Shown piece after piece: positions 1-64,000 of a stretch of DNA of 64,000 bases. This DNA is from Undaria pinnatifida. Its lineage: Eukaryota; Sar; Phaeophyceae; Laminariales; Alariaceae. The translations under genes and the position numbers were made by a program. The stretch lies in the NCBI GenBank assembly GCA_012845835.1, contig JABAKD010000013.1:14469665-14533664 (forward strand), in the 5' to 3' direction. Within the stretch, counting starts at the first letter, position 1, and each line of letters opens with the position of its first letter. Under the pieces are notes generated by a model, which saw only the letters and a program-made list of their open reading frames with translations, ran no database searches and was not told the origin of the DNA.

Positions 1-37
1 TGCATCTCTTGTTGCCTACTCGGAGTACGACCAGCAG

Positions 38-1267
38 ATGCATATCACATACCAAGATGGGGGAGACCGGGTACTCGCGAGGAGGCGAGAGCTGGTAGAT
101 TCGTCGACCCAAATGACGGTGGCTGATGAGTTCTACGATGGCAAGCCCTGGGTCGACCTCTCCGACGAGGAGCAAACGCAAAAAGGGCTCAAAAGGCTTG
201 CTGGCGTTGATATGCAGCAGACGAGTGATGAGGATTATTGCCGCCAGATATTCCGTGTGCTAAAGATGGATGCGAGCGTGCGGGTAGATAGTAGGGTATT
301 CATGCAAAAACGTGCCTTTCGGAAATATTTTGTTGACATCGGGCTCACGGAGGTGGTGAGGCCCGATGGTCAACAGTACACGCTAAAGTATGGCAAGGTG
401 CTGATGGAGGCAATAGCGGCGGGAATCGAGCCACTCGTGTTCCGCCGCAAGGTGGAAAAGAAGGTTCGTTTCGATCTCGCGACGCATGTCCCTGACACGT
501 TATTCAACATTTTTTACAGCAGGGATCAAGTTGTAATTGAGGCCAATGATGCTGAATGTCGGCAAACAGCAAAATGGCGTGGCGCTAGGTCCATGGGTGC
601 TGCGGGGACCAAGCTGCAGGGATGTGCTGCTGACGAGCACGACTCACGCGAAAATGTCAAGGTTGCTGGTGTGAAATCAGAGCTGAATCGCCGGCACGAC
701 AACAACGAGTGTTTAGTATGTGGCAAGCAGGGACACAAGTACGGGGACCGCCCCCAAAGCCAGCAGGGTAAGGTGGGGAAAGGCGTCCATGGCCAGAGCC
801 ACAGCTTGACCCCCATACAGCAGCAGCGGTCCATAAACGGTCCCGTTCAGCATACCCGAAGCAAGACAACTGGGATGGCCCGTGCCTTTGCCACCCCTCG
901 AGCTATTGGGTACCAGACCGCCTCAAAAGCGGTGGTTACGAAGGCCGAACCTGCTGCGCCTGAAGCGTGTATGCAGAATGACGACGACCACGTGTACATA
1001 TGCGTACCGAGAGAGAAGATGGCGCCAGTGGATAACGGGTTCACCGAGGCGGTACACAACCAGGTTTCCCAAAGCGCTGGGCTACAGAATGCGGCACCAG
1101 TTCTGCACTCCGTTCTGGTGCAGCCGCCGGCACGCGCGTCACAGCAGTGGGGTGGAGATTCCAGCACCATTTATTCCGCGCGTGTTGCGGTTGTGCAAGC
1201 TGGCAGATGTGGTGACACGATCGTGGATTCGGTAGAGAACGAACCGCATATGGAGGGCCTGACGTAG
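38..1267 (+). pseudogene. Ty3/gypsy-type gag-like ORF
   Basis: A 409-residue open frame reads like the capsid/nucleocapsid part of a gypsy-type retrotransposon. Near residue 225 it has a zinc-knuckle-like stretch CLVCGKQGHKYGDR. A functional retroviral knuckle is C-x2-C-x4-H-x4-C; here the fourth ligand is replaced, so it is probably non-functional. Low-complexity Gln/Ala-rich sequence follows, as is usual between nucleocapsid and protease. The first codon is simply the first ATG; the frame may enter from outside the window. The next frame downstream carries the protease, as expected of a gag-pro-pol order. The element lacks RT, RNase H and integrase, so it is a relic. The gag identity is inferred from the knuckle and the order of the following domains. 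Confidence 0.6.
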
Positions 1268-1321
1268 CACCTCGCGGGGCGCCTTGCGGTTTCCGGTGCT
1301 TCCGCGGCTGCTGAGGTCAGG

Positions 1322-1894
1322 GTGCTGATGGATTCTGGTTCAGGCATTACAGCCATATTGGAGGAGCTGGTAGAGGCCCTGCAGGGACAGCCGGGGATGA
1401 CGCAAACCGCGTTAACGCAGGCGTTTGTTGTGCATGCGCATGTGGTGATGTCGTTTGGCCAGGAGTGTGGTATTGAGACGCAATCGGGTCCGCTCCACTT
1501 AACGATCGAAACTCCATGGGGACCAGTCCGGTTTATTATGCCATATATCGTGCTCCCTGGGCGTGGCGATGTGGTTATCATCGGGCAGATAACGTCGAGA
1601 AAGAAACTCTGCATCGACGTCATGGCGCAGCTCGTAGCATCTGTACTGAAGGCTCACGGGTGTCAAGATGACTCTAAGATGGAGCTTACAGATCTTGCTG
1701 TGGGCGAGGCCAACGCTGATGCTGTGCTGCGGGTGGCGATGGCTGTCACGGCGTTCGAGTCGGGCATTGACTCGTCAGATGTCGTGGAAGATGAGGTCAC
1801 GCTGACGCCTGCTGTTTCAGCGATCCATGATGTTCCAGGATTCCGAGGTGGAGATGCAAGATCGTGTGGGCGTGTTGGAGACGGCGGTCAATGA
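1322..1894 (+). pseudogene. retrotransposon aspartic protease-like fragment
   Basis: The frame opens with VLMDSGSGITAI (the DSG at about 1331-1339), the active-site signature of retropepsins (D-S/T-G with hydrophobic flanks). The following sequence, including a segment around VVIIGQITSRKKLCIDV, matches the layout of gypsy-element proteases, in which an I-L-G/I-I-G motif stands near the C-terminus. The frame breaks near 1828; the sense of the protein then continues in the frame that starts at 1827. The change of frame from the gag-like ORF may be an original programmed shift or later decay. Its place between a zinc-knuckle ORF and a pre-RT linker supports the identification. Confidence 0.6.
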
Positions 1895-2090
1895 CGCTGT
1901 TGACCATGGCTCCCCGCCGGAAGGTGCCGAGATGCTGCGTGATATCGTTTTTCGCACGCACCTTTACGTGTTATGTCGGGCGTTGCCGGGTGACCCACCT
2001 GCACGCAAGAAGTCTGGGACGGTCCGGTTTCATTCAGGGGCGGGGGTGGTGCGGGCGAAGCCCCCACCTGAACGTAATCGCCTGCGGTGA
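1827..2090 (+). pseudogene. pol linker fragment upstream of the lost RT
   Basis: This frame continues the protease ORF after a frameshift. It contains the stretch DIVFRTHLYVLCRALPGDPP followed by basic, Pro-rich sequence. This resembles the spacer that stands before reverse transcriptase in gypsy polyproteins, where a line on lowering or raising the polypeptide chain through ...GDPPA...R is usual. No RT motifs (for example YVDD or FxDD) follow. The frame ends at 2090, next to the C-terminal tail ORF, so some 2-3 kb of RT, RNase H and integrase are missing at about 2080-2110. Confidence 0.45.
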
Positions 2091-2341
2091 AGTGCGGCAG
2101 AGCCGTGCGCCGACTGTTGCTCGGTAGTGACGACTTTGTCGTCAAGGTGGCTTGGAAAGAGCCGGAGGAGGTGGAGAGCACCTGGGAGTCGGTGTCGCGC
2201 GTGGTTGATGGCGCGACGGCCTTGCTGCGAAAAGATTTCGAGGCGCTGCGGCTAAAGACGGATCAGAAGCGGGGACTCGTACAGCGGTATGGGCTGCGTT
2301 TTTTTTCATATTGTGGTTCGTGGGGGGGTACCGAATTCTGA
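2087..2341 (+). pseudogene. chromodomain-like C-terminal tail of a gypsy integrase
   Basis: The frame has the pattern V-A-W-K-E-P-E-E-V-E-S-T-W-E-S-V followed by L-L-R-K-D-F. This is the hallmark of the chromodomain-like module that ends many Ty3/gypsy polyproteins (an aromatic cage W, then STWE, then a Leu-rich helix). The frame begins within 30 bp of the pre-RT linker, so the two ends of pol are fused by a deletion. It ends at about 2341 with little further homology that I can see. No LTR was recognised on either side. Confidence 0.5.
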
Positions 2342-3084
2342 ATTGATGATTTTCGGTTTTATCTGAACTAAGAATTGCGAGATTTGTTTTTGAAATTTCT
2401 GCGCAGGGCGCTGATAGCACCTGACGCATCCACAGCTGGCGGTTCATCGCCGAGGCTGTGTGTGGACAGGGAATGTCCTGGGGTGCTGCTTCCGATTTAC
2501 AGGGGCGGCTATTGTACTGGAATACACATGCCTTATGTGTCCCGGTTCGGCAAGTTGCATGCATAATTGGAGGTGTGACGCTTGGTGTGTGGTTTGCTTG
2601 AAGATGCATTGGTGATGCCGCGGCTGCTGAGCAATCGTTGTTCTCACGGTCAGTAAACGTGGTTGATCTTAGGTCGTCGTGGAACAGATCGGTATGAGTT
2701 GGACTTGACCATTGCCCAACTTAAGGATAGCGAGCGATGTTTATCAAAGCTACTCGGTCTGAGCCAATTTGTTGTTGGTAGCCCGAGAGGGGCTTCTAGA
2801 GGGTGCTGTACCGCTGTGGTCGTATCATTGGGCATTCTACCGTACATAGAATGGTTGGATACATTTTGTTAGGGAGTTTAATTGTCATTATTGGCGTTTC
2901 TTATGAGCTCTTGAGATCTTCAGATACGAACGGGAAGGTTCATAGCCGATGGCATGGCACTTCCCCGTGTAACACGAACGAACTATTGCATTGTAGACGA
3001 ACGCACGTCCTCGGAGCTGATACCACCGGGCCCGCGGTCGCGCGACTCGGTACAATACCTTGCGAACCTATGAAATTGGGCAAA
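2342..3084. other. no recognisable gene
   Basis: Short frames of 63-108 codons occur on both strands, but none shows a motif or splice-site logic. The stretch may hold the 3' untranslated part of the gypsy relic. Confidence 0.4.
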
Positions 3085-4200
3085 AGGCATCCATCGATAC
3101 CCTTGAAAACCTACTACATTGAGAAATAGGTATCGATCGATCTCATCGCACACCTATCGCTTTAATCAATAGGTATTGATTGGTGGCGATAAAATGGTAT
3201 TGCTTGAACGGTGGTCTGTCGGCAGTCATTTTTAAATCATGTTGGTTCACAAAATACCTATTAATATACACATATCGGTCGCACGATAGGCGATTGTGGT
3301 CATTGCCCTAACCCCATTGTTTCTTACAATACCTATCGATAGACCCCGAAGCCGAGCTATGGTGCCCCGCGATAGGTGTCGATTCTCATAATTGCCGACC
3401 TACGGTTGGTCCAATAGCCTAATCGGTAGGGTATTATCCAAGGTATAAGAAGGATATGAGCAGCACACAAACAGGTCGCTCCAAAACACTGCATGCTTGG
3501 GCTTCGCATCGGACATGCACAATATTTAATAGTAGTCCCCACCTTGTTGAGACCGTCCACCTTAAGCTTCTCAGGGCACAAAAAAATACAGACATTGCCG
3601 AATTTGGGGATTCTCCGCTGGGCTGAAGGGGCGTGCGGCGTCGATGATGAATGGCAAACTGGAGTGATTACTAGTTTATTGTACCGAGAAGGGCTGTCTT
3701 CGAGCACCTTTGCTCTCAAACACCGACACAATAAAATGGTGAAAGGTCAACGTACCGATATCTATCATCTTACACAATGTAATGGTGAAAGCTCTGTCGA
3801 TACCTATCGTCTGAAACAATAGAATTGTGAAAGGTTTATCGATGATACCTGTTTTCGGAAACAGTAGGTTTGCCGAAATGTCTATCGATACCTATCGTTC
3901 TAAACTATAGGTTTGGTAAAAGGTATATCGATACCTATCGTGGGAAACAATAGGTTTCGTCTCGCAGTCCCAATAGTAGATCGCCTGAACAGGCATGCTC
4001 TGGAAATTCCTCTCGATAGTTATCTACGTCAACGATAGGTTTTGATATTAAATGTCAATACGATATCGGCTGAACGATAGATCAATAAAGGTGTCAACCG
4101 ATACTTGTTGCCGGCCACAATAAGCTTTTAAAAATACAGTCGATACTAACCACAGGCAACAATAGGCCTCACCTATTGGAATAGGATACTATCGATTGTC
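3085..4200. repeat. degenerate minisatellite, period about 43 bp
   Basis: Units contain TATCGATACCTATCGT, then an AAACAATAGGT-like block, then GGTGAAAGG. In the clearest part (about 3725-3960) equivalent bases fall at 3729, 3775, 3817, 3862, 3905 and 3948, giving spacings of 42-46 bp. Outside this core, similar ATCGATACC and AATAGGT blocks recur, in both orientations, from about 3085 to 4200. No coding potential is seen. Confidence 0.8.
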
Positions 4201-4726
4201 TTTTGATCTGGAACCTATTGTCCAGGATGTATCTAGCACAAAGGGGGGGGGGGCGGCTCTCTATCGTCCACTGTGTTCGGTTTCAAATATGATTTAGTGT
4301 GTGTTGTGTTTTCTAAAAGGATTTAGTATGTGCGTTCGGTTTTATATAGGATTTGGTATGGCGCTTTCGGGAAGGGACGGTGCCAGGTCACCCTCCTGTC
4401 AGGAAGCTCGAAGTTGAATAAATTAACGCTAGGTGTCGGAAATTTCTTTCTTCGGGCCCCAGTACTAGTCCGATATTAATAGCTTCTTAAGCAAGTCACG
4501 ACCTGGTATAAAATTGCCGTCATGTTGGCCGCACTACTTCAGTCTTATCTTCTATCGGCAATTAAATTCATTTCGCGAGGAGCGCGAACAAAGTGTTTTG
4601 GGCACTTTTTTTCTGGCCTACAATGCAGTTATTGAGTCCCTTTTTACCTGGTCACAACATGGATGATGCACACTCTCTGCCTCGTTTTGCCGCTGCACAT
4701 ACACAGAGTACTTTCGCTGTATGGTG

Positions 4727-5033
4727 GTTTGTTGATCCCTACGAAGGGTAGAGGGCTTACCCGTTGACCTGACAATAGTGGGGTAGTGGTGTCACCGGTA
4801 TGAAGACAAGGAAAAGACGTACAAATATATATTAAGTTGCTGCTAGCCAAGGCACATCGTGGAGAGGAGAAGACTCGCTCGATAAAAGAAGCACATCGAG
4901 GGGTGACGGCGAAATACCCAAAATCATTCCACCATCCAGATATACCGCTACGATGTAGCAAACTTATCACTGGAAACCCCTACAATACTCAACCGTCATC
5001 GTATCCGCATCATATCCGAGCATACAATCAACA
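4727..5033 (+). repeat. 310-bp dispersed repeat, copy 1
   Basis: This stretch is closely similar, in the same orientation, to 8755-9071. It starts with GTTTGTTGATCCCTACGAAG and ends with CATACAATCAACA. Differences are point changes and small indels, including a 16-bp partial duplication of CCAGATATAC in copy 2. No long ORF is shared by both copies. I do not recognise the element. Confidence 0.9.
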
Positions 5034-6779
5034 GCCTCCCTGCTTCGTAAATGATGCGTTATGATGCTATATTGTCATATAATCAGGGTAAAACGTTTCA
5101 ATGAAAAATACGGTGAATCAATATCCTCCCAGTACTACTGTGACAAGAAAGAAAGGGTACAGCACCATAGTCCTTGAAAAGCACTCCATAAATCTATAGA
5201 TACAATTCAGCGGGACAGTATCCAACGTCAACATTAACGAGCCATAATCCTCTCAAGTGGTCAAGCGAATCCTTCCCCGCGCAAGCGGTAACAGGTGTGA
5301 CCCCTCCTTGCAGGATGAAAACTAAACGATTTGGCTCAGCTGGGTCCTATTAAGGGGCTAGTTGAGAAAATCATAGACTGATTACGCAGGGATGACCCCG
5401 GGTAGTTTGCGAAAAACCGTTGCAGTCCCCAAGTCCCAAAAATCTTACTAAACCATGACATATTCTACCATTCTCCCAAAATCAAATGTTCATCACAAAA
5501 TCCCGGTGAAAACGAAAATACCAACTAACTGCAGTTTTCCAGTGTGCCTTCCTCGGTGAATTCGTGCTCCTCGTGCCGGCTCTCACTGCGTTCGCAATGT
5601 CCGGACGTGTCTGGTTAGCAAGCCACATCAAGCATCCGACCAGTTCGCGAAAATGGCCAGTCTGTTTGAGACCTTCCTCGAGCGGGTTTGTCCTACCCGA
5701 ACTAACGCATAAATATCACGATTCACCGCAAACCCTGAGGTAATATATCAAATCCCGCAATATGTCACTATTTCAGAGTTGACTCGACAACTGTTTGATG
5801 CCAGTATAGCACGAATTCGACCGCGTGTTTATTTCTGTTTCAGAGCACCGATAGATCAGAGCGCAAACGCCTCGCTACACGTGACGAGGTTGTTATATCG
5901 AGGGTCAAGTTATTCCGCATGTTCCTTTCCGGAAAAGCGACACGTAGTATCATAGTGCTGCAAGAGTGTTAGTCCATGCTGCTACTTGATAAGCTACCGC
6001 GATAAAGAAATAACGATCCTTGAAACTGTTTGGCAACCTCGACTAAAACGCGTATATAGGATACGGTATGAGGTAAACTCCACAACAAACGCAGGAATGT
6101 TGACTATCTTCGTCTGTAGTCAAAATGCTCGTATACTAGACTACGTACATAAAATGTTTGGAGCACCTAACTGTGGGCTATAAGAACCTTATAATCTACC
6201 CCATTCCCCCTGCTCATTATTTTTGGCCCGGCATACAGCAGATACCGCTAATCATATCACTCTGCACACGTTCACGATAAGGGCGGGGGTAGTTGAAGGG
6301 GCGATCAAACCAAAGGAGGCTTAAACATAATCAAAATCCTATCATCATTGTCAGGCAAAGGATGTCAGACTGAAATATCATATTCATGATACAGTAGGCA
6401 TAACCGGGACAACATCAGGGTGAAATCTTCAGTTTAACGAGAAAAACACATCCCGATATTTCCACCACATATTGCATCATAACACGTGAGTAATACTACT
6501 GGTATTAACCATACCCCTACAGCCTTCAGCCGTCACCAAGTTATCTGTAAAACCGGATGACGTACGACATCGTACCAGGAATTTTGATAGGAAAATACAC
6601 GGCACACAACCGAAATCGAATATAATGTTTCGGAGATGGCGAATTCGTCATCAATCCCTTCCCTCTTTGGTGCATGAGGGAAAATGGTTGATTGAAAATG
6701 AACTAAAGTACCCAACTGCTGTACATACGACGGACAGAAAATACGGCTGTCGGAAGCAAGCGCTAGCTACTGCTGACAA
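5034..6779. other. no recognisable gene
   Basis: AT-rich sequence with only short frames on either strand. I see no motif, tandem repeat or RNA gene. Confidence 0.4.
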
Positions 6780-6850
6780 TTTTTTTTTTTTTTTTTTCAT
6801 CCTCCGGCGGATGGGGAAAAATAAAGCCACACTAACAGCAGTCATCTAAT
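6780..6850 (-). mobile_element. 5'-truncated retroelement 3' end with hairpin and poly(A)
   Basis: Read on the minus strand, the element ends in a hairpin CATCCGCCGGAGGATG (6798-6813) followed by a run of 17 A. The sequence before the hairpin includes GGCTTTATTTTTCCCC as in the longer copies at 7.0 and 59.2 kb. Homology is lost after a few dozen bases, as expected of a 5'-truncated retrocopy. Confidence 0.75.
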
Positions 6851-7028
6851 ATCAACCCGCCAAGCATCCTGCATCCTGCGCCTAGTAACCTGTTGATCAG
6901 CAGACCTATCATACCACAATCAATCACGTTTGCCGGTGGTTGGGGCAAGTGGGGCTGGGGATCAGGCACAAGCATTTATCCTGACCGTCCCTCTCGCCGA
7001 GCTACTCTGTCCTTTGCTATGATTCAAC

Positions 7029-7500
7029 TTCTTTTTTTTCTTTTTTTTTTTTTTTTTCATCCTCCGGCGGATGGGGAAAAAGAAAGCTTTAGCTCACCAC
7101 ACTTCCACGTAGTTTCATTCGCGTCGTGTGTCGATTTAACTCAGTTGCTTTCGCAGCCCAACGCTAGCTGGCGCACCCTTCGGGTCCCATTGTAGGTATA
7201 GCGTAAGCTGTCCCTATCAGTGGTCTTCGTTACAACCCCGGCAGCGCAAGCTGCCGTTGTATACGGATGCGTGTGTATGTCGACCCGGCCTGTCCCCTGA
7301 GGGTCAGTTTCGGTGGAGATAGCCACCCGGAATGTCATCTTTCCGGGTAGTGTGGGACTTGCGCAAGCTCACCCACTAACCAAACCCCTGGCCATGGGAG
7401 ATGGCCTTCCGCCGGACTTGGTCCAGATACGGTCCACCCTACCCATTCGGGCATTGGTCCTCGGGATTAACGCGAAAAAAAAAGTCTTGGCAGCAAAGAA
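7029..7500 (-). mobile_element. poly(A)-tailed retroelement 3' portion
   Basis: On the minus strand this is a copy ending in the hairpin CATCCGCCGGAGGATG (7058-7073) and a long A-rich tail (7029-7057). It matches the copy at 58955-59210 over more than 200 bp, ending near 7290. A frame (minus strand, 7338 to 7141) is open in both copies up to nearly the same stop and includes DRDSLRYTYNGTRRVRQLAL, so this part may be the C-terminus of an element-encoded protein. Upstream sequence to about 7500 may belong to the same element, but has no second copy here to prove it. I cannot assign the protein to a family. Confidence 0.7.
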
Positions 7501-7728
7501 TGAGAAAGAAAATAATCGTCTCAGCCTCAAATAAAACCATGCCGTCGCTACGTAAGTCAACTAGTGCTCGTAGTAGTCTATAGTTAGCAGTATCATATAT
7601 CGCGACAGCAGTTCACATGACGTATTTTCACACAGCAAAAGTCCACTACCTGCTGCATTACTCTAGAATCAAGACAAGGCCCAGACAGAAACAATTGTTG
7701 ATACGTAACATGACCTGTGATTGTTGCC

Positions 7729-8600
7729 TTAGTCTGGTGCAAACGATGACAAGGATTCTCCACCTGGGTGTCCGCGCCTCCCACACCCAGCGTCCTCCAC
7801 CGCGACGAGCCACCTTGTGCCGACCCCAACCCGGCCCCACACATCAACGGGCTCGGCAGCCGGCGCTCCCACGGAGCACGACAGATACTGCTCGTAATTT
7901 AGTTTCACAGCCAAATTTTCAACATTTTCGAGCCATCTCTTCTCCCCCGTCTCAAACTGCTCCTGCTGCCCCTGCGGCTGCTGCTGCGCAGTGCGCTCGC
8001 TCCCAGTCTCAAGCATTGGGAATACGAGCTGTGACGTCCAAGCAGGGGATGGTGCCGTCGGAGGCTGCAGCTGCTGCTGCTGCTCTAATGGCAGCTGCAA
8101 GAGCTCTTCCTGCTCTTCCCCCTCGTCTCTAATTCCACCATAAAATTTTTCTCCGTCTTGAACTGCTGCTGCCGCTGCTGCGGCTTCTGCTGAGCAGTGC
8201 TCTCACTCCCAGTCTCAAGTACTGGGATTACGAGCTGTGACTCACATCTGGCCACGCCAACTCCCCTATCTGGTACCTGAGACGGCTGAGAAATGTCTCG
8301 CATTTGCTCCAGTCGTAGAGAGAAGCTTGAGAGCTCGAGGAGAAGTTGCGAATACTCGCGAATGATGACTTCGCTTTCCTCAAAGCGACCTTCGATTCGA
8401 TAGAACTCGTGCCATCCTGCCGAAATCTGGCCTATGGTCCGGAAACCATAACGGAAATCACCCTCGATTTCTTTCTCAAGTTGGTCCCGTATTGCGAGCA
8501 GCTCTTCCAGCTCCCGCATCTTGGCCTGCTGAGAGCTCCCTGCTCTCTCTGCCAACGCCCTCACGTCCACAACGCACATTTTTACCTCGTCCTCAGGCAT
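7729..8600 (-). CDS. hypothetical coiled-coil, Gln-rich protein, possibly frameshifted
   Basis: A minus-strand frame starts at 8600 (MPEDEVKMCVVDVRALAE) and runs 171 codons. Its first 110 residues are charged, heptad-like and probably coiled coil (ELEELLAIRDQLEKEIEG). It then carries the segment SQLVIPVLETGSESTAQQ followed by Gln-rich sequence. A second frame (8100 to 7729) carries a near copy, SQLVFPMLETGSERTAQQ, again before a Gln-rich stretch. The two frames differ by a shift, so the gene either has an intron or was duplicated internally and then broken near 8090. No known family is recognised. The start is chosen because the coiled-coil region begins at once after it. The product is hypothetical. 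Confidence 0.45.
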
Positions 8601-8754
8601 GGTTCAAATTAGGCACCCAGCTCGCTCCCTTGCATAGGGAGGGCTGTTTTTGTGATATCTCCAGCTAGCTTTCTTCCGCAGAAGAGCGCACGTCACTCAG
8701 CATCCTATGCTTCGAACAGGGAAAGTACAGCGTACGGTACGCGATAATTATCGT

Positions 8755-9071
8755 GTTTGTTGATCCCTACGAAGCGTAGAGGGCTTACCCGTTGAGCTGA
8801 CAATAGTGGGGTAGTGGAGTCACCGGTATGAAGACAAGTAGAAGACGCACAAATATATTGTTGCTCCTAGCCAAGGCACATCGTGGACAGTAGAAGACTA
8901 TCTCGGTAGAAGAAGCACATCGAGGAGTGACGGCGAAATACCCAAAATCATTCCACCATCCAGATATACGCCCCCAGATATACCTCTACGATGTAGCCAA
9001 CTTATCACTGGAAACCCCTACAATACTCAACCGTCATCATATTCGCATTATATCCAAGCATACAATCAACA
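8755..9071 (+). repeat. 310-bp dispersed repeat, copy 2
   Basis: Second copy of the repeat at 4727-5033, same orientation, about 90 per cent similar by eye. The sequence CCAGATATAC is partly duplicated here. Flanks on both sides are unrelated to those of copy 1. Confidence 0.9.
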
Positions 9072-9624
9072 ATGATTCTTGATGTTTTGGTGAGATCAGA
9101 CGACGTTCGTGTACGGCAACTGGTCCAATTTGCCAATGACAACGGCATGGAATAGAATGGAGCACGCGCAGGCGGTATTGAGACCTCCGCGCATCGCACC
9201 TTCTTTTTGACCCTTCTTGTATACTGGTATTCATGATGAAAATCCGAGCGATATCCTCAAATCATCGTCCAGGTTGCCCACCGCTGATGATTGTATCTCT
9301 TTGGTATCATGGTGATTCTTCTCTTAACAGCAGCACTATTGAGTACTCCTAGGGGGCAACGCGTACAACGGGTCTTCGTCCTCAACTGCTCCTCGTACAC
9401 CCACCGGGGAGAAACACATATATATATATAACCAATACATCGTATATATGGTTGAAAAGTGCACCCTGCTCTCAGCTGTGTGGAGGTCCGGCCGTACATG
9501 TTGGGCTTAGTTAGCAGAAGGACAACATGTCTCTACTTCTTGCGAGGCAAACAAGACACGAATAAAACGTAGGGTGACATAACGCGCAAGACACGAAATA
9601 CGCCATCAGCCAAACATATACAGT
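9072..9624. other. no recognisable gene
   Basis: Only short frames on both strands; a small (AT)n run lies near 9420-9430. Nothing else is recognised. Confidence 0.4.
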
Positions 9625-10479
9625 GCCATCCACCGTCGGCATCCCTAAACGGCCGGGGGGAGGGGGGGGGAGGGGGGAGGAGTGGAGGACGGAGAGGGGG
9701 AGAGAAGGGGGGGAAGGAAGGGAGGCGTCCTTCCCAAGAGACAGAAGTCTGGGTCTGGCCATCACCGTGTTGAAGATTTTTGGGCCTTCCAATGGCCGTC
9801 ACAAGCTAGCGTAACGCCGCCCTGACTTCTTCGCCTTGTTGCGTTCTCTCCCTAGCGCCATTTTGATGCACTTGATACCCTCCATGAGCTCAATGCCGTC
9901 TTTAGTCAGTTCCTGGGGTCTGATAGTATGAAGTTTTTTCCTTTTTCCTTACCATGCTTCCTCTTGTCTCGTCTTTTCTTGTCTTTTCTTTCGTTTCCTT
10001 TTTCGTTTTCTTTCCTTTTCTTTTCTCTCCTTTCCTTTTCTTTTCCCGCCTTTCCTTTTCTTTTCTTTTCTTTTCTTTCCTTTCGTTTCTCTTCTTTTCT
10101 TTTCTTTCCTATGTTTTTTTCCCGACTGACTTGAGTCTGACGTGCGTATGCGCAGTGATAGGTACTACGTCTAATATATACTCCGGAGTATATGGTAGCC
10201 TTCCCTGCGTAGCAAGCGGTATAGTCTGTTTTTCCAGGCGCGAGTAGTGAGACGTATGTACCAGTATGGACCTGGCAAATTGTAGGCTGACTCCCGATTT
10301 CACGTTTTATACGTTTCTGGCGGAATCATGAATTGCGCCCGCTGTGCCATATGCGTGTACCACCTTTGGCTTGTTTGTGTTTTTTCTCTGGGGTATTCCT
10401 CAGCTCCAGGGTGACTGGAGCCGGTCCTCTGACCACGGAATTGATTATGCGAGTTAATGTGAGAACAACGACGACGACG

Positions 10480-10575
<96 letters not shown>

Positions 10576-10577
10576 TA
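9625..10577 (+). mobile_element. LINE 3' end with pyrimidine tract and (AAC)n tail
   Basis: The segment begins abruptly with CCATCCACCGTCGGCATC, which aligns with the C-terminal coding end of the minus-strand LINE at 39.8-42.2 kb. A G-rich region, the block GGCCTTCCAATGGCCGTCAC and a C/T-rich tract (about 9938-10120) follow in the same order as in that LINE. Then comes a conserved untranslated block of about 330 bp, and last an (AAC)n tail (10466-10575). It is therefore a strongly 5'-truncated copy. It encodes at most the last few dozen residues of the LINE protein. Confidence 0.8.
10466..10575 (+). repeat. (AAC)n microsatellite, LINE tail
   Basis: About 35 uninterrupted ACA/AAC units follow four ACG units. 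The tract directly ends the LINE copy; other copies of the same LINE end in 3-5 AAC units, so this tail has expanded. Confidence 0.95.
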
Positions 10578-13500
10578 TTGCCAACGCAGCCGTAACGTTT
10601 TCTAGAAATGATCAGAGAGAGAGAGGACTAGTCTAGTCCTAAAACCTACAGGCAGCACTTTGGTTTAGTGAATAACGGGGTCCCTTAACCCCAAATCGTC
10701 GGAATGTCCATCAGGTTGCACCTTCACATTAGACTACTCTATAGACTACACTAATATTATCAACTAACTTTTAAGTAACTTTTGGGTAAGGTAAAGTGTA
10801 GTATATCTAATCTCAACTACCAGGAATCCCAGGAAAACGAAAATGCACCTTCACCGCGGCATGTGTCAGACCTACCAGGTATCAAACATCCCAGGAGCAA
10901 TTCCAGCATGCTGTTATGTAGGCTTCAGATGTGCGCAATCGGTGCATACGCTGCACGCGCCTCACAGAACTTAGTTATTTCTGAACAGTGCTCTCTAGAT
11001 TACCGCACTCAACATGTTTTGTTATTGCTCCCTCAACGGGCCGTAATTGCAGCCCTCCTGATTGGTTTCGTTTCGGACACATACAATCGCATTCCCAACT
11101 GAAACGTAAAAAAGCGCTCTCCTCCTTCAGGCGCTTTCAATCGCACATACATACATGCTCGCCCGGTAAACAGTAGATGTGCGCATGTCCTCTCCCCTCG
11201 CGATGTCAACACTGATTGTAGTGGCCTAAACCGATTGTAGTGGCCTCGCTGTGACCCCCGTTGTTATGTAGTATCTGTCACGTTGTGCCGGGTTGTTTTG
11301 AGGCGATGGCTAACGCGCGAAAATTCCAATGTTATTGACTGCTGCGCAACCAACCTCTACGCCCCCTTGTCATAGAACGGCTACGTGTCCAACATACTGA
11401 AATATCTGCTCAGCGAACTGAAGGTCGAGAGAGCGCTTCAACAAGCCAAGTATTTATCATACGTGACACATACAAGGCGTCCAATATCTACGGAGCATGT
11501 CCTGACCCATGCGCCTTCCGCTCGAACAGGCCGAAACGCCCCCCTGGTGTGTTGATTTGGCCGTGATGCCTGCGTCCCACCACCCGTCACGAGTGGGATA
11601 TCGGCAGACATGCCACCACAATCAAAATGCAGTAAGGAAACCAGCAGAATGCCACGGGAATTTGATCGAGCATCTGAAACAAAGATTTTATAACGGGGGT
11701 ATTCTGCTCGTTGTTTTTAACAGTAAGCCTCATTTGGCTGGTCTTCTTGATCAAATTAAGGACAACCACGCTCTTTTCATTTGGTTTGTCCACGACGACT
11801 GCATTCTACTTCAGCGAGACGCAGTCAGAGTCCCGTAAAGGGTCCACCCCTTCCCAGAGACCAGGTACCGACTGCAGTAGTAGCATTATGAACATGGTGC
11901 TAACCTTAGCGCGTGGCCGGCAGGTGTGATGGGTTGGCGGCTGATCGCAAACCTATCGAAAGCGAAACGGCGCTCTACTGAAGAGGTTTGAGTCAAGTTC
12001 GTAGCTAAAAGACCGCGAAGCAGAATTCTTGTACCGCACGTAGTTCCTTCGTAACCCCGCCCCCCCCATCCGTTGGCAAGTTATTACGGATAATTTCGCT
12101 TCGCTCCCCCAGGTAAAAAAAGAAGGCGAACGCAGGAATTCAGCTCTTACACTTTGCGTCGCCTAACAACACGAAAGCCATCGTTTGGCAAGAGCGAGGA
12201 TGACGTAACGAAACACAAGAATGTGTATGCGTTGCCGTGCGGTACTGCAAACCCTAGGGTTATGCCGGTGGCAGCACGTAGCAACAGACACCACGATGCC
12301 GTCGTATTGAGTACTCAACAAAAACTACGATCCCGTCTAGGACCTGTGCACACCTCCCTTCTTCTACTGTAGCGTCAATGCCGTGAATTGCAGTGGAGCC
12401 TGCCACAGATCCCCCCCCTTAAGCACGGGCAGATTCAGGTGTGCTCCTTACACATGGGTACCGCAAGCGTGCTGACACAGGTTAGCAGCAGGTAAAAAAA
12501 GCCTGTTTTGCCTGAAGTTATGCTGGCACGCTCTCGAAGTCACTCCACCACTCAGCCTTGATGTGGACTTGTGTTTGCAGTTTTCTTCCGTTCCTTCCTT
12601 CCTCCCTTAAAAGGGGGGTGTTTTCGAAGATGAACCTGCAGGTTCATAAGGGCGCAGACAATAGACGAAGGAATAACTCAGAAAAAAATATCATGCCAGC
12701 GGGGTCGCCTTGCTAGATGTAGCGAGAAACACGCGGAAGACGAGTCAGAGTAAGCCTACACTAGGTGTTGCGCAAAACAGCGACAACTCGGTCGAGTTCA
12801 AACCAAGCAGAAAAACATGATGCGCGGATGTAGATTTAATCGTGGTCGACTTCACTCAACGAAGACAAACGTAAGTGTGCCTCATACCCTAGGCGATTTC
12901 TGCATAACGCACTGCTGCGGCTAGCCTCCCAACCCTATGAAGTTAAGCAAGCTGTACCAGTCCCGTTCATTTTTATGTTCAAATTGTCTTGGCCCCTGCC
13001 CTCCGGGTGGGCAGACCACTCCACTGCCGCCAAGTATTGCGCGCTCACTTATCAAAGCCACACCCAACGCACCTCCCCCAGCCACACCACAAGCATGGAT
13101 TGTACTCGCCGTGGCGTTTAGGGCTGCACTTGTGGAGACGTTGCATTTCATGAGAAACAACGCATCGCGCTAACAACCGTTCTAATGATACGGTAGTCGC
13201 ATGAGGAAGAAGGTTTATGAAAAACTTGACATCAAACTTGTTGTAGACGCAAAGCTACTTCGGCGTATTACAGGCATAAATATGGCACAGCGGAAACACA
13301 AAGATGCGCTCTTGCTGAATCATGGGAGGAGGTAGAAAGGCGCCGGGTTGAAGCTCAAAGAGCTGGAGCCCCATGCTTCCGACTCCACGGGGAAGTGGCA
13401 GAGGTCGGGTAAAATCCAGGACGCTTATCCACCAAAAAGACGGGAATCTACTTGCCAACGGAAACGTGAAGCAAAACCAACTTCTTGATGCCATCGTTAC

Positions 13501-14142
13501 CTACCCGGATGGCATTTCCTCCATACCATGGTGAGTGAAGACGCCGGCTTTCGTGCCCTCGTTCCTCTTGCTGTCCATCACTATTCGCATCACCACCCAC
13601 CGAGCTCTCACCCCAACTCGTTCCACCTTGCTTTGGCGACAACGTTCAGAGGCTTCGCCTAGAATTGAACCGGAATACAGGAAGCATTGCTCCGTTGCCA
13701 ATTCCACCACGCCTAGCTGATTCGCCGCACAGGGTAAGTGTGGTAGCATTCCCTGCTTTCTCCGAGTACAACACATACGCTACTAGTGGTATCGCCACGG
13801 CGTGGTGTTATGAAAAGTGACCCTGGCCTGTAGTTGAGCGCGCAAGTTGACCCGTTAAAGCACTCCCTTGCGTTGGCCCTCTCGAACCATTTACTGTTGA
13901 TGAGCTTGATGCCTGGCGCCAGCGACTATTGTCCCTCAGCTAAAGTTAACCATTTTGGCCCTGCCTCTGAGTAGTACTCGGAGCTTTACCGCCATCGCTT
14001 CCGTTTGCACACAACACATTTGAAGGACGATGGAGGCATTTTCCAGGCGTTCAGATACACCACCAGACCCACCACCACGGTTACTAGTCTCTTCCTGTGA
14101 CGTCGGCATGCCTGCTGGTGTTGCGTTGCACCAGCAGTAGAG
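10578..14142. other. no recognisable gene
   Basis: About 3.5 kb with short frames only (longest about 109 codons at 11509-11838, without a motif). I see no tandem repeat, tRNA or transposon end that I can support. Confidence 0.4.
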
Positions 14143-14465
14143 TGTGTAGACTCGCCCAAGCTAGGCAAGGTCTGCTGACCAGAAATGTCCCTCCCATGGC
14201 CTGAAGGGGTCTCGTCAGCACCATTAAGATGCTAGAAAATATAGAGATAAGTTGTCGTGTATTAGGTCCAAAACACGAGAAGCCAAGCGATCCTAAACCC
14301 GGATCCAGAAGAAAGATGATGAATGGAAACCCCTGCACCAAAAAATCAATTATACTCGCTCATCTGATTCTCAACGGTAAATCACCGCAAGTGAGATCAG
14401 CTATCATCTTAAATCACCAACACTACACACTCACTGGTTTTCCGCTGTCCACAATGGCTTCAATG
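14143..14465 (+). repeat. dispersed repeat; uninterrupted relative of the MULE target
   Basis: The first half (14143-14310, with CAAGCTAGGCAAGGTCTGC, GGTCTCGTCAGCACCATT and CCCGGATCC) matches 23398-23575. The second half (from ATGGAAACCCCTGCACC at about 14321) matches 35408-35545. In the other copy these halves are separated by the 11.8-kb MULE. This copy thus shows what the insertion site family looks like without the transposon. Confidence 0.8.
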
Positions 14466-14884
14466 CAGGTTGCTATTCGAAGTAGTTCATAAACAAGCCT
14501 TGGCCAAAAGTGAGCATCAGCTACACAAAAAACATGAAAGAAAACACACATACATGTTGTTTTTGAATGATGAACGACCACATGCGTGTAGATTACCATA
14601 CCCAATGATTACGATTCATGAAACATTACGATACTTCACAAGAACATTCCACACGATCACCAGGCACAAATCATGCATTTAAACATGACTATAGTCTATA
14701 ATCAATAAATACTACATGGGTAACCGTCATTTTTCGCAAGAAATTCCTGAAGGTAAATATATTCGTCTTATATATTCATGAGCACCGCTTACAAGAGCAC
14801 CAGACGTGGACCGATATCTACAGGACCACAACATCTTCGACCACACAGGGGTGGGGGGAAAAAAACAGGGCGCTCAATCGTAAA

Positions 14885-15635
14885 CTAGAACATAATATTG
14901 TGAAGAGGAAGTACAGGCAGATATGTTAAAACTGCAGTAGACCACACTACCAACCTATTACGCAGGGCATCTCGTGTCTACCTGCCGTCTGCATGATCGC
15001 CTGACAACCCCTACCAAACGCAGTAGCATATGCCTACCGAAGTCATTAAGCGCGGGCACATCAAGCGCACCTTTAAAAACAATGACGATTTGCACCTTTC
15101 CCCCTCGTGTTCAGTAGTGGTGACATAGCATAACCACAGCACCTCGCTTGCTGTATTTTTAAGATGAATCTCTGTCCTAGAATTGGCGACTTCAGAGCCT
15201 CACATTGGCACAGTAAAAAAACCATGGGCGTAAAATCGTACATTTGAGCTAATAATAATGGGAAAGGAAGTACGGGCAGATATGTTGAAATTGCGGTAGA
15301 CCACAGTACCAACCTATTACGTAGGGTATTTCGTACTTACCGTCTGCATGATCGCCTTCCAACTTGGGCCAAACGAATTATGCCTAACGAAGTAACGTAA
15401 GTGAGCGCGGGTACACCAAGCGTTCCTTTCAAAACGCTGACGATTTGCACTTCTCGACCTTGTGCCCAATGGTGGTGACATTACATGACCACATCACCAC
15501 GCCTGTTGTATTTTGCAAGATGTATCTCTTTCATATAATTAGCAATGTCAGAGCCCCACACCGGCACGGTAAAATCATGGCAATTACATGGTTGTACCTA
15601 TCGATTGAAATATTCTATCTTGCGATCCATCATGT
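14885..15635 (+). repeat. tandem duplication, period about 359 bp
   Basis: Two diverged copies run head to tail; for example GAAGTAC-GGCAGATATGTT recurs 359 bp apart (14911 and 15270), followed in both by CCAACCTATTACG, GTCTGCATGATCGCC and GACGATTTGCAC. Neither copy keeps a long frame. Confidence 0.85.
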
Positions 15636-15679
15636 ACAATAACAAATTGTGAAGCTATAACATCAGATCTACTGAAATA

Positions 15680-16616
15680 ATAAACAATACCAGGCAGGCG
15701 ATATAGAGGGATGTGCCGTTGCCACAACCGCCAAATTTGTCCCCTTCAAGGATTCATAGTTTCCGCGCACATATTGAAGTGTCCCGCCCGCCCCCCGCCC
15801 CCAGCCCCCCGCCACCCGCGACCCCTCTTGTTCAAACGCCCCACCTAAAATCAAAATCTGCCACAGTAGTAAACACTACCAGCCAGCTGATATCACCTCA
15901 TTATCTTTCTAGCCATCCATGCCGTAGCTCCTATTGATTTCCGCCCCCCCCCCCCCCCCCGACCTTTTTTTCCTCCCCGTTCCCTCTTGTTCAAACGACC
16001 CACTTAAAATCGAAATCGGCCGAGGTAAAAAACCTTCTACGCAATTGATATCACGTCATTATATTTCTAGCCATCCATGACGTAGCTGTAATTCACCACC
16101 ACCCCCTCCCCCAACGCGCCCCCCCAACGCCCCCCCCCCCCCCCCCCCCCCCCAACACCCCCCCCCCCCCCCCCAACACCCCCCAACACCCCCCAACACC
16201 CCCTCCTTTCCCACCACCCGCACGATCGCCTAGACCCAGGGTTTAACCCTAACCCTAACCCACCACACGTACAGCAAGCCCCTACATATATGCGACCTAT
16301 ACCTGCTAAAAACCCTCCCCCCCCCCGAAAAAAAACCCAGCCCCCCCCTCATTCCCCCGCCCCCCCCCCCCGATTTTATTTCCCCGCTCCCCCTTGCTCA
16401 AACGCCCCACCTAACATCGAAATCACCTTATTATCTTTCTAGAGCCATCCATGCCGCTGCGCCAATTCTCCCCCCCCCTCTCCCCCCAACGCCCCCTCCT
16501 TCTCCACCACCCGACATCGCCTAGAGACCTAGCACCACGCATAGAGCAAACCCTTACGAACATCTATGCGACCTTGAGCTGTTAAACCCTTTTCACCCTA
16601 TTGCCCCCTCCCCCCC
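15680..16616 (+). repeat. C-rich repeat region with poly(C) tracts
   Basis: Three partial units share CTCTTGTTCAAACG-CCCACCTAAAATC and a block ending TTTCTAGCCATCCATG-CGTAGC. They are separated by long C runs (for example 15943-15960 and 16128-16185). A related unit in reverse orientation lies near 52600-52710. G/C homopolymers this long also make assembly errors likely. Confidence 0.8.
16238..16263 (+). repeat. short interstitial telomere-like tract
   Basis: The sequence reads TTAACCCTAACCCTAACCC, about three CCCTAA units, inside the C-rich repeat region. It may be a telomere-derived scar or chance within C-rich DNA. Confidence 0.5.
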
Positions 16617-17640
16617 CCCACCCACCTCCTCGAACACTCCGCCCTCTCCTCACTGGATGTACGACTTGCAGGGTATACATGATAACCTGGTGCATTCCTT
16701 CCGAAACCGTCAGATTTATCCCCTCAAAGGATTTATAGTATCCACGCACATTTTGAATGGCCCCGCTCATTCCCTCCCCCCCTTTAAAACTCCACCCTCC
16801 CCTCACCGGTTATACGACTCTTACAGTATACACTTGATAAACTGATGCATTTCCTTTCGCACACAGCTGTCGGATTATGTCCCCCTCAAAAACGGCCTTT
16901 ATAGTTTCCCCTAGCACAGACCGATCAGCATCACCCTGTTGATCCTGGTACAAGCTACACTGTAGTTCCAAGGGGAGTCGCAGACCTACCTACATCCTTA
17001 ATGAGGACACACACCCCGTAGTACGCGCGATCGGAGCATCACACACAGCTTGCCAAGATGAAATGCGATAAAATCTTCGATCTCACCTGGAGTATTTTTT
17101 CATTTTAATGACATATGTATTATATATAATATACGCTCATACAACATGTGAAAACAATATTTATCAAAATATCGTACAAATAGTGATGAAAACTCACCCA
17201 TGTAGTATATTAAAAGTACCAACAACGCAGCTTGCAAATATGAGTATTGACCTGAAATTCGTCGAACTCACGGCTGACGTCCTTAAAAATATAAATAGTT
17301 AACGGAAACATACCGTCCAAAAATACGTAGAATCGTCGAACTCACGGCTGACGTCCTTGAAATAAATATATATAAAATCATTCCTTGAATATCGAGTCAT
17401 TCCTTGGTGTCATGGACTTTGGTCAGGAGTTTTTTGTCTCGGCCTAAGTATGGGATTCGCGGAACCGGAATTCTCGGTCGAATATAGCTTCGTTCGAGCG
17501 CCGCCTTCGGGGGGCGGCTCCAACGCCCCTCGCCCTGCCGTGTCCGTTCCGCACATCGACGAGAACGCGGACGGGTGCCGAGCGAGACGAGCGAGTGTCG
17601 AGGAGGAATTTTGGAAAATTGTTGAATCTTAATGGCTGCA
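16617..17640 (+). repeat. dispersed repeat family, copy A (about 1 kb)
   Basis: Shares ordered blocks with 49598-50460: CCCTCTCCTCACTGG-TGTACGACTT, CACCCTGTTGATCCTGGTAC, TCCTTAATGAGGACAC, TGGTCAGGAGTTTTTT and CGGCTCCAACGCCCCTCG. A third copy lies in reverse at 52130-52560. Blocks such as TCGAACTCACGGCTGACGTC (17263 and again near 17335) also recur alone near 48590, and in reverse at 63950-63990. The internal order is the same in all long copies, so this is one element family, not chance. No coding capacity is seen. Confidence 0.8.
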
Positions 17641-18597
17641 ACGCCTGAATGATTTACAAAGTTGGCATCATTTCCAAACGGTACGTGATAATGTTTGGAG
17701 TTTTGCGGTGGCATACTCTCGAGCGTTAGTGTCTTTGCTGTACTTTTTTACTAGTTCGTTTGGTTTCTTGCTCGGCATTTTATTGCTTTTGTTTCTGCTC
17801 GTTTTGCCAGCTGGAAATTCAATTTTTTAGTGTGGGTTCACCTAAAACGTGACACAACTTACCGACGATATCCAACAACTTCGTGACACAAATTACCGAC
17901 GGCAAGACGTTTCGTGACAAAATAACTCCCAAATCATGACACTTTCACTTAACAGAATTTCGAGACAAAACCAAGCAGATAGAGCCGTCTCTTCGGCCGT
18001 TGGCCCTGGCTTTAGCACGGCCGCTGACACTCCAGGCAGCCTCTGCTGTAGGCATGAACGAATGCGGTTGATTCGCAGCGAACTATCCCGCTGTGCTCGC
18101 TTCTATATGGCCATTGTCCATGCCATTTCATGTCACCTCCCTTCTGTTTTGAGCTCGTCGTCGTACGGTTGAGGTACGAGGAAACCCGCACGTACTCGGT
18201 GAGAACAGCAGTATGTACGACGAGCATGAACGCCAACTGACGACATTGGCAAACACACAACAGCAGGTGTACAGCAGTAGCCGAAGGGCGAAACGTCTAG
18301 CACATAATGCAGCAACAAGTAGCAACCAGAACTACAGCAGATGGCTCAAAGTGCAGTGCGAGTGCCGTTCGTTGGCAAGTTTAGTCGTACACGCATCACT
18401 CTCAAGAGCCAACAAGAGGCAGGGCAGGGGCCCCCAACACAGAGACACGTGACATCCACGGCCAGCTGTCGATCGCGTAATTGGCGCTTCGGTGGGTGTA
18501 TCGGAAGTCGTTAGTAGAACTACTGCTGTAGACCGTCGAAAGACCACGTGACATGTGACATCCCGTTCTTGTGGCAGCCTCGCTTGTAGACCCCCCA
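17641..18597. other. no recognisable gene
   Basis: A few imperfect CGTGACACAA-TTACCGACG repeats lie near 17850-17920. Otherwise short frames only, with no motif. Confidence 0.4.
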
Positions 18598-19016
18598 AAA
18601 TATATTTTTGTTTTCTTTTTCTTGGCCCCATGCACCCATTTCCTTTCCTTTCTCTTTGTTCTTTGTTTCTTTTTTTCCAATTGACTTGCGCTGTTGTGCG
18701 TATGCGTAGTGATAGATACTACGTGTGATATTTACGTGGTAGTCTTGGGTGGCAAGCGGTATAGTCGGTTTTTTCAGGCCCGAGTAATGAGACGTATGCA
18801 CCGGTATGGACCTGGCACATCGTAGGGTCACTCCCGATTTCACTTTTTTTATATGTTTCTGGTGGAGGCATGAATTGCGTCAGCTGTGATTTATGCGTGT
18901 ACCACCTTGGGTTGTTTGTGTTTTTCCCTAGGGTATTCCTCTGCTCCAGAGTGACTGGAACCAGTCCTGTGACCACGGACTGGATTGTGCGAGTTAATGT
19001 GAGAACAACAACAACT
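18598..19016 (+). mobile_element. LINE 3' end with (AAC)n tail, short copy
   Basis: Begins within the pyrimidine-rich tract, continues with GTGCGTATGCGTAGTGATAG, GGTGGCAAGCGGTATAGTCG and CCACGGACTGGATTGTGCG, and ends in ACAACAACAAC. The same order is found at 10.1-10.5 kb and 39.2-39.5 kb. Only the untranslated 3' region is present. Confidence 0.85.
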
Positions 19017-19130
19017 GAAATATTGCCTGTTTCTTGACCTTTCAGCTGCTTCCTGCAAATTTGGTTTTTCTGGGCACCAACACGATTTTGAACCCTATGC
19101 AAATATCCTGTTTTGTTTTAATCAATTGTC

Positions 19131-19460
19131 AGCCGGCCGCCCCGGTGGTCTAGTGGTTTTACCCTCGAATACCTCCAACGTTTGGTTATCCTTGAGTTCG
19201 ACACCCACCACGATGAATATGACTTTATTTGCAAAAATTCAATAAAAAAAAGAGATCAACTGCTGAGAGCGCCTGCTAGGTACAATTCGACGCGGGTCGA
19301 TGAGGGAAGAAAATGCTCGATTCTCCTCGCGGTAAAAATGAAGGCACGTGCCGAAGGGGGGAGGGAGGAGGAGGGCCCGCTATGTGACCCCGGATCTGAG
19401 TTACTACTGGGAGGGAGCGCGAGAATGGTGCGGGGATGATAAATGGGATGAAGAAAAAAA
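19131..19460 (+). mobile_element. tRNA-derived SINE, copy 1
   Basis: The 5' end carries a tRNA-like head, with a polymerase III A-box-like TGGTCTAGTGG at about 19146 and a B-box-like GAGTTCGACACCC at about 19194. A tRNA-unrelated body of about 240 bp follows, ending in an A-rich tail (GATGAAGAAAAAAAATG). The whole unit is repeated at 51193-51545. SINE structure is inferred from the box pair, the shared body and the tail. Confidence 0.75.
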
Positions 19461-20261
19461 ATGTTGCAAAGAAAGGTATATTATTATTTCTACCAGTAAA
19501 TAATATGTCAGTCTCTGGGAAATACGCACGGCACCATCAGCAGTCGTCATGGTAGAGACAATCCGGATATTGTGTATTGAGGGGACGCGTCCGATTTCGA
19601 CAAAACGTGAAAGCACCCACGAAGCAAAGATAGCAGCCACACATATCCCGCCTTCTCGAGAAAAACCAGAGAAGAAGCGCTACGCCAACCTTCCGTACGA
19701 GCAAAGCCACCCCCGCACCTATCTTAGACAACGTCGACGCAACGAGAGATCGCCCTCCTCTTCTTCGTTTTTCTCCTCGCCCGCAACCGCGCAGACCAAT
19801 CAATGCGACAGCCTTCACGTAACAAACAAAGCAATCTTAGAAAACTTCCAAAACCTCGCCGGCTGACATGGCCCCATGTCGACGTTTGATGCAAACCGAC
19901 TTTGCATCCTGTCGACTTCGAACCTCCATTGCCACGGGGACAGCAGTGCAGTCTCTTCATTAATGCCAAGGCCTCTTTCGTTTCGCCTAGAGGCGACGCA
20001 GGTTCTCAAAAATACTATTTTCGGCATTTTTGTTTGATAGACGCCAACTTTTACTTGACGGCGCATTTGACATACTATGTTTCGCCTATCCTTGCCTTCT
20101 TTGTTGTATAATACTGTATTACGTTTTTTTTCTGTCAAATCATGACTTTCATAATCCCATGTTCGTATTAAACTCTTGGCATTACTTTAAAGTTCAATGC
20201 ATGCCAAATCGGACAGCTACACCTTAAGTTGTCGAAGTGCTGCCGTGCCCTACCCGAAGCA
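19461..20261. other. no recognisable gene
   Basis: Several overlapping frames of about 80-107 codons occur on both strands around 19550-20140, but none has a recognisable motif or a clear exon structure. Confidence 0.35.
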
Positions 20262-20305
20262 TGGGCGCCGGCGAATGCCGGCGCCCATGCGGAGCCCTTG
20301 TATTA
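20262..20305 (+). repeat. perfect hairpin plus GCGGAGCCCTTGT tail
   Basis: Arms GCATGGGCGCCGGC and GCCGGCGCCCATGC flank a GAAT loop. GGAGCCCTTGT follows directly. A similar block is at 54355-54412. Other hairpins with the same tail are at about 44405-44440 and 61725-61760. The arrangement recalls the 3' end of a Helitron-like element, but this is inference. Confidence 0.7.
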
Positions 20306-21590
20306 TTTGTAAAATTGTTAACGGAAAAACACCGTCCAAAAATACGTAGACAGCCTTCGTTCACGTCACGCCGACCCTCACAGTAAGTATTTTAATCTTC
20401 AAGGGCGGTTATAGCACGCTTCCTTGTACGTAGTTCTTTGACATCACATGAGCACGCAGCACGCATTCAACAAGACTCGCCCGTTTGGAGAAACAAACAA
20501 ATCTGCAATGCACGAGCACTACGACGGGAAAAGCCAATCGTCTCATGCGCCTAAAAACAGATACCTGGTATCTCAAATGCCCCAACACAAAAATGACCAA
20601 TACAAAAATATACGGAAGACACAAGTATCTACTACTCGTACACAAAACAAGCATATATGTACCACTGCCAAACTTGAACGTCGGGTTCTGTTGCTTGTCG
20701 GTTGGCCCCTAAGCAGTTTCCTTCAACTGGAAAGGTTCCTTATTTCTTCACTAGGAATGCATCGGAATGCACATAGCGATAAACTCTCATGCTGCCCCTC
20801 TCTGATCTTCAGAAACAGCACAAGTTTGCCTTTGAAACACGCCAATCGGTCGAACACAATCAACGTATAATTTTGGGTTGCACACGATGGAGAGCACACA
20901 CCATAGGTATACGTACATCTGCACCCAATGTGTGTTGAAAAACACGCACTACAACGCACGTACGGCAATAGACCCCTAGTCTTTAGGTTTTGCATCGCAA
21001 GGGACGCGCCACAAAACCACACGCCCTCGCTTTAATCTGTCGGTGAAAACGCCATGTTAATGCACATTACATGTATGTGTACAATCTTCGAACGCAAATT
21101 ACGGCTTTGATACGATTTGGAACACGAGCTACTTCAGGCTGACTCGCCCATATGCAAGAGGGAAAGCAAGTACCAGGTTCGGACATCTTTGTTCTCGTGC
21201 AGAGGCCATCGGCATGCACACACGAATTTTTAAACCCCCTCTTTCACTAGACATTCAGCAGCTACGACGAGATCCTCTCTCTGTACAGATGCATGCAGCA
21301 TGTTGTCCTCACAGCATAGTCTAGTACATTGATCTAATTTTCGCGACAAATTTATTCTGTTACACACAAACATTCAAACTAGATTGACACCAGTCGAAAA
21401 ACACGTGTTGTATTATGCCGCATGCTGCCGCGTATGGGCAATCAGCATGACACAAACCAAGACGGGGCATAATTTTAACAAGCAAAGCACACACGGCACT
21501 CTTGCCCCTAAGTATTAAATAAGACACGGCGCGCGACAAGGCACGCGACAAAATCGCTCATTTTTTATGCTCTAGTGAAGCCAAATCGCG
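20306..21590. other. no recognisable gene
   Basis: Contains the block GTTAACGGAAAAACACCGTCC at about 20318, which also occurs near 17300. Otherwise short frames without motifs. Confidence 0.4.
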
Positions 21591-21597
21591 TAAAAAA

Positions 21598-21760
21598 ATG
21601 CCTCCGGCGGGGCGCTTCCAGCGGGGCCCTCCGGGGGCGCCTCCGGCGCCCCCCCCTCACCAGCTGGGGGGTTATCCTGATCGGATCCAGTATACTGGCT
21701 GCTGTCGCAGCCAGTATACTTTGTACTGGCGCTGCGCGCCAGTACCCAACCCTAGAAATC
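21598..21760. repeat. cluster of GC-rich hairpins
   Basis: Successive inverted repeats stand side by side: CCAGTATACTGGCTGC with GCAGCCAGTATAC, and GTACTGGCGC with GCGCCAGTAC. Before them lie GC-rich palindromic stretches such as GGGGGCGCC / GGCGCCCCC. The block ends in CCAACCCTAG, which recurs near 22755 after another run of ACTGG-type repeats. Confidence 0.7.
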
Positions 21761-23296
21761 ACACGTGTATACAGCCGTTCGAGAAGGCGGTTGCGCTCTG
21801 CACTTCAGAAAAGGAGGAGCTGGAGAGCCGCTAAAAATGGGTGGCTGAGAACTCAAATGCTTCCAGGCGCTGAGCTTGGCTCTTGTGTTGCGAAGGGTAT
21901 GTGCTGGCTTGGCTTCCACCATGGAACCCGCGCACGTCTTGCTTTCAAGGTGTGAGTTTGATTTTGTTCTAGGAAGATACTGTTGCTTTTGGCTCATCTG
22001 ACAGAGGCGGCAATATAGCGGGGAAAACTAACTTTTTTTGTTTTTGTGTTTTTGACATGGTAGAAAGGATCAATTAATTGTCGACCATTTTTTTTTCAAC
22101 TTTGCAACGCCGACAAACTCCATGATCGTGGGAGATACAGTCTATCCGTTCACATGAGTTGAAATGAATAGCAGAATCATCTAAGAATCATGAGATCATT
22201 CCATAGCGTATTGTACTCCGTAGAAACTAGTAGAAACCGGTGGAATATCTTCCACCAAACTCCAACCCCCCGCCACAAGTCAATATTGCCAATTGAGAAA
22301 AAAAAATGAAGACGAATGCAATCAGTTGGTGTACCGAGGAGAACAGTAGCTAGAAAAAAAGCAACGGTAGCGACAGATTACAAGGAGACGACAACGGTGC
22401 CAAAGCTACCCAACCGATAACTACACCGCGCACAAATCACAGCTGCTTGTACCAGCACAACAAGAATCTTCATTTGGATGGCGATTCTTTTCGCCAAAAC
22501 CTTTTCCGGAGAGAACAAAACTGAAACCCTCCCCAGCAACCGCTGTGTGGTTGTGTGGGGTGTGCTGTGAGGCTGTGTGTCTCTCTGCCGCAGTGCGGCA
22601 GCCTGAATACATGGGTTTCCGCTGGTTTTCGAGGCGTATGTTGGGATCTTCGTAGATACTGATGTACTGGCGTACTGGCAAGTCCGTTTACCAGTTTCAG
22701 GATACTGCCGGTACTAGTACTACTGACAGTATGTACTGGCTCAGTCCCCAACCCTAGTGATTTCCTCACTCCTTGCTCCGCCTCGCGAAGTGGATATCCT
22801 CGCGACGATCTAGAAGCCCAGCAGGGGAGATTGAAGCATCTCGCCGCGCTGATCACAATCACACGCTTCGCACTTGATGCTGCGCCTTCCCCCTTGGGAC
22901 GCGCGACGCGACAGCTCTGAGTCGGCGCCGCTGAACCACAGAATTTCTGTGTGTTCATCTCGCCAGCATGCCCCTCGAAAGCCTTGAGCCCTTGTGATTG
23001 GCGGGTGTGCCTTCGCTGCCCGAGTGAACCTTCAGCAGATCAAATAAATCGTGCCTATATAGCGAGATTTCACAGAACCAAGTCAAATACCCCGATTCGA
23101 ACCGCACCATCATCATTAGATTCGGAGCCTGCTGCTGCAGCCCCTCCACGCTGGGTGCGATGCTGGAACATCGCCTCTAGCGGCCGCTCCTACGACCACA
23201 GCAGACCCCGTTCGGAGTCCCCAGGCAACGTGTGGACACCGCCCTCATCGGTTCAGTGCCGAAACGCGCCCAATCCACGTTCTTGCTGCTGCTGAA
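21761..23296. other. no recognisable gene
   Basis: Frames of 86-162 codons occur on both strands at 22420-23295, none with a known motif. A coding gene here cannot be excluded. Confidence 0.35.
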
Positions 23297-23379
23297 TCGT
23301 ACCGGGAAAAAACTCCGACGAACGTCGGTGTGTTGCAATCGTACCGGGAAAAAACTCCGACGAACGTCGGTGTGTTCAA
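23297..23379 (+). repeat. 42-bp tandem duplication with internal hairpin
   Basis: Two nearly identical units contain ATCGTACCGGGAAAAAACTC followed by the hairpin CCGACG-AA-CGTCGG. Confidence 0.9.
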
Positions 23380-23397
23380 TCTGAGCTATCGATAACT

Positions 23398-23590
23398 GTA
23401 GACACGCCTAAGCTAGGCAAGGTCTACCAACCACAAATTATTCCCCCTTGGTCTGAGGGGGTCTGGTCAGCACCATTCAGGTACTAGAGAAAGAGAGATA
23501 TAGACCTAAGTTGTTATATTGTATTAGCTCCAAAACACGAAAAGACAAGCACAAGCGATCCTGAACCCGGATCCCTAGTCTACATAGTCT
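23398..23590 (+). repeat. left half of the repeat split by the MULE
   Basis: Matches the first half of 14143-14465. The other half is at 35395-35550, on the far side of the transposon. Confidence 0.8.
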
Positions 23591-23600
23591 ATAGTATGTA
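23591..23600. repeat. target site duplication, left
   Basis: ATAGTATGTA, identical to 35377-35386. Confidence 0.93.
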
Positions 23601-23896
23601 GGGGAGTGATAATGACACACATGTGGGTGTCATTTTTTTGACACACAGGGGACAAAAGAGCTCCATCCCCGGGTTTCCACCCTCTGGTTTATGCTTATCG
23701 GACACAGCATGCACCTCTCTTTGAGGTCGCAAAGAAGGCTGGATGTCGCGCCCTGTAGGCACGCCGACACCACCGCAGACAGCAGCACGTAGTCTGCACA
23801 TCACTGACCCTTCCATATCCAAGTCGTGAAGCCGGAGATGGAAAAATCGTCCAGAACGAGCTCCCTTCGTGGTGCCGTCACCACAGCAGCAGCAGC
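23601..23896 (+). repeat. MULE left terminal inverted repeat
   Basis: Begins GGGGAGTGATAATGACACAC and runs to the CAG repeat at 23884-23896. Compared with the reverse complement of 35081-35376 I find one difference (AAG against GAG near 23829). Near the tip, TGACAC and GTGTCA form a small hairpin. Confidence 0.95.
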
Positions 23897-24078
23897 CCCA
23901 GCACAGGCAGCACAGGCACCCGCGCCAGCCGCCAAAGATCTCCGCGGCGCATTGCTTTCCCGTCCGCAAAGGAGGTGTGTCTCATGTGTGCAGCGGCCCA
24001 TGTCAAATCTGTTCTAGCGTGGCGTTGCGAAGATTGCCGTCACTGCCGGTCAAGTTAGGCTCTCTGCGTGTTTCGCGT

Positions 24079-24290
24079 ACCCGCGCGAACTTTTTGCCTT
24101 GTGTTTGAATTTGAAAGTTGCGCCATGTCCTCGCAGTATGTATACCCCAGGACATCATCCGGTATGCACACATGCAGTTGCTACCCGCGCGAACTTTTTG
24201 CCTTGAGTTTGAATTTGGAGTTTGCGCCATGTACTCGCAGTATGCATACCCCAGGGCATACTCCGGTATGCACACATGCAGTTGCTCCGC
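24079..24290 (+). repeat. 104-bp tandem repeat, two units
   Basis: Units start ACCCGCGCGAACTTTTTGCC at 24079 and 24183 and end CACACATGCAGTTGCT. They lie in the left subterminal part of the MULE, upstream of the gene, and could hold transposase or promoter sites. Confidence 0.88.
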
Positions 24291-24496
24291 AGGTGCGCTC
24301 ATGTCTACAGATCGGTCCAAGTAGAACATATTCTTGGGATGGGTTTGTTTCGCAGGTGCACTGATGTCTTCAGATACAAAACGTCAAGGGAGATAGCAGA
24401 CAACTGCTGTAATCGTGTCGTCGTGTGTATGACGCCTCTACTCTTGGGGGGCCACCCCCACCTGGCCCCAATTGCGGCCCTGGTAAGTGCACGTTG

Positions 24497-24499
<3 letters not shown>

Positions 24500-24550
<51 letters not shown>
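24500..24550 (+). repeat. (CTG)n microsatellite
   Basis: About 17 CTG units; it would encode poly-Ala, poly-Leu or poly-Cys depending on frame. There is no sign that it is translated. Confidence 0.95.
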
Positions 24551-24731
24551 AAACGGCGTGTATCCTTCTACGACGGAACTACTCTAAATTCTTGTAGACG
24601 GTAGTGCCTACAGCAGTACAGCAGTACGGGCAGGGTGTAGAATGCACATAGGCAGGTGATGCTGAGACCATCCTGTAGGCGGGTGATGCTGAGACCATCC
24701 TGTCCTTTGTTGCTGCGCTGTTTCGGTCAGT

Positions 24732-25043
24732 GTTATCTCGGAGGCGAAGGCCTTAGAACTACTGCGGCAGCTCGTAGGTTTCTGCAATGGGGTGGTGGCA
24801 CCGAGACCTGCACGGGACACGGCGTCGGTGGTTGACGGAAATGGGGTACAGGGGAAACCGAAAACACCATTCGAGCGTGTGAAGGACTTTTCGAACACAT
24901 GCGCTGTGGAGAAAATTTTCGGAACGACATGCGGAGAGCTGCCAGCAGTGCCAAAGTCTCTTGTGGGCGAGAACAAAGACGACACGAAGCACGAGGTGCG
25001 GAGGGTTCACACTCCAATGCAGAATCTTTTCTTAGAGCTCACA
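24732..25043 (+). CDS. candidate 5' exon of the MULE gene
   Basis: An open frame reads VISEAKALELLRQLVGF, then VKDFSNTCAVEKIF and HEVRRVHTPMQNLFLEL, compact protein-like sequence without low complexity. It ends at ACA followed by GTGAGA, a fitting donor site (25044). A further frame in another phase (about 25090-25296, with GVYDTLLSAKNFRPP) ends at GTACGT, also donor-like. I could not join both to the OTU exon in phase, so the 5' structure and the start codon are unresolved. No domain is recognised. Confidence 0.45.
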
Positions 25044-25346
25044 GTGAGAATGTGGATATATTGCTTTTTGTGGAAACAGTAACCGGTAGCCGCGAGGGGG
25101 TGGGCGTGTATGATACGCTTTTGTCCGCGAAGAACTTTAGGCCTCCGGTTGGAATACCGGGTCCCGGCAAAGTAGCGCGATCTCCAACACGTCTGTTTGC
25201 AGTGACCGTGAACGCGTTTTCTGCAAGGCGATATGCCATAGAAATCAACCCCTTCCAGCCTGGGCACGGCACTTCGAAGCCTGCGTTGTTTGCCCGTACG
25301 TTATAATCCCCATCCACCCTCCCCTGCTTCCAACGTGTGCGACGAG

Positions 25347-26135
25347 AAGATTGCCCACGACTACTTTGGCACCATGGTTCTCCCGAAGGAGGTGCGCGAC
25401 GAGGGGTGGATAGCGAAGTTTGTCGCCGGCGACGGAAACTGTGCCTGGCGGGCCTTGGCGATGGGAATTTGGGGCTCTGATGTGTACTGGGCTCCACTAA
25501 AGCTTGCGGTCCTCGCATGGACCGCGGCAAACGCGGAGGAGCTTGTATCGGAGGGTGGCATCCTGTGGAATTGCACGCGTTACTACCCCCAAGCGGTCAT
25601 GAAGTACGCCAGATTTTCTAGCGAGGGAGACGTTCTGTCGACTCGCCAAGGCAACATCAAGATGGTTATTGCTTCCGTTGCTCTTTTCGGAGAACCCAAG
25701 CGCTGGGGGGGTGATTTGACTATGCTGATGGCCTCACAGGCGCTCCGACTACGAGTGAAGATGCTCGTCCCCATAGATAGGAAGAGCAGGAAGCAGTATG
25801 ATGCGCAGGGGGCAGCGCCTTTTCACGGGACGGGTAGGAAGGGCACGAATACGGTCGACGACTACCGCCATTCCCGAGACTTTCTGCCGGACGAAGCCCA
25901 GCTTGTGTACCGCGTAGCTGGAGCAGACGGCGGCGAGCGCCTTATCGAGGAGGTTGCCGTGGTGCTAACGCACGGCTGCCAGATAGCCCGTCAAAAGGAC
26001 TTGTCCGACATCCCCGAAGTTGGAAAGGATACAACGTTAGAAGCAGGGTGCCACTTCGGAACTTTTGCGAAGAGGGACGGCACGTTTCCCCCTTTTCCTG
26101 TGGTCGCGGTGTCACCCCCTCTGTTCCAGGTTCAA
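25347..26135 (+). other. exon encoding the OTU-like cysteine protease domain
   Basis: The 263-codon exon has VAGDGNCAWRALAMGIWG, which is the OTU family signature D-G-N-C followed by W/F-R-A (Asp codon at 25431, Cys at 25440). A possible catalytic His is in CHFGTF near 26051, by analogy to the N-H-Y/F ending of OTU domains. OTU enzymes cleave ubiquitin or related tags. In plants, some MULEs carry a different protease (ULP1-like), so a peptidase companion is not without parallel. Whether OTU and transposase are on one polypeptide depends on the splice model; the donor TTCAA-GTGAGT at 26136 and acceptor CCTCTAG at 26312 keep phase 0. Confidence 0.75.
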
Positions 26136-29100
26136 GTGAGTTACAGTTACAGTACCGTAGTATGTTTTTCGTCGTTTCTTTGCCGGCGAACACCACCTGG
26201 GTCGCAGGGTTGATGCGGGAACCGGACAGTAAAATGAGGGAGAACGGGTACAACGGACAATCCCATATCTATTTTGGTCGCTGAGCATTCATTAACGTTT
26301 CGCTCCCTCTAGGACGAGAAGTTCCAGGAAGCGTTCGATGACGAAGTCGCTGCCTACAACGCGAGGCGAGAGGCTACATTTGGCTCGACGACGGCAGAGA
26401 AAGTGCAATCCGCGGCGGAGAAGGCTGCGGACATGAGGCGACAGGCGAGGCTGGACTTAGTCGCAGAGAACTTGCGGCTGAAGCAGAACGAGTTGGCGGA
26501 TGCAAGGGTTAGGGAGGTAGAGAAACAGCGCGAAGAGAAGAAAGAGGAAGAGGAGAGGGAGAGGGAGCGTGAGAGGCAGGAGGGGGAGAGGAAAGGTGCT
26601 GAGGCAAAAGACGGAGATGGTGGGTTGGATGGTGCGGGCGGAGAAAATGTAGGTGGCGACGGGAAGGAAGCGGCGGCCGAAGGAACAGAAGAAGAGGGGA
26701 CTGGGTTGGGGACGGGAAGCACTGAGGGTGATGGGATGAAAGGTGAGATGGAGGACAAAAGTGGGGTGGAGGGTGGGGCGGAGACAGCAGCAGCACATGG
26801 CGAAGGGACGGCGGCTGGAGCGGGGGAGGATCCCGGGGGACAACCTGAGTGGTTCGGGGGGTCGGCGTGGGTTGGGGGGTCGGATTCCGACTCGTGCCGT
26901 GGTGAAGCACAAGCAGCCGAGTTTGATGCGATTCAGAAGAGGAAGGCCGAGGCCAGGGCCGCCGCAAAAAAGCACAAGACCAGATACCACAGGCTCAAGA
27001 AGGTGAGATGGAGTGCAAGGTCGCAGTCATCAGAGTCAAAGGGGGTTGTAACACATCCGCTTTATTGTCGCGAATACGACAGAGTGGTTTCCACGCGGTC
27101 AACTTTTGTGATTGACGTGGTCGCCATTACCATGTCATTTTGTTCGTTCGGTGTGCCGTCTGTTGTCCCAACCGAACAGGAAATCCACTTTGCCCAAACC
27201 CAGCAGAAGAAGCGTGGGCAAGACGCCATGTACAACTACGTCCCAGTAGTCTCAAACCTACGGCTGGAGCTTGCGAAGGGGAGAGTCGCAGCAGCTCAGG
27301 CCCGACGTAAATATGACCGTGCTGAGTCTGCGATACGCCGATTCATGCGTCAAGAAAGGAAGGTGTGTCCCAGGTAGTTTCCGTTTGGGGGCCCATGGTG
27401 CCTTGGCGTCAGCTGTCGAGCCACTTACAACGCACCGTCGCCAACAAGTCGGTTGTACGGACGCCCGGGCCTCGAATGCACAGGTAGTTGATCGAAGTCA
27501 AGCACAAGGTATTCAAGACCACGATGGTTAGCATGCTGTTGTATCGGAAATTTGCCGCGTCATACTGCGCCATGCCGGGTCATGAGACGTTGCGCTGTTC
27601 GTTGATGGCATCGTGTATTCTAGCATGTTTAGTCGACCGATGAAAATGGAAATTGTTCCATGCACACACCCCATCAACTGCGATACAATTTTTGACCCTT
27701 ACGTGGCCGAATTGTTGCAGTTGTGTGTCAGCGAGGGTGTATGGCACGAGGACGGTCGCAATAACAGCGGCGCCGAGAACCTCAGTAACAGTGACGACGA
27801 CAGCGACACTCAACACGACTGGTTCAGCGACGACGATCTGTCCTCGTGCGAAGGTGAGAGCAGTTTATACGTTATCAACGTCGGAACACGCGGGTCTGTA
27901 TCCATTCCTCTGTGTCAAACAGAGTCGTTATCAGGCGCCTTGGTGGCTTGTGCCGTGCGTCTTTGCGAACGTCCTGGCGATGCAGGCGATTTGGACGGGT
28001 TGGAGGACTCGGTACGCATGGCGGCGAGCGCAGCAGCGGCGGCGCGAAAGGAGGAGGCGGACCACGTCGAGATTCTTCGTGTTGCCGCAAAAGACGCGAA
28101 GAAAAAGTACAAGAGACTGTTGCGGGTAAGGGTTGATGGGAAAGTGGTGTGAGGTAGGACGGTGCCTTCCGCCAGCATTCGCGAAGTTTCGGCGCACTTC
28201 CCCGCTCGGGGCATTTTGTTTGCTGATCGAAACGAGTGTGTCTGTCGCCTGACGCAGGAGTCCGGTATTGCAAATGGGCACGAGGAGAGCGAGGAGGAGG
28301 ACGACGGGGGGGAGGGGGTGGACAGAGCTAATCGGGAGAACTCCATCGACCTGGCCCGAGCTGCGAAAACTGCGGCGATCAAAGCCTGGAAGACGTACAA
28401 GAAGGCGCAGGTAGCCTCACGGAAGGTGGGGGCCGCGGATCCACGCGTGGGTTCAGAAACCTAACCATCTGGGACACATTCGCCGTGTTTGTGGACTATT
28501 CGAGCATGTCCTCTGCAGCATGTGGACGAGACGTCTGTCATACGTACCTGCATGCGGTTTCGCGCCCAAGGAACGTTGTTCTGTGTCTTATGGTCACAGT
28601 GTTTAGGGTTGAACAGGACAGCTTCTCCCCTGTTTCGTCGTTTGTCCGCACGTGTTGCAGATTTATCAGGCCTCCAACCCCACGGACATTGAAATTAATG
28701 ACGGTGGCAACGACTCGAGGTGGAAGGACGCCAGCGACGACGACGTCGAATATGGGTCCGATAGTTGGAGTGGGTGGGAGAGTGAAGACGATGAAGAGGG
28801 TGAGTAGAGGGTACAATGGCCGTACATCATCACACGATAGCCGCTGTTTCCCCGTTCGTCGGTCTCATGCGGTCTCATGCGGCTACCGAGGGTGGGATGT
28901 CGAAGACCACGCGAGCGATTGCGCATGAGCACCGCGCCCAGGACGTGCTTTAGGTTGGGCGAAACCGGTGAAGGAAAATATGTCGAAGGGTGTGCGGTTG
29001 CCGACCTCAGTCAGTGTTACCCCCGGATTGATGGTTTCGTTTCGATCACTTGGAAACAATCAACTAAACAGCCATTCAACGGATATTACGAGGGTAGAGC

Positions 29101-32100
29101 AATGGCATGCTTATATCTTGCTCGCTCTTTGACGCAGATGAAAACGAGGAGACCCCTACGGAAGAGCCGTTAAAGATCGAGTCTGGGTACGCGTTCTCCG
29201 TTCTTGACGATGCCGAATCTACCTGGGAAATTATGATCCGCAGGATCAAGGCGGAGCTTCGACGCCAGGGTTTCACCGGAAATAAGTCCACAATCAAAGG
29301 AGACCCGGTGCGTAAAAAGAACGACAACAAATCGCGTGTTTGCCCACCCTTGTGCCAGTAGCATCCCTCTCGAATCCGGATCTCGTCAGAGTAGACAACG
29401 GCATTCTCACACCAGCACGTACCACCCTAAACAGATCGCAGGGAAAGGTAGCCGACCGAGCCGGATTACGTTGAGGTGCGCCGCTTATGGGAGGGCGAGA
29501 ACCTCGAAGTTGCCGGCGCCAAGGAGAACATCATGGTCGGCGAAGGCAAGTATTTCTCGATGTAACCGAGATGCCATGTCATCCGGAATGTTCCGTCCAA
29601 GCTTGGAGCGTGTTTTTATTCGCGATTGTCACTCGTGCCCTCTGACCGGCCTTCTGTTGTGCCTGTCTCTTGACCGCGATTGTTCCGCCGTGCAGTGCGA
29701 GTGTGACTTTCGCGTGGCTGTCGCCTGGAACACCAAAGACCCACCGACAATCACGAAGGTAAATACGACCCGACCGTGAATTGGTCTGTGTAGACGAAGA
29801 TGTGGCGAGGAAGAGATTGGCACCTCGAAGTATATGGAGCTGTACACAGAATAGTGTGGGACGATGTCCGCCCTCACTTGTGCCCTCCCGTCCATTGTTT
29901 TCTTCAGGTCCATCTTGAGCACGCTGCCGCCTGTGATATGGATTCTCGCGCGTCCCAACTCGAGCAAGAGAACTTGGTCCCTGTGGATGAGATTGAAAAG
30001 CGTTGCATGGGTCAAATCCGCAAGATGACGTTGGGGGGGGTGAGACCACACCTCATCTACCGCTGCGTTGCGGAGGAAATGAAGCCGTACAAGCTCGGCC
30101 CGCAGGGTGCACGAAAGGTGTGAACACGGTGAACCGGTCATTACGGTACCTCTGAAAGTTACGGTTTATTTTTGGTTGCCTGTGTCGGCGTCGGTCCCCT
30201 CGTTCCGATTCAAAATGTCACTACTGGCGTAGAGACATACCACAACACCCTTCGTACTTTGCTGAAGGGCGAGCGGTGAATCGAACCCCCGCCTCCTCAG
30301 CATCTTGTCTACCTTCGCCTCGGTTAGATAGTATCCTCAACGGGTGTTTCATATGACTTCCGTCTATGCTTTTGCGCGTAGGTTGATGTCACGAAATCGG
30401 TTGTGTGATTGCAACAACTACACAGTAGCGTCCTCCTCGCCTTTGTCCTCCTGTGTCCCACGCAGGTGCGCAATTTGTCGGCGAAGGTGCTACGTGGGCG
30501 CTGGGCATCGGGCGAAGACGCTCTCAACCTTGTGGCGGAGCTGGAAAGAGGACCGCAGACCGTGAAGTGGGATGTTGATGCCGACCAGGTGCTACGGTCC
30601 ATCATGTGGGCTTCACCCGAACAAGTTATGCTGGCAAGAACCTATGGCGGTGTTGTTATCCAGGACAATACGTGTCTCACCAACAGGTGAGGAGGGTGTG
30701 GAAGTCTTCAATTGCCTCCTACCCTCCCATTGATGTGACGACGTTGTTCGTACGTGTGAGGGCTTCGTCCAGTAGTAAAAGATGCCTTTCCTCCGGATCG
30801 GCAATCATTGCCGTGCAAACGATGACGACCCACCCACGTACACTGCATTTTCGACAGGTACGACTTCAAGCTGTGTTTGTATGTGGGCGTCGACTCTGAG
30901 AATAAGACCATCGTTTTCGCCCAGGGTTTTCTCGGCAACGAACAAAGCGAAACATTCGACTTCGCAAACCAGTTCTTCCTGGAGATTTGCGGGGGCCACC
31001 CGAAGGTGAGCTTGTCTTCACGTTTTTTTTGTATGATGAATGAATGGATCGCGGAGCCTACTGAGTAGTTCGGGTTTGCTTCGGTGTCAACGGTGTTGCT
31101 CAATCGCCGTCATCACGTATATTATGTTCACAGCGCCAACCTCCCACGGCCGTCCTTAGGTAATCATCACAGATGCCGACGGAGCAATGACGAGTTCGAT
31201 CTCGACGCTTCTTCCTCACACGAAGCACTTGTACTGCTCCTGGCACATCTGTAAGAACATCAAGAAGCATTGTATGGGGGCCTTGCAAAAAGCAGGATGC
31301 ACGGAATTGCTCCGGCGGTTCACGGCGGCTTCCTATGCGACATCGACTGAGGTGGGAAGATCGCAGTACCAATGGAACAGGGTTTTACTTGGGTTCTTTT
31401 TTTTTGCGCGCCTGCCTTGAATGAAATGGAGACTCATGTTGTTGTGAAAGCAGTTTGTCGCGTCTGTTCTCCAGGAGCTTACTGCATGTTTTTCTTTTTT
31501 TCCCGTCTCCAGGCCTTTGATCGCGTGTGGGAGGGCGTGAAGCAGCTCGTGAAGGGCACAGCGTGTGAAAAATACGTCAACGAGCACCTACACAGGTGAG
31601 GGCGCTTCTGCACGCCTTTTTGTCTTCGGTTTTAATTTGCGTAGGCGACCCTTTGGACAACCTAGTGTATATGTGGCCGCTTGTCGTAACACTTGGTCGC
31701 CGCGAAGAACTCTTCCTCTTTCCAACGAAGCCTTTGACATACCGTCCCTGGCGCCTTCTCGCCTCGCACGTGCCGTTCGCAGCATACGCACGTATTGGGC
31801 GCGCTGTTTTTTCCCGACAACCATGACCTTGGGTATGACAGCCACTCAGCGCGTTGAGGGTATTTTCAGCGCGATAAAGAACGGCCGGAACCTGAAGAGA
31901 AACTCGACGTTTCGTCAAGTGAGGCAGAGAGTCGAACAAGTCGCGGAAGACCTCGCCCTGGCATCCCGAATGTAAGTGACACAACGTCCCCACCGGGTTT
32001 TCGCTCCATTGCTCGTTTGGTGTGGTACTGCGCACGGCGTGTCGGTAGTTTCATATCAACCCCGGGCAGGAACGATGCTCTGAAGTCTTCGTTTTTGGCG

Positions 32101-33430
32101 CCCTTTTTGGGCACATTTTGTTCGTCTGCATTGTACACGTACGGCCGTTGCGAATAATGCTGACAGGCACCTTTCGACAACGTCCGTACTGCAGGCAAAG
32201 CACCAAACGCGCTTCTTTGGGGAAAGCTCACGTCGAAAACGACATCAAGAGATCGCTTGAACCAGTCCTAACAGCGTACGAGAAAGTTGGAGCCAGTAAG
32301 TACGCAGCGGAGGTAAGCTCTATTCTTGTGTGTTGCCGCGGCCGTGTCACTTTGACGAGCATTTGCTGCGGTTGGCACACGCTTTTGTGACGCGAATGTC
32401 AGACGCTGTCCGATGCTCCCCTGGCGCGACCGGTTGACCGGTTGTGTCCTTGCGCTCACCCCCGCATCCTTTTCGGACTTGCTCCTATTTATCTCGACAG
32501 GAAGTACTGGCCGAAATGTTAGCAAGCTCGGCGTACGAAACAAGCGTTTTGGTGGAGGGGCGTGGATCGATGCAGTTACTACAAAATCTGGCGGCGCGCT
32601 CCGCGGACGACGTCAGCGGATCATCTGACGACGATATGTGCATCGACGTTGAAGGGGACGACGTGTGTTGCCAGGTTCCTGAAGAGGTATTCCAGGAAAG
32701 GGGGGAACCTGATATCACTATGTTTGGCACCACATCCTTGGTTTCTTTTTATCGTCTTGTTGCGGGAGTGGAAGTTGATTCCATAGTGAAAGTTTTGTAC
32801 AAACACAAAGCTGACCGAAAAGTAGGACACCTCGTTGTCATAGGCCCTGGTGGCTTTCAACTGTGCACGTGCTTGCAGATACTGAGGCGAGGGCTGCAAT
32901 GCAGGCACGTTCTCGCCGCGCTTGTCACGCACCTAAAACGTGGCAAAGAGTTCAAAGGAGAATCCATACACCCACGGTGGCGTTCCTCTTCAGAGCATTG
33001 GAGCCTGGATAAAGCGGGCTTGGGGAAGTTTGACGAGGATGGGGGTGGGTCTTACAATGGCGGGTTCACTGGTGACTGGGACGGGCCTGCTGATTTCGGA
33101 GACGCCAGCACTGAAGAAGCGGCACCCGACCGTATGCTGTCTGTCATCAGAGGTAGGACGTTCGCGAATATCATGGAGCTTTGCACAAGGGCCGCTCGCA
33201 AGTACACCGACAACATGACGAAGGACACTGGACCTGGCGAGATGGGGATGTTCAGCGAACTGGGCCGCGCCGTTGATGCATGGGCCCGGCGAGGCGAGAG
33301 TAACGTTTCAGAGACTTGGAGCGGAATACGAGACCCTCCGCTCCAGTTGACAAGAAATAGGAAGCAGACTCGGACGAAGGATTGCACGGAGAGTGGCAGG
33401 GGGAGCGCGAAAAGGGTAAAGAAGGAATAG
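25347..33430 (+). CDS. OTU-MULE transposase, about 18 exons
   Basis: Proposed exons: 25347-26135, 26313-27002, 27180-27362, 27721-27853, 27923-28125, 28258-28410, 28661-28799, 29138-29307, one near 29452-29545, 29696-29758, 29908-30117, 30466-30686, 30858-31005, 31160-31351, 31513-31595, 31783-31971, 32195-32312 and 32501-33430. Nearly every junction has GT..AG with donors such as GTGAGT or GTAAGT, and phases agree except around 29452-29545, where the donor may be GCAAGT or a small exon is missed. Order of domains: OTU-like protease, acidic coiled coil, CxC/H..C zinc module, MULE DDE core, SWIM finger, basic tail. The product should bind the TIRs and catalyse transposition in the nucleus. The OTU part may remove ubiquitin-like tags. 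No in-frame stop breaks the assembled exons. This is a hand-made model without transcript support. Confidence 0.8.
26313..28799 (+). other. exons encoding an acidic, Glu-rich linker
   Basis: The first exon gives heptad-like, highly charged sequence (VREVEKQREEKKEEEERER), then a Gly/Glu-rich stretch. Later exons give Asp/Ser-rich blocks (NSDDDSDTQHDW, WESEDDEE) and Ala-rich helical pieces that each end in a K/A-K-K-Y-K-like motif (AKKHKTRYHRLKK, AAKDAKKKYKRLLR, AIKAWKTYKKAQ). These similar exon ends suggest exon duplication. Probably flexible and not conserved. Confidence 0.55.
29452..30117 (+). other. exons encoding the N-terminal zinc module of the transposase
   Basis: The exon at 29696 reads CECDFRVAVAW, and the next gives VHLEHAAAC. 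C-x-C ... H-x-C-type spacing (two Cys, then His and Cys after a beta-strand-like stretch with ITK) is the WRKY-GCM1-like DNA-binding module found before MULE cores. The exon before it (about 29452-29545, with DYVEVRRLWEGENLEVAG) seems to belong to the same domain, but its donor is uncertain. Confidence 0.65.
30270..30345 (-). other. tRNA-like sequence inside an intron of the MULE gene
   Basis: On the minus strand, GGGGGTTCGATTCACCGC followed by TCGCCC resembles the T arm and 3' acceptor side of a tRNA. The 5' side (CTATCTAACCGAGGCG) is a weak A box, and no matching acceptor strand is found. Probably a tRNA-derived relic. Confidence 0.35.
30466..31971 (+). other. exons encoding the MULE DDE catalytic core
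   Basis: Five exons contain the three acidic residues of the MULE transposase domain: GGVVIQDNTCLTNR (Asp at 30664-30666), VIITDADGAMTSS (Asp at 31172-31174), and TLGMTATQRVEGIFSAIK (Glu at 31856-31858). Between the second and third lies LYCSWHICKNIKKHC, the C/W-H helix typical of the Mutator superfamily. The acceptors and donors keep phase (2, 0, 0, 2, 2), which supports the exon model. Confidence 0.88.
32501..33430 (+). other. last exon: SWIM zinc finger and basic tail
   Basis: The 310-codon exon has FQLCTCLQILRRGLQCRHVL, that is C-x-C-x9-C-x-H, the SWIM finger that follows the DDE core in most MULE and FAR1-type proteins (Cys at 32864 and 32870, Cys at 32900, His at 32906). The tail ends with SGRGSAKRVKKE and a TAG at 33428. 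The last basic residues could act as a nuclear localisation signal. Confidence 0.85.
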
Positions 33431-33785
33431 GAACTTCCAGCTGTTTGCTGTTTTGAACCGCGCTTGGTGTTTGCCTTGCTCGTGTCCATGGGCCGCGAGG
33501 ATTGGGGAGAGAGCCTGCCTGGGTGGAAAACATGTCTATGTGCTGGTTCATTGGTGGTTTTATGCTGCTGTTGTCACCGGTTTTGTTTGTGTGGTATTTG
33601 AAGACGGTCTGACGTTGGATGGCGTATACTGTTCCCTCCGGGAGGGCGCAGCCCATGCATACAGCACCTTCGCCTACCAGAACAATCAGGGTGAGATTCT
33701 AGTGGAGGACGAACCTGTCGACGGGTATTTCAAACGATGGGGTGTAGTGCATCAGACTCTGACGATTTCCCTGTCTCGATTTCCC
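33431..33785. other. MULE 3' untranslated and subterminal sequence
   Basis: Follows the transposase stop codon. A frame of 120 codons crosses it without a recognisable motif. No clear polyadenylation signal was singled out. Confidence 0.4.
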
Positions 33786-35195
33786 GGTCTCGAACCCCTG
33801 AACGGAGATATCTAGGGTCAACAACAATGCATAGATTGCGTCCGCTGTCTATCGTGGTGATGGCGTGCCAGCAACGCGCTTGATCTGCCTCGTTCCTTAT
33901 TTCATCTTTGCGTCCTGGTAGTGGTTGTACTTCGTGACACCAGTGCTGCTGTTTGCTGCTGCGCCTGTGAAGGTGTCTCAAACTAAGCTCTATCTCCACG
34001 TTTTCTCCATCATGAACGCCAAACGTCGGATATCTGACGGTCATAACCATCTAGCCTAGCTGCTACTATCTGTGGAGGTGATTGCGTGCAGGCAGCATGT
34101 TTGATCTGCGTCTCCGCCGCGGAGATCTTTGGTGGCTGGCGCGGGTGCCTATGCTGCTGCTGCTCTGATGACGACACCACGAAGGGAGCTCGTTCTCGAC
34201 GATTTTTTCATCTCCGGCTCCACGACTTGGATATGGAAGGGTCAGTGATGTGCAGACTACGTGCTGATTTGTCGGTCTCGAACCCCTAAACGGAGATATC
34301 TAGGGCTATCTAGGGTCAGCAACAATGCATAGATTCAATGCATAGATTGCGTCCGCTGTCTATCGTCATAGCGTGCCAGCAACGCGCTTGATCTGCCTCG
34401 TTCCTTCTTTCATCTTTGCGTGCTGGTGGTTGTACTACGGGGCACTAGTAGTGCTGCTGTTTGCTGCTGCGCCTGTGAAGGTATCATCTCAAACTAAGCT
34501 CTATCTCCGCGTTTTCTCCATCATGAACGCCAAAAGTCGGATATGTGACGGTGATAAACATCTAGCCTAGCTGCTGCTCTCTGTTGAGGTGACTGCGTGC
34601 GGCAGGCAGCATGTTTGATCTGCGTGCTGCTGCTGCTCTGATGACGGCACCACGAAGGGAGCTCGTTCTCGACGATTTTTCCATCTCTGGCTCCACGACT
34701 TGGATATGGAAAGGTCAGTGATGTGCAGACTACGTGCTGATTTGTCGGTCTCGAACCCCTAAACGGAGATATGTAGGATCAGCAACAATGCATAGATTGC
34801 GTCCGCTATCTATCGTGGTGATGGCGTGCCAGCAACGCGCTTGATCTGCCTCGTTCCTTCTTTCATCTTTGCGTGCTGGTGGTTGTACTACGGGGCATCA
34901 GTGGCCCGGCATCAGTGCTGCTGTTTGCTGCTGCGCCTGTGAAGGTGTCTCAAACTAAGCTCTATGTCCACGTTTTCTCCATCATGATCGCCAACAGTCG
35001 GATATCTGACGGTGATAAAGATCTATCCTACCTGCTGCTATCTGTGGTGATTGAGTGCAGGCAGCATGTTTGATCTGCGTGCTGCTGCTGCTGTGGTGAC
35101 GGCACCACGAAGGGAGCTCGTTCTGGACGATTTTTCCATCTCCGGCTCCACGACTTGGATATGGAAGGGTCAGTGATGTGCAGACTACGTGCTGC
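33786..35195 (+). repeat. tandem array of about 480-bp units built on the TIR
   Basis: GGTCTCGAACCCCT-AACGGAG recurs at 33786, 34274 and 34747 (spacings 488 and 473). Each unit ends with the inner 115-150 bp of the right TIR (GGCACCACGAAGGGAGCTCG to CAGACTACGTGCTG), and the last unit runs straight into the true TIR. The first unit also keeps GCCGCGGAGATCTTTGG, which matches the left subterminal sequence near 23930-23955 in reverse. So the TIR was once longer and was partly amplified. Confidence 0.9.
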
Positions 35196-35376
35196 TGTCT
35201 GCGGTGGTGTCGGCGTGCCTACAGGGCGCGACATCCAGCCTTCTTTGCGACCTCAAAGAGAGGTGCATGCTGTGTCCGATAAGCATAAACCAGAGGGTGG
35301 AAACCCGGGGATGGAGCTCTTTTGTCCCCTGTGTGTCAAAAAAATGACACCCACATGTGTGTCATTATCACTCCCC
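35081..35376 (-). repeat. MULE right terminal inverted repeat
   Basis: Reverse complement of 23601-23896 with one difference. It ends GTGTGTCATTATCACTCCCC. Confidence 0.95.
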
Positions 35377-35386
35377 ATAGTATGTA
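35377..35386. repeat. target site duplication, right
   Basis: ATAGTATGTA, identical to 23591-23600. Confidence 0.93.
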
Positions 35387-35394
35387 TACCATAA

Positions 35395-35550
35395 TCCAGA
35401 TTGTGACAAATGGAAACCCCTACCACTGCATCATAAGATCAGTCGTACTCTTATCTGGTCATCGACCCTCGTCGGTAAATCATCGCACGTAAGATCAGCT
35501 ATCATCCCTTATCACCAACACTGCACACTCTCTAGTGCTCCACTGTCCAC
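35395..35550 (+). repeat. right half of the repeat split by the MULE
   Basis: ATGGAAACCCCTACCACTGC and AGATCAGCTATCATC match the second half of 14143-14465. Confidence 0.8.
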
Positions 35551-38500
35551 GAGAGCAAGGCAAGCGTGATAGCAGAGAGAGGGCGGACGGAAGGTGTCAA
35601 ACAAACAAGGTACAGATAGTTGGTGCTGTTTTTTTGCAGCAGTATGCTGACGTACATATTATAAGGTAAATGATCTGCGAGGTGCAGGCACTATTAATAG
35701 ACATCTTCGGGGGAGACTGCTGCCCACGCTGTACGGGCGCACAGCAGCAGCGTAACTTGTGGCGCAGCAGCACACCAACGATAATTGCTCCGTGTACCAG
35801 GTAGGCATATCTTGTCACAGCACAGGTGCAAGTATGGCAGGTGCAGTCAGTACGAGGGATACATAAACGCAAGGAGTCCATGCACGTGCTCCTGCTTTAG
35901 ACTAGTAGATGACACGAGTACAATCACGGGCCAGATACTGTATACGTGCGAAGTCCGTAGCATGCGGATATTCGTGGGTAAAACTACGTACTCGTACTGG
36001 AGAGACTCAAATGTAGGCGTGATGACCAGTATCATACCTGGTAGGTGCTGTACCAAGTTGTCCCAAAATATAAGTATCGTTTCTTTTATTTACACAATAT
36101 AAAAATGGTACTTATTTATACGGACCAAATAGGTAACTCGTATTGTAGGCGTTTCACACAGCACACAGCAGCAGCAGCAGTTTGTTCAGGTACGCGAGCA
36201 GCAGCTCGCACAGAAGTAATAATACGCAACGCGACAGCAATAAATGAGACACCTGTTTTGTGCAGGTCCTGGAGGAAAGACTCTCCGTAGGTATAGACTT
36301 CGGCCAGCTGTAGACACAAGCTGTGACAGCAAGTCGAAATATAGCCATATCATCACCCAGACGTTAAGAGAAACCCCTCCGGTACCAGCAGCTTGTTCAG
36401 CCCCTCCTTTGCAATTGAGCTGCTGCAAACTCCCCAACTCTATCGGCCTTGCTTGAGGGCCAGCAGTCCGCGAGCCCGACGGGATTCTGTATCCCTTTTG
36501 TCGCGCTATGCATCCGCGAGCAGCTGGGTTCACCCTTACTCTCGTGGGGGCCACTTTTTTGGCTGGTGCAGCGACGATGCGGTGCAGACACCACGGTGCA
36601 GACACCACGGGGTGGCGTCGCTTTACCGTACCACCCAAGCTACTCAATTGGCCACGTGCTCCCGTATTATTGCTGTTGATTGGTCGGAGCTCTTCCGGTG
36701 CTATGGGCTTTACCATGGGGACTCTCCGACAAGGCTTTTGGTACTAGTGTAGTATTTCGATTGGACGGGATTAAAAAAACTGTACGCTGATTGGCCTATT
36801 ATGGGGGCTCCAGGTAAGACTATCGGCGTGCCGTCGTCATATCGGGTGTTGTGTCGAATGCTCTATCATGCGGTTAAGTCCTAATACCCTATCCGTGCAT
36901 GACAATTCGCCGTAGGTCTATATTCGGCCTTTCAAAATTGTCATCTTTCAATAATCTGCTTGTCACATAGATTGCCAGCCATGGTAGTCTGATTACTGAC
37001 TACACATTCATAGCCGAGCATGGTTGTTCGAGTGAGTATAAGGCAGGTGCGCCCAAAAGGCTAAGGTCCACAATTGTTTTCTATAGCTCAGGTGGCACCA
37101 TCGTGTATTCTTCTAGATGGGCAATCAATTCATTCATACCAGGGTACATGAAGAAAAACCAACACAAAGGCATACCGTAAGTATCATCACATTGCTAGTA
37201 CTCACATCCTATACGTATGGAAATACAAAAAAACTATAAAAAGTTGTTATAAGGCAGACGACAAAAAGCGGTGTACCGCAACCATTCCGCGCCACCGTGT
37301 GGTACAGAAGAATACACCTTGATTTGGACCCCAATCCGCGAGGCGGATTGGGCAACTCAGCCTCGTTGCGGTTTTTGACACCAACTTCTTGCGGTACATC
37401 ATACCCCGGCCTTTCAGCTCGGCCGTCACCGTTTTCTGACGTGACCCATCCCGCTTTCTGTCGAAAAATTTACAATGGGGGCTGGCTTCGACCGAGGCTC
37501 TTCACGCCCCAAATCCTATGAATTTCCAACCTAATCTCAACCATGGGCGCCACGTCATGTAGCACGCGCATGCAGAATGCGCGCTTTCATTTTTCACATC
37601 CCTTCAGAGCAACTATTGCAAGATCCCTTTGGCACATTGCACGCACCGCTGCTCAACCATGCATAGCTGGCACAACGCACGTACACGTATGCCAGGCGGA
37701 GAAAGGGGTGGGGGAAAAGGACGAAGGGGAACTTGGACAATTCCGCTATAAATAAAACGCGAGCAACGATTACGTTGCACGCACACACCCTCGCGCCCGC
37801 CTTGCGAACTCGTATATCGCATTCTGTTGCAATCCTCGCTACCGATAAGAGCGGAGGTCGTCGTATGATCGGACTCTGTAACAATGGCTGTTATTGTGGT
37901 AACATCCACTCTCTTGTGCTGTCGTGTTGAATAAACACGAGCCGGCACGGGTGTGTACATTTTTGAGCCTGCGGGGTGACAGCTCATTCTGGAGGAGTTG
38001 ATGTACGTTGGTATATCCTAGATACCTTGTCAACACATTGTTCGGTGCGGCCGCACGTACTAGTAGTTATTGATGTGCTCCGCGTGGTGACTGCGCTGCG
38101 TCACCAAGGGCAGATTTGACGTTTACTGGTAGTATTTTCGTCTTATTTTATATCGCTGACGTATTTTTGTGGCGTGCACGCCTGACTATCGCGCGAGGTC
38201 GACAAGTTGATTTACCATGATGAGTGCGTCAAGTTGTAACGTCGATTATAGGTGGGGCGAAGTCGCGTGGCTCCCATTCTCTGTGTGTTTGTTTGTAGAA
38301 AAAATTGTGACTGGACGGTGGAGTAAGTTGTCGTTCTGCCCTATTTCCAACTTTTTATGGAGGCTCATAAGCGCGAGTAATGTCCCGCTTCTTGCAATGC
38401 CATTTACGTTATGGGTATAACAACGATTACGCTTCTTCTCTTTGCCCCGGTTATTCCCACCGGGATGCCGGTTAGAGTGCACGTCGGAGCATGGCGTACA

Positions 38501-38829
38501 CATGGATGTACCGCATGTCTGGTGTACGACTCTCTTCACCGTTGTTGATTCTTGTGCCTACTAATGAGTCAACCTGGCAGCCAACTTGTGTGTACGTGTG
38601 TATAATGCCGCGGATGATCTGACAATCTTATTAGCGCTGATCAGTCATATTTGTACCAATTACAAAGGGTCCTCTGTCCCGGAACGGCCGATGTCGCAAC
38701 TATGTCGAGGAGGAATCCCCTTGGAGCCTTGGTCCCTTGTCGCCACCGTTACGGCCGGTGTAGCCGACCGTGTGGTTTAGTTCGTTTAGCAAGGAGAGGC
38801 GCTAGAGCTCAGTCTAACCAAGAGGGTCA
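35551..38829. other. no recognisable gene
   Basis: The longest frame (36186-36716, minus, 176 codons) shows no known motif and overlaps equally long frames on the other strand. A 10-bp perfect hairpin with a GAG loop is at 37337-37359 (arms CCCAATCCGC and GCGGATTGGG). No other structure is supported. Confidence 0.4.
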
Positions 38830-39030
38830 TTGTTGTTGTTGCTGTTGTTCTCGCATTAACTCGCATAATCAAGTCCGCGGTCACAGGACAGGCTCCAGTC
38901 ACTCTGGAGCTGAGGAATACCCCAGGGAGAGAACACAAACAAACCAAGTTTGGTACACGCATATATCGCAGCTGACGCAATTCATGCCTCCGCCAGAAAC
39001 ATATACAAAGTGGAATCGGGAGTCAGCCCA
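38830..39030 (-). mobile_element. LINE 3' terminal fragment, minus strand
   Basis: Read in reverse it gives TGACTCCCGATTCCAC, then GGTATTCCTCAGCTCCAGAG and an AAC tail. It breaks off near 39030, at the pyrimidine tract of the next copy, which lies head to head with it. Confidence 0.8.
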
Positions 39031-39035
39031 GGTCC

Positions 39036-39530
39036 ATTTTTTTCTCTTTTCCTTTCCTTGCTTCCTCTTCTTGTCTTGCCTTTTCTTTCTTTTCTTGCCT
39101 TTTCTTCGTTTTCTTTTTTTGCTTTCTTCTCTTTTCTTTCCTTTCTCTTCTTATTTGTTCTTACTTTCTTATTTCCAAAAACAAATTGACTCGCGTCTGT
39201 CGTGCGTATGTGCGTAATGATATATACTACGTGTAATATATACGTGGTAGTCTTTCTTGGGTGGCAAGCGGTATAGTCGGTTTTCCCAGGCGCGAGTAAT
39301 GAGACGTATGCACCGGTATGGACCTGGCACATCGTATACTGACTTCCGATCTCACTTTTATATGTTTCTGGTGGAGGCATGAATTGCGTCAGCTGTGATT
39401 TATGCGTGCACCACCTTTGGTTGTTTGTGTTTTTCCCCTAGGGTATTCCTCAGCTCCAGAGTGACTGGAGGCTGTCCTGTGACCACGGACTGGATTATGC
39501 GAGTTAATGTGAGAACAACAACAACAACAT
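39036..39530 (+). mobile_element. LINE 3' end with (AAC)n tail, plus strand
   Basis: Starts in the C/T-rich tract (TTTTCTCTTTTCC), continues with GGTGGCAAGCGGTATAGTCG and ends in ACAACAACAACAT at about 39528. Same order as 10127-10575. Confidence 0.85.
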
Positions 39531-39690
39531 ACGGCATACGTCTCACTTATCGCGTCTGGAAAAACCGACTATAATACTGCTTGCCACACAAGAAAGAATA
39601 CCACGTATATACTAGACGTAGTACCTATCACTACGCATACGCAAGTCTGACGCAAGTCAATTGGAAAAAAGAAATGAAGAAAAGATACGA
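39531..39690 (-). mobile_element. LINE 3' untranslated fragment, minus strand
   Basis: Matches in reverse the block from the pyrimidine tract to GTATAGTCGG. It abuts the (AAC)n tail of the preceding plus-strand copy, so copies have inserted into or next to each other. Confidence 0.7.
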
Positions 39691-40632
39691 GCTGGGCCGG
39701 ACAAGAGGGTGGGGAGTGTGTTTAACCGAGGCCTCACAGCCCAATTTGTGATCGTTTTCCACAACAAGTTGACAACCTGTTCCACAGATATTGTTGTTGT
39801 TGTTCCCACATTAACTCGCATAATCAAGTCCGTGGTCACAGGACAGGTTTCAGTCACTCTGGAGCTGAGGAATATCCTAGGGAAAAACACAAACAACCCA
39901 AGGTGGTACACGCATATATCACAGCTGACGCAAATCATGCATCACACCAGAAGCATATGAAAGTGAAATCGGGAGTCAGTCTACGACGTGCCAGGTCTAT
40001 ACGTGGTGCATACGTCTCAGTACTCGCGCCTGGAAAAACCGACTATAAATATACCGCTTGCCACCCAAGAAAGACTACCACGTACTTGTATATATTTCAC
40101 GTAGTATGTATCACTACGCATATGCACGACGGACGCAAGTCAACTAGAAAAAAGAAACAAACAACAAATAAGAAGAGCAAGGAAAGGAAAGAAAAGAGAA
40201 GAAAGCGAAAAAAGAAAACCAAGAAGGAAAAAGAAAGAAAATAAAAGACAAGAAAAGCAAGAAAAGGCAACACAAGAAGAGAAAGCAAGGAAAGGAAAAG
40301 AGAAACAAATGTTATACTAGCAGACCCTAGGAACTGATTAAAGGCGGCATTGGTCTCATAGACAAAGGTATCAAGTGCGTCATCAAATGGCACTGGAGAG
40401 AGAACGCAACATGGCAAAGACGTTAGGACAGTCCTACGCTATCTTGTCACGGCCATTGGAAGGCCCACAACTTTCAAGACGATGATGGCCAAACCCAGAC
40501 TTCAGTCTCTTGGGCATGACGTCCCCCCTTGCCCCCCCCCCCACCCCCCTTCCTCCTTCCCCCTTCCCCCGGCTGCTTAGAGATGCCGACGGTGGATGGC
40601 GCTGCCGCAGCCTTTGCGCGTCGCTCTGCGGC

Positions 40633-42209
40633 TTAGCGCCTCTCCGTTTCATGCCAATTCCGCATGAACAACTTGGTTTCCTCCTCTACTCGTCGAGACC
40701 ATCTGCCAGCCTTCTGAGCAGCCTTTCGCCACCCTTCGAATTTCATTCCGAAGACTGACATATCCTCCTCCAGATGAGCCATCCAGTCTTTCTCTTGCCC
40801 CCCTGAGTAGCCCCTACCCCCAACAAGCTCCCCAAACATCACCCTCTGTGAAAGACGCTCCTCCCCCATACGTGCTACGAATCCCTCAAACAATATCCTC
40901 CGTTTGCGGACTATCGCGTCTATGCTCTCGGAAGCTGTCTTGGCAAGCGCGTCAGCGTACGATAGGGTGTCGTCGTCGCGCTTCCGTTTCCGCCATCCAA
41001 GGCATCGGAGGAGCATGGAATGGTGAACCCGTCGTAGCCTGTTATAGTCAGGCTTCTTCGGGCTCCAGGTCATGCAACCGTAAAGAAGTGTCTTGACCAC
41101 CTCAGCTTTCAGCAACCGCACCTTCAACCGTAAGCGCCCACCCGGGCGATCATAGATTTCCATCTTGTACCGCTGGAAGCACGCCCAGGCCCTCTGCAGA
41201 CGCCGCGTTATTTTAATACCAAGGTCTCTGTCTGCGGTGATAGCCCCGCCCAAGTGCAGTCAACCCCGCTTTCACCCCTTGACAACTGGAAAGCCGTTTT
41301 TGGGAACAAAATTACTTGGATTTAGAAAAGGGAGGGGTTCGGGGGCTTTAAAGGGGTTAAGGACGCACATGGTTTTTCTTGAAAAAAAGCGTCCTTAAAG
41401 CGGGGTTTCGTCCTTAATAGTGTATACCCCTGTATTTATACTGTCTGTCGGCCCCCTCGGCCCGGAAAAAAAGTCGTCCTTAAAGCGGGGATTTTCCTTA
41501 CTACGAGCGTCCTTAAAGCGGGGTTGACTGTACACAAACTCGATGGTTTGTTTGTATACCTGGCCGGCTGCATTGATAGTGAAGGACACCTTCCCGCCGC
41601 CTTTGGTTTCCAGGCACATTATCTCCGTTTTTGCCTCGGATGCCGTAAGCCCGAACGACGAGCACGCAGTCACGATCACCGTCATCATCCTCTCCAGCCC
41701 TTCTGATGATGGCGATACGATGCCCGCATCGTCCGCGTACAGCATACCCCACAATCTCTGCACCTCATCACCCTCCTTCCCCTTCCGCCCGTCGACTTTG
41801 CCTGTGCATAAAGTGCCCTTCTTCTCGCCTTCCTCCTTTTGTTGGAGCTGCACCATGTTGTCCGTGCTGGCTGCATCAGCGAGGAAGCGTTTCTCGGCCA
41901 CACGCAGTACTGCCGTGAAAAACATGTTGAACAGCAGTGGGGCGAGCACGCATCCTTGCCTGAGACCTTGCCCCACGTCGAACGTATCCGAGCACTCTCC
42001 ATCATCCAGCCGCACGCATGTTGCATGCCGTCGTGGAATTGGCGGATAACGGCGAGCATTCTCGGTGGCACGCCAAAACGAGCAAGGACATCCCACAGAA
42101 GGGTTCGGTCGACGGAGTCGTATGCTTTGAGGAAGACGATAAAGCACAAGTACAAGGGGGTGTCCTTCTTCCGCGCCAGTTCCTGCAGTCGTCGTACTAC
42201 GAACGTCAT
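40633..42209 (-). pseudogene. reverse transcriptase of the LINE, disrupted
   Basis: Motifs in order: [20 protein letters not shown] (RT block A), [15 protein letters not shown] (block B), [12 protein letters not shown] (block C with the catalytic Asp pair), then TASEAKTEIMC. In block A the first, catalytic Asp of F-I-D is Val. There is a frameshift at about 42025, between QFHDGMQ and the CVRLDDG that should follow. A MITE interrupts at the codon for Tyr in EFVY; the reading frame resumes as GGAITADRDLGIKITRRLQR. A stop (TAA at about 40633) cuts the C-terminus early. The copy is therefore inactive. It resembles the endonuclease/RT proteins common in algal and animal genomes. Confidence 0.9.
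41257..41530. mobile_element. 274-bp pogo-like MITE inside the LINE
   Basis: Ends start CAGTCAACCCCGCTTT on both sides in inverted orientation. The TA target duplication is kept on the right (41531-41532) and changed to TG on the left (41255-41256). Removing it restores V-Y-L-G-G in the LINE frame. The block CCCCGCTTTAAGGACG occurs about three times within. TA duplication and a CAGT-type end fit the pogo/Tc1-mariner group. It has no coding capacity. Confidence 0.85.
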
Positions 42210-42480
42210 GTCAAAATATACGACCGCATGATAGCTATGGTTTTTTTTTTGTTTTTTTGTTTTTGGCCGAGTTATGCCCGATGAAGGATTTTCGAGATTT
42301 GGATTATTCGTGAAAAAATGAGAAATAATAGAGAAAAAAGAAATAAAGAAACATAAATACAGGCATTATCTTCGTTTGTGTCTTGCGGACCACTTGTCAA
42401 AATTTCATCAAAAACACATGTTATTTTCGCTGTGTATGCGCAAATCTCTGTACGCACCAGTTCGCTCAAATCTGCCCAAT

Positions 42481-42565
42481 TTTTTTTTTCTTTTTTCTTT
42501 TTTTATCCTCCGGCGGATGGGGAAAAATAGAGCTTTAGCTCACCGCACTTCCACGTATTTTCATG
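42481..42565 (-). mobile_element. 5'-truncated retroelement 3' end with hairpin and poly(A)
   Basis: Fourth copy of the hairpin family: reverse strand reads CCATCCGCCGGAGGATA, then an A-rich tail (42480-42504 on the plus strand as T). The sequence GCTTTAGCTCACC-CACTTCCACGTA matches the copy at 7.08-7.11 kb. Confidence 0.75.
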
Positions 42566-43540
42566 CCAATATCTCGTCCGATATTTCCTGTTTTTGTTGA
42601 AGACAGAACACCAACCACATCCAACTAAAAGACACTCGAAATCAACCGTGTTTGCCGAGCGAGACACAACCATGAAATAAATGCGCTCAGAGAGAAAAGT
42701 CGACGTATTATGTATTTACGTACCAGTTCGTATGTTGTATACGTAGCAAGACATGCTCAGGCATGTCATGTATGATACGAGTACACTCCTGTAGAGGAAA
42801 AACACAAAGTTCATGTTCAAAAAAAATAACAGAAGCTATCAATTTTCACCCAGAGAGTTCGTGTCGATCGCACCACTTCCCGGTGCTCGTATCTTCGAAT
42901 ACTCTAGGTGCAGAGGTTCGCAGCCATCGCTGCTTGGTTGGCGCGCTTGGTGGCATGTTGTGTGTGAGGCATGTACCAGTGTGACCATGTGGCGACAGCG
43001 AAGCAGACCCGAATTTGAAAATTGCGCCGCAAAAAAAAAACAAAAACAACGGTTTCACCTTCACTAAATTCAGTACGATATGGTACCGTGAAGTTTTTAA
43101 ACGCTGGAACCTCTCTGTGGCAAAGACACGTGGTTGTGCATCCGCGCGTTGATTGGCCGATTCCAACAATGTTTTAAGTAACATTGAGCTCCCAGTGGTT
43201 CGAATTTTATGGCTGGAACACGGAATGTTAGTTTGACAGCCGGCCCAGCTCGTACGAAGAGAAAGGAAGGTCATGGCTGCATGGAGGCCATCGTCCCTAC
43301 ATGCCTCGCCCCTCGGCCTTGGTTCCGTGCCCTGATATCTAGCCTGGTGCACGGTGGAAGATCCCGTCAGGATACCAGATTCAGGACCGCACCTCTGTGA
43401 AAACACAGGGGTCTCAGAATTGATTTCGAAAACGCGCAGATCCTTTTAGGTCTGACATTGATTGGAGGTATCCATCCGCATACACGCTTTATCTGAGTTC
43501 TACGATCTATACGTTGTACGTCCTACCATGTTACGATCTA
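42566..43540. other. no recognisable gene
   Basis: One longer minus-strand frame (43406 to 42846, 186 codons) has no motif I know. Nothing else stands out. Confidence 0.4.
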
Positions 43541-43559
43541 TACGTTATACGTCCTACCA

Positions 43560-44450
43560 TGTTCTCATCACATTATGTCTTTCTTCAAAGTTGATTGTCC
43601 TCTCTCCGTCCTTATGTTCTCACCAGGCCCCCCGCAAAATTACACCCGCGCTGCCGATCAGAATGTGGCATCGCCCAACGAGCACGCAGAACAGTGCACA
43701 GCATAGGGCATCCACCCATCAATAGGTCTTCACAAGGTCTTCACAAGGTCTTCACAAGGCCTTCACAAGGTCTTCACAAGGCCTTCACAAGCAGACCCAT
43801 CCCACGGTATGAGTGCAGAGTGATTCTTGCTACGATACTCCCCGCCCAAAACCCGCGATGTTCTTTAACGAACTTTTCATGGCCACTCGACACACGGAAG
43901 GGGTACGATATCAACAAAGTATACATATACTTTGTTCCGTGCAAAGAAAGGTCTATTGATCGATGAAGTCGGGGAGGATGTCGAGGGACACCGTATTCCA
44001 GGAGATAAAACCGGGAGCTGGTTTTGAAACCGGCGATTTCGTTACAGAAACGTTCGGGGGCTACCTACCGTATAACGACCCAGGAGCTCAGTATCTCACA
44101 ATCACCCGAAACATGACTTCGAAGGCATTCGTTTGCACAACCCGGCCACGCTTCTATTCCAGTCTTAAAACAAATTATTCCCGTAAATTATTAGGCAAAC
44201 CGGTAGTTCCTCACTTAAGGATCTCAACCGGACAGGTACATTAATGGTTAATCCAACAACTGCAACCCTTACCGTGGGATGACTCAGCAGCTGTTGTTGA
44301 CAATATCAATTCGCTGGTCGCACCAAATTATGGGCCCCTTCTTCCGGCCCCTTTATACATGTTTTCGTTGTATTCTTCCTTTCTTCCTTGCGCGGGCGAA
44401 GCGGGTGGCGTCAGCCGCCCACGGAGGAGGGCCCTTGTAATATCTAACTC
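43560..44450 (+). repeat. dispersed repeat, interrupted copy
   Basis: The left part (AAATTACACCCGCGCTGCC and GAACAGTGCACAGC) matches 61535-61600. The right part (CAATATCAATTCGCTGGTCGC to GGCGTCAGCCGCC) matches 61630-61750. In the copy at 61.5 kb the two parts are adjacent, while here about 570 bp lie between them. Confidence 0.65.
43725..43795 (+). repeat. 12-bp minisatellite
   Basis: About six units of GGTCTTCACAAG or GGCCTTCACAAG. It lies within the extra segment of the interrupted repeat. Confidence 0.95.
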
Positions 44451-44492
44451 CTTGGTTGGGATGAAATTCGTGTCGTAATAGCTATCATATTA

Positions 44493-44671
44493 CAGTAGGT
44501 GGCCCTATATAGTGCGGGTATGTGTCACGAAAATTTACCCGCACTATACCGGGCACCCGCACTATATAAAAACCGGCCACTACAGAGGGGTCTATATTTT
44601 GCCAAACGATTTCACCCGCACAATATCGGACACCCGCACTATATGACCCGCACTCTATAGGCCACCTACTG
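44493..44671. mobile_element. 179-bp MITE with about 26-bp inverted repeats
   Basis: Left end CAGTAGGTGGCCCTATATAG and right end, in reverse, CAGTAGGTGGCCTATAGAG, both going on into TGCGGGT. The unit CCCGCACTATA recurs inside. A TA stands before the left end, but the right flank reads CT, so the duplication is not clean. No ORF. Confidence 0.75.
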
Positions 44672-44681
44672 CTGTATAGTA

Positions 44682-45425
44682 TTATATACAAGGTTCCCCT
44701 TCGGGAGGTGGACACGTGCCTCCCGGGGGCGACGCAAGTCGAATGACTACAACTGATGATGAAGTATTTATGCAGAAGGTGTATATCGGAAGGATGCGTA
44801 GTGGAAAGAATGTGGATAATACTCCGGAGTATAAGATATCACAGACATTTAGAGGAGGAGGGTTGGGATATTGCTGAGGCTCGGTGTGATAAGTTATTCG
44901 AAAGTCCACTCCGTACAGTTGCGTGGCAGCAATTAATTCTACGTTTGTAGCATATGCGTAAGGCTGTGACATGAAGTGGAGATACTCTTCAACACTCGAA
45001 TATGTAGTAGGTTGAGATCCAGCGACTTCCACAAGTTCTTGATTTGCTCCAGCTAAGATGCTGTCGTGGAAAGTGTTGGAACCTGATCCTGGGATAACGG
45101 TGTACAAATTGGTTGTGATGTGGGCAATAATATGTGCACGGACGATGTGATGTAAAGCTGGGTTGTTGTGCACACGACGCGAGATACATCTTAATAAACA
45201 TGCACCATCACCAATCTCGGGAATAATGGACCATTGACCAGAATTGTTATTGTTGCCGCTGTTGTTGTCTTGATCATTTTCGCTGTCTGATGGGTTTGTA
45301 CTGCTGTCGCTGCTGTTAGAGGAATCATTGGTGTCAATTTGTTGTGTGTTTTCTGTGCCCAGTATTTTTCCCCGCGCGCAGTTTATACCGATGTTTGTTG
45401 CCGATATGGTCTGTTGTGTGCACAT
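44682..45425 (-). CDS. OTU-like cysteine protease domain protein, probably truncated
   Basis: A 247-codon frame. Residues 20-70 are Asn/Ser/Asp-rich and disordered. Then IPEIGDGACLLRCISRRVH gives the OTU signature (catalytic Asp-Gly-x-Cys), followed by a helix HHIVRAHIIAHI and, further on, SVEEYLHFMSQPYAYATNVE and LIAATQLYGVDFRITY. This is the usual order of an OTU fold: nucleophile helix, ...M..., E-L-x-A, beta strand. The final strand with the catalytic His is not seen; the frame instead ends in Pro/Gly-rich sequence next to a MITE, which may have removed the end. It shares only the fold signature with the MULE OTU. Host gene or transposon cargo cannot be told apart. Confidence 0.65.
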   Translation of the reverse strand: MCTQQTISATNIGINCARGKILGTENTQQIDTNDSSNSSDSSTNPSDSENDQDNNSGNNNNSGQWSIIPEIGDGACLLRCISRRVHNNPALHHIVRAHIIAHITTNLYTVIPGSGSNTFHDSILAGANQELVEVAGSQPTTYSSVEEYLHFMSQPYAYATNVELIAATQLYGVDFRITYHTEPQQYPNPPPLNVCDILYSGVLSTFFPLRILPIYTFCINTSSSVVVIRLASPPGGTCPPPEGEPCI

Positions 45426-45543
45426 CGTTACTTTTGCTTGAGTTGTGTTGCTACTTTATATCTCTTTATACAGGTTTCGCTACTGCTGTATGGTAACCAC
45501 CGTGTCAATTGTGAGGGAGAACTCACAGTAATGACATAGTTCC
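45378..45543 (+). repeat. 165-bp direct duplication, copy 1
   Basis: GTTTATACCGATGTTTGTTG to GAACTCACAGTAATGACATAG recurs almost unchanged at 45774-45933. Copy 1 overlaps the 5' end of the OTU-like ORF, so the duplicated part may include its promoter. Confidence 0.92.
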
Positions 45544-45773
45544 CGTCGTTGCTCATATGACAATAAACTAGTCTATGGACTACGTGCTGCTTGCTGGTGG
45601 TGCTCTATTGTAAAACCGCTGTTTATGTTCTTTTGATGAGAGGAAAGGTCTTGTGTATTTATTCTCCTCGGTCCATCCAGAAAAAAATCCCGTTCTCAAT
45701 AAAATTTGATTTTTTATAATCTATATATTATTGCCGCTCTCTGCGGTTGCTTGCTGCTGCTGTGATCGTAGAC

Positions 45774-45933
45774 AGTTTATACCGATGTTTGTTGCCGATA
45801 TGGTCTGTTGTGTGCACATCGTTACTTTTGCTTGGGTTGTGTTGCTACTTTATATCTCTTTATACAGGTTTCGCTACTGCTGTATGGTAACCACCGTGTC
45901 AATTGTGAGGGAGAACTCACAGTAATGACATAG
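45774..45933 (+). repeat. 165-bp direct duplication, copy 2
   Basis: Nearly identical to 45378-45543, about 396 bp away. Confidence 0.92.
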
Positions 45934-46205
45934 TTCACGTCGTTGCAGCGGGTACATATACACCGCGCCCGCGTCTAGCAGTGCGGGAAAATTCTCTCGC
46001 AAATACATTTTGATGCCACCCCGATGTACGTGCGAGGACTAAAGTTCCACCATGTGTGTAGTAGACGTATTTAAGCCTGACGATATGCCTATATTTTAGG
46101 CTCTAAACCAAATTAAGCCCTATCGTGTTTTAAATGTCTAAAAAATAGGTCTATTTTACCGACCTAACGACCACGGCAGACCACGGTGAGATGTGGATTT
46201 TCCCA

Positions 46206-46248
46206 AAATATGCACTTGAGCACATTTTGGCCCAAGTGCATATTTGAA
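46206..46248. repeat. inverted repeat, 13-bp arms
   Basis: Arms AAATATGCACTTG and CAAGTGCATATTT are separated by about 17 bp. Confidence 0.85.
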
Positions 46249-46299
46249 GCAATTTTCCGAGTATTTTCCAGCAAACAACAGCATTTCAGACGACAAAAG

Positions 46300-48690
46300 C
46301 TCGAGGAAACATCATACACTCTGCAGCAGCAGCACAGCACAACACCCACGCAGTAATTGCAACGCTCAACCTAGCAAGCCGCTTGGTGTATCCCCAACCC
46401 GGGTTAATCAACCTGCGTGTACAACACGATCAGAAACGTTGGCGGTGGTCAGAGGCGACCCACTCTCGTGGAGCGGCATGCCTCTACGTACTATTACTTG
46501 AAAAGGAGTCCTTGTTCATTCACGAGGATCGAGCGCACACACAACACAACACACCACAAAACAAAACAACACAGCACAACACACAGACAACCAGCACCCC
46601 AACAGCCAACCCAACTACAGCACAACTAGCCGGTGGAAAACGCCCGCGAGACTCCTCCTACCCTGGCGTTCTCTGCGGTCAGAGAACTGGGACTCTGACA
46701 TAGTTCGTCGCGCGCTCGTGCTCCTGCTCTCTCGTCCTGAGAGGCTGTTATTTTTCGATGACACATTTTTTTTGTTTGGTTTTTGTGCCCGACGTAGCGC
46801 ATGGCCGGAGCTGCTGCTGCAGTTTACAACCCTGTTGCCTCTTTCCCGCGGATGCCTACATTTCGAGGGTGGAAATTGAACCGGGTTGAGGGCCAGTCCT
46901 GCTGTGCTGCTGTACTGACTGCCACACTGAGGCACACCGAAGGCGGCAGACGCCTGCGAGGTATCCTACATATGAAGCGAGTATGGAGTACGAAGCACTC
47001 AATGTTTTTGCCAGGCACCAGTTATTTGTTTTGGTCGTTCAAGCTCGCACAGCATGGGCAGGGGAGGGTCTTTCTCGAAGTTTCCACCCACTCATGTGCT
47101 GACTCATGACATAAATCCTCGTCTTGCCATCTGCGTCTGGAGTAGTGCAGAAATATCATAGTCTATTTTCAAGTAGTTTGATCTTTCCTCGGCTTTTCTT
47201 TTTATGCGTACTGAAAGAGACCACTATTTCGAGTTTTAGACATATGGTGTTTTTTTTATGCGTTTAAGGTCGAAATATCGAATGGCCTAGCTCTTCCAGT
47301 TGGAAGTACTTAAGACCTAACCTCGAGGCTTAAATACGTCTAGTGTGTGCTTGCCCGGGGACAGAAGCGTCTCATACCCCGCAAAATAGAGCCAGTCTCG
47401 GCGGCTTTCCGCGGCCATAGCTCGCGCCACGGACGTCCCACGAGCCCGGCACACGGCTGATAATATACCGACGGGTAGTCTGATCGCATTGCAGAAGAAA
47501 GCACACAAAAAAACTCTGCGCCGGCGGAGAAAAAGGGACGGACTAGGCAAAAAAATCAAAATGGTACATATGCATATAACAATTTGTTGCTGGTATCCAC
47601 CCTGAAAGCACCCAAAGCATCACGCAGATTGCAAATATTATCATCGACCCTAAATTTATCCAACTCGCACGTGTTCATAAATAATGTAGGGTTACTTAAA
47701 ATTACTTGAAATTGTTGCTGGCTGTCTGTTGCGCTTAGTTTTTGTATTTTGTGGTCCTGTCGTGATTATATCTTTCTTTTTCCCATTCATTCTTTTTCCT
47801 GTTCATTTTTTCATTTTTTTTTCCTTCCTTTCCTTTTCTTTGCACTGCACATAGTCTGGTGTACTGGCTTGCATATGTTTTGCAAGCGCGTGCTCATTGC
47901 GGTTTACATAACGTGACCAACTCACGTTGCTGTATTTGCAATAGTGTGTATCTCTGTCTCTCGTAGTTTGTGAACATCGAGCTCGTCTCTTGATGGGGAA
48001 TCAGCGCGGACACTGGTTGACAATTATCGTGCTGGATGTAGATGGCTGGAAATATCAGTTTAACGTGATGACCACACGCTCTCGAGCTCAATTTCTCAGA
48101 GGGTTTACCCTCGACGAACATCTGGAAAAGCCGCGGTCATAATTAATTGCCTTCCATTCTTCCCGCCGGTACGTGCCCTTTTTTGCGCCTTGGTTTAATT
48201 AAACAGTCCCACTTTCCAGCTTTTAAAGCTGTTCGATTTCATCTAGCTTTGCTAATTCTCGCGCTCGCGTTTTATGTTACTGCGCTGTCTGTAGTAGTCA
48301 GTATTATCCTAGAAAAAGCATCTACGAGCACGAATATGCACTCGGAGGATTCCAACCCCCATCTCATTCACTTTTTTAGTACGGACGAGATTCACCCACG
48401 ACTAGTCAGTTTTAGGCTAGAAAGAGTCCCTGCGAGCACCTCTATGCACTCGGGCGGATTCCAACATGCATCATTGATTTTAGTAAGGACGGGATTCACC
48501 TACCACTCCACATGGGGCGCCCGGATTGTAGTCGCAAAGTTACGTGTATCACGCAGCTTCCAAGTATGAGTATCGATCCTAAATTTATCGAACTCACAGC
48601 TGACGTGATTATTAGAAGTTTTTTTTTCAAAAAACATTTTTTTCCCTCGTCGGCTCTCATGAATTTCATTAAGTCATACACCTGATCCAG
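46300..48690. other. no recognisable gene
   Basis: A CA-rich stretch lies at about 46535-46620. The block TCGAACTCACAGCTGACGTG (about 48588) belongs to the dispersed family seen near 17263. Frames up to 140 codons lack motifs. Confidence 0.4.
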
Positions 48691-48699
48691 GCGTATTGT

Positions 48700-49440
48700 G
48701 GGTCGCAGGTAGACGTGTCACCCTTTTACGAATCACCCGCCGGGCACTCGCGAGTATTACCCGGCTTGCTTGTAACCGTGTCGGATACGAGTAGCAGTTC
48801 ATACTCGTCGAGTATTTGGGACACGGGTACCCGGGCACTCGTTTGATTACGTTCGAAATCCTTGGCATGGCAACGTATCATCCGCTATATCTCGTCCCCT
48901 GGGTATTATTTTGTGCGATATTCTCCAGGAAACACTTTTCGAAATGAAAATGTTGTCTCGTACCTCACACCTTACTTGATCTATACGATTAGCACTTCAT
49001 ACTCGCCGAGTATTAGGCTCCGGGTACCCGGGCACCCGGTTTAAACGGGTACCCGGGTACTTTGCTTACGCGAGGGGCCAGGTACTCGTCAGATCACGTC
49101 CGAAAAATCCTGGGCATGGCAACGTATCATCCGCTATATCTCGTCCCCTATGTACTATTTTGTACGATATTCTCCAGCCTAGGAAACCCTTTCGAAGTGA
49201 AAATGCTGTCTCGTACCTCACACCTCACTTGATCTATACGCGTAGCACTTCATATTCGCCGAGTAATAGGCTCCGGGTACCCCAGCACTCGGTTAATGGG
49301 ATACCCGGGTACCTTGCTTACACGGGTGCCCGGGTACCGGGTACTCGTTAAACTGCGTTCGAAATGCCGGGCATGGCCACTAGTCATCACCTAAATCACG
49401 TCCCGTGGGTACTCTTCATTCGATATTCTCCTGGAAATTA
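48700..49440 (+). repeat. tandem repeat, period about 250 bp, with GGGTACCC motifs
   Basis: GGCATGG followed by CAACGTATCATCC or a close variant occurs at 48864, 49113 and 49370 (spacings 249 and 257). Each unit also has GATATTCTCC, CTCGTACCTCACACC and runs of GGGTACCCGGG palindromes. Similar GGGTACCCG runs are at 54597-54790. Confidence 0.88.
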
Positions 49441-49559
49441 TTTTCAAAATGAAAATGCTGATGCCTCCCGCCTCACCCGCCTGTGCGTTGAACCCACAAA
49501 CACATACATTACATCGCCCGGACCTAGCACCACGCGTATAGCAAGCTCCTAACTGATAT

Positions 49560-50460
49560 ACATCTATGTGACCTAAAGCTATTGGAAATCCCCCTCCTCC
49601 CCCCCCATCGGACACTTCGCCCTCTCCTCACTGGTTGTACGACTTACAGGATATACATGATGCATTCCTTCTACAACCGTCAGATTTGTGCTCTTGAAGG
49701 ATTTATTTATTGTTTCCGCGCACGGATTGAGTTGCCCCACCAGCCCCCCCCCCCCCCCCCCCCCCCCGTTCCCTCTTGTTTAAACCCAGGCCCCCACGCC
49801 CCGCCCTCCCCTCACCGGTTATACGACTTACAATATGCACTTTTTAAATTGATGCATTACCTTCCACAACTGTCAGATTTTGTCCCCCTCATGAAAAACG
49901 GGTTTTATAGTTTCCGCGCACAGACTGATTAACTTCACCCTGTTGACCCTGGTACAAGCTCCACCGTAGTTTCAAGGGGAGTCGCCGACCTATCGTGTCC
50001 TTAATGAGGACACAAACCCCGTAACACGCGCGATCGAAGTACCACACACAGCTGGCAAATATGAGTTTTTGAAGAATCTTCGATCTCACAGCTGGAGCGT
50101 AACCCTTTATTTTTATAATATATAGTCTAGACTGATTCTTTTTTGTTGGGGGGACAGGGACTTGGTCAGGAGTTTTTTCCGTCTCGGCCTCAGTGTGGGA
50201 TTCTCGAAACTGGAATATCTCGGTCAAATAGCTTCGTTTGAGCGCCGTCTTCGGAGGGCGGCTCCAACGCCCCTCGCCCTGCCATGTCCGTTCCGCATCT
50301 TAACGTGAACGCGAATGGATGCTGAGGGAGACAAGCGAGAAGCGCGCAAATTTCATAGTTTGAACTGTACTCTCCATTTATTCTTCGGATCTTGATGTAT
50401 GGAAAGGATGACAAAAAAAACTTAGCACGACAGTATTTCCAAATTGGCGTCATATTTAGT
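49560..50460 (+). repeat. dispersed repeat family, copy B
   Basis: Same order of blocks as copy A at 16617-17640, including GTTGACCCTGGTACAAGCT, TGGTCAGGAGTTTTTT and CGGCTCCAACGCCCCTCG. A poly(C) run is at about 49745-49767. Confidence 0.8.
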
Positions 50461-51192
50461 CCCAAAACAAAATCCCCGTGATACCGCGGTAGGTATCATT
50501 ATTATGCATTTATTTATCGAATTTCGGTAGGTACGTACGTACATGGATAAGGACGTGGCAAGCGCACGCATGACTAAAATAAGGTGGTAGTGGTTACCAG
50601 TACTCCGCCAGAAAAAGCCACGCAGCAGCATTATTACGAGTGGCTTCGCCCCCGGCCTCGAGGGTGGTGTTTCGGGCACATCGACATAGTTTGTACGCGA
50701 GCTAGTAATATAGGTACGAGTAAGAGCATGCACACTGGCTGATGCTCTACTTCACACACGTGTTTTGTCTAACTTGTAGAATGCATGGGGAGGGTTTACC
50801 AAAACAAAAAGGAAATTAATTTTTCAACGTAAAATACAAGGGGAAAAATCGTTCCTGTTGTTAAGCTGCGCCACGCGAAGGTCGTATAGTAAGTAGTAGA
50901 CGGTATCCACGTAAGAAGCCAGTGGCATGCATTCGTCCCGGTATCGCATCTGCCGGTGGTCATTTTCCCCTAGAAGACCCTATGGAGAAGTATAGGCGGT
51001 GTGGAAGACGTGCTTTGTTGTTGGTGTGGTGCAAGTCTCCGTTGTTGTTTTGGTCGTTTGCCCCGGTCAACTGAAAAAATAAAAAAGCGGTCGTGTTGGT
51101 ACGTAACTGACAAGCAATTTTGTGTTGCTTCTGACTTGGCGTGCTCCTTGCTTCTGATTGTTGATTGAACATCTCTAGTGAGTTGTTGTATA
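50461..51192. other. no recognisable gene
   Basis: A minus-strand frame of 103 codons (50733-50422) and shorter ones; no motif. Confidence 0.4.
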
Positions 51193-51545
51193 GAGCCGGT
51201 CGCCCCGGTGGTCTATCTAGTGGCTACCTCCGAATATTACTAGCGTTGGTCCTCGAAATCAATTACCACCGTTATGGGATTTTTACTATATTTGCAGAAA
51301 TAATGAAAAAATTATTCCAACTGACTGCTGAGAACGCCTAGCAGCGTGGGTAGGTACAATTGAACGTGAAACGACGAGGAGGGAAGGAAATGCTGAATTC
51401 TTCTCGCGATAAAATCTGAGGCATGTGCCGTATTCGGGCGGGGGCAGGAGGGCCCGCTATGTGACCCATGATCTGAGTTGTACTACTGCTAGGAAGGAGG
51501 GCGAGAGTAGTGCAAGCATAAAAAATGGGATAGAAAAAAATCCTG
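51193..51545 (+). mobile_element. tRNA-derived SINE, copy 2
   Basis: Matches 19131-19460 along its whole length. The A box is split by four extra bases (GGTCTATCTAGTGG) and the B box is decayed, so this copy is probably not transcribable. The body (CTGCTGAGA-CGCCTAG, AGGGCCCGCTATGTGACCC) is well kept. It ends with GGGATAGAAAAAAAT. Confidence 0.75.
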
Positions 51546-52129
51546 ATTCAAAATCGAGAACAGCTTTTCAGACAAGCTACACCAAGCAACTAATTACAGC
51601 AGTACATACAGTGGGGGCATTCTGATTCAAGATTACCCTAACAAGCCGAAGCAGGCACTCATTGCTCTTATCTGTTCTGCCGGCAACATATAGCTGTTAG
51701 TATGCCGAGACATGGCGATTTGACCGCTCTTATATATCCCGAATGGCTTTGTCTTTGACGCTCTGGGTACCTACTGCTGTATAGATTCATCCTGAGGTCG
51801 AGCGTTTTGCACGAATCGCGGTCGTATGGCGAATGTTTGCCGTACACGAGTAGTATGCAAGAAAACCCGCGAAAATATTGGCGAGACTTAGTTAGATTTT
51901 TACACAATACACGAATGAAATAAGGATTTTCAGCAATATTTTTCCGTGTCGCATAAGCGGCAAAGAGGTGACAATATTATCCAATGATTATTCGACCATT
52001 ACGCGAGTCAAACACGCACTGTTTTTTGCCCCATTTCAGGTTTTTTCCCCGGTTGTTATGCTCGAGTTGTGCCAGTTTTTAAGTTGCATTTAGAATAAAA
52101 TACTATGAAAATAATAATGCACTCTAACT
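51546..52129. other. no recognisable gene
   Basis: Short frames only. CCTACTGCTGTATAG at about 51769 also occurs at the right edge of the MITE at 44.67 kb. Confidence 0.4.
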
Positions 52130-52720
52130 GTGAGATCGAAGATTTTGTAAAAACTCATATATGCATGCTGTGTGTGATACTCCGATCGCGCGTATTACAG
52201 GGTGTGTGTCCTCATTAAGGATATAAGTCGGTGATTCCCCTTGGAACCACAGTGTAGCTTGTACCAGGGTCAACAGGGTGATGTTAGTCAGTCTGTGTAA
52301 GGAAACAATCTAACCCGTTTATGAGGGGGACAAAATCTGACAGTTGTGGAAGGTAATGCATCAATTTATAAAGTGAATCCTGTAAGTCGAATGACCGGTG
52401 AGGGGAGGGCGGAGTTTTTAAGGACGTGGGGGCCTGGTTTTGATCAAAAGGGAGCAGGAGGGGGGAAGGGAGGGATTTCCAACGGTTTTAAGTCGCATAG
52501 ATGTAGGGACTTGCTATGCACGTGGTGCCAGGTCTAGGCGATGGCTCGGGTGGTGGCGAAGGGGGGGGCGTTTGGGGGCGGGGGGGAGCGGGATGAGTTG
52601 AAGCTACGGCATGGATGGCTAGAAATATAACGAGGTGAAATCAACTGCCGGATAGTGTTTATTACTCTGGCATATTTTAATTTCAGGTGGGGTGTTTGAA
52701 CAAGAGGGAGCGGGGAAAAA
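52130..52720 (-). repeat. dispersed repeat family, copy C, reversed
   Basis: In reverse it carries CACCCTGTTGACCCTGGTAC, TCCTTAATGAGGACAC and the CCTCCCCTCACCGG block, and then the TGTTCAAACACCCCACCTG block of the C-rich region. Order agrees with copies A and B. Confidence 0.75.
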
Positions 52721-53084
52721 AATAGAAGGCGGGTGCGGGGGGGCCGAGGGGGGGGGGTATTATGTCGTTTTGCTTTGAACACCTCATTTTGCTTGTGATT
52801 GTTCTTATAACCGGGGGGGGCTGAATCCTGGATACAAATCGCGCTACGTTGTCCATTTATATTGCGCTGGGTGCTGTTGTTGCTGTTGAAGTGTTTCTCT
52901 CATCCTCGTTTTGAGCGCGCTAGCTCGGCACGCCAACCTGACATAGGCTTAAGGTGGCTTTTTTTGCGACCCATCATTCAAATAGCTGGTCGAATTGCGT
53001 CCGCATTTGGCGTATACGGAAATATGTTCTCGCTTGCGATAAAACCACAATCGGTCGAAATAATTGTGAACATATTGGGTCAAA

Positions 53085-53720
53085 GCCTACCAGCCAATCA
53101 CGAATAATCCAATGGGGTCGAGGTTGACACGCCGTGCCGCGAGGTATCGACCCGAGAGATCATCGTTATAGTTCCCGCGTTGTTGGAGCTGTAGAATTTT
53201 GGAAGGTTTCTGAACCGGGGATGGGGCCCTATCTCCCCCGTGTGCGATGGAACTGCCCCCCATTGGTCGGTGAGCCTCTATCGTCCTTCTATGTTGGGGC
53301 GGAGCCATGGAACTCAAACCAATCAGCGATTTTAGCCTAGAGAGTTGAGGTTTCCAGACCGTGAGGGACGGTGACGACCCGAGAGAACTCGGTTTTATTC
53401 CCCGGTTTGTTTATTTCCAGTCATATGGAATGGTCTCCGAATCGAGGATGGGACGCTATCATCCCCGGATGGAGCTGGCTCTATAATATACGACCCCCAG
53501 CCAATCAGAGATCGGCCGGTCGGTGGGGTTGGGGAATATTTCCACACTGTGCGGAGAGGTATCAATCCTGGTGATATCCGTGTTCCCGTTCCCGGGTTTT
53601 CGGAGTTGTATATGTATGTGTGGATGGATTATGATCGTGGGATGGGACCCTATCGTTCCCAGATTATGGTTTATTCATGTATGATCCCCGGCCGATGAAC
53701 GACCAGCGATTAGGCAAATA
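53085..53720 (+). repeat. divergent tandem repeat, units of about 170-235 bp
   Basis: The blocks GGGGATGGG-CCCTATC, then GATGGAACTGG or GGAGCTGG, then CCAATCA-CGAT recur; CCAATCA is at about 53094, 53322 and 53498, with a weaker one near 53697. Copies are well diverged. Confidence 0.6.
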
Positions 53721-54354
53721 CCAGGTAATATACTGTATGTTTTTGTTCTTTTCGATCGTGAAGTTCTTAACTGCCAAATTATTTGTACGGTGCTATCGCG
53801 TACTGTTAATACTCTATCTACCAGATAGCAACAAGTTGCAGCATTATAATAATAGTATTAGAGGAATTGAATGGCGAAGGCAGCGACACCGTGTTTCACG
53901 CCTAGAATACCGTCAGCAAGTCTCTCCACGATCAGACCATACACACACAAACGGTCGGTTTGCGAACCTCGGATCTAAATACTCTCGTACATGGTGTAGA
54001 AGGAGCTGGCTTCGTGCGCGCCTCTCGGTGGCTACGTAGAGAACATGCAGCATAATACATGGCCACCCCCTTGCTGGCCCCGGATTCTTGATTGAGTGAA
54101 AACATCAAGAAACGCACTCGAAACGTCTCTTCGTGGCCAGACTAGAGGGTCAGTCTGCGTGGGCTCTCTGGTTTATCCGATCGAAATATGATTAAGCTCG
54201 GAATCGGATTCACGCAGGAAAAGCAGAAGTAGTCCACTGTTGGTCTATGTCGATATATTGACATTACTTTACATTCTATACGCGTAGACTATGTGTTGCG
54301 TGGTAACGATTTTCACTGCTACCGAATATTGAATCGAATAAGTCGAAGTGCTGC

Positions 54355-54412
54355 CCTGCCCTACCCGGAGCATGGGTGCCGGCAAATGCCGGCATACATG
54401 CGGAGCACTAGT
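54355..54412 (+). repeat. hairpin plus GCGGAGCACTAGT tail
   Basis: Arms GCATGGGTGCCGGC and GCCGGCATACATGC with loop AAAT, then GGAGCACTAGT. Homologous upstream sequence (GTCGAAGTGCTGCC-TGCCCTACCC) is shared with 20229-20262. Confidence 0.7.
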
Positions 54413-54596
54413 ACATATCTACAATGGTTTTTCATTGTGCGACGTAGTCTGTTTTCCTGGTGTGTATGGATATCATTAATTTATTGTGGCAGGGTTGTTA
54501 TGCCGAGTCCTGTACCCTTTGCCTTCCAAAAAAAATCTTAAGAGATGATGTAGCTATTTCTCAGCAAACTGAATTCGATAAGAAACAATGTCCTGT

Positions 54597-54790
54597 GTAC
54601 CCGGGTGCCCGTCTGTAGACGAGTACCCGTTGGTTAACCGGGTACCCGGATGCTGTACGTGTACCCGGATGCTATACGTGTACCCGGGTACCCGGCCAAA
54701 ACAGCCGTAAATACTCTCGAGTACCCCGGTATTTCCCCCCCGAAATTAGCCGGCACCCGTTTAAGACGGGTACTCGTCGGTTAACACCTG
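54597..54790 (+). repeat. GGGTACCCG-type palindromic repeats
   Basis: Short, irregular repeats of TACCCGGGT and GGATGCT-TACGTGTACCC, related to the blocks at 48.7-49.35 kb. Confidence 0.7.
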
Positions 54791-55052
54791 CAGTCGCAGG
54801 TTCATTTTCCATCGTTGCCTTGGTGATATCGTCTGACCAAGGCTACGTCATGGGAGTCAGTTTCGTCATTTGTTTACGCAGTGGGTCGGGGTCATTCGCG
54901 CGAACCACCCCCCTGTCCTTCGCGGTCTTTAGCTTTCGTTATGTTTTAGTTTTGCGGTAGGAATCCGCAATGGAATGTTATGATAAGCTACGCCAGACGT
55001 ATCACCTAAAGTATTTTTATCAGTGAGGTGCTGAGTAGCTCGTTGGAGTGGC

Positions 55053-57130
55053 TCAAACACAGCAGTGAAAAATAGGGGATCCCTCCCACGGTTGCCTTGG
55101 TAGTTTCGTAAACGTTTTTATCAAAGGTAGCCGTTCCAGAGGTATTGAACATCGTATCTGGTAAGAAATGGTAGGTGACATCAGCCTATCGTCATTATTT
55201 ATGTTCCGTAGCGAATGTACAACTCCATGTTGGCGCTTGCTGCAGCGCCACACCAGCCAGCAGGTAGCCTACAGAGTTGCTCGTAGGTGTGACAATGCCA
55301 TCTAATACTGGTAGCGGATGGGGACCCTGCGCCATCTGCGTGGTCAATGAGTATCGGCAAAACGTACCAGATACCAGGTACAACGTTATTCTGCACAAAC
55401 ACAGCCGTGGTGCAATGGCTGCGCTCAAGGAATTTTGTCTTTGTACTCAAGAGTCTCGCAATTCGCATCCTAGAACGAGTATTTGAGTATATCGTGTTTT
55501 GGGGCTATCCAAGGGTTTTCTAACAGTCCCGTAACTGTCTGTAGGCTTTTGGAGCATGGCTGACATCTAGACGTCGGTCGCATGGGGTTCTGGAATCTAG
55601 CAGCTCTTTCGACGTCGAGGAAGCCGGTGGAGCACCCCCCCTCTCCTGCTCACTCTTCTCAGCCGCATCTGAACGTCTTCCCGTTCATCGGTCAGTAAGC
55701 TTTAGTTGGGCCATCGAACGCCCCTGTTCAACCGAAAATGTGTATCTTCTGCAACATGGTTGATACTCGAGTTCGTCTGGTAACGACTCTGTGAGCAACC
55801 CCTGAAGACCGTCATCGGTCGGCCACCCGAGAGTGCCCTATTCTTGTACTGTGGTCTTGGAGTTTTCGCAGATTCAGGTGACTTGAGTGTCGGGCAATTC
55901 CGTTGCCTGCCTACGAGTAAATCACTGTCGACTGTGTCATCTTCCATACGAGCACCAATCTTGTTGCCTCGAGACACTTCTATCTTTTGCCCTTGATCGG
56001 TTCACCGTGGCACCTTGCCCCATCCTGACGAGCACTACACCCTACGAAAGATAAGAAGATTAGTTGTTGCAGTCGTGAGTAGAACTTGGGGATGGCCAAA
56101 CTTATCTGGCGTCGGGTTTTATAGTCATTCACACTCACCCGTTTATAGCTTTGGTCGACCAACCGTTGTATATGTTGCACACACTGCATGCGCGATTTTC
56201 TGGCAAGTTCGTCAACATGTCACATTGTTTGTACTTATCATTCAGTGTATATACAAGCCTCCCAAGCAACCGTCTCATGCAGACACCGTTTTTATCAAGG
56301 AATGTCCTTACTATAGCCGACGGTGCCATCGTCGTTTGTGAAGGGTTGTTTGTTGTCGTCGAGTATGTGGATTCGGCACCAGATAACCGTGCTGATGAAT
56401 AGTGGAAGTCCACACCACCGTGCTGGTGGAAGAATGAAAGTCCACACAGCTGGTAATTTGTAGGTATGACTGGCCTCTGTCGTAAACATATTACATGTAT
56501 GTTTCATGCCAGCCCGTGACTCATATGGCGCAGAGGGTTACATTATTAGAATATGAAAATGTGGAAACTTACATGTAAACGCCGAAGCACCACCACAATA
56601 CCCTGATTTCGTACGCAGCCTCTGGAAAACTTGTCTCCCGTTTATAGTTCGAAAACCACGCCGGGTGCTCCGGTATGAAGAGTTGTAACATTGGAGGGCA
56701 ACCAATGTGGGGTCGGAGGTACATTTTCTACCGTCCGTTGCAAGTGATATGTTGTCACGAAGACTTTCATGAACGGTAGCTGCTCCAGAGGTGTTGGATG
56801 TCATTTTTTGCTGTGCTACAAGTGGTCGTGGACCCTCTGTTGGTTCAGACGACAAAGAGCTTTGATTGGTGATGTTGGCACTACAATAAAAAACAAGATT
56901 TGATCTGTGTGCGAGTAAGCATGTTCTACGATGGCTGGAGCACGTACAAGGAAACAGCTTTCACCAACAACAGCTTTGTTTGGCTGGAGTTTTCCCGGGC
57001 CTTTTTGAAAGTGTGCGGACGTACACAAACAATGTGCGGACAGGCAAAAATCATCGCTGTTAGAGGTAGTCATGTTTTGGGTAAACAAATGGCAAAAACG
57101 AGCGAAGCAGCTCTGAACGCTTAAAAACAA
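55053..57130 (-). CDS. possible multi-exon hypothetical gene
   Basis: Several minus-strand frames read like exons. The one from 56855 ends in GCGTTTACAT followed by GTAAGT, a good donor at about 56571. Others are at 56413-56135 (with SAIVRTFLDKNGVCMRRLLG), 55977-55702 and 55428-55195 (with QGPHPLPVLDGIVTPTSNSV). Two pieces share a similar motif, NTSGAAT and NTSGTAT, at about 56785 and 55145. No family is recognised and I could not link the exons in phase, so gene limits are uncertain. It may be a decayed multi-copy gene. Confidence 0.3.
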
Positions 57131-57544
57131 AAATCGTCAGAGTTTTCGATCCGAGAAACCATATATTGCTTGTAAATTTATTAACTCTATTTCCGAAGCG
57201 TTCGCCTTCCAAGGAAACGCCTTCTATAAACATACTCGAGTTTACGGGGCAGTTTTTTTCGGATTGATCCCCCGTGGTGTTACGTGCTGTCGCGTACGGT
57301 ACGCCGTCGTGGACGGCAGTGAGTGGTGGAGGTATCGAAGCGAAGAACGTCTGGATCCGATATGATCCTAAAGCCTTCGATAACGACAAATATAGCGAAA
57401 ACTATCGTTATCGAATAGAAACGCGCTAAAAAGTAGATACCATATACAGGATAACGACACTTACAGCGCAGGCGTAAACAGACGCACAATAAACTCACAC
57501 AACCCATCCGTGCGTGTTCGTTTCGATTTTTTTTTGCTGGTCCC

Positions 57545-57790
57545 CGCCACCCCGTGCGGCAAAGAGGGGGGGTCCCCCACCTGTCACCAACGGGGGAAGC
57601 CCCCCTCCTTGATTCAACCGGGGGGGGTTCCCCCGCCTTGGGCAATAGGCACCTTGTTATACGGGGGGAGGTCCCTTTCCTCGTGGCAAGAGGGGAGGTC
57701 TCCCTCCTTGTGACAAGGAGGAAGCGCCTCCTCATGTGGCGAAAGGGGAGGTCCCCCTCAAAGACCCTCTTTGTGGCAACGAGGTTGGAT
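57545..57790 (+). repeat. GC-rich tandem array, units about 32-40 bp
   Basis: Units follow the pattern GGGGGAGGTCCCCCTCCTTG then TGGCAA. Seven or so degenerate units occur, most of them short palindromes that could fold into hairpins. Confidence 0.8.
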
Positions 57791-58950
57791 CCCCCCTTCC
57801 ACCCGTGCAGTATATAGTTGATCAGACCATTCATCGGAAATACAACGCTGATCCTCTGACAGAGTACCAGTGACTGACAACCGCGACTGCTGTTGGTTGC
57901 CGTGTCCCCTGGTCCCCGTGAGAGGAATTCGGCCTTTGTGTTTCGTCATATATAGTCTATAGCGATATCGCTTATCGAATTGATCGGAAACGTTAACGAA
58001 GTATCGAATTTTCTCAGTTCGATAGTTGCCTATTATCAAACGAAATACCGACCTTCGATTAAGTACTCAACACTGTAATTAACTGTATTAATAGTGGCCC
58101 TTTGAGCAACCCAGTAATCGCAACCTATCCTGAAATACGACCAAACGATAAGCACGTGCGGTATTCTATTTTTGTAGCAGGTTTGTAGGAGGAGCGTCCA
58201 ACTGAAAAATATGTATCAGTGTGCTGCGCGCGTGCTCCACAATTCCTTAATATTTACGTTGCTCTCCGGCAACGTTCGCTACCCCATCAGCGCGATCGGG
58301 TTCCTAGATGCAGACGATGTTTTAGTCGTCACTCTGTTTGCACGCTTCCTCTTCGATGTCCCTAAGCGGTTGGGAGAGATGATTGCGGTTGGGTGGGGAA
58401 TTCAAAACATATAGAAAGAACCTCATGTAATGCGGGATTTTTTGGGGAAATACATTGGAAAAACTTTTCATCTATTTGAGAAGGTATGTTACATGAAAAA
58501 CAATAACGCGTGCAGGCCAAACACCACTCACGCAAGTAGTAGGACGAAATACTTTCGAAACGCTCTGCTTCATATATATTACAACATCAGCTGTAACGGC
58601 GATGGCCGCAGCCAGCCCTTGAGCGCCTTCCCTCAGGTGCCCGGTCAGCGCACCAGCGCCATTATCACAGCAAGCTCCCTCCCTCCCTGACGAATATCTT
58701 CACAATGCTTTCGTTGTTAGAGGGAGATAATATATTAAATATTTGAATATTGTTTATGTTAGAGGGAGACGCTATACACAATAAATTATCTTCGATGCTA
58801 CAGGGAGACGATGTGTGTCCTGCCATTGTGTCACTGCTGTGGTGAGTTTGGTATGACTAGTCGGGGATAGACTATCTTAAACTCGGTCATCCAAGACCAT
58901 GAACAATAGGCCCTGGACAAGGGGACAAAGGAAGAGAGTGCGGTACTGTG
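57791..58950. other. no recognisable gene
   Basis: A 67-codon frame at 58211-58414 and an 86-codon frame at 58430-58690 show no motif. GAGGGAGA-type repeats of about 60 bp (TTAGAGGGAGA, CTACAGGGAGA) lie at 58718-58812. Confidence 0.4.
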
Positions 58951-58954
58951 TATG

Positions 58955-59210
58955 TAGGCCGGTTCGACATACACACGCATCCGTATACAACGGCAGCTTG
59001 CGCTGCCGGGGTTGTAACGAAGACCACTGATAGGGACAGCTTACGCTATACCTACAATGGGACCCGAAGGGTGCGCCAGCTAGCGTTGCGCGAAAGCAGC
59101 TGAGTTAAATGGACACACGACGCGTATGAAAATACGTGGAAGTGTGGTGAGCTAAATAAAGCTTTATTTTTCCCCATCCGCCGGAGGATGAAAAAAAAAG
59201 AAAAAAAAAA
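58955..59210 (+). mobile_element. poly(A)-tailed retroelement 3' portion
   Basis: Plus-strand copy of the element at 7029-7500. It starts near GGCCGGTTCGACATACACAC and has the hairpin GGCAGCTTGCGCTGCC. The frame keeps DRDSLRYTYNGTRRVRQLAL and stops shortly after. Then come AAATAAAG, the terminal hairpin CATCCGCCGGAGGATG (59175-59190) and an A tail of about 20. Confidence 0.8.
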
Positions 59211-59991
59211 GTACGTTGCCGACAATTGGGGCATGCGGCTGCCAGGAGACATCAGTATCGTCGGACACATGGAATGTGCATTTCTTAGTACCAGGTAATA
59301 TATTCCTTACTCCCGCAGCGGCAGGTGCCCTGTGCTTCGGCGTATATGGGGAGCGCGACGCGCGAACAGTCATACAGTACCCCTTTAGTGAATGTTGCGG
59401 CTTACCGTAAGGATGGTGACTTGTGTAGTACGAAGGACCAATAAGGCGAAGGTAGGGGGGGTACCCCATTTTTTCAACACTGGGATTTGAGCCACTCGCA
59501 CGAATGACTGTGTACTTCACTGACGAAAATAAAAAAAAATTGAGCGATTTGCTGGGCGCTGCGTAGCTAACCATTGCGGTGCGGATCCATATTTCAAAAT
59601 TATAACGGCACGAAATAATAACATACAAAACGAACAGGGGGGTAACTCGCGCACGTGACCCCGACCCACGGAAAATGATGACCCCCTACCGTATCTTACA
59701 TCACCCCCTACCGTATCCGTCTCCTTCGTCGAAGCGGGCACTAAACTACGCCAATCAGCGACGTGTTGGCTACAACGACCTTGAGTACCACCTAGCTGGC
59801 ACGACACGCTACGAAGTACATAGACTGCACGTATATTTACCCTCCCCCAACCAACTCCCTTTTAGCGAACGTGTTGGGGGTGACTCAGCCAACATACTTG
59901 GAAAGCTGGTTATTTCCTAATTCCACCTGGTACTCCACCCCCACTGCCCGCGTTACTTGCAGACGCCTACAGCATCCCACAGGGGTGTTAA
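59211..59991. other. no recognisable gene; upstream of transporter exon
   Basis: Short frames only. The 200 bp before 59992 may hold the promoter and 5' untranslated region of the transporter, but no element was identified. Confidence 0.4.
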
Positions 59992-60211
59992 ATGTCCCCC
60001 GGAAGCTCCGACAAGCGAGCTCCAGTGCACACGGATGCCGCCCACGCAACCCGACTTGAACGAGCGAATATGGGAACTCCCTTTCCTTGGCGACCTATGG
60101 TGGCGGTTGGGTTTTGCACCGTGACTGTTACGTACACGCTCTGCAGCCTTTTTGCCTACGTGGGCTACATGGTGCAATATCTAGGGGTCACGGACGACAA
60201 GGATGAGGCCG
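59992..60211 (+). CDS. first exon of a probable major facilitator transporter
   Basis: The frame starts at the first ATG and has a short hydrophilic N-terminus, then TPFPWRPMVAVGFCTVTVTY leading into a hydrophobic span, and YLGVTDDKDEAG. A P-W/L start of helix 1 followed by V-T-D-D/E...-G at its far end is the pattern of MFS drug/metabolite antiporters of the TetA and ZIF (zinc-induced facilitator) kind. The exon stops at GCCG followed by GTAAGT, a strong donor, in phase 1. Later exons are not found in this window; introns may be several kilobases long or the gene may be broken. The substrate cannot be told. Confidence 0.55.
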
Positions 60212-60249
60212 GTAAGTTCGCGAAATATCATGCAATTCCTTGCGTCTGA

Positions 60250-60274
60250 AAGTTGTTGTTGTTGTTGTTGTTGC

Positions 60275-60332
<58 letters not shown>

Positions 60333-60352
60333 TGTTGTTGTTGTTGTTGTTT

Positions 60353-60407
<55 letters not shown>

Positions 60408-60435
60408 TTGCTGTTGCTGTTGTTGTCATTTCGTT
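60250..60435 (+). repeat. (GTT)n microsatellite
   Basis: About 55 GTT units with rare GCT and ATT interruptions; more irregular GTT sequence extends to 60510. It lies just inside the presumed first intron of the transporter gene. Confidence 0.95.
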
Positions 60436-60864
60436 GTTGTTGTTATAGTTGTTGTTGTAGTTGTTATAGTTGCTGCCAGTGTTATCGTTGCTGTCGTTGT
60501 TGTCATTTCAAGCTTAAGTCGTCACTACTATTAAGGTGTAACAGTCCACCATCTCCAAAATGTCTGGAGAATAAGAACTAATAAGGCAAGGGGAGAATAC
60601 AAATAGCATATTTGGCGTTTTACGTACAGTTACTGTAGCTGCGCAATAGAATCGTCTGGAATAGCCCGAGCCTCGATCTAGCTCCCCACCCCGACTCTTC
60701 CCGTTGGTCGTGACGGCTAGGACGAACGCGGGTTCTTTGTTGATGATAACGCTTTGCTTGTACCATTCAGCGTGATTGCAGAACGAGTAGCGGCGATTGC
60801 GACAGCATGCGGGTCGACGTACCACTTTTTTGTATGAATATACTATCATCGTTTTTTTGTCCCG

Positions 60865-60937
60865 ATGACACCGGGATTCGAACCCACGCACATCAGGCTC
60901 AGAAACGGACGGTATATCCACTAGACCATAAGTCACA
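60865..60937 (-). other. tRNA-like sequence 1
   Basis: Minus strand: A-box-like TGGTCTAGTGGATA and B-box-like GGGTTCGAATCCC, with a GTGAC/GTCAT partial acceptor stem. No proper anticodon stem can be formed, so this is more likely a SINE head or pseudo-tRNA than a working tRNA. Confidence 0.5.
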
Positions 60938-60970
60938 GTGACTCTGTGGTTTAGTGGACAGTCCTAACTA
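60938..60970 (+). repeat. inverted partial A-box copy
   Basis: GTGACTCTGTGGTTTAGTGG on the plus strand mirrors the 5' end of tRNA-like sequence 1 (GTGACTTATGGTCTAGTGG on the minus strand), making a head-to-head inverted repeat. A similar mirror, CGCAGTCTAGTGGTTAG, stands at 61046-61062 next to tRNA-like sequence 2. Confidence 0.6.
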
Positions 60971-60981
60971 TATTCAACATC

Positions 60982-61052
60982 ATACCGGGATTCGAACCTA
61001 CGCACCTCACATGCTCTGAAGCGTACAGTCTATCCACTAGACCACTCGCAGT
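60982..61052 (-). other. tRNA-like sequence 2
   Basis: Minus strand: TGGTCTAGTGGATAGACTG and AGGTTCGAATCCCGGTAT. Related to tRNA-like sequence 1, about 115 bp away in the same direction, and likewise lacks a convincing anticodon arm. Confidence 0.5.
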
Positions 61053-61534
61053 CTAGTGGTTAGTCCTATAGACCTACTTACAAATAAATAAATGTCGATT
61101 TTCTTCGTGGCCTTCATTTTTTTGCTTCCCACACAAACTTTAAGATATTCTCCTACTCGGACAGCTGAGCGGGGGCTGGGATGCCTGATACAGCGCTTCT
61201 CAGCGCTTCTTGGATTTTGATTTGCTTTATCGAAAATCAATGCCACGTGCCGGTACCACTACACCCGGTTTGTACATACCAGGTACTACGTTGTTGGATC
61301 ACAATGCACGTCCTGCTCAGGTCAGCCCAGCTATGTATTGCTCAGCAGCACAGCGCAGCGCCGTGCAGCGCCGTGCGGTGCGATGCCGTGCCTTGCCTTG
61401 CGCTGCGGTGCTGTGTTTGGCTGCGCTTTTTTTTCTTCCCATCATACAGCAGTACTACGTATACGTGTTGTGCACCTATCTTCTCGCTTTTTCTTCGTTT
61501 TATCTCTCGGTCTCATGTTTTTTTCTCCCACACA

Positions 61535-61770
61535 AATTACACCCGTGTATCGCCGATCTGAACGTGGCACTGCCAACAAGCACACAGCACATCACGGAGG
61601 GCAAGTAACTCTGCACAAGCAGCTTTGGGTATTATCAATTTGCTCGTCGCAACAAGTCATGGGTCTCTTTTTCTTCCCTCCTTAAATATGTTTCAGTTGG
61701 ATTATTCCTTGCGCGAACGTAGCGGGCGGCGTCAGCCGCCCGCCGAGCGGAGCCCTTTTAATCTATTAAC
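61535..61770 (+). repeat. dispersed repeat, continuous copy, with hairpin end
   Basis: Matches both halves of 43560-44450 without the intervening 570 bp. It ends with the hairpin GCGGGCGGC-GTCA-GCCGCCCGC and then CGAGCGGAGCCCTTTTAAT, the same tail type as at 20.3 and 54.4 kb. Confidence 0.65.
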
Positions 61771-61857
61771 ATGCATTAAAAGTTAATTGGTTGACTAGGA
61801 ATGACAAGCGAGAAGAAAACGCCGATTGAGATAATGGTGCCGAGTCATCCATCCCAC

Positions 61858-62007
61858 GATAGTAACGGCCGTAACGGGGGTAACGGTAGTAGTAACGGTA
61901 GTAACGGTAGTAGTAACGGCTGTAACGGTAGTAGTAACGGTAGCAATAGCAGTAGTAGCAGTAGCAGTAGCAGTAACGGTAGTAACGGTAGCAACGGTAG
62001 GGGTTGC
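61858..62007 (+). repeat. (GTAACG/GTA)n microsatellite
   Basis: Irregular repeats of GTAACG and AGTAGC. A plus-strand frame through it gives only Asn/Gly/Ser, without other signs of coding. Confidence 0.9.
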
Positions 62008-62474
62008 AGTTTTGGGGTTAACTAATGGCATATGGTGTTTGTGTCCGATTGAGCTTCTCAAGCGAAGAACTAGCGGCTACGTAGTCAGGCAATTTCATAA
62101 TTTCAAGAATATACATAATTACCCTTATTTATCTCGGTCGCGGTCGGTCGTTAAACATTCGTTTTTTGGACTTTCGGGCTTTACAGACTTCCAAAGCTGC
62201 ACGTGATGCTGGACCCTTCGAACAGCTTCCACAGCTGCTGGGCCATTCGAAAGACTGTCCCAGAACGTCAAAACGTCAGCTATGTTTTGTAATTTCAATG
62301 CTGGTGGTGGTGATTACGTTGATTATCTGTCGTACGTAGCCAACCCCATTGCTCTTCATGTATGTAGATGTCAGACGTTTGACAATTAACGCACCACCAG
62401 CACCACACAGAGCTCACATCCTTCAACCACCGGTCCATCTGCGAGACACCCTCTCTCTGCTCTCCTCTGGGATA
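62008..62474. other. no recognisable gene
   Basis: Short frames; no motif or repeat. Confidence 0.4.
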
Positions 62475-62590
62475 ATGAACACGCGCAAGAGCAGCAACAA
62501 CGGTGGCAGTGGTGCTACTGGCGGTTCTTCCTCTCCTGCTGCTGCCGGTGGTGGTGCTAGTGCTGTTGCTGGTGGCTTTTTTCGGTAATC
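62475..62590 (+). CDS. possible first exon of an unknown gene
   Basis: MNTRKSSNNGGSGATGGSSS then Ala/Gly-rich sequence ending GGFFR and a TAA. In another frame the downstream 150 bp read as Pro/Ser-rich (SPPTHKREEPEPGPSAG). Such a low-complexity N-terminus is compatible with a host or transposon protein, but no domain follows. A possible later exon (63659-63747) reads WINSHTWNCLRDTKVDSTVS, between a GTGCAG acceptor and a GTGAGT donor. The link between them is a guess. Confidence 0.25.
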
Positions 62591-63944
62591 GCTGAAGCTA
62601 TTTCTGCCGGAGCAACTCAACCCTCGCCGGTGGTGTCTCCCCCGACGCACAAACGTGAGGAGCCGGAGCCTGGACCTTCCGCAGGATCGGCTGCGATTCC
62701 AAGTGGAACCCCGGCGCCTTCATTCGCCAAACGGGTGATCTGGTAACCGGGACGACCAGCCGGACCAACGGGTCAAGCTGTCCGCCAAACAGCGATGCAA
62801 CCACCGTGACCAACATCTTGGCAAGGTGACTAAGGTAAACAAAAGAAGCGAGAATGGCCCGGCAGTGCGCAGTTGTGTCTCTGTTTGCGTTTTGCGCGCT
62901 GAGTGTTTGCTGCTGCTGTTAACTGTTGCTGTTGCGCTGTGTTATGCTTTTCTCTGTGTTGTGTCTGTTATTACGGTATTTTTGACGCCGCGTGTTCTTC
63001 ATCCGTTTTTTCTGCTGACTTGGTTTCTGTCTTGTTTATGTTTTCATTTGGTGTGGCTTCAGGTATCTATCAATCTGTTCTCTGCACAATGCTGCTGCAA
63101 TGTGACCGCACTAAAAGTCTGACCCCCGAATATTCCCGGTTTGGCGCCATGATACTGCTGTTGCTGCTGCTTCTGCATTTCCGCCATTGCTGCTGCTCTG
63201 TTGCTGCTCTTTTGCATGACGCTGCTGTTGATGTTGGTGGTTGTCGTTTTACTGCCTCGATTCTCATGTTTTGCTGTTGTGTGTCCATCAATGTATTACT
63301 TTATGCTCTATACCACTCTGTCCAGATTTTCGAGCATTTTTCTGTGAACTTAATATAAATAGGGTGCTTATATTTATGTCTCACTCACGAGCACTAATAG
63401 GGCCCAGATTAACGAGGAACTTTTCGATCTTTTTTTATCGAATTTGGTTTAATTTGCATTGTAGTTTAAATAATATGGAATGTTGTAACTTGGTTAAATA
63501 ATACTCTTCGTAACTAAAAATAACATTCAAGGACACCGATCATTTCTTTTGGTGCTGATTGAGAAAAAAAAATCATTATACACCGCGACACTTGCTTTGC
63601 TGCTGCTGTGCGTCCGGCAACACTCTGTGTGCTGTTTAATTTGTGTTTGTGCAGAGTGGATTAACTCCCACACCTGGAACTGTCTCCGGGACACTAAGGT
63701 CGACAGCACCGTCTCTGCAGTAGCGGTCGTCGCCGCGAAAAAGGACGTGAGTTTTCTCCCACTTCCTCCTTTCTTTGATATAGAAGAGTTGCTGCTACTT
63801 CTTTCGGCGAGGATATATCAATAGAGCAGTGCAGTAGTAATCTACGGACAGTATTTATATTCATCTACTACGGGCAGCATTTACATTAGCCTACTACTGG
63901 CAATATTTATACTAACCTACTGTGGTTATCTATCTATTTTATAA
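62591..63944. other. mostly unassigned sequence
   Basis: GCT/TGCTG-rich stretches at 62910-62940 and 63150-63235 give spurious Leu/Cys-rich frames. Apart from the candidate exon at 63659-63747 nothing is recognised. Near 63835-63920 a CTACTACGG-CAG-ATTTA block repeats about three times. Confidence 0.4.
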
Positions 63945-64000
63945 CTAATTTTCGAGGACGTCAGCCGTGAGTTTGACGAATTTTAGGTCAATACTCATCT
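63945..64000 (-). repeat. dispersed repeat fragment at the window edge
   Basis: In reverse it reads GAGTATTGACCTAAAATTCG then TCAAACTCACGGCTGACGTC, matching 17238-17285 and, less well, 48565-48610. It runs off the window. Confidence 0.75.

What the first reader, a model, noticed from the sequence alone, without database searches (positions are those of the whole stretch)
25347..33430. OTU protease domain joined to a MULE transposase
A DGNC-type OTU signature (Asp 25431, Cys 25440) precedes, in phase-compatible exons, a complete MULE core (zinc module, DDE, SWIM). ULP1-type proteases are known in some plant MULEs, but an OTU fused to the transposase is not something I know as described. A deubiquitinase-like domain might protect the transposase from degradation or act on chromatin marks.
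Basis: partly seen in the sequence, partly recalled or inferred. Interest (0 to 1): 0.9.

Follow-up and report, generated by a model that had tools for sequence, protein, structure and literature searches.

The report
Jumping gene carrying a deubiquitinase-like domain
A recently mobile brown-alga DNA transposon encodes what looks like one long protein with an OTU (ubiquitin-cutting type) protease domain at its front and a Mutator-type transposase at its back; whether the protease part works is not known.

The parts
23591..23600 (.). target-site duplication, left copy (10 bp)
   Evidence: identical to 35377-35386
23601..23896 (+). left terminal inverted repeat
   Evidence: 296 nt, given as 100% complementary to 35081-35376; a script comparing strictly from the ends found 228 nt before the first mismatch, so the two disagree slightly
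23839..23973 (+). annotated first exon, start codon inside the TIR (from public model P0001, a model of another copy; boundaries read off by eye)
   Evidence: P0001; no transcript seen
24731..24995 (+). annotated second exon, ~89 aa, function unknown
   Evidence: P0001, boundaries by eye; a similar stretch precedes the OTU in Pylaiella P0019 (by eye)
25350..26135 (+). OTU exon (OTU domain from Met 25374); Asp 25431, Cys 25440, candidate His 26052
   Evidence: start 25350 from P0001
26313..29475 (+). linker exons (26313-27002, 27180-27362, 27721-27853, 27923-28125, 28258-28425, 28661-28799, 29138-29307, 29452-29475), acidic and charged; the last is uncertain
   Evidence: three linker ORFs tested gave no Pfam match at E up to 1
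29696..30117 (+). zinc module exons (29696-29758, 29908-30117), C-x-C ... H-x2-H-x3-C
   Evidence: exon phases; both exons found in lineage B locus L062
30466..31971 (+). MULE DDE domain exons; Asp 30664, Asp 31172, Glu 31856; CxxH at 31235-31246
   Evidence: Pfam MULE; D, D and E conserved in L062 and L049; roles of the residues recalled
32195..33430 (+). last two exons (32195-32312, 32501-33430) with SWIM CxC...CxH at 32864-32908 and stop
35081..35376 (-). right terminal inverted repeat
35377..35386 (.). target-site duplication, right copy

Best explanation
This is a recently mobile, probably autonomous Mutator-like (MULE) transposon whose transposase is made as one large protein with an N-terminal OTU cysteine-protease domain. 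The C-terminal part (zinc module, DDE RNase-H core, SWIM) recognises the inverted repeats and cuts and joins DNA, leaving 10-bp target duplications (domains shown by homology, duplications shown, biochemistry inferred). The OTU most likely removes ubiquitin or a ubiquitin-like tag from the transposase itself or from proteins at the donor or target DNA, so that the transposase persists or repair is favoured (inferred). Graded belief: MULE element with an OTU-fold domain in the same frame 0.93; one polypeptide 0.75; catalytically active OTU 0.6; cis-protection of the transposase as its main role 0.35.
Against: No transcript or protein evidence. The residue two after the candidate His is G, S or A in 9 of 9 readable A1 members, where many OTUs have D or N (recalled; of four other OTUs of this genome two read HYD and one HYV); in A2 one row, P0017, has HRL instead of HF. 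Within lineages dN/dS is 0.28-1.14, on very few changes. Deletion derivatives without the DDE core but with OTU and the last exon exist in two copies in A (shared junction) and, by spacing, two in C, so keeping the OTU does not prove use by the transposase. Two A-family loci have MULE and last exon with no OTU match upstream. One lineage-B OTU frame has a TGA.
Confidence: 0.6

Rival explanations
1. Two neighbouring genes in one element (an OTU gene and a transposase gene), as MuDR carries mudrA and mudrB (recalled); the open phase is coincidental or reflects occasional read-through.
For: Long low-complexity acidic linker with the least certain splicing; the public model P0001 splices it differently from mine.
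Against: No in-frame stop across the joined exons; automated models of A and B copies both join OTU and MULE.
Confidence: 0.2
2. The OTU is a captured host fragment carried as cargo with no role (Pack-MULE-like).
For: MULEs capture gene pieces (PMC6431247 passages; PMC13317346 passages). A cluster of related OTU genes exists on C26. Deletion derivatives keep it.
Against: Kept in three lineages, motif residues intact, dN below dS between lineages; Pylaiella homologues of the OTU at 49-54%, not seen linked to a transposase.
Confidence: 0.1
3. The OTU has lost protease activity and serves as a ubiquitin-binding or multimerisation part of the transposase.
For: G/S/A two after the His in 9 of 9 readable A1 members.
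Against: DGNC and His are kept; some OTUs place the acid elsewhere (recalled, A20-type).
Confidence: 0.2
4. A domesticated host gene, not a transposon.
For: Intact multi-exon gene.
Against: TIRs, TSDs, 22 near-identical OTU-exon copies on many contigs.
Confidence: 0.02

Closest known systems
MULEs with Ulp1 (plants: Kaonashi/KIU in Arabidopsis, melon, rice, maize, grape; also hydra and lancelet)
   Same: MULE element carrying a ubiquitin-like-protein protease (PMC2836005 and PMC13317346, passages)
   Different: Ulp1, not OTU. In Arabidopsis the Ulp1 is in a separate gene (VANC/KIU) of non-TIR MULEs; a figure legend speaks of Ulp1 in Mutator transposases, so fusion as such may be shared. Here OTU is N-terminal and the element has long TIRs
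Ginger1 DNA transposons
   Same: DDE transposase with an OTU or Ulp1 domain (PMC2836005, abstract and passages)
   Different: Gypsy-integrase-type transposase with the protease at the C-terminus; here MULE-type with OTU at the N-terminus
Helitrons/Helentrons with OTU
   Same: Transposon protein with OTU (PMC6431247 passage); this genome has OTU next to PIF1 helicase at L004
   Different: Rolling-circle helicase; the L004 OTU matches PF02338 well (1.7e-8), unlike this one
Nairovirus OTU proteases and human OTUD3
   Same: Best matches among solved sequences and folds
   Different: Low identity in the structural alignments (11-19% in the top rows); long low-confidence insertions here (residues 151-162, 200-225)
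MuDR and other TIR-MULEs
   Same: Long TIRs, DDE and SWIM domains (recalled for MuDR)
   Different: No OTU recalled in MuDR

Membership tests
Mutator-like elements (MULE) | MULE DDE domain (PF10551) | tested here: met
   2.7e-18 on P0001; 29.7 bits (cut-off 27.6) on window 31160-31420
Mutator-like elements (MULE) | D, D, E residues and CxxH between the second D and E (roles recalled) | tested here: met
   present in the window model and L062; L049 has D, D, E but CLWD in place of CxxH
Mutator-like elements (MULE) | SWIM finger | tested here: met
   CxC...CxH present; Pfam under cut-off in the window exon (16.5 of 19.6 bits), over it in P0002
Mutator-like elements (MULE) | long TIRs and a TSD of about 9-10 bp (recalled) | tested here: met
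   296-nt TIR; 10-bp TSD perfect in 6 of 8 copies with both ends read
OTU superfamily | sequence-profile relation to OTU | tested here: met
   the window exon alone is not significant
OTU superfamily | OTU fold | tested here: met
   predicted model only, mean pLDDT 74
OTU superfamily | catalytic Cys and His | tested here: met
   Cys in 11 of 11, His in 9 of 9 readable
OTU superfamily | D/N two residues after His (common, not universal; recalled, so not used to decide membership) | tested here: not met
   G/S/A in 9 of 9 readable A1 members
OTU superfamily | ubiquitin or ubiquitin-like protease activity | not testable with these tools
   needs protein
Ulp1-MULE (KIU) | Ulp1 (C48) domain | tested here: not met
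   no such Pfam match at E up to 1 in P0001-P0003 or in the eight window segments tested
Ginger1 | Gypsy-integrase-type transposase | tested here: not met
   Pfam gives MULE, no integrase match in P0001-P0003
Helentron | Rep/PIF1 helicase | tested here: not met
   no helicase match in P0001-P0003

The most novel reading that the evidence does not exclude
A transposase with its own built-in, active deubiquitinase: the OTU strips ubiquitin from the transposase or from chromatin and repair proteins at cut ends, giving a MULE line in brown algae a way round host control in a lineage reported to lack DNA methylation and PRC2 (PMC13076208, abstract and passage); MULEs would then have recruited OTU independently of Ginger1 and Helitrons.
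Probability: 0.35. Interest if true: 0.75.

Novelty: new variant of a known kind. Interest (0 to 1): 0.55.

Why it matters
Ubiquitin-family proteases are reported in at least three kinds of transposon (Ginger1, Helitrons, MULEs; PMC2836005 passages), and what they do there is unsettled. A recently mobile, in-frame, N-terminal fusion with several near-identical open copies gives a direct way to ask: remove the OTU and measure transposase stability and excision.

Tried and rejected
Chance motif: rejected (family profile, fold, conservation). Domesticated gene: rejected (TSDs, copies). Calmodulin chains fill most of the A1 profile's PDB list below the viral OTUs (best 5.3e-5, profile 159-220); I set them aside as likely spurious because they cover a charged loop and the single-sequence search does not list them, but I did not test this further. 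OTU loss in lineage C: many C-type last exons have no OTU match within 15 kb. The one read in depth (C33, L063+L066) shows no match to the OTU, zinc module or first-Asp exons, so it looks like a deletion derivative; in L064 and L065 the 3.5 kb where the OTU was expected hold none; L060 keeps only the OTU's last third. The other OTU-less C loci were not read. Protein searches with the transposase region and with P0002's OTU region listed Undaria models only, 3 and 2 (the first scored only the 7992 candidates sharing most words). The linker was compared with Pfam alone, in part. No eukaryote genome other than this one could be searched, so spread rests on protein hits: Pylaiella littoralis P0013 and P0019, whose link to a transposase was not seen. 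From memory, and from no call, some plant FAR1-like gene models may pair MULE with OTU; if so the pairing is less new.

Papers: no report of OTU in a MULE was seen in searches (open PMC text only; one search was on Undaria genomes). Listings only, except nine papers in which I asked for matching passages: PMC6431247, PMC6875170, PMC6446971 (no occurrence of the terms asked), PMC2836005, PMC12477816, PMC10799480, PMC8599713, PMC13317346, PMC13076208. Repbase was not available.

Full report
What is there. The exon at 25374-26135 encodes 254 residues with DGNC (Asp 25431, Cys 25440) near the start and a candidate His at 26052. From it 18 exons can be joined in one frame to the stop at 33430, 1541 aa. 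Order: OTU domain, charged linker, zinc module, MULE DDE domain, SWIM. One linker exon (29452-29475) is my choice among weak options; the zinc exon 29696-29758 is supported by lineage B, whose locus L062 has its counterpart. A public gene model, P0001 (1497 aa, jgi Undpi1 HiC_scaffold_23.g10312), is listed as 100% identical over residues 900-1420 (by eye one residue there and one later differ, so it is a model of another copy) and also joins OTU and MULE; it has two further upstream exons, the first beginning inside the left TIR, and skips part of the linker. The organism is inferred from that name; the genome itself is unnamed (511 Mb in 68 contigs).

It is a transposon. Inverted arms 23601-23896 and 35081-35376 are 296 nt and given as 100% complementary (counting strictly from the ends my script stopped at 228 nt). 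The element is 11,776 bp, flanked by ATAGTATGTA on both sides. Including the window, 8 copies had both ends read: 6 have perfect 10-bp duplications of differing sequence, L029 and L038 do not. The 5 full-length ones aligned are 99.75-99.93% identical to the window; L048 is full length but for its first bases (99.81%); L038 has an internal deletion, L032 contains 500 N, L034 and L039 match only the first 7,920 and 10,229 nt. In 7 of the 10 fetched copies all 18 exons are found with no length change and at most 6 substitutions, and joined as in the window they read 1541 codons with only the final stop and AG/GT at the internal boundaries; L032, L034 and L038 miss exons. This is a family that moved recently and keeps several open copies.

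The join is conserved. Searching the genome with the OTU exon lists 48 matches, 22 of them full length and ~100% identical in protein; of the 20 laid as loci, window included, 16 are identical in DNA and 4 differ at one base. Of the 22, 18 have both the MULE exon and the last exon downstream, 2 have only the last exon (deletion derivatives sharing one junction), 1 only the MULE exon and 1 neither (from the tables). Two loci (C63, C30:3507697) have MULE and last exon but no OTU match upstream; they were not read. Lineage B (OTU 38-39%): 7 of 7 OTU exons have a last exon 7.1-7.2 kb away and a MULE exon hit, one partial; one of the seven has a TGA in its OTU frame. A related locus on C28 (39%) has a last exon 7.5 kb away; no MULE exon match was listed there. 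Lineage C (47%): L049 holds the parts in order; the two other C OTU loci have a last exon 1.66-1.67 kb away, and the one read, L059, is a deletion derivative. Many C-type last exons have no OTU nearby; C33, read in depth, shows no zinc module or first Asp either. Thus in the loci read, a complete transposase came with an OTU, but not every locus was read. dN/dS between lineages for the OTU exon is 0.14-0.53 with dS mostly saturated; within lineages it is 0.28-1.14 on a handful of changes.

Spread and origin. A profile search of predicted proteins gave 18 hits at E up to 0.01, among them two Pylaiella littoralis proteins, 54% and 49% identical in that listing; most others are unnamed metagenome or archive contigs. 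P0019 has an upstream stretch resembling the annotated second exon here (by eye). A separate cluster of OTU-like genes at C26:4.49-4.75 Mb (29-31% over the long matches) shows no MULE match in the 6 kb read (L050); it could be the source or a by-product. L004 shows that a helicase-type transposon protein in this genome bears an OTU too.

How it works. DDE transposition with 10-bp duplications is well supported. The OTU's role is inferred: cis-deubiquitination of the transposase, or local action on chromatin or repair proteins; the Ginger1 authors proposed a role of OTU and Ulp1 in activating repair factors (PMC2836005 passage). In Arabidopsis, Ulp1-bearing VANC/KIU genes sit in MULEs whose proteins direct hypomethylation of related elements, with the Ulp1's function unknown (PMC13317346 passages); brown algae are reported to have lost DNA methylation and PRC2 (PMC13076208 abstract and passage), so that target is unlikely here.

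Novelty. OTU in Ginger1 and Helitrons and Ulp1 in MULEs are in print. I found no report of OTU in a MULE in the searches listed under Tried and rejected, which cover open PMC text only. I therefore call it a new variant of a known kind.

Noticed in passing
L050 (C26:4617000-4623000) and C26:4.49-4.75 Mb: Cluster of OTU-like genes, 29-31% identical to the window OTU over the long matches, one in a 930-aa open frame with a low-complexity tail and no Pfam match at 0.01; dN/dS among four of them 0.20-0.30. Possible source of, or descendant from, the transposon OTU.
   Followed up: partly
L004 (C19:10723995-10727327); similar frame at L005: PF02338 OTU after a PIF1 helicase in one open frame, Helitron-like; one search lists further PF02338 hits in open frames of 1,600-1,725 residues, not examined for helicase.
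   Followed up: partly
L026 and L061; L059: Deletion derivatives keeping the OTU and the last exon without the DDE core arose in lineages A and C; the A type has an inverted copy of 26445-26729 at its junction, shared by two loci.
   Followed up: partly
window 34153-34266 and 34626-34739: Two subterminal partial copies (114 nt, 95%) of the TIR's inner part, in repeated sequence before the right TIR.
   Followed up: no
window about 24496-24551: GCT trinucleotide run inside the element between the TIR and the annotated second exon.
   Followed up: no
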